A stretch of DNA of 35,806 nt, from assembly GCA_947586825.1 (NCBI GenBank), contig CANPXU010000011.1, positions 1-35,806 of the forward strand, read 5' to 3'. The notes below the pieces were generated by a model. That model saw nothing but the letters and a program-made list of their open reading frames with translations. It had not been told where the DNA came from and did not search any database. Shown here one piece after another: positions 1 to 35,806 of the stretch. The position numbers and the translations under genes were made by a program. Position 1 is the first letter of the stretch; each line of letters starts with the position of its first letter. Source of the stretch: an uncultured Bacilli bacterium. GTDB taxonomy: Bacteria > Bacillota_I > Bacilli_A > RF39 > UBA660.

Positions 1-74
1 GATGTAGCTCAGCTGGCTAGAGCATCCGGTTCATACCCGGCAGGTCGAGAGTTCGAATCTCCCCGTCGCTACCA
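1..74 (+). tRNA. tRNA-Met (CAT), elongator type, 5' end cut by window edge
   Basis: The cloverleaf reads from acceptor position 4 (GATG) to a genomically encoded CCA at 72-74, so about three 5' bases lie outside the window. The D stem is GCTC/GAGC, the anticodon loop is TTCATAC with anticodon CAT, and the T loop is TTCGAAT. The anticodon stem lacks the GGG/CCC run of initiators, so this is elongator Met. A CAT-anticodon tRNA-Ile2 cannot be fully excluded. Two stem positions are mismatched: 27:43 is T-C and 50:64 is A-C. Confidence 0.9.
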
Positions 75-83
75 ATAAAAAAT

Positions 84-116
84 AACTCGAGTTTATGTAC
101 TTAACTCGAGTTTTTT
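84..116 (+). terminator. intrinsic terminator after tRNA-Met, probably bidirectional
   Basis: A perfect inverted repeat AACTCGAGTT (84-93 and 103-112) has a 9-nt loop and is followed by TTTTTT. On the other strand the A-rich stretch at 75-83 supplies the U tract, so the same hairpin can end the gene on the minus strand that stops at 127. Confidence 0.85.
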
Positions 117-126
117 CTTGCCAAAA

Positions 127-1155
127 CTAACTAAAAAAAGTAGGATCTAAATTTAATATATATGGAAGAGTTGAATCAACTTTTCTGTTTTTAAACACCT
201 CATTTAATGATGCATTTATATCAGGCTCAATAGCAAGTTCGTTTAAGTCTTCTTCACTTAGCTTTCTAATTGCTTCAATCTCTTTATCAGTAAAGAAAAT
301 CATACAACTTCTTAAAACTATTTCTGTAAAAGCAATCTTAACTTTTTTAATATCTGCTTCTGTTTCATCTATTGCATCATAATAGGCATCTAATTGATTA
401 GAAATAATATCAACAATATAATCATTTATAACGCTTTTAATATTAATTGATGGTGAAGCTTGACTATTACCAGTGATGTAAGAATTCCAAACCAAGAAAC
501 TTGGTGCTGCAAAATTATTATCTAATAAATATTTCTCTATATCAGGATATATTAAAGCTAAATAAGCTTTTAACTTAGCTAAAACAGCTTTAATATCAGC
601 ATTATCTTCATTTTGCATATAGTTATTTAGCATTACTAAAATAGTTCTTATGATATCATCCTCAATAGCCATAATAAGCTGTGCTTCTTCAGAAAATGCT
701 TCTTCAATATCTTCAGATCTATCATTTAATTCTTGAAGTGTATCGGCAAGATCACTCATATCATCAGGGAAATCATCAGGATTAAGGTTATTAAAAGCCT
801 CAATCTCATCCTCTTCAAAAGGCGTAGACAATAATATATTACTAAGTCTTCTTCCAACCCTAATTAAAATCAAATCATTTTCATATTGCCTTTTAATAAA
901 TTCGAGTTCATCAGGTAAAAATAGTTCTCCTTGAGGAAATAAATAATCATTTATTTCTTTAACTAATCTAGTATCTTCTTTTAGTTCATCATATATTTGC
1001 TTTTCTTCCGCGATTATCTTTCTAGCTTCATTAATTGCATCAGGTATAGCCTGAGTTAGACCATTAGCTTCATATTCTGCAATTTTTTTATAACATTCTA
1101 AAACTCTTGAGGATAAAAGACTTAATCTACTTGCTATAAATTTATAATATGTCAT
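127..1155 (-). CDS. uncharacterised acidic cytosolic protein, 342 aa
   Basis: I do not recognise this protein. It has no signal peptide or membrane segment. It is strongly acidic and rich in predicted helix, with many Leu/Ile heptad-like stretches. The N-terminal ~80 residues (Arg/Lys/Glu-rich, ending near the phrase LVKEIN) look like a helical coil, and an acidic Asp/Glu/Leu segment runs over about residues 113-160. The ATG at 1155 is preceded by AGAGGGAAG at Shine-Dalgarno spacing, which fixes the start. The gene is a single transcription unit with its own promoter in the divergent region shared with the cyclo-ligase gene, and it ends at the bidirectional hairpin behind the tRNA. No functional claim is made. 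Confidence 0.75.
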   Translation of the reverse strand: MTYYKFIASRLSLLSSRVLECYKKIAEYEANGLTQAIPDAINEARKIIAEEKQIYDELKEDTRLVKEINDYLFPQGELFLPDELEFIKRQYENDLILIRVGRRLSNILLSTPFEEDEIEAFNNLNPDDFPDDMSDLADTLQELNDRSEDIEEAFSEEAQLIMAIEDDIIRTILVMLNNYMQNEDNADIKAVLAKLKAYLALIYPDIEKYLLDNNFAAPSFLVWNSYITGNSQASPSINIKSVINDYIVDIISNQLDAYYDAIDETEADIKKVKIAFTEIVLRSCMIFFTDKEIEAIRKLSEEDLNELAIEPDINASLNEVFKNRKVDSTLPYILNLDPTFFS

Positions 1156-1181
1156 CTATCTTCCCTCTTTCTCGTGTTAAT

Positions 1182-1210
1182 ATTTTATATTAAAACCTGA
1201 TAATGTACAA
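1182..1210 (-). promoter_or_regulatory. SigA-type promoter for the 342-aa gene
   Basis: On the minus strand, TTGTAC (1210-1205) and TAAAAT (1187-1182) are separated by exactly 17 bp. The -35 region overlaps the upstream part of the divergent cyclo-ligase promoter, whose -10 TATAAT is at 1230-1235. Confidence 0.6.
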
Positions 1211-1253
1211 TTATATTTTTAAAAAATGTTATAATTTTTATGTGATGATATAA

Positions 1254-1808
1254 ATGAACAAAAAAAATTTAAGAGAAATAATTATTAATAAAAGAGATAA
1301 TGAGCCAAAAGAAGAAAGACATAATAAAAGTCTTAAAATAATTAAAAAATTAATAAATTTAGATATATATCAAAGTAGTAAAATTATTTTATGTTACTCT
1401 AATATTAAGAGTGAAGTTGAAACTCTGGGGATTATTCAAAATGCTTTAAAACAGGATAAGATTATAGCCCTGCCTAAAGTAATAAATGATACTGAAATAG
1501 CCTTTTATAAAATAAATTCTCTTAATGATTTAAAACCTGGATATCAAGGTATATTAGAGCCCAGTAGTGATCAACTTGACTATAGTTTAATAAAAGATGC
1601 TTTAATGATTGTTCCTGGCACTGTATTTGACACTAAAGGGAATCGTCTAGGTTATGGCAAAGGCTATTATGATAGATTTATAGCTAAATATAAGCCTAAA
1701 TATACAATTGGGCTAGCTTATGAAATTCAGTTATCAGATGAGATAATTCCTGATAAATTTGATCAAAAAATAGACATAGTTATCACAGAAGATAAAGTCT
1801 ATAGATAA
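1254..1808 (+). CDS. 5-formyltetrahydrofolate cyclo-ligase
   Basis: The enzyme converts 5-formyl-THF and ATP to 5,10-methenyl-THF, returning stored folate to one-carbon metabolism in the cytoplasm. At 184 aa it has the usual family length. The family signatures are visible: the acidic substrate-side motif SEVET (residues 53-57), VPGTVFD (120-126), and the ATP/phosphate motif RLGYGKGYYDR (131-141) with its Gly-rich loop and YYDR end. The N terminus is Lys/Arg-rich as in homologues. A TATAAT at 1230-1235 gives a very short leader. The Shine-Dalgarno site is weak (GTGATGAT), so translation may be modest. The gene is divergent from the 342-aa gene and convergent with the lipoprotein gene that ends at 1830. 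Confidence 0.95.
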   Translation: MNKKNLREIIINKRDNEPKEERHNKSLKIIKKLINLDIYQSSKIILCYSNIKSEVETLGIIQNALKQDKIIALPKVINDTEIAFYKINSLNDLKPGYQGILEPSSDQLDYSLIKDALMIVPGTVFDTKGNRLGYGKGYYDRFIAKYKPKYTIGLAYEIQLSDEIIPDKFDQKIDIVITEDKVYR

Positions 1809-1829
1809 GATGCTTTCTAAAGCAAAGCC

Positions 1830-3092
1830 TTAATTATACTTATATAGTATGCCATTTACTTTTAAAGCTTTTTGTTTTCCCTCTAAGTCTTTATAATATC
1901 TAACTCTTGGTCTAGCTCTTTCAGATAGTTCCACTAAAATAGCATTATTAGAAAAACTTATAAATTTTTCATCTTTATTATCTGAGGTATAAATAACTTT
2001 ATTGTTTTTATCAAATAATTTGTAATAACCATCTTCTTCTCCAAAATAATAACCACCATCAAAAATATCACTTGTAATATTCAAACTTGTATCTTTATTA
2101 CATTTAAGTGGCTCAAATAACATATTTCCATCTTTATCAATAACTGTATAAAAAGTAAGACCTCCTTGGTTATTAAATAATACTAAAGCATTTCCATCTT
2201 TATTAAAATAAGAATCTTTAACATCATAAAAATCTTCAGATAAATCTTTAACTGTTCCTGTTGCAAAGTTCACTAACTCCGCATAAGCACCATCATATCC
2301 ATTAGCATTAACCTCATAGTTAAATCTTGATACATTTCCTATAAGCATGCCATTTTTAGCCTTAACAAGAGGCCAACTATCAAATAACAAAGTTATTTCC
2401 TTTTTTCCTCCATTATCATCATAGACTAACAAACAAGGTTTATTAATATCATATGAACATTGATTATCAGTAGCATAATAACCATCAACAAATTTGCCCA
2501 TAACCATATCATCAAAAGTAACAATTTGTTTAGTTTTGGTATTAAAAAATTTTTGATAACTAGAATCTATTTTATACATATTATCGCCAGCTTCAGATAT
2601 CTTACCTACATATTCTGCACTTGGTCCTAAAACATAACTTTCACTTTCAATATCATAAATACCCGTTAAAGTTTGTGAAGAATTATAAGTATCTGTTTGC
2701 TCCGTAATAATAAGAAAGCCACCTGGAATAATCTCTACTTTCTTATTGTACTCGCTTCCATCATAAGAATAAACAATATCGCCATTTTGATTAACAATAT
2801 TCATTTGCTTGTCATCATAAACATCCGCAATTTGCATATATTTTCCCACAAATTGTGAATTTCCTTTATATGAAAATAAAACATTAAAATTTTCATCAAC
2901 TACATATTTATCTTCGCCATCTGTTGCAATAGCTATACCCTCATCAAATTCAGTTATATTATCATATGTTATATATTCTTTATTTTCGTTTGCCGAACTA
3001 TTAACCTTTTTATTTTCTTCTTCACTACCACACCCAGTTAAAGAAAACATTATTCCTAAACAAATAAGTATTTTTAATAATCTTTTTTTCAT
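1830..3092 (-). CDS. surface lipoprotein with WG-like beta repeats
   Basis: The N terminus is a lipoprotein signal (basic MKKR, hydrophobic stretch, lipobox SLTGC), so the mature protein should be lipid-anchored outside the membrane. The rest is built of repeated short units of the form 'G-x-A-x-x-x-D-G-x-x-x-x-x-D-x-x-x-x-x-x-F/Y', for example around residues 50-80, 85-115 and 345-375. These resemble WG-type beta-propeller repeats, but the Trp-Gly pair itself is mostly replaced. There is an AGAGGAT Shine-Dalgarno site before the ATG at 3092. It lies 12 bp downstream of the membrane-protein gene and is probably co-transcribed with it from the promoter at 4146-4174. The function is unknown; a binding or sensing role outside the cell is inference only. 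Confidence 0.75.
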   Translation of the reverse strand: MKKRLLKILICLGIMFSLTGCGSEEENKKVNSSANENKEYITYDNITEFDEGIAIATDGEDKYVVDENFNVLFSYKGNSQFVGKYMQIADVYDDKQMNIVNQNGDIVYSYDGSEYNKKVEIIPGGFLIITEQTDTYNSSQTLTGIYDIESESYVLGPSAEYVGKISEAGDNMYKIDSSYQKFFNTKTKQIVTFDDMVMGKFVDGYYATDNQCSYDINKPCLLVYDDNGGKKEITLLFDSWPLVKAKNGMLIGNVSRFNYEVNANGYDGAYAELVNFATGTVKDLSEDFYDVKDSYFNKDGNALVLFNNQGGLTFYTVIDKDGNMLFEPLKCNKDTSLNITSDIFDGGYYFGEEDGYYKLFDKNNKVIYTSDNKDEKFISFSNNAILVELSERARPRVRYYKDLEGKQKALKVNGILYKYN

Positions 3093-3104
3093 CTTAATCC
3101 TCTT

Positions 3105-4100
3105 TTATTTTTTCTTACTATCCACTATTTCTTGATATTCATCTTGTTTTAAATTTATAAATTCTTTTGTTTTAGCGTTAAATTTAAAGTAATAATAATT
3201 ATTCTTTTTCTTATCTAAAATATATAAAACTAAGTTATCATCATCTTCCCAAAGATGATTTTTAAGATTTAATCCATATTTAGTAAATTCTACCCCATCT
3301 AGTAAAGCTGATTTTATTCGATAATAATCGGCTTCTTTATTAATATCATAAGTTTTTTCAAGTTCTTCTAAAGAATTAATTAAACTATCCTTAATAAATG
3401 TTTTCACATCACTAAAATTAGCATCTTTTCGGGCCTCATCATAACTATCATTATCATAAACAAATGTATCTTTTAAAAAGTTCATTACAGCAGGATGATC
3501 TTTTTCAGAAGCTGAAGCCGAGAAAACAAAAGTAGCAGTTATACAAATTACAAATATAAATTCCAAAGCTATTGTCCAAAAAGGATAACTATCAAATCCT
3601 TCGGATCTTATACTGTTTACAATATTTATAATGATCAAAGGAATTAAAATTCCCACCATAAATCTAATAAAGACATTATGATAAGTAAATTTTAAAACAA
3701 TAGAATGAGAGCCACTTACAACAGAATATATAGCAAATAAAACTAAAACGGCTATTTCTACTATAAAAATAACATTACTTCTTTTCTTTGTTTTTCCTAC
3801 TACCTTTTCTAATTCTTTAAGGTGTTCATCTTTTTTATCAATTTTTTGCCCTTTATTTTTTCTTTTCTTAAATAATAATTTTACTTTATTCCATAATTCT
3901 TTAGGATTTAATTTTATTTCTTTATCCATTGTTATATAAAGAATGAAACGCAGCAATTCGACTACGGACATTAATAAAAAGCCTAAAGCTAATGCATACT
4001 GATTAATATGTGCAAGTTCGCATAAAATATAAATTATTAAAAAACCTAATCCTCCAGTTACTGTGCCTATAAAAAGTAATAATAGAAATAAACCAAACAT
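3105..4100 (-). CDS. uncharacterised multi-pass membrane protein with extracellular C-terminal domain
   Basis: I do not recognise a family. Five hydrophobic segments are visible: about residues 1-28, 36-56, 110-131, 145-166 and 175-197. A Lys-rich cytoplasmic loop lies between the second and third (about residues 60-108). A hydrophilic C-terminal domain of about 130 residues follows the fifth, probably outside, with many Asp/Lys/Tyr residues. A Shine-Dalgarno GAGGT precedes the ATG at 4100. It is the first gene of a two-gene unit with the WG-like lipoprotein, and a shared envelope role is a guess from that arrangement. Confidence 0.7.
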   Translation of the reverse strand: MFGLFLLLLFIGTVTGGLGFLIIYILCELAHINQYALALGFLLMSVVELLRFILYITMDKEIKLNPKELWNKVKLLFKKRKNKGQKIDKKDEHLKELEKVVGKTKKRSNVIFIVEIAVLVLFAIYSVVSGSHSIVLKFTYHNVFIRFMVGILIPLIIINIVNSIRSEGFDSYPFWTIALEFIFVICITATFVFSASASEKDHPAVMNFLKDTFVYDNDSYDEARKDANFSDVKTFIKDSLINSLEELEKTYDINKEADYYRIKSALLDGVEFTKYGLNLKNHLWEDDDNLVLYILDKKKNNYYYFKFNAKTKEFINLKQDEYQEIVDSKKK

Positions 4101-4145
4101 TTCTTTACCTCTTTTCTTTAAACTTTATGTTTATTATTTTAATTA

Positions 4146-4174
4146 ATTGTACCATTTTTCTTTTATATTTTAAA
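4146..4174 (-). promoter_or_regulatory. promoter of the membrane-protein/lipoprotein operon
   Basis: On the minus strand, TTTAAA (4174-4169) and TACAAT (4151-4146) are 17 bp apart. The -10 is extended (TGG before TACAAT). It is divergent from the RNase J promoter. Confidence 0.45.
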
Positions 4175-4227
4175 GAATAAATATCACTTAAATTAGACAT
4201 GCTTCAAGTAAAGACATATAGGACTTA

Positions 4228-4256
4228 TAGACAAGCTTTATTAATTGTGCTATAAT
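4228..4256 (+). promoter_or_regulatory. promoter of the RNase J gene
   Basis: TAGACA (4228-4233, 5 of 6 to consensus), a 17-bp spacer, then TATAAT (4251-4256) with an extended TGC upstream. The leader is about 30 nt, and AGAAGGAAA precedes the ATG at 4295. Confidence 0.7.
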
Positions 4257-4294
4257 TCATTTATATTTGAATCTTTTAATGAAAGAAGGAAATT

Positions 4295-5974
4295 ATGAAA
4301 AATGATTTAGGCGAAACGTCGGTCATTGCTTTAGGTGGCCTTGGCGAAGTAGGAAAAAATATGTATGTCGTCACTCATGGTGATGAAATAATAATTATCG
4401 ATGCCGGGGTTTTATTCCCTGAGGATGACCTTTTAGGAATAGATTACGTTATTCAAGATGTTTCTTATTTAAAAAATAATGAAAGCAAGATTAAAGCTTT
4501 AATAATAACCCATGGTCATGAGGACCATATCGGAGGAATACCTTTCTTACTTCAATCTGTTAATATACCTGTTATATATGCACCAAAGATTGCCGCAGAT
4601 TTAATTAATAAAAAACTAGCAGAAAGAAATATTCCTTATGAAAATATTGAAATTATTAATAAAGATTTAGTTATTAAATATAAATATTTTGAGATAGAGT
4701 TTGTTAATACTACCCACTCTATACCTGATAGTTTTGCCATAGCTATTCATACACCAAATGGAGTTATATTTGAAACGGGAGATTTTAAATTTGACCTAAC
4801 ACCTATTGGTCCAATGGCGGATATTCATAAAATGGCTAAACTTGGAAGCGAAGGCGTTAAACTATTATTAAGTGATTCTACTAACGCAATGTCCGAGGGC
4901 TTTTCGAAAAGTGAAAGTTCTGTCGATGGCACATTAAATGATATAATTTCAAGACACCATGGTAGAGTTATTATTGCGACATTTGCTTCCAATATTTTTA
5001 GAATTAAGCATATTGTTGAAACTTGTAAGCAATATAATCGTAAGATAGTAGTCTTTGGTAGAAGTATGGAAAATGCTATTGAACTTGCTTTAAATAATAA
5101 TTTACTTCATGATAAAGATCAATTTATTGATGCTTATCAAGCTAAGAATTTAAAGCGAAATGAAGTATGTATTTTATGTACGGGTACTCAAGGAGAACCT
5201 TTAGCAGCCCTATCGCGGATAGCTAATGGTGTTCATAAACAAATATCTTTATTAAATGATGATTTAGTTATCTTCTCATCAAGTGCTATTCCAGGTAATG
5301 CTGATAGTATTAATAAAATTATTAATAAACTTTATTTAAAAGGCGTTCGCGTATTTACTAATACTGAATTTAGTGATATCCATACATCAGGACACGCTAA
5401 AGAAGAAGAACTTAAGTGGATGCTTAGAATTATTAAACCGGAATACTTCATGCCAATGCATGGTGAATATCGAATGCTTAAAAAACATGGCGAAATTGCC
5501 GTGAATTGTGGTGTTGATGAAAATAATATCATTATCGCTGAAAACGGTGATGTCATAAAACTTAAAGATGGCAAAGTATATAAAGAGGGTACTGTTCAAG
5601 CCGGTGATATCTATGTTGATGGTTCAAGAATTGGTGATGTAGGTTCTGTGGTTATTAAAGATCGAAAACTTATGAGCCATGATGGTATTTTAATTACTAT
5701 CTTAAACATTAATACATTAACAAGAAAACTGCTTGCTAAACCAAATGTAACAGCTCGAGGATTTGTAATGGTTAATGAAAGCCAAGAATTGATGAATAGA
5801 ATAGAAAATAAAATAACAAGTATTGTTAGTGACTATTTATCTAAATCTATCTATAGTTATACGGATTTAAAAAATCAAATAATCTTTGAACTTCTTCCTT
5901 ATATTAATGATCTTACAGGAAGAAGACCTATTATTCTTCCGGTTATAATGGAAGTTAATACGCCAAGTTTATAA
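4295..5974 (+). CDS. rnj: ribonuclease J (metallo-beta-lactamase/beta-CASP RNase)
   Basis: This is a 5'-3' exonuclease and endonuclease in mRNA decay and rRNA maturation in Gram-positive bacteria. The 559-aa length is right for RNase J1/J2. The metallo-beta-lactamase fold is shown by GGLGEVGKN (14-22), the zinc motif HGHEDH (73-78), His141 in THS, and TGDFKFD with Asp163. The beta-CASP insertion follows, with ASNIFR and a CTGTQGEP phosphate-binding motif. The late zinc motif MPMHGEYR comes next, then a C-terminal dimerisation domain. All metal-binding residues seen are intact, so it should be active. Only one RNase J gene is in the window; whether it is J1 or J2 cannot be told. It converges with the RNase Y gene, 44 bp away. 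Confidence 0.96.
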   Translation: MKNDLGETSVIALGGLGEVGKNMYVVTHGDEIIIIDAGVLFPEDDLLGIDYVIQDVSYLKNNESKIKALIITHGHEDHIGGIPFLLQSVNIPVIYAPKIAADLINKKLAERNIPYENIEIINKDLVIKYKYFEIEFVNTTHSIPDSFAIAIHTPNGVIFETGDFKFDLTPIGPMADIHKMAKLGSEGVKLLLSDSTNAMSEGFSKSESSVDGTLNDIISRHHGRVIIATFASNIFRIKHIVETCKQYNRKIVVFGRSMENAIELALNNNLLHDKDQFIDAYQAKNLKRNEVCILCTGTQGEPLAALSRIANGVHKQISLLNDDLVIFSSSAIPGNADSINKIINKLYLKGVRVFTNTEFSDIHTSGHAKEEELKWMLRIIKPEYFMPMHGEYRMLKKHGEIAVNCGVDENNIIIAENGDVIKLKDGKVYKEGTVQAGDIYVDGSRIGDVGSVVIKDRKLMSHDGILITILNINTLTRKLLAKPNVTARGFVMVNESQELMNRIENKITSIVSDYLSKSIYSYTDLKNQIIFELLPYINDLTGRRPIILPVIMEVNTPSL

Positions 5975-5995
5975 AAGGGCTATAAAGCCTTTTTT
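5973..5995 (+). terminator. shared terminator between RNase J and RNase Y genes
   Basis: The stem AAAAGGGCT (5973-5981)/AGCCTTTTT, with one G-T wobble, has an ATAA loop and runs into a T tract. It starts inside the RNase J stop codon. The A tract on its left makes it usable for the minus-strand RNase Y transcript as well. A second A/T-rich inverted repeat (CTTTTTTCTT/AAGAAAAAAG) lies just to its right. Confidence 0.75.
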
Positions 5996-6018
5996 CTTTT
6001 GCAAGAAAAAAGAAGCAA

Positions 6019-7572
6019 TTATCTTGCCTCTTCTTGAGCTCTTGTTTCTCTGATAACAGTTATCTTAATAGTACCAGGATATTGCATTTCTTTTTCAATC
6101 TTTTCTTTCATATCTCTAGCAATCTTATAACTTGTAGCATCATCAACTTCATCTGGTTTAACCATAACTCTGACTTCTCTACCAGCTTGCATAGCATATG
6201 TTTTTTCAACGCCTTCGAAACTATTACCTATAACTTCAAGTTGCTCTAATCTCTTAATATAGTTTTCAAGGGAATCATTACGCGCACCAGGTCTTGCAGC
6301 ACTTAGAGTATCAGCAACTGCTACTAAAACAGCAATAATTGATTTAGGTTCTACTGCACCATGGTGTGATTCGATAGCATCTAAGACAACCGGATTTTCA
6401 TGATACTTCTTACAAATATCATAACCTATTTCAACATGGCTTCCTTCAACTTCAAAATCTATAGCTTTACCAATATCATGAAGTAATCCTGCTCTTTTTG
6501 CAAGGGTTACATTTTCACCAAGTTCAGATGCCATAAGTCCTGCTAGATTAGCTACTTCAATTGAGTGCTTTAAAGCATTTTGTCCATAACTAGTACGATA
6601 ATTTAACTTACCAATTAAGTTAAGTAATTCAGGATCTACTTTTGTAAGTCCTAAATCTTGAACAGTTTTATTTCCTAGTTCGGTTATCTTATTATTGATA
6701 TCCTTTAAAGTTTTATCATAAACTTCTTCAATACGTGCCGGATGTATTCTACCATCCTTTATAAGTGTTTCCAAAGTTATCTTAGCTATCTCTCTTCGAA
6801 GTGGATCAAATGATGAAATTACGATAGCTTCAGGAGTATCATCAATAATTAAATCAACTCCTGTAATAGATTCAATAGTTCTAATGTTACGCCCTTCTCT
6901 ACCAATTAAACGACCTTTCATGTCATCATTTGGTAAATCAATTGTACTGACTGTTTGTAATCCTACAACTTCATCAGCATAACGTTCCATTGAGCCAACG
7001 ATTAGTTGTTTAGCTCTTTCACCAGCCTCAACTTGGGCTTTAGCCATTTCTTCACGAATATATTCGGTGATTTCATTACTTATGTCGCTTTCGACACGGC
7101 TCATTATTAATTCTTTAGCTTTTTCTTTACTATATCCGGAAATCTTTTCTAATTGCTCCATCTCTTCTTTTAATAGAGCATCCATTTTTTCCTCTTTTGC
7201 TTGGATATTTTCTGTTTTTGCTAATAAGCTTTTTTCTTTATCATCTAGGGAAGCATCTCTTTTTTGTAACATTTCTTCCCTTTTATCAAGATTATTTTCG
7301 CGAACTAATAAACGATCTTCACTTTGTTTAAGTTCCGCTTTCTTTTCTTTTATCTCGGCATCAGTTTGTTGTTTTAACTTAAAAGATTCCTCTTTTACTT
7401 CTAATAAGGCATCTCTTTTTTGCTTGTCTGCTTCTTTTTTAGCATCTTCAATTAGCTTATTTACGTCATTTGCACGTTTTTTATTTATAATCAAATTAAT
7501 TACAAATACAATTAAAGCTCCTACTAATAATCCAACAACTAGAGTAAAAATGGAATTGTTTAAAATATCCAT
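6019..7572 (-). CDS. rny: ribonuclease Y
   Basis: A membrane-anchored endoribonuclease that starts decay of many mRNAs. The 517-aa protein has the full RNase Y order. An N-terminal transmembrane helix lies at about residues 6-28. A long Lys/Glu-rich coiled coil covers about 30-200. The KH domain contains the RNA-binding GREGRN motif. The HD domain carries LLHDIGKAID and the downstream His of GSHVEIG and SHHGAVE, which are the metal ligands. All catalytic residues look intact. GAGGAGAAA directly before the ATG at 7572 sets the start. It is transcribed alone toward the RNase J gene; pairing of the two decay enzymes suggests co-ordination but no shared operon. Confidence 0.97.
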   Translation of the reverse strand: MDILNNSIFTLVVGLLVGALIVFVINLIINKKRANDVNKLIEDAKKEADKQKRDALLEVKEESFKLKQQTDAEIKEKKAELKQSEDRLLVRENNLDKREEMLQKRDASLDDKEKSLLAKTENIQAKEEKMDALLKEEMEQLEKISGYSKEKAKELIMSRVESDISNEITEYIREEMAKAQVEAGERAKQLIVGSMERYADEVVGLQTVSTIDLPNDDMKGRLIGREGRNIRTIESITGVDLIIDDTPEAIVISSFDPLRREIAKITLETLIKDGRIHPARIEEVYDKTLKDINNKITELGNKTVQDLGLTKVDPELLNLIGKLNYRTSYGQNALKHSIEVANLAGLMASELGENVTLAKRAGLLHDIGKAIDFEVEGSHVEIGYDICKKYHENPVVLDAIESHHGAVEPKSIIAVLVAVADTLSAARPGARNDSLENYIKRLEQLEVIGNSFEGVEKTYAMQAGREVRVMVKPDEVDDATSYKIARDMKEKIEKEMQYPGTIKITVIRETRAQEEAR

Positions 7573-7661
7573 TTTCTCCTCGCTTTCTTGTTTTTAAGCA
7601 ACTTGCATAAAGCAAATTCCTATAATTTCATTATATAGTTTTTTGCCCTTTTTAGCAAGTC

Positions 7662-7685
7662 AAAAAAAAGAGCCTCAAAGCTCTT
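7662..7685 (-). terminator. terminator of the 137-aa membrane-protein gene
   Basis: On the minus strand AAGAGC, a 6-nt loop, GCTCTT and then a run of eight T. It overlaps the stop codon of the gene that ends at 7684. Confidence 0.8.
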
Positions 7686-8097
7686 ATTTTTCTTTTATCT
7701 TACGATTAATTTCTGATGTATTCTTGCATAACATTATTAGCATTAACATAAATTCATATGTAACTCTTAAACCGATATTACCAAGAACTATTGTTAATAA
7801 AGCTGCTAAGAAGCCAAGTGGGCTCATGAATATTAAAGCTAAAGGCCATACGGTAATAAATAATGCTGATGCAATATAAACTACTTTAAGAATAAATTCT
7901 AATAGCATTACGTCGAAATTTAAGAAACGTTTAAGCCAATTTAAGAATTTATTTTTTATTTCTTTTTTAGGACTAAGGAAGAAAATATATAAACAGATTC
8001 CTCCAACTATGGCTAAAATAAGAATTAAAATAGTCCACACTATCAACATTATGCCACCAGCTACAATACCATCTAGTGAACTTGAGCTTGAAATCAT
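7684..8097 (-). CDS. small membrane protein, possibly DUF4282-like
   Basis: A 137-aa protein with hydrophobic segments at about residues 11-38, 62-84 and 88-110, a basic loop between the first two, and a final charged tail. The C-terminal pattern (Arg, then Tyr-Glu, a hydrophobic run, and a helix ending in Asn-x-x-Ile) resembles DUF4282 proteins, where an R...E pair follows the last membrane segment. That assignment is from memory of the family pattern and is tentative. AAGGAGTTC precedes the ATG at 8097. The terminator overlaps its stop codon. It lies 80 bp downstream of the thioredoxin-like lipoprotein gene on the same strand. Confidence 0.7.
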   Translation of the reverse strand: MISSSSSLDGIVAGGIMLIVWTILILILAIVGGICLYIFFLSPKKEIKNKFLNWLKRFLNFDVMLLEFILKVVYIASALFITVWPLALIFMSPLGFLAALLTIVLGNIGLRVTYEFMLMLIMLCKNTSEINRKIKEK

Positions 8098-8177
8098 AAA
8101 TAAGAACTCCTTTCTCTTTTTTTAATATAACACAATTTAACTTTTAAGAAAAGATAAATTCTTTAAAAAAATTTTAT

Positions 8178-8867
8178 TTAGCATCCTTCATTTTTAGTAC
8201 ATACACTATGATTTAATAAAGCAAATAAATCATTAAATTGCTCTTCAGTATCATCAGTCATCTCTTTAGTTAGATCCATATAACCATCTGTTTGAAGTTC
8301 AGATATACCAGTTACCATACCAAGCGCTACCCCATTTTCAACGACTACAACATTTGGAGCATAAATTCTCTTAGTTCCAGTACTAATGCTGTTGCCATCT
8401 TTATCAGTAAGATTATAATCACTTAAGACATTACCTAATAATTCAGTTAATTCTGAGTATCCTTTGCCACCTTCTTTAGTAGTCTTAAATTCTTTAGTTT
8501 CTTCATCATATTCCATAGTATCTCTTATAGTTTTAACATCTACATAATATATTTCATCAATATTATTTTCTTTAGCAGTCTTTATTAAATAAGGAAGAAC
8601 ACTTCTACACCAAGGACAAGTATTAAAGCCAAAATAAACAACAAAGCTTTCTTCATCATTTATAGCTTTTACAATATCACTAGCTTCTTTATAAACAAAA
8701 GGATTTTCTTCGTCAATAGTAAGGCTTCTTATAACATTACTTCCTGATTTTTGCCCATTAACACTTTCATATTCTTCTTTAAACTTTTCTGCATCAGTTT
8801 GTTTACCACAGCCATATAGGCCTAATGATAAAACTAACAATAATATAATAATTAACTTCTTTTTCAT
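8178..8867 (-). CDS. thioredoxin-fold lipoprotein with CPWC motif
   Basis: A 229-aa exported lipoprotein. Its signal (MKKKLIIIL..., lipobox LYGC with Cys20) is followed by a thioredoxin-like domain with the redox motif CPWC after a beta strand (FVVYFGFNTCPWC), and a later YAPN that supplies the cis-Pro. This suggests an extracellular thiol-disulfide oxidoreductase. CPWC differs from the usual CGPC or CPHC. An extra cysteine pair sits at the very C terminus (CTKNEGC). The in-frame TTG at 8882 is rejected as start because GAGGT sits 7 nt before the ATG at 8867. It lies 52 bp downstream of the short-chain dehydrogenase gene and is probably in the same operon. Substrates are unknown. Confidence 0.85.
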   Translation of the reverse strand: MKKKLIIILLLVLSLGLYGCGKQTDAEKFKEEYESVNGQKSGSNVIRSLTIDEENPFVYKEASDIVKAINDEESFVVYFGFNTCPWCRSVLPYLIKTAKENNIDEIYYVDVKTIRDTMEYDEETKEFKTTKEGGKGYSELTELLGNVLSDYNLTDKDGNSISTGTKRIYAPNVVVVENGVALGMVTGISELQTDGYMDLTKEMTDDTEEQFNDLFALLNHSVCTKNEGC

Positions 8868-8919
8868 CACGTACCTCGACAATATTATCTATTAAATTTA
8901 TGAAAATTGCAATATTTCC

Positions 8920-9654
8920 TTAGCTTCTTGCAGCTCCATCAACAGAAAGAATAACCCCTGTTATATAGCTTGCTAAATCACTGGCTAAGAATAAAAAAGC
9001 ATTAGCAATATCCCTTGGTTCACCAATTCTACCAAGAGGGATAGTTTTAACTAAAGGTGCTATCATTTCCTCAGGTAAAGATGCAACCATATCGGTTTTT
9101 GTTATACCAGGAGCTACAGCATTTACCCTAATATTAAAGGGAGCAAGCTCTCTAGCAAGAGATTTCGTAAATCCATTAACTGCGAATTTAGAGGTTGGAT
9201 AACCTACACCAGAAGGTTGACCATAAATACTAACCATTGAACTTGTATTTAAAATTACCCCACCATTTTCTTTCATATAGGGAATAACTTCCTTAGTCAT
9301 ATTAAACATGGCATTAATATTAATATCCATTATTTTAACAAAATCTTCGTATGTTGTATTATCAATACTTTCTTTGGCAGATACACCAGCATTATTGACT
9401 AGGATATCAATATGACCATATTTATCATGAATCTTCTTTATTGTTTCTTTCACTTCATCAGGATTATTTAAATTAGGATAATATCCTTCAACATCTATTT
9501 TTTCTTTTTTTAAAGTTTCTATTGCTTTATCAACAGATTCTTTTTTTGATCCTAAAAGCACTACATCAGCACCATTTAGTTTAAATACTTTTACTGTTTC
9601 TAAGCCAATTCCACGAGTTCCACCCGTTATTATAGCTACTTTTCCACTTAACAT
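8920..9654 (-). CDS. short-chain dehydrogenase/reductase (FabG/BaiA-like)
   Basis: A classical SDR of 244 aa, the normal length. The Rossmann motif GGTRGIG (11-17) binds NAD(P). NNAG is at 87-90, and the catalytic residues are Ser139, Tyr152 and Lys156 (YxxxK in GYPTSK), with Asn112. From memory, several segments look more like the clostridial bile-acid 3-alpha-hydroxysteroid dehydrogenase BaiA than FabG: GGTRGIG, IMDIN, SGVGYP, ASDLAS and the ending SVDGAxR. It could equally be another 3-oxoacyl or steroid reductase, and there are no bai or fab genes around it. AAGGAGAAT precedes the ATG at 9654. It is the first gene of a minus-strand unit with the CPWC lipoprotein. Confidence 0.88.
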   Translation of the reverse strand: MLSGKVAIITGGTRGIGLETVKVFKLNGADVVLLGSKKESVDKAIETLKKEKIDVEGYYPNLNNPDEVKETIKKIHDKYGHIDILVNNAGVSAKESIDNTTYEDFVKIMDININAMFNMTKEVIPYMKENGGVILNTSSMVSIYGQPSGVGYPTSKFAVNGFTKSLARELAPFNIRVNAVAPGITKTDMVASLPEEMIAPLVKTIPLGRIGEPRDIANAFLFLASDLASYITGVILSVDGAARS

Positions 9655-9689
9655 ATAATTCTCCTTTTAATAATATAATTATACAACAA

Positions 9690-9717
9690 TTGCAAAAAAA
9701 AGGATATGTGTTATAAT
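9690..9717 (+). promoter_or_regulatory. promoter of the class B sortase gene
   Basis: TTGCAA (9690-9695), a 16-bp spacer and TATAAT (9712-9717), with an extended TGT in front of the -10. GAGGTG follows as Shine-Dalgarno before the ATG at 9738. Confidence 0.6.
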
Positions 9718-9737
9718 ATATCGCGAGGTGAAATGGG

Positions 9738-10793
9738 ATGGCAAAAAGCCAAAAAGAAGTGAAAGATACTGGCAAAAAAAAGACTACAACAAAAAGCAGT
9801 ACAAAACCAAAAGCAGTAAATGCTAAAAAAAGTGATACACCTAGCAAAAAGAAAAATAATGAAGTAAAAAAAGAAGTTAAAGTAGTCAAAGATACTCCAA
9901 AAAAGGAAGTTATCCAAAAAGAAGCTACTAATAAAGAAGTAAAGAAAGAAACCAAAAAAGAAGTAAGCAAAAAGAAAAATCCTATTAAATATGTTTTATA
10001 TGTTGTTATTTTAGTTTTATTAGTATTATTTGGATTTTCTAGCTATAAGATAATTTCTTGGCGTATCGATAACAGTAAAACGCAAGAATTAATTGATGAT
10101 TTAGAAGATTCTGTTAAAATTAATAATACTTCAGGAGAAAATGTTGAGATAGCAGTTGATATTACAGATGAAACTTTAGATTATTTAATAATGGACTTTA
10201 TTGACGTTGATTTAAAAGATGTAAAAAAGGATAATGAAGAAACTGTAGGCTGGGTTCAAGTCGCAGGAACTAAAGTTAACTACCCATTTGTTCAAACAAA
10301 CAATAACGATTATTATTTATCACATAGTATTGATAAGTCTGTTAATGAAGCTGGTTGGATATTCTTAGATGCTCGTAATAATTTATGGCAAGATAGAAAT
10401 ACTATTATTTATGGTCATGGTAGATTAAATAAAACTATGTTTGGTTCACTAAATGATATTTTAGAAAATGGTTGGACTGATAATGAAGAAAACTTTGTTA
10501 TAAAAACTTCTACCGAAGATGAAAATGCTGTATGGCAAATATTTAGTGTTTATCATATTGCTAATAATCCAAATCCCGATTATTCAGTTATAAACTTCAG
10601 TAGCGATCAAGATTTTTTAAACTTTGCTAATAAACTAAAAGATAGAAGCATGTACGATTTTAAGGCTACCATTAATGCTACTGATAAAATACTAACATTA
10701 TCTACATGCTATAGTAACGATGAAAAAATGGTAGTACACGCTAGACTTATTAAAAAGTTTGCTAAAAATACAGAAGATAGTGCAGAAAAATAA
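9738..10793 (+). CDS. srtB: class B sortase with long Lys-rich cytoplasmic tail
   Basis: A membrane-bound transpeptidase that cleaves sorting motifs and attaches surface proteins to the cell wall. Residues 1-80 are almost entirely Lys, Thr, Glu and Val and are unusually long for a sortase tail. One membrane segment covers about 84-106. The catalytic domain follows, with GWVQVAGTKVNYP, then YGHG (His227), TLSTC (Cys324) and HARL (Arg336), which is the complete His-Cys-Arg triad. The spacing and the helix between the beta strands fit class B. No LPXTG- or NPQTN-type substrate is next to it, so its targets are probably elsewhere. It converges with the 195-aa gene, sharing a terminator. Confidence 0.92.
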   Translation: MAKSQKEVKDTGKKKTTTKSSTKPKAVNAKKSDTPSKKKNNEVKKEVKVVKDTPKKEVIQKEATNKEVKKETKKEVSKKKNPIKYVLYVVILVLLVLFGFSSYKIISWRIDNSKTQELIDDLEDSVKINNTSGENVEIAVDITDETLDYLIMDFIDVDLKDVKKDNEETVGWVQVAGTKVNYPFVQTNNNDYYLSHSIDKSVNEAGWIFLDARNNLWQDRNTIIYGHGRLNKTMFGSLNDILENGWTDNEENFVIKTSTEDENAVWQIFSVYHIANNPNPDYSVINFSSDQDFLNFANKLKDRSMYDFKATINATDKILTLSTCYSNDEKMVVHARLIKKFAKNTEDSAEK

Positions 10794-10815
10794 GACCTAT
10801 AAAGGTCTTTTTTAT
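10792..10815 (+). terminator. terminator of the class B sortase gene, bidirectional
   Basis: AAGACCT (10792-10798), loop ATAA, AGGTCTT (10803-10809) and a T run. It overlaps the sortase stop codon and the stop of the convergent gene. Confidence 0.8.
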
Positions 10816-11399
10816 TTGAAATATAATGAGTCTAAAACAAATTCACTAACAGGAAGCCATTCATCTTTATCATCTAATAATACATTAAATGATATAGTTG
10901 CTAAATGATCATCATAAGAGAAATATAATGTATGATGATATTCATATTCATCTTGATAAACTATTGATACGATATTATGATTATCTACTTTAGTTAATTC
11001 TACACTAGTTAAGGAATTATTATCAGAGAAGCTACTTTCGATATCATCTTTATAAGTTTCCATATCAGAATCAGATATTTCATCTTCAGAAACATCCATT
11101 AAGACATTAACTGATTTATCTTTATTAGTATAAACCTTATCAATATCGCTAATGCCAAATTTTTGCTTTTTTTCAGTATTATTTAATTCTGTAAATTCAG
11201 TTGGCACTTTAATAAAAAAGCCTGTATCTTTTATAGATGAATATTCTGTTTGCAATTTTTGACCACTTTTAGTAGAAACAATTAAATCTTTTAATTTTCC
11301 ATATTTATCGGAAAGACCTGTACCAAAAATAAAATAGCATATAACAGCAACAATAACTAAAACAATCAAAATAATAATTGTCGATTTATCTTTTTTCAT
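10812..11399 (-). CDS. single-pass membrane protein with extracellular domain
   Basis: 195 aa, with a basic start, one membrane segment at about residues 7-27 and a hydrophilic acidic domain outside. The domain has alternating strand-like and Asp/Ser/Glu-rich stretches. No family is recognised; the pattern recalls extracytoplasmic PsbP/DUF-type domains that follow a signal anchor, but this is weak. AAAGGAG precedes the ATG at 11399. It lies 11 bp behind the 483-aa gene and is surely co-transcribed with it, so the two products may work together. Confidence 0.7.
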   Translation of the reverse strand: MKKDKSTIIILIVLVIVAVICYFIFGTGLSDKYGKLKDLIVSTKSGQKLQTEYSSIKDTGFFIKVPTEFTELNNTEKKQKFGISDIDKVYTNKDKSVNVLMDVSEDEISDSDMETYKDDIESSFSDNNSLTSVELTKVDNHNIVSIVYQDEYEYHHTLYFSYDDHLATISFNVLLDDKDEWLPVSEFVLDSLYFK

Positions 11400-11410
11400 A
11401 AAATTCTCCT

Positions 11411-12862
11411 TTATACCATTAATGTATCAATATCTAGTTTAGTAGTATCATCAAGCTTAGGCCCTAGTATGTCCCATATAACTTTAGCAGCTTCAAGTTG
11501 TTCTTCTATCGTTGGAAGTTGATAAAAACGTCTTATTGTTTCTTCAAGAACCATCTTCTTTTCAGGACTATCAAATTCCATATCGATACTATACGTTTCT
11601 GATATTAAATGAATAGTTTGTAAAATAGCATTATGACTTTCAAAGCTTATTTTGTCATGATTTCTTATATAAGCCTCTTTCCTTTGTTTAAATTCTTGTA
11701 GAGCTTTTTGGTTATATTCACTAATTGCTTCAAGCAAAGCCTCAGTACCTATAGAATTTACTATAACTTCAGCACTTGAACTATCATTAACCGAAGAAAC
11801 AGTAAATAAATCTTTATGTTGTGGAAATTTTGTTTGCATAAACACCACGAATTCGTTTAAAAAAGCTATATGATCATTATTATAATCATCAAAATGACTA
11901 GAAAAATGTCCGTTTTCGGGATTGATATAGGCAGCATGACTTTGGTTATATAAAAGATTATTACGATACGCTAAATCCATTATACTGGAATCAATTATTT
12001 GTTTTAGATTGTCATCATATTCGGCATACAAGTTTCCAACTTGAGATGGTAAAGTTCCCATTTGAGCAAGTAACATATTAATGGCAATAGTTTCATCGCC
12101 CTCATAAATTACTAGTTTTCTTTGTGATAACATACGCATAAGTTCTTCATTATCTTTTAATTTTTCAAAACGTGATTTTTCAATTAACACAACGGCTTCA
12201 GGTGATATATCTAAGCCCTCATGGCTAACATCAAGATAAGCATCATAGTAAGCTACAGAATAACCATAGCCAGAATTCAAAAAATTATCAACAGAATCAA
12301 TAATTATAAAATTACGGTTAGTACTTACACTATTATAGGATCCCGTAACTTCCAAAGGGGTGTTAATAGTAAAGTGTTTTGTAGAACGAAAGTAAGGTGG
12401 CATATAAACAAAACCCGTTTTAACATCAACACTACTCAAAGCTTTAGCCATAGTTTTAGGATCAACAGGAATTTCTAAACCATTCATTTTATTATTTATG
12501 CCTGCTTTTTCTAAAGCATAAGCTTTTCTTAATGCAATAGATAATCCTAAAACATATTCTTCCATAATTGTAGAACTACAAGAAGCACGCCATTTCCAAT
12601 TTTCAGGGAAATAATCATCTTCCCTTATAAGCATAAATTTTTCTACTTTGCCAGCAGCTTTAGTTCTTGCTATTAAAGTTGCAAGATTATGCTTAAATAT
12701 AGCTATATTTTCTAAAGATGAGGTATTTAAAACTTCTCCTTCAAAAGGAACTAGTTCCCCATCTGGTAAATTTAAATTTATGTCACTTCTATTAGTCGGA
12801 GGTATAACTACTTTTACTACTTCGGGCTCTTTTTTCTTTAAAATTTTATCAAAAAGTCCCAT
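11411..12862 (-). CDS. uncharacterised cytosolic protein, 483 aa
   Basis: I do not recognise this protein. It has no signal or membrane segment. It starts with an MGLFDKILKKK amphipathic basic helix, which could touch the membrane surface, then a mixed alpha/beta body and a helical Glu/Lys-rich C-terminal third. It may be a peripheral membrane or regulatory protein. The ATG at 12862 is chosen because GGGTGATGG lies just ahead; an in-frame GTG at 12874 would add four residues. It is first in an operon with the membrane-anchored 195-aa protein, and its promoter is at 12896-12925. The operon diverges from the Pro/Asn-rich gene. Confidence 0.7.
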   Translation of the reverse strand: MGLFDKILKKKEPEVVKVVIPPTNRSDINLNLPDGELVPFEGEVLNTSSLENIAIFKHNLATLIARTKAAGKVEKFMLIREDDYFPENWKWRASCSSTIMEEYVLGLSIALRKAYALEKAGINNKMNGLEIPVDPKTMAKALSSVDVKTGFVYMPPYFRSTKHFTINTPLEVTGSYNSVSTNRNFIIIDSVDNFLNSGYGYSVAYYDAYLDVSHEGLDISPEAVVLIEKSRFEKLKDNEELMRMLSQRKLVIYEGDETIAINMLLAQMGTLPSQVGNLYAEYDDNLKQIIDSSIMDLAYRNNLLYNQSHAAYINPENGHFSSHFDDYNNDHIAFLNEFVVFMQTKFPQHKDLFTVSSVNDSSSAEVIVNSIGTEALLEAISEYNQKALQEFKQRKEAYIRNHDKISFESHNAILQTIHLISETYSIDMEFDSPEKKMVLEETIRRFYQLPTIEEQLEAAKVIWDILGPKLDDTTKLDIDTLMV

Positions 12863-12895
12863 ACCATCACCCACGTCCTATTTTATTATAGATAA

Positions 12896-12925
12896 ATTAT
12901 AACACGAATAAATAAAATACATCAA
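12896..12925 (-). promoter_or_regulatory. promoter of the 483-aa/195-aa operon
   Basis: On the minus strand TTGATG (12925-12920), an 18-bp spacer and TATAAT (12901-12896), with an extended TGT. Confidence 0.6.
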
Positions 12926-13049
12926 GTTTTGTATTATTTATCCAATTTATGATAAAAATGTAATTAATTGTAAACATTTAATATTCATTTATCAATTTAT
13001 GTGGTATAATTGATTCATAATAAGAAAGAATATAGAAAGGGTAATAAGT

Positions 13050-14351
13050 ATGAATAATAATCCAAATCTAAATCCAGGAACACCAAATGGCGTAAATCCC
13101 AATGTGCCAAATCAACCTCAAGCAACTCCTGGAATAAATCCGGTACCAGCTGCTCCTGTTAATCCTAATATGACAGCTCCAGCAAATGCTGTACCAAATC
13201 CTAATATGGTTAATAATCCAGGTGTTCCGGCTCCTGCCCCTACACCTGCGCCAAATCCTAATATGGCACCAGGCATGAATCCTAATATGCCAAATCCTAA
13301 TGCTCCAGTTGGTCAAGTTCCTAATCAAGGTACTCCTGCTCCTGCACCAACTCCAGCACCTATGCCTAATCCAAATATGGCTCCAGGCATGAATTCTAAT
13401 ATGCCAAATCCTAATGGACCACTACCAGGAATGGCACCAGCTCCTGGAGGAGTAAATACACCTCCTCAAGCAGGACCAGCAGTTAATCCTACAATGCCTA
13501 ACGCTACTCCTGCTGCACCAACACCAAATTTTGATGGTGATGGTACTAAAGCTAAGAAGTTTGATACTAAGACTATTGTCTTATTAATAGTAGCTCTACT
13601 TTCTGTAGTTTTCTGTGTAATATATTTTGTATTCCTAAATCCTAACAAGAAAAAACCTGCTGCAACTAATGCAAATCAAAATCAAAATCAAAATGTAGAA
13701 AACAATACTGAAAATACGAATACTAATACAAACACTAACACTAATACTACTGAGCCAGAAGAACCTGAGGAGCCTGCAGAACCTGAAGAAATAGATGAAT
13801 ATGATATGAGCTGGATGGGTACTTATTCTAATGACGATGCTGTTATAACAATTTACTACTCTTCTCCTAAGGCTGTTGAAATAGAAATAACTAAGGGCTC
13901 AAGTTCTGAGCAAGTATCTGTAGATGTTGAATCATTAAAAAAATTATCTTATGACGATGACTTTTTAGGAAACGAATTAAAATTTGAAATAACAAAAACG
14001 GAAGATGGTATAGATATTAAATCTGAATCTACTGATAAAGAAAGTGCTTTCAATATTGAAGGAGAATTTACTAAAGATGAATATACTACTAATGATTGGT
14101 CTGGTTTCTACGAAACAGATGGTGGACAAATCGTTATAAATGAAATAGCAGACAATGGTGGAAGAATTGAACTATTCTCTGAAAGTGGTAAAAACTCTAG
14201 TGCATCTTTAATATATGAACTAAAAAATGGAACAATAACTATTGACGCTAAATCATTCACTAAAGATGATACAGTAATCAAAAAAGATGGTGACAAATTA
14301 GTTGTAACATCTGATGAATATCTTGAAGGTACCTACACTAAGTTAAAATAA
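13050..14351 (+). CDS. Pro/Asn-rich signal-anchor protein with extracellular C-terminal domain
   Basis: 433 aa in four parts. Residues 1-165 are low-complexity Pro, Asn, Met, Ala and Gly with an imperfect tandem repeat. A basic patch and one membrane segment are at about 175-198. A linker of Asn/Gln/Thr, then Glu/Pro, covers about 204-250. A hydrophilic, strand-rich domain of about 180 residues follows, with two similar halves each beginning with a W-x-G-x-Y/F pattern (WMGTYSND and WSGFYETD). With no cleavable signal, the Pro/Asn part should be cytoplasmic and the last domain outside. GAAAGGG precedes the ATG, and an extended -10 TATAAT is at 13005-13010. The protein resembles zinc-ribbon-less members of the anchored envelope proteins of this group, but the function is unknown. 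Confidence 0.8.
   Translation: MNNNPNLNPGTPNGVNPNVPNQPQATPGINPVPAAPVNPNMTAPANAVPNPNMVNNPGVPAPAPTPAPNPNMAPGMNPNMPNPNAPVGQVPNQGTPAPAPTPAPMPNPNMAPGMNSNMPNPNGPLPGMAPAPGGVNTPPQAGPAVNPTMPNATPAAPTPNFDGDGTKAKKFDTKTIVLLIVALLSVVFCVIYFVFLNPNKKKPAATNANQNQNQNVENNTENTNTNTNTNTNTTEPEEPEEPAEPEEIDEYDMSWMGTYSNDDAVITIYYSSPKAVEIEITKGSSSEQVSVDVESLKKLSYDDDFLGNELKFEITKTEDGIDIKSESTDKESAFNIEGEFTKDEYTTNDWSGFYETDGGQIVINEIADNGGRIELFSESGKNSSASLIYELKNGTITIDAKSFTKDDTVIKKDGDKLVVTSDEYLEGTYTKLK
13227..13421 (+). repeat. imperfect tandem repeat in the Pro/Asn-rich region
   Basis: Two coding copies, 13227-13307 and 13335-13421, each encode a PAPAPTPAP stretch followed by NPNMAPGM and NMPNPN. The copies differ mainly at third codon positions and by one small insertion, so the repeat is kept at protein level. 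Confidence 0.7.
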
Positions 14352-14382
14352 AAAATTTTACTAGAAATAGTAAAATTTTTTT
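14352..14382 (+). terminator. bidirectional terminator between the Pro/Asn-rich gene and the hemolysin-III gene
   Basis: A perfect 11-bp stem AAAATTTTACT (14352-14362)/AGTAAAATTTT (14369-14379) with a 6-nt loop and T tract. The A tract on the left lets it serve the minus-strand gene ending at 14386. Confidence 0.85.
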
Positions 14383-14385
14383 ATG

Positions 14386-15042
14386 TCATATTACATATAA
14401 TAAGATAGCAAAGAAGAATAATATACTTGCTGCCAAGACAAAAGCATGAAATATAGAGTGCATATATTTAAGCTTTTTACCTATGCCATAAAATATGGCT
14501 CCGATTGTATATATTATGCCTGCTGCTAAGCTTATATAAATACAAGCAATATCAACGCTTTGATATAAAGGCTTCATAGCAAATATTATAAGCCAGCCCA
14601 TTACTAAATAAAGAATTATTTCTATAACCTTAAACTTTTTCATATCAATACTAGTTAATATGATTCCTAAAACTGCGCATCCCCAGTTGATTCCAAAAAT
14701 AACCCAGCCTAATGCTTTGGGCAATGCTACTAAGGCATATGGAGTATAAGTACCTGCAATTAAAAGATAAATACTACAATGATCTATAATTCTAAATACT
14801 CTTTTAGCATTATTAACCTTTAAAGAGTGATATAAAGTCGACATCGTATACAATATAATAGAAGTTGATCCATAAATAACGCTGGATACTACTGCATAGG
14901 CATTATTATGAATAGCACTAAATACAACACATAATACTAAAGCAGCTATAGAAAGTAATGCTCCTATACCATGTATTATCGCACTAGTAATTTCTTCTCC
15001 TAGGGAATATTTAGGAATTGTAATTTTCGTTTTTAAGCTCAT
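14386..15042 (-). CDS. trhA: hemolysin III / PAQR-family membrane protein
   Basis: 218 aa with seven hydrophobic segments, the family topology. The signature residues are seen: E-x-x-x-x-x-x-H-G near the N terminus (EEITSAIIHGIGA), STLYHS after the second to third segment, DHCSIYLLIAGTYTP in the middle, and a late H-x-x-x-H (HSIFHAF). These Asp, Ser and His residues are the presumed metal site shared with PAQR hydrolases. Bacterial members have been linked to membrane energetics and lipid homeostasis; haemolysis is not a safe inference. Its Shine-Dalgarno AAAGGAGAA lies in the last codons of copA, 3 bp away, so it is translated with copA and belongs to that operon. Confidence 0.92.
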   Translation of the reverse strand: MSLKTKITIPKYSLGEEITSAIIHGIGALLSIAALVLCVVFSAIHNNAYAVVSSVIYGSTSIILYTMSTLYHSLKVNNAKRVFRIIDHCSIYLLIAGTYTPYALVALPKALGWVIFGINWGCAVLGIILTSIDMKKFKVIEIILYLVMGWLIIFAMKPLYQSVDIACIYISLAAGIIYTIGAIFYGIGKKLKYMHSIFHAFVLAASILFFFAILLYVI

Positions 15043-15045
15043 GTG

Positions 15046-17253
15046 TTATTCTCCTTTTAATTTGATTCTTTTTAGTCTTAGAGAGTTAAAAGCAACAAAA
15101 GTGCTAGATATAATCATAGCAAGACTTGCTAGCATAGGATTAATTGTAACTCCCCATTTAGAAAATATTCCACAAGCAATTGGAACCATACAAATATTAT
15201 AAATAAAAGCCCAAAATAAATTTTGTTTAATATTTGTTAATGTTTTCTTGCTAATATATATTAGATTTAAAATTGAATTTAAATTTTCATTCATAAGTAT
15301 AACATCGGCAGAAGATGTAGCTATATCAGTAGCACCAGAAATCGAAATACCAATATTACTGCTTACTAAACTTGGAGCGTCATTAATTCCATCGCCAACC
15401 ATAGCCACAATATTTCCATTTTCTTTTAAGGTATTAATAACTTTTATCTTATCATTAGGAAGAGCACTTGCTATAACACTTTTTATACCTAAAGATTTGC
15501 CCACTTTTTGAGCAACATTTTCATTATCGCCTGTAAGCATTATCGTTACAATATTTAAATTATTTAGCCTATCAATAACTTTTTTAGATTCTTTTCTTTC
15601 AGTATCTTTAAGGCCTATTAAACCTAATATTTCTCTATTTTGAATAATATAAATAATTGTACACCCTTCATTTAAAAGTTCTTTTTCATCCTTCATATGC
15701 TCATTATCAATATTTAGCTTTTTAACTATTTTACTACTACCAGCATAGTATTCTTTACTATCAAGCTTAGCTTTAATACCCATTCCTTCGATTGTTTCAA
15801 CATTTACACATTTTTCATATGCAATCTTTTGCTTATCAAGATAATTTATAACACTTTTGGCAATGGGATGAGTAACATGCGACTCTATAGATCCTAAGAT
15901 AGATAAAAGCTTATCTTCTTTATAATTACTATAATTATAGACTTTGGATATCGTTATATTACCATTTGTTAATGTACCTGTTTTATCAAATACCACAACA
16001 TTCACTTTACTAGCAAGCTCTAATATTTCGCTTGATTTAATAAGGATACCATTTTTAGCACATATACCTTGAGATACTACAATTGCAAGAGGTGTTGCAA
16101 GGCCAAGAGCACAAGGACAGGCAACTACTAAAACAGATACAAAAAAATTAAGCGCATCAATTAAAGAATGGTTAATAATTAAATGAATAATAAAAGTTAA
16201 TAAGGATATAAACATAATGATAGGCACAAAGTAAGTGCATATTTTATCAGCCTCTTTTGCTATAGGTGCCTTAGTATTAGTAGCCTCAACTACAAGATTA
16301 ACAATTTGAGAAATAGTTGATTCTTTACCTATCTTATCTGCTTTGTACTCAATAACTCCATCATAATTTATTGATCCAGCGATAACGTTATCACCTTTAG
16401 ACTTTTTCACTGGTTTAGATTCACCGGTTATAAATGATTCATCTGTATGAGTTTGCCCACTTACAACTTTGCCATCTACCGCAATTTTATCGCCAGCATA
16501 GCAGATTAATATATCACCTTTTTTAACTTCATCTATAGTTATTTCCTTAACTTCATCATTGACCTTAATTTTAGCATATTCAGGAGTAACTCGTACTAAG
16601 TCTTTAATAGCATCTTTCGTTTTAGCATGAGCCCTTTGGTCAATAAATCTACCTAATTTAACAAAATAAATAACAAAAGCTATAGATTCAAAATATAGAT
16701 TTTCTACATAATGTATCTTACCTTTAATAATCATTATAAGACTAAAAATACTATATCCTAAACTAGCAATTATTCCTAATGTAACCAAAGTATCCATATT
16801 AGGCATTTTATGAATAAAATTTTTATAACCATTTTTTATAATATCAAACCCAAATATAATAAAAGGAATTGTTAATATTAATAAAGTTACACTATAGTTT
16901 ATAGGATACATATGTTGGTCAAGATATTTTAACGTTGGCAAATTTATCATATGAGCCATAGATATATACATTAGTAATAAAGCTAAAATACCAAATATAA
17001 TAAAGGGGTATCCATTTACTTTTTTATCTTCTTTAGTGAGATCTGCTTTACCTAAGCTTTTAAATCCTGCATTAGCTACAAACTTTTCCAAATCGCTAAT
17101 TGTTAGATTATCATCATATTCAATTGAAGCTGTAGACATTACTAAATTAACGGAAGCATTTTTAATACCTTTTTGTTTATTTAAATATTTTTCTAATCCA
17201 TTTGAACAGGCACTACAAGTCATTCCCTCGATACTTAAGATAATTTTCTTCAT
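15046..17253 (-). CDS. copA: copper-exporting P1B-type ATPase
   Basis: A 735-aa pump that exports Cu(I) with ATP. One N-terminal heavy-metal-associated domain carries GMTCSACS (Cys13, Cys16). Then come paired membrane segments, the actuator motif TGES, the transport motif CPC (in ACPCALGLATPLA), the phosphorylation site DKTGTLTNG, the HP motif (THPIA), the ATP-binding TGDN and the hinge GDGINDAPSL. The last membrane segments contain the Cu(I)-type Met and Ser-Ser residues (MLASLAMIISS), which separate it from the Zn/Cd pump at 23.6 kb. AAGGTGG precedes the ATG at 17253, and a TATAAT -10 is at 17275-17270 on the minus strand. I see no CopY (TACAnnTGTA) box and no adjacent copZ or csoR. Confidence 0.96.
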   Translation of the reverse strand: MKKIILSIEGMTCSACSNGLEKYLNKQKGIKNASVNLVMSTASIEYDDNLTISDLEKFVANAGFKSLGKADLTKEDKKVNGYPFIIFGILALLLMYISMAHMINLPTLKYLDQHMYPINYSVTLLILTIPFIIFGFDIIKNGYKNFIHKMPNMDTLVTLGIIASLGYSIFSLIMIIKGKIHYVENLYFESIAFVIYFVKLGRFIDQRAHAKTKDAIKDLVRVTPEYAKIKVNDEVKEITIDEVKKGDILICYAGDKIAVDGKVVSGQTHTDESFITGESKPVKKSKGDNVIAGSINYDGVIEYKADKIGKESTISQIVNLVVEATNTKAPIAKEADKICTYFVPIIMFISLLTFIIHLIINHSLIDALNFFVSVLVVACPCALGLATPLAIVVSQGICAKNGILIKSSEILELASKVNVVVFDKTGTLTNGNITISKVYNYSNYKEDKLLSILGSIESHVTHPIAKSVINYLDKQKIAYEKCVNVETIEGMGIKAKLDSKEYYAGSSKIVKKLNIDNEHMKDEKELLNEGCTIIYIIQNREILGLIGLKDTERKESKKVIDRLNNLNIVTIMLTGDNENVAQKVGKSLGIKSVIASALPNDKIKVINTLKENGNIVAMVGDGINDAPSLVSSNIGISISGATDIATSSADVILMNENLNSILNLIYISKKTLTNIKQNLFWAFIYNICMVPIACGIFSKWGVTINPMLASLAMIISSTFVAFNSLRLKRIKLKGE

Positions 17254-17287
17254 AATACCACCTTAAAGTATTATAGCATATTTACTA

Positions 17288-17316
17288 TAAAAAAAATAAA
17301 GCTTTAAATAGCTCTA
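17288..17316 (-). terminator. terminator of the PepSY-protein gene
   Basis: On the minus strand TAGAGCT, a 6-nt loop, AGCTTTA (one G-U) and then a run of eight T. It lies between the PepSY gene and copA, so copA depends on its own promoter. Confidence 0.65.
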
Positions 17317-17318
17317 TT

Positions 17319-17888
17319 TTATCTTCTTTCTTGTTTCTTACTTACGATTTCCTTGGTAATAGCATTTATTTCATAATCATATTCTAAATTATTATTGATA
17401 AATTCTACTTCATAAATGGCAAGGCCATTATCATAATCAAATTCTACTTTAATCAGGCTTACATTATCTAAAGAAAAGCCTGCATCACTTATTGCTATAT
17501 TCCTTGCTTCTTCCTTTGTAATGTAGCTTGTATTAGTATCATTATCTGAATCAATTTTACTATTTTCAGGAACAGAATTTAAATTATTATTGATAAAATC
17601 ACTGGTTATTATCTTTCCTGTTTTAGCATCTATTTCATAAGAATACTCTACTCTATTATAATAAAATTCAACATCGTATACATGAAGACCATCATCTATG
17701 TCTAAATCTATATCTTTAAAGGTAACATCTTTTTCATTGAGTTTAGTATCATTTAAAACGATTTCTTTTACCACATCTTTAGAAATATAGGCACTTTTAA
17801 TATAAATAAAATATCCTAGGGTTCCAAGTAATAATATAGCTACTACACATACTATAGAAATTATAATTATTTTGGTACTTTTTTTCAT
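17319..17888 (-). CDS. membrane-anchored protein with two PepSY domains
   Basis: 189 aa. A basic start and one membrane segment (about 7-28) are followed by two PepSY-type units at about residues 35-95 and 120-185. Each has the hallmark 'A-x-x-I-x-x-x-x-A-G' or equivalent helix and then D-x-x-x-x-x-Y-x-V-E-F, with an ending of the type Y-E-I-D/N-A-x-T-G/K-x-I. PepSY domains are found in protease propeptides and cell-surface proteins and are thought to bind or inhibit peptidases. The protein likely sits outside the membrane. AAAGGAGT precedes the ATG at 17888. It is transcribed alone with a terminator at its end, next to copA but not joined to it. Confidence 0.88.
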   Translation of the reverse strand: MKKSTKIIIISIVCVVAILLLGTLGYFIYIKSAYISKDVVKEIVLNDTKLNEKDVTFKDIDLDIDDGLHVYDVEFYYNRVEYSYEIDAKTGKIITSDFINNNLNSVPENSKIDSDNDTNTSYITKEEARNIAISDAGFSLDNVSLIKVEFDYDNGLAIYEVEFINNNLEYDYEINAITKEIVSKKQERR

Positions 17889-17949
17889 AATAACATACTC
17901 CTTTTAATAATTATATGACATTAAAATACCATATTCAATTAGTAGCAAA

Positions 17950-18414
17950 TTATTTTGTTAAAAATTGTTCAGCATGAGTAGGAACATCATGGTAAATACC
18001 GCCTTTTACATACGTAACTTTACCATTTTCGTCTACACCCACTCCTACAAGTTCTTCATAAGCACTATATCCAGCAGGAGGCGTATAAGAACTATTTTCA
18101 TTCAAGTCTTTAATACAATATGTATACCAAGGGCTACCCTTCTTTTGAATGGTAATGATAATTCCCATATTAAGTCCTAAAACAATGTCATCTTCTGTAT
18201 AAATGTCTTTACTAATAAATTCTTCTAAAGTTGGATAAACGGGAACTTCTTCAGGTTCTGTAGTATGATAATTATCATAATCATATATAATAGGCTTTCT
18301 AGGAGTTTCTTTTGCTTCTGTATCGATGGAACAGCCATTACTGCTAATAGCAATAGTTAGAGCAAGAAGCATAGCCTTAAGTTGTATTTTTTTATTTTTT
18401 ATATCTGCTAACAC
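17950..18414 (-). CDS. small putative lipoprotein, 154 aa
   Basis: Unrecognised protein. A basic N terminus and a short hydrophobic stretch end in SSNGC, a plausible lipobox with Cys28. A Pro/Glu/Tyr-rich linker follows, then a domain of about 85 residues with patterns such as SPWYTYCIKDL and VGVGVDENGKVTYV. The start is a GTG at 18414 with an AAGAAG Shine-Dalgarno upstream. An internal ATG at 18372 would leave a very short signal, so the GTG start is preferred. It stands alone on the minus strand and diverges from the adhesin operon across a 501-bp intergenic region. Confidence 0.65.
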   Translation of the reverse strand: MLADIKNKKIQLKAMLLALTIAISSNGCSIDTEAKETPRKPIIYDYDNYHTTEPEEVPVYPTLEEFISKDIYTEDDIVLGLNMGIIITIQKKGSPWYTYCIKDLNENSSYTPPAGYSAYEELVGVGVDENGKVTYVKGGIYHDVPTHAEQFLTK

Positions 18415-18558
18415 TTTATAATTCTTCTTTCATGAGGCATTATTATAATATATTTTTATAAATTTGCAACTATGATTTATTAATGCTAAAAATTGAATTT
18501 TTAAAATACTTAAGTTAATTTAAAATTAGATATTTATAGAAATACTCTTTTATGAAAA

Positions 18559-18623
18559 GTCTTATAAAATCTGGCTTTGTTGTGTTTTATTAAGACATTT
18601 TATCAGTTTTAAATAAGACATTT
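18559..18623 (+). promoter_or_regulatory. TAAGAC repeat cluster upstream of the adhesin-operon promoter
   Basis: Two direct copies of TAAGACATTT (18591-18600 and 18614-18623, start-to-start 23 bp) lie directly upstream of the -35. An inverted GTCTTA is at 18559-18564. The spacing of about two helical turns and the position fit an activator site. The rest of 18415-18558 is A/T-rich, with no gene or structure I can support beyond the leader of the divergent lipoprotein gene. Confidence 0.4.
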
Positions 18624-18631
18624 ATTCCTAA

Positions 18632-18660
18632 TTTACTGGTTTTTAATGAATTGCTATAAT
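18632..18660 (+). promoter_or_regulatory. promoter of the adhesin operon
   Basis: TTTACT (18632-18637), a 17-bp spacer and TATAAT (18655-18660) with an extended TGC. Transcription should start near 18666, giving a leader of about 250 nt before the ATG at 18916. Confidence 0.65.
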
Positions 18661-18665
18661 ATAGG

Positions 18666-18867
18666 TGAATACGGAAATAATACTCATTTATTACGTATTC
18701 AAAGTAGAAAGATGCTATTATTTATTTTATTTTTCAACTTTACGTTTCTCCAAAATGTTTGCCTTTCTGTAATAATAGTTGTAATATATGATTTGTTGTT
18801 GTATTTTATTCATGATATTTAGGAAGTAGTACGTATCCTTTGATGCCCTTACTTCCTTTTTTCTTTT
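18666..18867 (+). ncRNA. structured ~200-nt leader RNA ahead of the adhesin operon
   Basis: No ORF is convincing here. Visible pairings are hairpin GAATACG (18667-18673)/CGTATTC (18694-18700), the long-range stem GCTATTATT (18714-18722)/AATAATAGT (18771-18779), and AGAAAG (18706-18711)/CTTTCT (18763-18768), which crosses the previous stem and would make a pseudoknot or an alternative fold. It ends in a terminator hairpin. A second ACGTATCC in the terminator loop could compete for the first hairpin's left arm. It is either a cis-acting attenuator or riboswitch-like leader, or an independent small RNA. I cannot match it to a known class. Confidence 0.45.
18821..18867 (+). terminator. intrinsic terminator inside the adhesin-operon leader
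   Basis: Stem AGGAAGTA (18821-18828)/TACTTCCT (18850-18857), a 21-nt loop, then TTTTTTCTTTT. It stands about 50 bp before the regulator's start codon, so transcripts from the promoter at 18632-18660 must read through it to express the operon. Confidence 0.65.
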
Positions 18868-18915
18868 AAAAATAAAAGTATCTTTCTCAATTAAGGTTCT
18901 AACCGGGGGGTTAAT

Positions 18916-19371
18916 ATGAATAATACATTGCTTAGTAAAGAAGAAATATCTTTATATGATTATGTAAAATTAAGGAATACTATCTTGATAATCTTTGCTG
19001 TTTTTAAGTATTTAAAACTTAAAGATGAAAGAGTATCGCTTCCTAAAGTCACAACTGATTTTCGCGTTAGATATGATGATTTTAGCAAGATTGATTCTCC
19101 AATCATTGGTGAAATTAGTCTTAAATCTTTATTATTAAAAGTCCAAGACGAAAAGCAAAAAAGAGAACTATTATCAAAGATAACACTAGCACTTAGAAAA
19201 CTGAATAATCTTGAATTGCAAGTTTTTGATTTAATCTTTTATAAATGCAAAAGCGAAGAAGAAATAATGAATACCATTAATTATGGTAAAGATAAAGTTC
19301 GTGAAATACGTAAAAGTGCCTGTATTAAATTCATATCTGCCCTTGGTTTAGATTATATGTGCTTTAAGTAA
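18916..19371 (+). CDS. small sigma-region-4-like / ArpU-like transcription regulator
   Basis: 151 aa, cytosolic. The C-terminal part (about residues 95-145) has the pattern of a sigma-70 region 4 or ArpU/RinA-type helix-turn-helix: a helix ending LNNLELQVFDLIFYKC, then SEEEIMNTINYGKDKVREIRKSACIKF. This resembles 'L-x-x-x-E-R-x-V-F... S-x-x-E-I-A... x-x-x-V-R-x-I-x-x-x-A'. There is no region 2, so it is unlikely to be a full sigma factor. The Shine-Dalgarno is GGGGGG, 5 nt before the ATG. It is the first gene of the adhesin operon, behind the leader terminator, and probably regulates it (autoregulation is inference). It may be domesticated from a phage late-gene regulator. Confidence 0.65.
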   Translation: MNNTLLSKEEISLYDYVKLRNTILIIFAVFKYLKLKDERVSLPKVTTDFRVRYDDFSKIDSPIIGEISLKSLLLKVQDEKQKRELLSKITLALRKLNNLELQVFDLIFYKCKSEEEIMNTINYGKDKVREIRKSACIKFISALGLDYMCFK

Positions 19372-19391
19372 TTAAGGTACGAGAAAGGAAA

Positions 19392-19451
19392 ATGATAAAT
19401 GAACTAATAATTAAAAAAATTGTAAAAGAAAGAAGGATGTATTTATGTTGA
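19392..19451 (+). CDS. 19-codon small ORF coupled to the next gene
   Basis: ATG at 19392, with GAAAGGAA directly ahead, encodes a Lys/Ile-rich 19-aa peptide that ends TGA at 19449-19451. It overlaps the start codon of the 175-aa gene by 7 bp. The arrangement suggests translational coupling or a leader peptide. The gene after it has its own AGAAGGA within this ORF. Peptide production is not proven. Confidence 0.35.
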   Translation: MINELIIKKIVKERRMYLC

Positions 19452-19972
19452 AAAATTGTTTAATTATAATATTTATGCTATTAACTACTGCTATAACAAA
19501 TTTGTTTACAAAAGATAGTTTCTATATAAATAACACTAACGAAGAAAATACTACCAATACCAATACAATTAATTATGAAAATAATGATAATGAATATATA
19601 GAAACTAATAATGATACTATAGAAGATCAAAATATTAATAATGATATTAATCTAAATAACGAAGTAGAAAATGTTACTAAAGATGATGCTTTGGAAATGC
19701 CTGAAGAAGATAAGCCTGATACAGCAAAACCTGACATTACAAATGAAGAAGAAAAATGCGAACCATTTAAATTTATTTTTAGTTTTGTAAGGCCAGACTT
19801 CTCTTCCTTTGAAGATTGCACTAATATGGGCGATAAATATCTTGAAATGGGCTATGGGTATATTTGTGATTATTTTCCAGATGATTGTGGTGATGTTTAT
19901 TATATGCTCACAATTTATGAAGTTAATTCTGGAATAATGCACGATTATCATGATATACCGCTTAAAGAATAA
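19445..19972 (+). CDS. secreted acidic protein with four-cysteine C-terminal domain
   Basis: 175 aa. A signal sequence or signal anchor covers about residues 1-21. A highly acidic Asn/Thr/Glu/Asp low-complexity stalk runs to about residue 95. A compact C-terminal domain follows with four cysteines in the patterns KCEPF, EDCTN, YICDY and DDCGD, probably two disulfides. It has no LPXTG-like end. AGAAGGA precedes the ATG. It sits between the regulator and the adhesin, so it may be a partner, a chaperone or a sensor of the adhesin system. I do not recognise the family. Confidence 0.65.
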   Translation: MLKNCLIIIFMLLTTAITNLFTKDSFYINNTNEENTTNTNTINYENNDNEYIETNNDTIEDQNINNDINLNNEVENVTKDDALEMPEEDKPDTAKPDITNEEEKCEPFKFIFSFVRPDFSSFEDCTNMGDKYLEMGYGYICDYFPDDCGDVYYMLTIYEVNSGIMHDYHDIPLKE

Positions 19973-20003
19973 TCTTTTTTAACATTGAGAGGGGGGTATA
20001 TGT

Positions 20004-23000
20004 TTGAAAGAAAAACTTAAATGCTTATTATTTTTAATAGTTTTGGTGTTATTAAATCCAATAGCAAAAGTTAAAGCAGATACTTATAGTGATCAATTTA
20101 ATGAAGTATATATGTGGATTCCTAATACATATCTGGCAAAAGAAAAGCCTGGTACAGAGCCTGATTATTTTCAGTTATCAATGATTACTAGGAAAAGCAA
20201 TAATCAATTTGTCTATTGCATCGAAATTCATGCCGATTTATCTCCAGTTAATACTTATACTGGATATGATTATAATCAATCTAAATTTGCAAATCTAACA
20301 CCCGAACAATGGCAAAGAATTCAACTGCTTGCTTATTATGGATATGGTTATAAAGATGATACTATCGATCATAGCGATATAAAATGGTATAGCGTTACCC
20401 AATATATGATTTGGCAAACAGTTCCACACGGATATGATATTTATTTTACAGATACTTTAGTTGGAACGAGAATAACCAGATTCGAAGATGAAATGAAAGA
20501 AATGGAAAAGCTACTTGCTAGCCACTACACTATCCCTGATTTTGGCTCAAAAAATTTTGAAATGTCCGCGGGAGGCACTTTAAAGTTAACAGATAAAAAT
20601 GGGGTTTTATCAAAGTATAATATAGTTAATAATGATAATATTGTAGCTAAGAAGAATTCTAATGAACTAGTAATAAATGCTAAAAATATTGGCAATGGTA
20701 CCATAACATTAACTAAAAAAGATTTTAGATTTTCACTACCGCCGATTATATATGTTGAGGGAGATTCACAAAAAGTTATTGAGGTAGGAAGTTATGATCC
20801 CGTGAGTACTTCTATAAAAATTAATATAAAAGGTGGAAAGATATCAATTCATAAGCAAGATAGTGATACAAATCTTTCAGAACCACAAGGTGGAGCCTCT
20901 TTAAAAGGCGCAGTATATGGAATATATAAAGAAGATGGAAGCTATGTTGATCAAATCGTAACTGATGAAAATGGATATGCCACAAGTGATTATCTTCCCA
21001 GCCTAGGCAGATATTATCTTCAAGAAATATCCCCTAGCGAAGGGTATGAACTAGATACTCAAAAATACTACTTTGATATAGAAACTAATAATTTAAGTGT
21101 AGATATTAAAGTAAAAGAAAAAGTTATAGAAAGAGAATACACAATTACTAAAGTTAAGGCCTCAGATAAGACTGAAATATTGACTCCTGAAGCCAATGTT
21201 ACGTTTGGGATTTATGATATAAATGATAACCTTATTAAAACTTTGACTACAGATAATGACGGAAAAATAACTTTCAAGCTACCATACGGAAAATATATTT
21301 TAAAACAATTATCAACACCCGTTGGTTTTGAAAAGATGAAAGATTATGAATTTGAAATATCGGAATCTGGGCCAATGATTAGTAAAGTTTTTTCAAATGC
21401 CGAAATAACTGCGCGAGTTAAAATTATCAAAGTTGACCAAGATGGCAAAATAATTTCTAAAGCTGGAATTAAGTTTAGAATCAAAGATTTATCATCTGGC
21501 GAGTATGTATGCCAAAGTGTGGCTTATCCTAGTAATAAGACATACTGTGAATTTGCAACAGATGAAAATGGCATATTAATAACGCCTTACCCTTTAAATT
21601 CTGGTAACTATCAATTAGAAGAAGTAGATGAATTAATTGATGGATATCTATGGGATCCTAATGTTTTAAAGTTTTCAATTAACGAAAATGCTGACATTAA
21701 AAGTTCTGATGGATTTGATGCCGTTATTGAGTTAAGATTTTCCAACACTGAAGTAAAGGGCCAAATAGAAATAAATAAAATTGGGGAAAAAGTAGTTATT
21801 AAAGATGGATATTATACTTATGAACAAATTCCCCTACCCAATATTGTATTCGGCTTGTATGATGAGAGTGGCAATCTAATAGACAAATATGTAACGGATA
21901 TAAATGGTCATATTAATATTGAAGGGTTAAAATTAGGCAAATATATTTTAAAAGAATTAAAAACCCAAAAAGGATATATACTAGATGGTAAATCATATGA
22001 AATTGAACTTAAATATAAAGATCAATATACTGCGATAGTTTCAGAATCATTTACTTTAAATAATTATTTAGAAAAAGGTAAGTTAGTTTTTAATAAGAAG
22101 GATATAACAACAGGGAAAGAAATACCTGGCGTAAAAATAGAGATTTATACAGATGATAATGAACTTATCTTTACAGGAACAACAGATGAAAATGGTCAAG
22201 TAATAATTGATAATCTATTTATTGGCAAATTCTACATAATAGAAATCGAACCTACTACAGGATATAAGTTAAACAAAGAAAAAGTATACTTTGAAATCAA
22301 AGAAAATGGTGAAATCGTTAAAGCAGAGATGACAAACGAAAAAATCAAAGGTGATTTAGAATTTACTAAAGAAGACTTATCTACTTCAGAGCCACTTCCA
22401 AATACTTTAATTGAAGTGTATAAAGCTGACAATGATGAACTAGTTTTTTCTGGAAAAACTGATGAAAAAGGAAAAATAATTATTAAAGATTTAGAGTATG
22501 GTAAATATTATATTCTAGAAAAAGAAGCTCCAGAAGGTTATATTCTTAATAAAGAAAAAATGTATTTTGAGATTCTAGAAGATGGAGAAATTGTTAAAGC
22601 CAATATGACAAACAAAATAATTACTGGAACTTTGGAATTTACTAAGAAGGATTTATCTACAGGTGAATCTCTTCCAAATACTTTAATAGAAATTTATAAT
22701 GAAAATGATGAATTAGTATTTTTAGGAAAAACTAATGAAGAAGGAAAAATAATTATTAAAGATTTAGAATATGGCAAATACTATATTCTAGAAAAAGAAG
22801 CTCCAGAAGGTTATATTCTTAATCAAGAAAAAATGTTTTTCGAGATTCTAGAAGATGGAGAAATTGTTAAAGCTACAATGGAAAATGAAAAGGAGGAAAT
22901 GCCCGATACATTTAATGCCGATTTAAAAGATTTGTTTAAAATTTGGGGAATGGCTTTATCAGGTATTATATTAATAACATATGGCAAAAAACAAAATTAA
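20004..23000 (+). CDS. thioester-domain surface adhesin with seven CnaB/SpaA-like domains
   Basis: 998 aa. Signal peptide 1-25 ends AKVKA. A thioester (TQXA-type) domain covers about 35-180, with Cys72 in FVYCIE and Gln133 in TQYMIW, the pair expected to form an internal thioester for covalent attachment to host surfaces. A linker domain lies at about 180-275. CnaB/SpaA-like domains follow at about 278-370, 378-465, 470-580, 587-690, 692-782, 783-874 and 875-965. Most end strands of the L-x-E-x-x-x-P-x-G-Y type with the isopeptide Glu; the second has Gln435 instead. Cys503 and Cys515 may form a disulfide in the third. The C terminus is MPDTF (966-970), a hydrophobic segment and GKKQN, a non-canonical sorting signal. 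The start is TTG at 20004, 7 nt after GGGGGG; the ATG at 20000 is out of frame. Confidence 0.9.
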   Translation: MKEKLKCLLFLIVLVLLNPIAKVKADTYSDQFNEVYMWIPNTYLAKEKPGTEPDYFQLSMITRKSNNQFVYCIEIHADLSPVNTYTGYDYNQSKFANLTPEQWQRIQLLAYYGYGYKDDTIDHSDIKWYSVTQYMIWQTVPHGYDIYFTDTLVGTRITRFEDEMKEMEKLLASHYTIPDFGSKNFEMSAGGTLKLTDKNGVLSKYNIVNNDNIVAKKNSNELVINAKNIGNGTITLTKKDFRFSLPPIIYVEGDSQKVIEVGSYDPVSTSIKINIKGGKISIHKQDSDTNLSEPQGGASLKGAVYGIYKEDGSYVDQIVTDENGYATSDYLPSLGRYYLQEISPSEGYELDTQKYYFDIETNNLSVDIKVKEKVIEREYTITKVKASDKTEILTPEANVTFGIYDINDNLIKTLTTDNDGKITFKLPYGKYILKQLSTPVGFEKMKDYEFEISESGPMISKVFSNAEITARVKIIKVDQDGKIISKAGIKFRIKDLSSGEYVCQSVAYPSNKTYCEFATDENGILITPYPLNSGNYQLEEVDELIDGYLWDPNVLKFSINENADIKSSDGFDAVIELRFSNTEVKGQIEINKIGEKVVIKDGYYTYEQIPLPNIVFGLYDESGNLIDKYVTDINGHINIEGLKLGKYILKELKTQKGYILDGKSYEIELKYKDQYTAIVSESFTLNNYLEKGKLVFNKKDITTGKEIPGVKIEIYTDDNELIFTGTTDENGQVIIDNLFIGKFYIIEIEPTTGYKLNKEKVYFEIKENGEIVKAEMTNEKIKGDLEFTKEDLSTSEPLPNTLIEVYKADNDELVFSGKTDEKGKIIIKDLEYGKYYILEKEAPEGYILNKEKMYFEILEDGEIVKANMTNKIITGTLEFTKKDLSTGESLPNTLIEIYNENDELVFLGKTNEEGKIIIKDLEYGKYYILEKEAPEGYILNQEKMFFEILEDGEIVKATMENEKEEMPDTFNADLKDLFKIWGMALSGIILITYGKKQN
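22077..22901 (+). repeat. tandem CnaB-domain repeats in the adhesin
   Basis: Three consecutive units begin at 22077, 22350 and 22626, a period of about 273-276 bp (91-92 codons). The last two are the closest, with a long near-identical block (about 22475-22600 and 22751-22876, encoding IIIKDLEYGKYYILEKEAPE). Recent duplication, and length variation between strains, is likely. Confidence 0.85.
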
Positions 23001-23571
23001 ATTTTTTAAATATGTTGGTTTAACTTTATTGCTTTGTTCTATATTTGGTTGTTGGAAATTTGTTAATAACAAAGAAGTAAACAAAAAAGAAACGGAGAAA
23101 ATAATCTCCGAAAATTTCTATAATTCATACGCTAAAGTTGATAATATTGCTTATAATCCTATTCAAAATGATATTGATTTAACAAATGATTATGTTGGAT
23201 ATATAGAACTGACAGATTACAACATTAAAAGATTAATCATTAGTACTACCGATAAAATACTACTTGATAAAGGTTTTGTTGGAATCTTGAAGGGTTCTGC
23301 TAATCTAGATGATGAATACGGCAATATTATCCTTGCTGGTCATAGTATTATTAATGTTTTTCAAAATCTACATTATACAAAAGTTGGTGATACTATTAAA
23401 TTAGTATCTCATTTAAAAGAATATAATTTTACTATTGTAGAAAAACACATAATAGCTGATGATGATTTTTCTTATTTTAAACAAAGTGATAATCAAAAAA
23501 TTTTAACTCTCGTTACTTGTGAAAATAATAATAAAAAACGTCTAGTTGTTATTGCTAAGTTGCAAGATTAA
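22981..23571 (+). CDS. sortase dedicated to the adhesin (class C/D-like)
   Basis: 196 aa. An N-terminal membrane anchor is at about 8-27, then a sortase domain with His121 (LAGHS), Cys180 (TLVTC) and Arg187 (KKRLVV), so the catalytic triad is complete. There is no C-terminal membrane segment as in pilus class C enzymes, and no class B helix. The layout, with FVGILKGSA and Y-G-N-I-I-L-A-G-H, is closest to class D or class A types. Its ATG at 22981 lies inside the last codons of the adhesin (20-bp overlap) without a clear Shine-Dalgarno, so it is translationally coupled and probably specific for the MPDTF signal. Its stop overlaps the stop of the convergent ATPase gene by 4 bp. Confidence 0.9.
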   Translation: MAKNKIKFFKYVGLTLLLCSIFGCWKFVNNKEVNKKETEKIISENFYNSYAKVDNIAYNPIQNDIDLTNDYVGYIELTDYNIKRLIISTTDKILLDKGFVGILKGSANLDDEYGNIILAGHSIINVFQNLHYTKVGDTIKLVSHLKEYNFTIVEKHIIADDDFSYFKQSDNQKILTLVTCENNNKKRLVVIAKLQD

Positions 23572-23588
23572 TTTATTTGCAACTTTTT
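23557..23588 (+). terminator. terminator of the adhesin operon, inside overlapping gene ends
   Basis: Perfect 9-bp stem AAGTTGCAA (23557-23565)/TTGCAACTT (23577-23585) followed by TTTAT. The left arm is in the sortase coding sequence and the right arm is in the ATPase coding sequence on the other strand. On the minus strand there is no T run, so it works mainly for the plus strand. Confidence 0.7.
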
Positions 23589-25418
23589 ATTTGTTTGCAA
23601 AGTTCTTAAAGAATTAAGAACCGCAATTAAAGTAACTCCAACATCAGCGAAAACTGCTTCCCACATAGTCGATATGCCAATTAAAGTAAGTAGCAATACT
23701 ATTACTTTTATAGCAATTGCTAAAATAATGTTTTCTCTTACTATCTTCATCGTTTTTGTTGATAGCTTTATGGCATTATTAATCTTTTTTAACTCATCAG
23801 TCATAATAACAATATCTGCTGCCTCAATAGCGCTATCAGCGCCTAAAGCTCCCATAGCTATTCCAATATCTGCCCTTGCTAAAACGGGTGCATCATTGAT
23901 TCCATCACCTACAAAAGCTAACTTGTTGTCCTTTTTATTTTGCAATAATTCATCAACAATTTTTACTTTATCTTGAGGAAGAAGATTTGCATATACTTCA
24001 TCAATATTTAAACTTTTAGCAATATCTTTGCTAGCATCTTCTTTATCTCCCGTCAGCATAACTATTTTTTCAACACTATTATTTTTTAGTTCATCTATCA
24101 TTAGTTTTGCATCCGCTTTAATTTCATCGGCAATTACTAAATAACCTTGGCATTTTTTATCTATGCAAACATACACAATAGTTCCTAGTTCATCATGGTT
24201 TAAAGCATCAATATTATGATCTATTAATAATTTTTCATTTCCGATTAAAATCGTAACATTATCTATTTGAGCTTCAATACCATAGCCCGATAATTCTTTA
24301 ACTTTTTTTATTTTGCTTTTCTCAATTTGGCCTGTATAGGCTTTCTTAATAGCTATTGCAAGAGGATGAGTTGAAAAATATTCAGCATGTGCAGCATACT
24401 TTAACAACTTGTCTTCGTTTATGTCCCTAGTCACAATTTTCTGAACGTTAAATGTTCCCTTGGTAAGAGTTCCTGTTTTATCAAAAACCATAGTATCTAC
24501 TTTAGATAGTGCCTCGATATAATTGCTTCCCTTTATTAATATTCCCATTTGGCTTGCTCCCCCAATAGCACTAAAAAAGCTTAAGGGAATTGATACAACT
24601 AAAGCACAAGGACAAGATACAACCAAAAAAGAAAGGGCTATATATAATGCATCATTAAAACTTTGACTAGTCAATAAGGGAATAAAAATAGCGATAACTA
24701 TAGCTAAAAGTACTACAATTGGAGTATAATACTTAGCAAATTTAGTAACAAAATTTTCTGATTTAGTTTTTTTACTATTAGCATTTTCAACTAAATCTAA
24801 TATTTTACTAACAGTTGATTTAGCAAATTCTTTTTTTACTTGAATTTTTATTAAACCATTTAAATTAATACACCCACTATAAACTGAATTACCTTTTTCG
24901 GCATCTACTGGCATAGGCTCACCGGTAATTGCCTTAGTATCTATACTCGATGTCCCTTCAATAATAGTTCCGTCTAAAGGAATTTTCTCCCCAGGCTTTA
25001 CTACGATAATATCATTTATTCTTACTTCATTTGGATTTACCTTTTTTATCTCATTATCAACGTACAAGTTAGCATAATCTGGTCTTATGTCCATAAGCTC
25101 AGTTATAGATTTACGGGATTTATCAACAGCAAGGTCTTGAAAAAATTCGCCAATTTGATAAAAAAGCATTACTGATACAGCTTCAGGCAATTCATTGATT
25201 GCTATTGCTCCAAGCGTAGCAACAGACATCAAAAAATTTTCATCAAATACTTTGCCTTTAAAAATATTTACTAAAGCTTTTATTAAAATTTCTAATCCGA
25301 CAATTAAGTAGCTAACAATATATAAAGCATAATTTATCCAACTATAATCAAATTTAATAAACGTAGAAATTAAAAGCAATACAAAAGAAATAATTATTTT
25401 AAGTACATCTTTTTTCAT
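23568..25418 (-). CDS. cadA: Zn/Cd/Pb-type P1B heavy-metal ATPase
   Basis: A 616-aa efflux pump for divalent soft metals. It starts directly with membrane segments and lacks an N-terminal metal-binding domain. Motifs seen are TGEP (actuator), CPC in SCPCALVVSIPLS, DKTGTLTKG, STHPLA, TGDKEDA and GDGINDAPVLARADIGIAMG. The last membrane segment has FADVGVTLIAVLNSLR, with the Asp that marks Zn/Cd/Pb transporters and differs from CopA. The ATG at 25418 is preceded by AAGAAGGAAG; the 11 extra codons upstream overlap the repressor gene and are rejected. One base separates it from the ArsR gene stop (TAATATG), so it is translated with the repressor. Metal preference within Zn, Cd and Pb cannot be read. 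Confidence 0.94.
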   Translation of the reverse strand: MKKDVLKIIISFVLLLISTFIKFDYSWINYALYIVSYLIVGLEILIKALVNIFKGKVFDENFLMSVATLGAIAINELPEAVSVMLFYQIGEFFQDLAVDKSRKSITELMDIRPDYANLYVDNEIKKVNPNEVRINDIIVVKPGEKIPLDGTIIEGTSSIDTKAITGEPMPVDAEKGNSVYSGCINLNGLIKIQVKKEFAKSTVSKILDLVENANSKKTKSENFVTKFAKYYTPIVVLLAIVIAIFIPLLTSQSFNDALYIALSFLVVSCPCALVVSIPLSFFSAIGGASQMGILIKGSNYIEALSKVDTMVFDKTGTLTKGTFNVQKIVTRDINEDKLLKYAAHAEYFSTHPLAIAIKKAYTGQIEKSKIKKVKELSGYGIEAQIDNVTILIGNEKLLIDHNIDALNHDELGTIVYVCIDKKCQGYLVIADEIKADAKLMIDELKNNSVEKIVMLTGDKEDASKDIAKSLNIDEVYANLLPQDKVKIVDELLQNKKDNKLAFVGDGINDAPVLARADIGIAMGALGADSAIEAADIVIMTDELKKINNAIKLSTKTMKIVRENIILAIAIKVIVLLLTLIGISTMWEAVFADVGVTLIAVLNSLRTLQTNKKLQIN

Positions 25419-25419
25419 A

Positions 25420-25788
25420 TTATCTTCCTTCTTTATGTTCGATATGCTCAATACCTATCTCGATAACCTTTCTAACATGTTCATCATCAAGCATATAATA
25501 AACTTCTTTCCCTGATTTACGGCATCTTACTATCCCACTTCTTCTTAAAGTGCCTAGTTGATGTGATATTGAAGATTTGCTCATACCTAAAACATTAGCT
25601 ATATCACATACACACATTTCCTCATTATCAAGAGCAAATAATATTTTTATTCTTGTACTATCACCAATTATTTTATAAAAGTCTGATATTTTATAAAATA
25701 AATCATCACTTAGCATCTGCCTATTTACTTTATCTACAACATCTTGATGAATAACATTGCAATCACACGCAAACTCATTTTTTGCCAT
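25420..25788 (-). CDS. ArsR/SmtB-family metal-sensing repressor
   Basis: 122 aa, a winged-helix dimeric repressor that releases DNA on binding metal. Two metal sites are visible. A Cys-rich alpha3N-type site has Cys8, Cys10, Cys59 and Cys61 (CVCD, as in CadC). An alpha5 Zn site has Asp102, His104, His115 and His118, with the same spacing as CzrA (D-x-H ... H-x-x-H). The DNA-reading helix is MSKSSISHQLGTLRRSGIV. AAGGAGATTT precedes the ATG at 25788, which is chosen over the upstream extension. It forms an operon with the ATPase and has a promoter with an operator-like palindrome in its spacer. Likely Zn/Cd-responsive; the exact effector is inferred. Confidence 0.93.
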   Translation of the reverse strand: MAKNEFACDCNVIHQDVVDKVNRQMLSDDLFYKISDFYKIIGDSTRIKILFALDNEEMCVCDIANVLGMSKSSISHQLGTLRRSGIVRCRKSGKEVYYMLDDEHVRKVIEIGIEHIEHKEGR

Positions 25789-25806
25789 AAATCTCCTTAT
25801 TAATTT

Positions 25807-25821
25807 ATCCAACAGTTGAAT
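25807..25821 (-). promoter_or_regulatory. second palindrome downstream of the -10 of the metal-efflux promoter
   Basis: ATTCAACTGTTGGAT on the minus strand is a 7+1+7 near-perfect palindrome (6 of 7 pairs) in the leader between promoter and start codon. It could be a second operator for the ArsR-type repressor. Confidence 0.35.
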
Positions 25822-25839
25822 ATATCTTCATCTATAATA

Positions 25840-25869
25840 AGTATAGTTGAACAACCATTCATTTGTCAA
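25840..25869 (-). promoter_or_regulatory. metal-efflux promoter with ArsR-type operator in the spacer
   Basis: On the minus strand TTGACA (25869-25864), an 18-bp spacer and TATACT (25845-25840). The spacer holds TGAATGGTTGTTCA (25861-25848), close to the ArsR/SmtB consensus TGAACAnnTGTTCA. A repressor bound there would block RNA polymerase. Confidence 0.7.
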
Positions 25870-25883
25870 CAAAAATTTATGCA

Positions 25884-25909
25884 CAAAAAAAGGCAAATAC
25901 TTGCCCTTA
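25884..25909 (-). terminator. terminator of the tandem-lipoprotein operon
   Basis: On the minus strand AAGGGCAA, loop GTAT, TTGCCTTT (one G-U) and a T run. Confidence 0.8.
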
Positions 25910-25924
25910 TATTATTGTTTAATA

Positions 25925-26980
25925 TTAATTAGTAGTTTCTAAAGTTCTAGCACCCTTACCATTCATAATATCAATATAAACTATGAATTCTGCTTCTTTA
26001 CCATATTTAGTAATTACTTCAATTATAGTGCCTTTTACATAATCAAGTATATTTCCGCTATTAGTATCGTATGAATTAAATAAGTTAACTAAAGCTTGAT
26101 AATCTTCCTCATTAAGTTTAACAGATTTTAATCCAATATCAGCTTCATCATTTAAAGATAAAAAATACTTCCAATTTTCGCCATCAAATACTTTATAAGC
26201 CTCTATATGTAGATTAGGTGTGAAATCTTCATAGTTACTTACATCAATATAATTGTAACATGAGCTATTCCCATCAGCCTTTGGATATTCACTATATCCT
26301 TGAACGTAATACATATTATCAACATTCCATCCTGATCCACCATCAAAATATGCTAATTCATTATTATCGTCAAAAACCGCACAATAATAGCAATGACTAC
26401 CATAATATTGTAAATTAATAGATAACACTTTGTTTACTACATCATACGTAACAGATGCAATGATAGCATCATCATTTCTAAATTCGATTCTATTAAATCC
26501 ATCATTTTTTTGAATTTCATATTCGGCTTTTGGATAAGTAGCAATAAAGTTATTTAAGAATTCTATACAACTTTTAATTACAGAAATATTTGAATAATCA
26601 AAATCTAAACCTATTTCTTGCAATAATGCTGCATTTACAGCTTCTACAGAATCAGTAACTGGATTAGGTTTAGCTTCTTCATCTGAAGTATCTACTTTTG
26701 GATTATCCACCTCATCAGTTACAGGATTTTGCTCATCGTCTATAGCATTTAAATCAGCTTTTAAAGCTTGATTTTCATCTGCTAAAGCCTTATTTTGATC
26801 CCCCAACCTTTTATTTTCTTCTGTTAAATCTCTATTATTCTCTTCTAATTGTTCAATTTGCTCTAAAGCTTCTTTATATTCCTCATCAGAAACTCTTTTT
26901 TGTGAACATCCGGCTACTAAGCCTAATTGTAATACAGCAAGTAGTCCCGCTAAATTTCTTTTAATTTTTGAATTTGTCAT
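25925..26980 (-). CDS. coiled-coil lipoprotein, paralogue 2 of a tandem pair
   Basis: 351 aa. The signal MTNSKIKRNLAGLLAV ends in the lipobox VAGC. A coiled coil follows at about residues 29-80 (repeats of E-N-x-x-L with Asn and Glu), then a charged linker of about 40 residues and a C-terminal domain of about 230 residues that is probably extracellular. The ATG at 26980 follows AAGGGGGATT. Its first 140 bp are nearly identical to the upstream paralogue, while the C-terminal halves share only short blocks: ALLQEIG, the final D-I-x-N-x-x-G-A-R and TN. Function unknown; a sensing or adhesion role is only suggested by the anchored stalk-like form. Confidence 0.8.
   Translation of the reverse strand: MTNSKIKRNLAGLLAVLQLGLVAGCSQKRVSDEEYKEALEQIEQLEENNRDLTEENKRLGDQNKALADENQALKADLNAIDDEQNPVTDEVDNPKVDTSDEEAKPNPVTDSVEAVNAALLQEIGLDFDYSNISVIKSCIEFLNNFIATYPKAEYEIQKNDGFNRIEFRNDDAIIASVTYDVVNKVLSINLQYYGSHCYYCAVFDDNNELAYFDGGSGWNVDNMYYVQGYSEYPKADGNSSCYNYIDVSNYEDFTPNLHIEAYKVFDGENWKYFLSLNDEADIGLKSVKLNEEDYQALVNLFNSYDTNSGNILDYVKGTIIEVITKYGKEAEFIVYIDIMNGKGARTLETTN
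26841..26980 (-). repeat. duplicated 140-bp 5' segment, copy in paralogue 2
   Basis: Matches 27918-28057 with 6 differences in 140 bases (counted by eye), without gaps. It covers the start codon, the signal peptide and the first coiled-coil residues. Confidence 0.85.
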
Positions 26981-27028
26981 TATATAATCCCCCTTAAAAT
27001 AATTTATTGTCATATTTCATCAATATTA

Positions 27029-28057
27029 TTAGTTAGTACTCGTTAGTACTCTAGCGCCAGTATCATTTATAATATCAACATAAAATTGAAGTTCATCTTC
27101 TTTACCATACTTTTGAATAATTACGATTAAGGTGTCTTTAATATAAGGTAAGAAGTCACCACATGTTGCATCATAAGAGCTAATTAACTCTTTTAAAAGA
27201 TCATAATCTTCTTTTTGAATTAATACCCGAATCCTTTCATCATGATTTAACCTGTTTGTAAATTCTAAGCAATAGTCATTATAAGTTGTATAGCAAACTG
27301 CGGCAATTTGAATATCATATTCAACAGCACCTTCTTCATTTCCTACAGCTTTTTTGGCAACTCCTACAGACTCATCAACGTGAAGACTTGAACTAACTGT
27401 ATGCTCTTTTGAATAGATATACTCGTCAGTATCCCATGTCAAATAATCTGAAACAAAAACGGAAGAAAGACCATTATCATCGTTAAAATAAAGTGTACAA
27501 TAGTAATGATTTAGACTATCACCATAGTTAGTAAGCAAATTTACTGTTTTATGATCCCCTGAACCATATATTGTGGCAACACAAATTCCATCTGCCATCA
27601 ATCTAATATGGTTGGAAGAAACGATATAAGTAACTTCTTCATAGTTACTTAAAAAACTATTAAAGTAATTAATAACATCTTGTATTTCAGGTGTATTTAA
27701 ACGCTCAAAATCTATGCCTATTTCTTGCAATAATGCTGCATTTATTATATTATCCTTTTCTGTAGGATTAATATCTATCTCTGGATCATCAATTGGCGCA
27801 CTTGGATTATTTTCATTTTTGGCACTTAACTCATCTTTTAAAGTTTGATTTTCATCTGTTAAAACCTTTTTTTCATCTTCTAATGCCTTATTTTCTTTTG
27901 TTAAAGCCCTATTGTCATCTTCTAATTGTTCAATTTGCTCTAGAGCTTCTCTATATTCCTCATCAGAAACTCCTTGTTGTGAACATCCGGCTACTAAGCC
28001 TAATTGTAATACAGCGAGTAGTCCCGCTAAATTTCTTTTAATTTTTGAATTTGCCAT
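27029..28057 (-). CDS. coiled-coil lipoprotein, paralogue 1 of a tandem pair
   Basis: 342 aa counted from the ATG at 28057 (an in-frame GTG at 28060 would add one residue). The signal is MANSKIKRNLAGLLAV with lipobox VAGC, then a coiled coil at about 27-80 and a C-terminal domain of about 230 residues. It is the first gene of the pair and has a consensus promoter. Its Shine-Dalgarno AAGGGGG lies in the loop of a hairpin. The stop is 48 bp before the ATG of paralogue 2, so the two are co-transcribed and may form a heteromer through the coiled coils (inference). The family is not recognised. Confidence 0.8.
   Translation of the reverse strand: MANSKIKRNLAGLLAVLQLGLVAGCSQQGVSDEEYREALEQIEQLEDDNRALTKENKALEDEKKVLTDENQTLKDELSAKNENNPSAPIDDPEIDINPTEKDNIINAALLQEIGIDFERLNTPEIQDVINYFNSFLSNYEEVTYIVSSNHIRLMADGICVATIYGSGDHKTVNLLTNYGDSLNHYYCTLYFNDDNGLSSVFVSDYLTWDTDEYIYSKEHTVSSSLHVDESVGVAKKAVGNEEGAVEYDIQIAAVCYTTYNDYCLEFTNRLNHDERIRVLIQKEDYDLLKELISSYDATCGDFLPYIKDTLIVIIQKYGKEDELQFYVDIINDTGARVLTSTN
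27918..28057 (-). repeat. duplicated 140-bp 5' segment, copy in paralogue 1
   Basis: Partner of 26841-26980. The strong match stops in the coiled-coil region, and the remainder of the genes has diverged much further. Confidence 0.85.
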
Positions 28058-28059
28058 CA

Positions 28060-28082
28060 CACAATTCCCCCTTAAAATTGTG
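28060..28082 (-). promoter_or_regulatory. hairpin presenting the Shine-Dalgarno of paralogue 1
   Basis: On the minus strand CACAATT, a 9-nt loop TTAAGGGGG and AATTGTG, ending 2 nt before the ATG at 28057. The ribosome-binding site is the loop itself, so folding may modulate translation. Confidence 0.45.
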
Positions 28083-28086
28083 ACAT

Positions 28087-28115
28087 ATTATATCATCAAA
28101 ATCATATCTTGTCAA
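28087..28115 (-). promoter_or_regulatory. consensus promoter of the lipoprotein pair
   Basis: TTGACA (28115-28110), 17 bp, TATAAT (28092-28087) on the minus strand. Both boxes match the SigA consensus exactly, so high basal expression is expected. Confidence 0.8.
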
Positions 28116-28127
28116 ATTCGCCTAATA

Positions 28128-28622
28128 TTAGCTACTCTTTTCTTCTACTTTATGAATAATGTATTCTTTTATCTCTTCAAAGCTCATATTATAGACTACA
28201 GACAATTCATTATATAGATATTTCTCAGCTTGAGTAAAATAATCACTATCTTTTTCACTAATCTTTTTCTTATTTTTTAACCGATTCTCATTACGTAAAT
28301 ATGTTGTCTTAATAATTTTAATCAAATCTTCATGCGTACCACTATGGAATAACTCTTTATAAGTATTTTCAATATACTTACTATCAATATTTTCTAAAGG
28401 TTCTATATTTACGATATTATTGATTAAATAATCGGCTTCTTTTTTGCTTAGCAAATCTCTTATATAACCCATCTTATTATCTACAGGAACATCAATAATC
28501 AAAGATTCATCACAAATAGGAACTAATACATAGTAACAGTTGCCATTTAAATTGTTTTCTTTAATCTCTTTAACTTTACAAACATCTTTCTTATATACGA
28601 CATAATCATTTACTTTATACAT
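28128..28622 (-). CDS. CarD/CdnL-like RNA polymerase-binding protein
   Basis: 164 aa. The N-terminal ~60 residues fit the CarD/TRCF RNA-polymerase-interacting domain: MYKVNDYVVYKKDVCKVKEI, then YYVLVPICDESLIIDVPVD, the Tudor-like pattern 'G-D-x-V-V-Y... G-x-x-x-V-x-x-I... Y-x-L... I-x-V-P'. The rest is helical with a Lys-rich segment, as in CdnL-type proteins that stabilise open promoter complexes. AAGAGGATAAATT precedes the ATG at 28622. It overlaps the end of the MATE gene by 13 bp, so it is translated with the exporter. CarD genes are usually found alone, so this pairing is odd. A role as local transcription factor or stress-response regulator is possible. Confidence 0.85.
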   Translation of the reverse strand: MYKVNDYVVYKKDVCKVKEIKENNLNGNCYYVLVPICDESLIIDVPVDNKMGYIRDLLSKKEADYLINNIVNIEPLENIDSKYIENTYKELFHSGTHEDLIKIIKTTYLRNENRLKNKKKISEKDSDYFTQAEKYLYNELSVVYNMSFEEIKEYIIHKVEEKSS

Positions 28623-30007
28623 AATTTATCCTCTTTTTTAAGTTCACTTCGGAGGAGAAATATTCCAGTAATAAAAGCTAAAACATCCGCGATTATGGCA
28701 CTATATAGCATTGTTACAACACTATGGCTTAATGAAGCAATAATTATAATAGCTGGTACAAAGAAAATAACATCTCTAGCAAGAGCCAATATAGTAGATT
28801 TAATACTGGATCCCATAGATTGAAGCAATATAGATAAAGACTTTGTTATACAGGTTAGGATAATGCCTCCCAAAAAAATTCTTAAACAATATTTAGCGTA
28901 TTCAAGATATTCAAATGTATTGCCTTTACCAAATATATTAATAATAAAGGTTGGAAAACACTCAAATAATATAAAGGCAATTGTACCAATTAGAAAATTA
29001 GTTATTAAAATATATTTAATAGTTTCTTTAACTCTTTTGATATTGCCAGCTCCCATGTTATACCCAATTATAGGCATACCACCCAAAGAAACACCAATAA
29101 CAATTGATATAACAATACCAAAGACTTTCATACATATTCCAATAACGGCAAGAGGCGTTACAACCCCATAAGCATTACCTGAACTAGCAATTGTATCATA
29201 TCCATATTTACTTACCAAATTGTTAGCAACAGCAATAATTATTACAATGGCAAGTTGAGTTATTAAGGATGCCAGTCCTAAAGATAATGACTTTTTACAT
29301 ACTTCTTTATCAAGTTTAATAGACTCTTTATTTATTTTAAATGACTTGGCTTTCTTTAAATATATAATACTTATAATAAAAGTTAAACTTTGGCCTATAA
29401 TAGTTGCTATCGCAGCACCCTTAACGCTCATCTTAAAGCCAAAAATAAATAGAGGATCCAAAATGATATTAGTTATTGCTCCAACCACAGTGGCAGCCAT
29501 AGCATATTTTGGACTGCCATCACTTCTAATGGAAGCATTTAATCCTTGCCCAATGATATAAAAAGGAAGACCATAGCAAATGATTTGCAAATAATCTTTG
29601 GCATATTGATAACACTCTATTTCATTTGGGTTAGCTCCAAAGACTTTTAAGATTTGTTTGCTAAAAACAAGGCCAAAAACAGTTATCACTAAGGAGATAA
29701 CAATTAATAATATAAGTCCATTACCCACTGCCTTATTAGCTTTTTCTTTATTTTTGCTTCCTAATGATAAATTAAATAAAGCTGCAGCTCCATCTCCTAC
29801 TAGTAAAGCAAAAGCTAAAGCAATAACCGTAAATGGATAAACTATATTAGTTGCAGCATTACCAAAAGCTCCGGCCTTACTCCACCCAATAAATATTTGA
29901 TCTACAATATTATAAAGAGCTGCAACTACCATACTGATTACGCAAGGTACAGCAAACTTTATTATTAGTTTTGAAATTTTATCTTTTCCTAAATCAATTT
30001 TTTTCAT
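28610..30007 (-). CDS. MATE-family multidrug/toxin efflux transporter
   Basis: 465 aa with twelve hydrophobic segments in two homologous halves. Motifs typical of the MepA-like branch are seen: LIIKFAVPCVISMVVAALYN near the start, DQIFIGW, GDGAAALFNLSLG, ITNIILDPLFIFGF, and in the second half GGMPIIGYNMGAGN. It should use a Na+ or H+ gradient to export cationic compounds. AAAGGAGTTTTC precedes the ATG at 30007. It is the first gene of a two-gene unit with the CarD-like gene, and its leader contains a terminator-like hairpin. Substrates cannot be inferred. Confidence 0.95.
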   Translation of the reverse strand: MKKIDLGKDKISKLIIKFAVPCVISMVVAALYNIVDQIFIGWSKAGAFGNAATNIVYPFTVIALAFALLVGDGAAALFNLSLGSKNKEKANKAVGNGLILLIVISLVITVFGLVFSKQILKVFGANPNEIECYQYAKDYLQIICYGLPFYIIGQGLNASIRSDGSPKYAMAATVVGAITNIILDPLFIFGFKMSVKGAAIATIIGQSLTFIISIIYLKKAKSFKINKESIKLDKEVCKKSLSLGLASLITQLAIVIIIAVANNLVSKYGYDTIASSGNAYGVVTPLAVIGICMKVFGIVISIVIGVSLGGMPIIGYNMGAGNIKRVKETIKYILITNFLIGTIAFILFECFPTFIINIFGKGNTFEYLEYAKYCLRIFLGGIILTCITKSLSILLQSMGSSIKSTILALARDVIFFVPAIIIIASLSHSVVTMLYSAIIADVLAFITGIFLLRSELKKEDKLCIK

Positions 30008-30026
30008 GAAAACTCCTTTTTAAACA

Positions 30027-30061
30027 TAAAAATACGTAAGCCCTTTTCAATTGGACTTACG
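30027..30061 (-). terminator. terminator-like hairpin in the MATE leader
   Basis: On the minus strand CGTAAGTCC (30061-30053), a 9-nt loop, GGGCTTACG (30043-30035; one G-U), then TATTTTTAT. It lies downstream of the promoter at 30113-30142 and about 20 bp before the Shine-Dalgarno. It may end the Sel1/ASCH transcript, attenuate the MATE operon, or both. The U tract is interrupted, so termination may be partial. Confidence 0.5.
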
Positions 30062-30112
30062 CATAATAGCTACTCATTGATAAAATTGACTTAATATTTT
30101 TGAAACATCCTG

Positions 30113-30142
30113 ATTGTATCACAAAATCTAATTTTATGTAAG
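30113..30142 (-). promoter_or_regulatory. probable promoter of the MATE-CarD operon
   Basis: On the minus strand CTTACA (30142-30137), 18 bp, TACAAT (30118-30113), just downstream of the Sel1-gene stop. It gives a leader of about 100 nt that includes the hairpin at 30035-30061. Confidence 0.45.
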
Positions 30143-30152
30143 AGTTTTATTT

Positions 30153-30746
30153 TTAACTAAGTTTGTTCGGATGCCTTTCATTATATAGTGTAATAGCTCT
30201 TTTTAAACCATAGTCTTTAGCCAAATTCAAATAGTAATCGGCAAGATCATAGTTAATTTCAGTACCACAACCATTATAATAAAAATTTGCTCCTAAATCA
30301 TATATTGCGGCTATATGGCCATTATCAGCACAATATTTTATTATTTCAAAAGCTTTAGCATTATCTTTTTCGATATTACCAAGACCAAAGTAATAATAAG
30401 CTCCAAGCACAAAGGTAGCATATATTCTTTCTATTTCATCAGTACTTGGACTGTTAATGATTTGCATTATTTTAGGATAAGCCTCTACTAATAGTTTTTT
30501 AGCAATAGCCTCATCTTTTACAAGAACATTTCCAAGTCCTAGTTCATATGATATGCCTAAAGAGTAAAGACAAAGGGGATAATCAATCTCAGCTCCCTTA
30601 TTATAATAATACAAAGCTTTATCATAATCTTGAGTTAAGCCATTTTCTTCAAGATCATAACTTCTTCCTAATATGTAATATGCAAAACCACTATCTTGTG
30701 CCAAAAGGTCCTGTACATTAAACTTTATAATTTCTTTTTCATTCAT
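30153..30746 (-). CDS. Sel1-like repeat (TPR-related) protein
   Basis: 197 aa, cytosolic, made of Sel1-like repeats of about 36 residues. Recognisable units begin at ILGRSYDLEENGLTQDYDKALYYYNKGAEID, YSLGISYELGLGNVLVKDEAIAKKL, LGAYYYFGLGNIEKDNAKAFEIIKYCAD and LGANFYYNGCGTEINYDLADYYLNLAKD. This A/G-x-x-x-L-G-x-x-Y pattern forms helix pairs used as protein-binding scaffolds. AAAGGAGTT precedes the ATG at 30746. It lies 15 bp behind the ASCH gene and is in the same operon. Binding partners are unknown. Confidence 0.88.
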   Translation of the reverse strand: MNEKEIIKFNVQDLLAQDSGFAYYILGRSYDLEENGLTQDYDKALYYYNKGAEIDYPLCLYSLGISYELGLGNVLVKDEAIAKKLLVEAYPKIMQIINSPSTDEIERIYATFVLGAYYYFGLGNIEKDNAKAFEIIKYCADNGHIAAIYDLGANFYYNGCGTEINYDLADYYLNLAKDYGLKRAITLYNERHPNKLS

Positions 30747-30761
30747 TTACAAATAACTCCT

Positions 30762-31160
30762 TTATTTATTGTAGTTCCATATACCTAATTGACCTTTAGC
30801 GGCAATAGGTTTAACTAAAGTTTTAATATCTTTTAGGATCCAAGCATATCTACCAGGCTCATAAAGACCGGATACATAATCTTTTGGTTTATTCTTTTTA
30901 ACCTCTTCAATAAACTCATCTGTCATTTCAATACAATCTACAAGTTCACAAGAGCAAATAATATTACCATAGTTTAAATCATCTAAATTAGTTAAAGCCA
31001 TTAAATCAGTTCGTTTCATATCTTCTTTAGTTATTTTAGAAGCACTAGCATGGATATATAATGTTCCTCTATAGTTTGTTCTCCAGCTTCTTGTTTCAAT
31101 TGTTTTTATGCCATTTTTTATAAGGGTAGCAAATGGTTCTCTTAAACTTAAAACTTTCAT
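30762..31160 (-). CDS. ASCH-domain protein
   Basis: 132 aa and almost wholly one ASCH domain. It has the usual opening 'M-K-x-L-S-L-R-x-P-x-A-x-L-I-x-x-G-x-K-x-I-E-x-R-x-W', then YRGTLYIHAS, EPGRYAWIL and GQLGIW at the end. ASCH domains share the PUA-like fold and are thought to bind RNA; one characterised member hydrolyses N4-acetylcytidine. The basic and aromatic groove residues (Lys, Thr, Glu, Arg, Trp of IKTIETRSW) are present. The Shine-Dalgarno is weak (AGAGAAG). First gene of an operon with the Sel1 protein. Confidence 0.92.
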   Translation of the reverse strand: MKVLSLREPFATLIKNGIKTIETRSWRTNYRGTLYIHASASKITKEDMKRTDLMALTNLDDLNYGNIICSCELVDCIEMTDEFIEEVKKNKPKDYVSGLYEPGRYAWILKDIKTLVKPIAAKGQLGIWNYNK

Positions 31161-31234
31161 ATTATTACTTCTCTTTCTATTTATATTTTAGATTTTATCC
31201 CTATATACATTGCATACCTGCACATTTCAATAAC

Positions 31235-31342
31235 TTAAGGTTTTGTCATTTCAAATTCTAGCTTTCCACCATTGTCGCTAAATAATCTATCTTTTTCATT
31301 AAAGTAGGCATAATAATCTTTAGCTTTAGAAAAATCTATCAT
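31235..31342 (-). CDS. 35-aa small protein with strong ribosome-binding site
   Basis: ATG at 31342, with TGGAGGAT directly ahead, and TAA at 31237-31235. The peptide is charged and aromatic: it starts MIDFSKAKDYYAYFNEKD and ends FEMTKP, with no membrane segment. An extended TGCTATAAT -10 lies at 31373-31368 on the minus strand. The ribosome site and promoter argue for a real gene, either a small protein or a fragment of a lost longer one. The rest of 31161-31493 holds only the terminator at 31451-31480 and A/T-rich sequence. Confidence 0.55.
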   Translation of the reverse strand: MIDFSKAKDYYAYFNEKDRLFSDNGGKLEFEMTKP

Positions 31343-31450
31343 TTTAATCCTCCAAATTTTCAATATAATTATAGCATAAGATTCTAAAGCAAAAAGTCAT
31401 TGCACCGATTTATTTATAAAATTTTGGGGGGAAGTTATCATATTGCACAT

Positions 31451-31480
31451 AAAAAGCAAGCTAAAATTTTGCTTGCTTAA
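31451..31480 (-). terminator. terminator of the 31.5-kb lipoprotein gene
   Basis: On the minus strand AAGCAAGC, a 9-nt loop, GCTTGCTT and TTT. Perfect 8-bp stem. Confidence 0.8.
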
Positions 31481-31493
31481 AAATAAGTTTTAA

Positions 31494-31928
31494 TTATTTA
31501 TTTTCTTCGCTATCAATTAAATCATACTTATAGTCAGCTAAATAACTTAAATAGTTTTGATAGCCTCCTTCTTCATCACCATTTTTAAAGAAATAAACAT
31601 TTGATAAGCATCCTCCACAAGTTAATTTTTTATACCATCTAACTTCGATTGAATTACCAGTCTTTTTGTCTTTTCCTTTTAAAATAATAGCACCTTGGCC
31701 ATCAGTTGTCATATAGCTATCATCTTCACTCCATTTTTGATTTAGGACACAATAGTCTAAATATTCCCCTACTGTATGGCTTCCTAAAAGACCAATAGTA
31801 TGATTTCTTTGCTCTATCATAGCATCAGTAAATTCAAATTTAGTATTTTCTTCATTTTTACTTCCACATCCAGTTAATCCAATAGTTAAAACACCAATAA
31901 GTACCATTATTAATATTTTCCTTTTCAT
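31494..31928 (-). CDS. small lipoprotein, 144 aa
   Basis: Signal MKRKILIMVLIGVLTIG with lipobox GLTGC. The mature part is about 120 residues, with one CGGC-like cysteine pair in 'LTCGGCLSNVYFF' and the patterns HTIGLLGSHTVGEYLDYC and DDSYMTTDGQGAIILKGKDKKTG. No family is recognised. The start is placed at the ATG at 31928, after GAGAGGATAAA. The 14 codons upstream in the same frame belong to the remnant of a Bro-N gene and have no ribosome site. It is a single gene ending at a strong terminator. Confidence 0.75.
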   Translation of the reverse strand: MKRKILIMVLIGVLTIGLTGCGSKNEENTKFEFTDAMIEQRNHTIGLLGSHTVGEYLDYCVLNQKWSEDDSYMTTDGQGAIILKGKDKKTGNSIEVRWYKKLTCGGCLSNVYFFKNGDEEGGYQNYLSYLADYKYDLIDSEENK

Positions 31929-32000
31929 TTTTATCCTCTCTTTCGATACCATTATAGCATGGATTATCAATTTGTTTAAATATTTTTTATAATTAATATG

Positions 32001-32060
32001 AGAAATATCCTCTTTTTCACTATCCCAAATACTTCTTATTTTCCTTGCAAAATAAGTTTG
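32001..32060 (-). pseudogene. degenerate Bro-N gene fragment
   Basis: On the minus strand this reads FARKIRSIWDSEKEDIS, which aligns with LFDGKEIRSIWDTEKGDYYFS at the N terminus of the intact Bro-N gene that ends only 30 bp away. A TGA lies 7 codons upstream of it, and no start or C-terminal part remains. It is a remnant of a second copy. Confidence 0.6.
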
Positions 32061-32090
32061 AACTTGTTTTCAACTGGTATTTCGTTAAAT

Positions 32091-32951
32091 CTATTTTATA
32101 CTTTTCAATTTTTCTTTTTTATCTAAATATTGATAATTAAGATTATTTTGACTACTTATTACTGATTTACCAAGTTTTTGTTCTAAATTATCTCTTGCCA
32201 CTTTAGAAACATTACCACCCATTTTAGCAATCGCTTTATTTTGCTCTAATCCATAAGGTCTATGTTGTTTAGCTAGTTCTCTCGTTGCAATTTCTCCTAA
32301 GTCAGTAAGAGCAATTTCGATATCAGACATATTATCTCTCAAAGATTCTTTTCTAATACTTTTATATGCTTTATATTCACTTGCTTTCATACCAGACCAT
32401 TCTTTATATATCTCATTTGTTAATATTCCATATTCATAATCTTTAGAAACACCTCCATCTTTCCATATATCAGTTAATTTATTTCTATCTAATATTCCTT
32501 TTAATCTGGCTTCAATCCATTTATCAGAATATCCTCTTTTTCTATAATAATCTATGGCCCTTTTAATAGCAAGTTCAGGATCAAATACTTCATCGATTCT
32601 TTCGCTTCCCAAATTTGCTAACCATAGTTTGAATGGTTCTGCTTTTGGGCTTGGAATTGACTCTATTAGTCTAAATATTCCATTTGTATCTAGAGTATCA
32701 GTACTACGCATTTTTCCATCTTTAGCTTTGAATTTCAAACTCCGACAATTTGTCGGAAGTTCACTTCCTTCATCATTAGTTAATCTTCTTTTAAGAGTAG
32801 TCCAATAATCACTAGAATCTTTGCTATCAGTTAAAACACCAATAACATCAACTACACTAAAATAATAATCTCCTTTCTCAGTATCCCAAATGCTTCTTAT
32901 TTCTTTGCCATCAAAAAGATTTGAGATTGTTTCTAATTTGTTTTGATGCAT
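32091..32951 (-). CDS. Bro-N domain protein with DinD-like C-terminal region
   Basis: 286 aa. The N-terminal ~110 residues match the Bro-N/antirepressor DNA-binding domain of phage and mobile-element proteins: IRSIWDTEKGDYYFSVVDVIGVLTDSKDSSDYW, then a long helix-rich stretch with LRSTDTLDTNGIFRLI and PKAEPFKLWLANLGSERIDE. The C-terminal half (from about residue 130) has 'AIDYYRKRGYSDKWIEARLKGI' and KQHRPYGLEQNKAIAKMGGNVSKVARDNLEQKLGKSV, as in DinD-like chromosomal members. AAGGAGG before the ATG at 32951 is a perfect Shine-Dalgarno. It has a strong promoter. This is an accessory gene, probably of phage origin, and its role (possibly SOS or anti-phage related) is inferred. Confidence 0.88.
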   Translation of the reverse strand: MHQNKLETISNLFDGKEIRSIWDTEKGDYYFSVVDVIGVLTDSKDSSDYWTTLKRRLTNDEGSELPTNCRSLKFKAKDGKMRSTDTLDTNGIFRLIESIPSPKAEPFKLWLANLGSERIDEVFDPELAIKRAIDYYRKRGYSDKWIEARLKGILDRNKLTDIWKDGGVSKDYEYGILTNEIYKEWSGMKASEYKAYKSIRKESLRDNMSDIEIALTDLGEIATRELAKQHRPYGLEQNKAIAKMGGNVSKVARDNLEQKLGKSVISSQNNLNYQYLDKKEKLKSIK

Positions 32952-32976
32952 TATTAAAACCTCCTTATATAATCTC

Positions 32977-33005
32977 ATTATATAATAAGAACATTTGTTT
33001 GACAA
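32977..33005 (-). promoter_or_regulatory. promoter of the Bro-N gene
   Basis: TTGTCA (33005-33000), 17 bp, TATAAT (32982-32977) on the minus strand. It is near-consensus. No LexA-type box is visible. Confidence 0.7.
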
Positions 33006-33039
33006 TGTGCTTTTTTAATTATTTTATCTATTTATGGTA

Positions 33040-33068
33040 TAAAAAACAAACCTATAAATTAGGTCTGT
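33040..33068 (-). terminator. terminator of the flavodoxin-CMD-cupin operon
   Basis: On the minus strand ACAGACCTA, a 5-nt loop, TAGGTTTGT (one G-U) and TTTTT. Confidence 0.8.
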
Positions 33069-33080
33069 TGATATGTTTTT

Positions 33081-33509
33081 CTAATTATTTAATTTATTAT
33101 ATTCTTCATCAGTCACAGGTTCTAACCACTCATTTGAAGTTTCTTTTCCTGGCACTTCAACCGCTATATGGCTAAACCAAGAATCTTTTCTTGCTCCATG
33201 CCAGTGTTTCACATTCGCAGGTATCACTATAATGTCACCTGGCGATAATTTTTGGGCTTCTTTACCTTCTTCCCCATAATATCCATATCCTGCTGTGCAA
33301 ATCAAAACTTGTCCTCCACCAGATTTAGCGTGATGAATATGCCAATTATTTCTACATCCTGGTTCAAATGTTACATTTGCAAAACTAATTCCATTTTCCG
33401 TTTTTGCAATAGGATTTAAATAACTATTACCTGTAAAATACTTTGCATATACATCATTTGGCTCACCTAAGCCAAATACATTGACCTTATCAAACTCTTC
33501 TTTATTCAT
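33081..33509 (-). CDS. cupin-domain protein
   Basis: 142 aa, one small beta-barrel cupin. The metal-binding residues of cupin motif 1 are WHIHH (His57, His59, His60) and Gln67. Motif 2 has PANVKHWHG (His102, His104). The pattern G-D-I-I-V-I-P sits before motif 2. The ATG at 33509 is preferred over ATG 33524, which is only 3 nt after the Shine-Dalgarno. It overlaps the end of the CMD gene (ATGAATAA), a translational-coupling arrangement. Cupin + CMD pairs are often found together and may form a detoxifying or oxidative-stress enzyme pair, but the substrate is unknown. Confidence 0.9.
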   Translation of the reverse strand: MNKEEFDKVNVFGLGEPNDVYAKYFTGNSYLNPIAKTENGISFANVTFEPGCRNNWHIHHAKSGGGQVLICTAGYGYYGEEGKEAQKLSPGDIIVIPANVKHWHGARKDSWFSHIAVEVPGKETSNEWLEPVTDEEYNKLNN

Positions 33510-33831
33510 GTTGATCACTTCCATATACCTCCTCAATTAAGGGGAATGTACTCCAGGCTTTTGGCCACCCACAGTAAAATGCTAATTGAGTTGCTACTTC
33601 AACGACTTCCTCCTTTGTAAGACCATGTTCTTTACCGATTTGTAAATGGGCTTTTAATTGTGGATATAGCCCCATCGCAAATAGGGCTGATATAGTTATT
33701 AAACTTCTATCCCTTGCTGATAATTTATCTTCTCTTGACCATACCTCCCCAAATAATACATCATCATTTAATTCGGCAAATTTAGGTGCAATATTACCTA
33801 ATTGATCTCTACCTGCTGTTTGTTTCTTCAT
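33502..33831 (-). CDS. carboxymuconolactone decarboxylase (CMD) family protein
   Basis: 109 aa, the usual CMD length. Helical pattern: 'F-G-E-V-W-S-R-E-D-K-L-S-A-R-D-R-S-L-I-T-I-S', then 'A-H-L-Q-I-G-K-E-H-G-L-T-K-E-E-V-V-E-V-A-T-Q-L-A-F-Y-C-G-W-P'. The C-x-x-C pair of AhpD-type peroxidase partners is missing, so this is the CMD-like branch rather than AhpD. GGAGGAGG precedes the ATG at 33831. It lies between the flavodoxin and cupin genes in one operon. The name describes the fold only; a decarboxylase activity is not implied. Confidence 0.92.
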   Translation of the reverse strand: MKKQTAGRDQLGNIAPKFAELNDDVLFGEVWSREDKLSARDRSLITISALFAMGLYPQLKAHLQIGKEHGLTKEEVVEVATQLAFYCGWPKAWSTFPLIEEVYGSDQHE

Positions 33832-33861
33832 TATTTTTCCTCCTCCAAACTTTTCAGTTTT

Positions 33862-34329
33862 CTATATTATCCAACCTATTATATCGCTATTTGATACATT
33901 ACTTGCGAACCTTTTAGCACTAACAAAGTTAAGATTACTATAAGTATTTTTTAAAGTATTAAAACTATTTATTACACTTGATCCACCTGATGTTGCAAAT
34001 ACATAGATTTTTTTGTTTTCAAGGGTGTTTTCTTCAATAAATGTATTGATAATTCTAGGAGCTAAATCCCACCATACAGGGAAACCAATTAAAACAGTAT
34101 CATAATCACTTAAATTAGAAACTTTGTTTTTTACCTCTGGTCTTGATGATGGATTATTCATTTCAACTGATGATCTACTATTTGCATTGTTCCAATTTAA
34201 ATCCTCATTTGTATATTTGTATGCAGGTTCAATTTCAAATAAATCACCACCTGTAATATTAGCAATTTTACTTGCTACATCCTTTGTTACACCACTAGCG
34301 GAAAAATAGCTTACTAAAATTTTACTCAT
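33862..34329 (-). CDS. flavodoxin-type protein
   Basis: 155 aa, an FMN-binding flavodoxin-4-like fold. The phosphate-binding loop is SYFSASGVTKDVA at 8-20 and the FMN-ring loops are IGFPVWWDLAP and ATSGGSSV. It should carry electrons for a reductase. The C terminus is shorter than in the typical fold (the residues matching KRFxS are followed by GWII and stop). AAGGAGGAAT precedes the ATG at 34329. It is in an operon with the CMD and cupin genes and lies directly after the 52-aa gene that resembles a flavodoxin end. Confidence 0.9.
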   Translation of the reverse strand: MSKILVSYFSASGVTKDVASKIANITGGDLFEIEPAYKYTNEDLNWNNANSRSSVEMNNPSSRPEVKNKVSNLSDYDTVLIGFPVWWDLAPRIINTFIEENTLENKKIYVFATSGGSSVINSFNTLKNTYSNLNFVSAKRFASNVSNSDIIGWII

Positions 34330-34343
34330 AGATTCATTCCTCC

Positions 34344-34502
34344 TTAATAATTTAATCCATTAACCCAATTTTTTACTTCATCTTGAGTAGCACTAGATGA
34401 AAACCTTTTACCACCACTATTAAGTTTTACTAATTTGGTTTTAAAGTTAAAATTAGCTTTAATTTCTTCGTGTTCTAGCTTCTCTATTATATTTTCGTTC
34501 AT
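34344..34502 (-). pseudogene. 52-aa ORF resembling the C-terminal end of a flavodoxin
   Basis: ATG at 34502, TAA at 34346-34344. The C-terminal half GGKRFSSSATQDEVKNWVNGL matches the closing helix and strand of flavodoxins; compare SAKRFASNVSNSDIIGWI in the gene just downstream. The first 25 residues look like a remnant of the preceding helix. A gap of 14 bp separates it from the flavodoxin gene. It could be a small expressed protein or the tail of an anchored flavodoxin that lost its middle. Confidence 0.45.
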
Positions 34503-34520
34503 TACCTTTTCATTCTCCTT

Positions 34521-34616
34521 TTATGTTTCTTTTCCATTTAATAAAAAGGATACTCCAAACCCTAAAATTAGAATAAGTACAATAGCAATAATTACATATA
34601 TTATCTTCTTTTTCAT
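34521..34616 (-). CDS. 31-aa signal-anchor peptide ORF
   Basis: ATG at 34616 with TTAAGGAT ahead. The peptide is MKKK plus a 22-residue hydrophobic segment and a short basic end NGKET, then TAA. It has the form of the N-terminal anchor of a membrane-bound flavodoxin or lipoprotein. Immediately after it lies the flavodoxin-tail ORF, so the two may be the ends of one deleted gene. It may alternatively be a genuine small membrane peptide. Confidence 0.45.
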   Translation of the reverse strand: MKKKIIYVIIAIVLILILGFGVSFLLNGKET

Positions 34617-34648
34617 TTTAAATTATCCTTAAAATTTTTCTGCGTTTA

Positions 34649-34667
34649 TTAAAATCGTCTATTTTAA
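34649..34667. promoter_or_regulatory. palindrome between the XRE and flavodoxin-operon genes
   Basis: TTAAAATCGTCTATTTTAA: 7-bp arms around a 5-nt centre. It could be an operator for the XRE regulator or a weak hairpin terminator; no T run follows on the minus strand. Confidence 0.3.
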
Positions 34668-34671
34668 ATTA

Positions 34672-35178
34672 TTATTTTTTTCTTGTGACATAAATCCCTA
34701 TAAGAGAACATATAAATACTATTGGTGCTACTCTTACAAAAAGCCATACAAAACTGTGAACCCCAACTCCCAAAACCGCTAATTCTGGATCATTATAATC
34801 CCACTTCATGTATTCATTTCCTAATATGATTAATCCTATAAAAATAATTATTATAAGAATACATATACATATAAATAGCCATTGCCAAATTTTTCTTTTT
34901 GTTTCTTTTTGCCTTGCCAATTGTAAATTTATTATTTCTAATTTTTCTGATATTTCCTTTAAGGAATCTTCTTTTTGTTCTTTAATATTTTCTCCAAGTA
35001 GTGTACTAACTGATGTATCTAAGGCTTCAGATAAAGAAACTAATAATTCAGAATCAGGAACTGACAAGCCTTGTTCCCATTTTGAAATTGTTTGTCTTAC
35101 TACATTTAATTTAATAGCTAGTTCTTCTTGCGATAGTCCTTTTGCTTTTCTAATAGTCTTAATATTGTCTTTTAACAT
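34672..35178 (-). CDS. XRE-family regulator with two membrane segments
   Basis: 168 aa. The N-terminal ~60 residues are a helix-turn-helix of the Cro/C1 type: IKTIRKAKGLSQEELAIKL, then NVVRQTISKWEQGLSVPDSELLVSLSEALDTSVSTLLG. A helix at about 65-100 may dimerise. Two hydrophobic segments (about 103-122 and 143-165) place it in the membrane, a known layout of XRE regulators that respond to envelope state. AAGGAGAAAATT precedes the ATG at 35178, which is preferred over the in-frame GTG six codons upstream. It may control the flavodoxin operon downstream or itself; the palindromes at 34649 and in its promoter are candidate sites. Confidence 0.9.
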   Translation of the reverse strand: MLKDNIKTIRKAKGLSQEELAIKLNVVRQTISKWEQGLSVPDSELLVSLSEALDTSVSTLLGENIKEQKEDSLKEISEKLEIINLQLARQKETKRKIWQWLFICICILIIIIFIGLIILGNEYMKWDYNDPELAVLGVGVHSFVWLFVRVAPIVFICSLIGIYVTRKK

Positions 35179-35201
35179 AATAATTTTCTCCTTCACAAAG
35201 G

Positions 35202-35231
35202 ATTATAATGCTAAATGTATCGTTGCCTCAA
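35202..35231 (-). promoter_or_regulatory. promoter of the XRE gene with palindrome over the -35
   Basis: TTGAGG (35231-35226), 18 bp, TATAAT (35207-35202) on the minus strand. The -35 lies within TTGCCTCAAGCAA (35223-35235), an inverted repeat that could be an autoregulatory operator. 35179-35277 otherwise contains only A/T-rich sequence. Confidence 0.5.
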
Positions 35232-35277
35232 GCAATGCATATTAACATTTGATATATAACTTAGCGGTAGCGACAAA

Positions 35278-35727
35278 TTAATAAATTTCATGATTATAGC
35301 TTTCAAGCAATTCATGACATTTTTGGTTTTCAATTTGCTGAATTTCTAAAATATCTTTTTCTTTATTTTCTAAATAATCGTATATCATATCATCTCTAAA
35401 TCCAACTTTTGCAACATCTTTTCTATTAGTTACAAAATATACTTTTTTAATGTTAGCCCAAATAATTGCCGACAAACACATAGGACAAGGTTCGCTTGTT
35501 GTATAAATAGCACATCCTGTTAAATTATGAGTATTTAATCTTTTACAAGCATCACGAATTGCAATTATTTCGGCATGAGCTGTAGGATCTTTTTCTTTTA
35601 AAACTTTATTGTTACCATAGCCAATTATCTTATTATCTTTAACAACAACAGCCCCGAATGGACCACCCTCTAAATTTTTAACTCCTAATTCAGCAAGTTC
35701 AATTGCCTTTTCAAAATATTCCTCCAT
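35278..35727 (-). CDS. guaD: guanine-deaminase-type nucleobase/nucleoside deaminase
   Basis: 149 aa, a zinc cytidine-deaminase fold. Motifs: GPFGAVVVK (22-30), the zinc/proton-shuttle motif HAE (51-53), and PCPMC (80-84) with Cys81 and Cys84. The later RDDMIYDYL and the pattern NRKDVAKVGF match guanine deaminases rather than tRNA adenosine deaminases, which usually carry other C-terminal residues. It would convert guanine to xanthine. AAAGAGGTACAAT precedes the ATG at 35727, which is chosen over the 13-codon extension that overlaps the upstream gene. It starts 11 bp after the stop of the gene running off the window and is probably in an operon with it. Confidence 0.9.
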   Translation of the reverse strand: MEEYFEKAIELAELGVKNLEGGPFGAVVVKDNKIIGYGNNKVLKEKDPTAHAEIIAIRDACKRLNTHNLTGCAIYTTSEPCPMCLSAIIWANIKKVYFVTNRKDVAKVGFRDDMIYDYLENKEKDILEIQQIENQKCHELLESYNHEIY

Positions 35728-35738
35728 ATTGTACCTCT

Positions 35739-35806
35739 TTATCTTTTTATATATAAATCCTTGCAAGTATCTAATACTATATCTTTTAGTGTTTCTTTGT
35801 CATCTA
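35739..35806 (-). CDS. 3' end of an unknown gene (22 codons visible)
   Basis: The minus strand is open from the window edge to a TAA at 35741-35739. It encodes an Asp/Lys/Leu-rich C terminus ending KDLYIKR. The Shine-Dalgarno of the deaminase gene lies at its stop, as expected for an operon. Too little is visible to name the product. Confidence 0.4.
   Translation of the reverse strand, partial: DDKETLKDIVLDTCKDLYIKR

Follow-up and report, generated by a model that had tools for sequence, protein, structure and literature searches.

The leader in front of the regulator gene ORF1 and an adhesin operon of an uncultured gut Bacilli bacterium is probably a tandem-promoter attenuation/antitermination leader, derived from the control region of an integrative conjugative element (ICE) and taken over along with ORF1, the adhesin, and the sortase. 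The window, by which we mean the whole 35,806-nt stretch of DNA analysed, is contig 11 of a 1.2-Mb genome that is 82% complete; Table 1 lists its relevant features. The promoter positions, the hairpin, the terminator and its motif, the long-range pairing, and the links to ORF1 and to conjugation operons all come from comparison with related loci. The RNA leader of these uncultured bacteria is linked to the region where conjugation operons begin; it has stayed with its partner gene and the mating adhesin after the loss of the transfer genes.

Table 1. Features of the leader and the adhesin operon in the window.
Feature	Position	Strand	Description
AAGACATTT direct repeats	18592-18600 and 18615-18623	+	spacing 23 bp; 8 bp in front of the P1 -35 element
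Promoter P1	18632-18660	+	TTTACT-17-TATAAT; 10/12 consensus; homologous position in close relatives
Hairpin 1	18666-18701	+	-10.2 kcal/mol, z -4.3; none of 200 dinucleotide shuffles folds as well
Long-range helix, left arm	18706-18723	+	present only in P1 RNA
Promoter P2	18759-18787	+	TTGCCT-17-TAATAT; predicted start ~18794
Intrinsic terminator	18821-18867	+	hairpin 18821-18857, U tract 18858-18867
Near-invariant 17-nt motif GGAAGTAGTAYRTATCC (GGAAGTAGTACGTATCC)	18822-18838	+	5' arm and loop of the terminator
Long-range helix, right arm	18870-18887	+	between terminator and Shine-Dalgarno sequence
Shine-Dalgarno sequence of ORF1	18905-18910	+	GGGGGG
ORF1	18916-19371	+	151 aa, ArpU/sigma-region-4-like regulator
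ORF2	19445-19972	+	175 aa, secreted/anchored protein; relatives in conjugative-element operons
Thioester-domain adhesin with SpaA repeats	20004-23000	+	Pfam TED 4.9e-9, SpaA 8.9e-108
Sortase	22981-23571	+	Pfam 4.3e-18

We searched with the ORF1 protein and the motif among genomes of the same genus and several hundred genomes of the same family and order. Close ORF1 homologues were found in three genomes of the same genus (G009, G007, and G006), all near the same PepSY-gene neighbour, and in five genomes of other genera (G344, G421, G248, G258, and G130). Two diverged homologues, in G432 and G570, reached profile E-values of 1.5e-34 and 3.1e-27, compared with about 1e-86 in the close group. The leaders of G248 and G130 are near-identical to those of G421 and G258, respectively, and were not counted separately, leaving nine distinct leaders. 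P1, P2, and the motif-bearing terminator are common to all nine, as is the 5' hairpin, which is degenerate in G432, and ORF1 is always the first gene. A model built from the nine leaders found matches only at ORF1 loci, in 7 of 385 genomes, and the viral contigs and plasmids searched held no ORF1 relative. The preliminary description had placed a structured, terminator-containing leader in front of the regulator gene, which is borne out by folds that beat shuffled sequences and by their conservation in relatives. The left edge it had placed at 18666 coincides exactly with the predicted P1 transcript start (~18666), at the 5' end of hairpin 1. Folded as a whole, the leader gives a z of -2.4, with 3/200 shuffles equally good. 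The covariation check by comparative alignment that it had called for came out positive for hairpin 1, the stem of which is paired in 63 of 64 cells across eight leaders with several compensatory changes, including A-U/G.U/G-C, C-G/U-A, and G-C/A-U exchanges. In the conjugative-element copies, hairpin 1 contains an intrinsic terminator. P2, which lies inside the leader at a position common to 9/9 leaders and reads TTGATT-16/17-TATTAT in the conjugative-element copies, had been overlooked in the preliminary description.

The second of the predicted helices, the terminator hairpin (-13.8 kcal/mol, z -5.1, 0/200 shuffles as good), is followed by TTTTTTCTTTT and ends 48 nt before the ORF1 ATG, close to the 50 nt estimated previously. 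A stable GC-containing hairpin with a U tract thus stands between promoter and first gene, as in an intrinsic-terminator attenuator, and a hairpin with a U-rich tract before ORF1 is predicted in 9/9 leaders. The hairpin has an internal loop; an automated terminator scan limited to loops of ≤8 nt missed it. Within it, the nine leaders agree at 15 of the 17 motif positions, at a mean column identity of 60% over the whole alignment from P2 to the U tract. The motif is nearly invariant even across strong ORF1 divergence, the diverged G432 and G570 keeping it as GGAAGTAGTACATATCC. The 3' arm and the loop of the terminator vary widely, with a total hairpin length from ~40 to ~70 nt across leaders, suggesting that the 5' side is constrained by more than base pairing. 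We rejected the motif as the mark of a genome-wide regulon: the other pattern matches inspected are coding, for example the GSSMYP codons of lepB. The T variant of the motif reads GSSMYP, a signal-peptidase motif, and several pattern matches are such genes.

The near-perfect long-range helix, also overlooked previously, is already present in the minimum-energy fold of the leader. Its arms pair at 17 of 18 positions, a score that 0/200 shuffles reach, and 52 of 54 cells are paired across the window, G009, and G007. Nine pairs have changed on both sides in G007 compared with the window and G009; arms form 17-19 pairs with their own partners, 11-12 when swapped with G007, and at most 11/18 when slid. 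The covariation of this helix is strong but not deep, as it comes from three sequences. The helix occurs in only three of the nine leaders; four have a different one, and G432 and G570 have neither. In G006, G344, G421, and G258, GUAUCCA and five or six varying bases in the loop of hairpin 1 pair instead with a target 18-31 nt upstream of the ORF1 ATG; compensatory and G.U changes occur in this pairing. These alternative helices (12-13 bp) are individually unexceptional, with 11/200, 50/200, 67/200, and 75/200 shuffles as good, and the argument for them rests on identical placement and compensatory variation. The specific switch proposed earlier is not supported. The second ACGTATCC on which it was built is indeed present in the terminator (18831-18838) and matches the left arm of hairpin 1 at only 6/8 positions; the internal A.C mismatch is constant in 9/9 leaders, and the pairing decays to 3-4/8 in G258, G432, and G570. 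No specific pseudoknot of the kind also suggested could be demonstrated. The alternative pairing that the alignments support is the long-range helix, instead of that switch. Two further candidates were rejected: a possible pairing between the start codon and the P2 5' end is not conserved in G007 or G006, and a hydrophobic ORF of 36 aa within the leader (ATG in GATGC, stop in TAGGAAG) is not conserved, its ATG being lost in G009.

Upstream of P1, the AAGACATTT repeats look like a candidate activator site shared with ICE copies. They are kept in the window, G009, G007, G006, and G344, have decayed in G258 and G421, and were not seen in G432. A search of the host genome for a LytTR regulator that could go with the 23-bp repeats found none. 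Divergent from the leader lies a gene for a 154-aa lipoprotein-like protein (17950-18414, minus strand), conserved in G009 and G006, not found in G007, and without a Pfam family above the cut-off.

In three other genera (G344, G421, and G258/G130), a conjugative-transfer operon begins with the leader and ORF1 and encodes TraG/VirB4-like, TrbL, SSB, M23 peptidase, and, at borderline, NikA-like proteins (Pfam on the G421 copy). The same operons also hold ORF2, the TED-SpaA adhesin, and the sortase, and the genus of the window keeps just ORF1, ORF2, adhesin, and sortase. Because the transfer genes are absent and these four are kept, the window locus resembles a domesticated ICE fragment, and we infer descent from an ICE to the chromosomal adhesin locus. 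A DNA-transfer switch thus seems to have been reused for the control of a surface adhesin in a gut bacterium. If the mechanism proposed below holds, it would explain why an adhesin operon is controlled by part of a mobile element, and it would add a system of antitermination or RNA pairing to the control of conjugation, in a lineage represented here by metagenome bins alone. The window also carries a second sortase gene distant from the adhesin operon (9738-10793) and, on the minus strand, a gene for a BRO-N domain protein (32091-33005), a type common in phages.

Eight distant ORF1 relatives (G154, G001, G567, G016, G206, G445, G389, and G190) have P1-like and P2-like promoters, in most cases separated by a 5' hairpin, and ORF1 is again preceded by a terminator. 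Most of the eight, as well as the ICE copies and G432/G570, have a small Shine-Dalgarno-led ORF of ~34-67 aa, which ends near, inside, or beyond the last terminator before ORF1; those of G001, G567, and G016 were read by eye. Small ORFs of ~53-67 aa of this kind, each overlapping a terminator, lie at L072:3267-3470, L070:868-1065, L071:1086-1247, and L082 ~414-590. Their placement just before ORF1 is conserved and their sequence is not; they are possible leader-peptide attenuators, and the clade of the window has lost the small ORF and this terminator.

All seven close ORF1 members match TIGR01637 (ArpU), at best with 2.7e-8, staying below the cut-off (best 34.1 bits versus 43.1); they also match phrog_248, a phage transcriptional activator family, below the curated cut-off. 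In the structural model (mean pLDDT 64), the C-terminal half resembles sigma region 4, with a weak Foldseek E-value of ~0.1 and a probability of 1.0. In the mechanism we propose, P1 would make an RNA beginning with hairpin 1, and P2 would start within the leader. Since transcripts from both promoters would enter the terminator, they would by default stop before ORF1. A factor recognising the invariant sequence GGAAGUAGUAYRUAUCC on the 5' side of the terminator, or an RNA polymerase modified by it, might then allow read-through. ORF1 is the obvious candidate for such autoregulation because it always accompanies the leader, and its strict linkage and family suggest that it could be the read-through factor. 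In addition, P1 RNA might pair with the segment between terminator and Shine-Dalgarno sequence, either in cis, within a read-through transcript, or in trans, and so tune ORF1 expression. Our inferences are the conditional nature of read-through, which factor acts, and what the long-range helix does. The first of these, already proposed in the preliminary description, is the best reading of the leader; it is plausible and strengthened by the comparison. The two arms of the long-range helix flank the terminator, and since the right one is transcribed only after it, the helix cannot gate termination on the same transcript; an effect on translation or stability of ORF1 mRNA, or an action of P1 RNA in trans, is therefore more likely. 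Internal terminators are few in the operons, and their numbers fall short of proving processive antitermination: terminator-like elements number 3 versus 1.2 expected by chance in the window (all on the minus strand), 4 versus 3.2 in L070, and 10 versus 3.6 in L071. In one ICE, a terminator-like hairpin overlaps the ORF1 stop codon (L070:1516-1535), which would fit an antitermination role of ORF1.

The structured leader, the terminator, and the near-invariant motif would also suit a ligand-sensing riboswitch of an unknown class, in which a small molecule toggles the terminator. In line with the earlier remark that no riboswitch class was recognisable, Rfam searches of the window and nine related loci gave nothing above the gathering threshold except a tRNA at the window edge. 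Moreover, there is no compact multi-helix core, only one linear 17-nt motif with simple hairpins and freely varying loops, and the leader is always linked to ORF1 and never to metabolic genes, which makes a riboswitch very improbable. We consider it just as improbable that recombination acts at the 18-bp inverted arms and makes the stretch with P2 and the terminator an invertible, phase-variable switch before the adhesin. Near-perfect inverted repeats do flank a promoter upstream of the adhesin, and the arms change in concert. However, the orientation is the same in 7/7 loci with arms, the arm sequences differ among relatives and are located elsewhere in conjugative-element copies, and there is no recombinase among the scanned window ORFs. 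Departures from Watson-Crick pairing are also mostly G.U, with three G.U against two others in class A and only G.U within the 12-13-bp helices of class B.

The pairing might alternatively mean that P1 and the arms make only a trans-acting small RNA repressing ORF1 translation, the terminator being unconditional for P1. The P1 RNA would end at hairpin 1 in ICEs and at the terminator in the window. In its favour, P1 RNA of the ICEs stops at a terminator of its own, and 12-13 nt of it are complementary to positions -31 to -18 of ORF1. This reading is nevertheless unlikely, as P2 too reads into the terminator, so that expression would still require conditional read-through, and the paired stretch in the window (-46 to -29 of ORF1) leaves the Shine-Dalgarno sequence uncovered. 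Terminators before operons can also be constitutive dampers, and a leaky terminator could merely lower expression in an ordinary leader with structure and no regulation. An unregulated leader would hardly account for a motif conserved beyond base-pairing needs and across ORF1 divergence, for the linked tandem promoters, or for the covarying long-range pairing, and we regard it as quite unlikely. The attenuation/antitermination leader of ICE origin remains our preferred explanation.

Gram-positive conjugation operons beginning with antitermination systems have been described, namely conAn (PMC8955417) and canT (PMC11658703), and by analogy the leader may work like these. In pLS20-family plasmids, conAn consists of the protein ConAn1 and the RNA conAn2 (PMC8955417), and the conjugation operon of pLS20 encodes a thioester adhesin, tie, and no sortase gene (PMC8092201). 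L070, L071, and L072 are ICEs of gut Bacilli whose transfer operon has a thioester adhesin with its own sortase. The leader resembles conAn in opening a Gram-positive conjugation operon in which a thioester adhesin is encoded too, and an intrinsic-terminator-like hairpin can be read from the pLS20 sequence just before the first gene. However, neither BLASTP nor hhalign found similarity of ORF1 and its seven-member profile to pLS20 ConAn1 (taken, from its operon position, as NC_015148 2564-3082), which places the system outside conAn. The structured RNA here precedes ORF1, and the gap between ORF1 and ORF2, 74 nt in the window, leaves no room for a ~300-nt structured RNA, whereas in pLS20 a structured-looking stretch of ~380 nt follows ConAn1. 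With canT of Tn916, an RNA of ~340-450 nt that acts without other element genes (PMC11658703), the leader shares the nature of a cis-acting ICE RNA associated with terminator bypass; unlike canT as described, it is characterised by a pair of promoters, a short motif, and the protein gene that accompanies it. Leader-peptide attenuators such as mef/mel (PMC4335068) resemble the small Shine-Dalgarno-led ORF over a terminator in the distant relatives and ICE copies, and differ from the window copy, which is without the small ORF and that terminator. The long-range pairing also recalls a system of another kind, in which a short structured RNA is complementary to the leader of a conjugation regulator. 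In the FinP/traJ system of F-like plasmids, the antisense RNA FinP is transcribed from the other strand and depends on FinO, whereas the complementary RNA here lies on the same strand, upstream of its target. It is conceivable, though doubtful, that both principles are combined in a new class of conjugation control, with a short, structured same-strand P1 RNA pairing with the leader of its own regulator and a sigma-region-4-like antiterminator acting at the motif terminator, the whole captured for a chromosomal adhesin.
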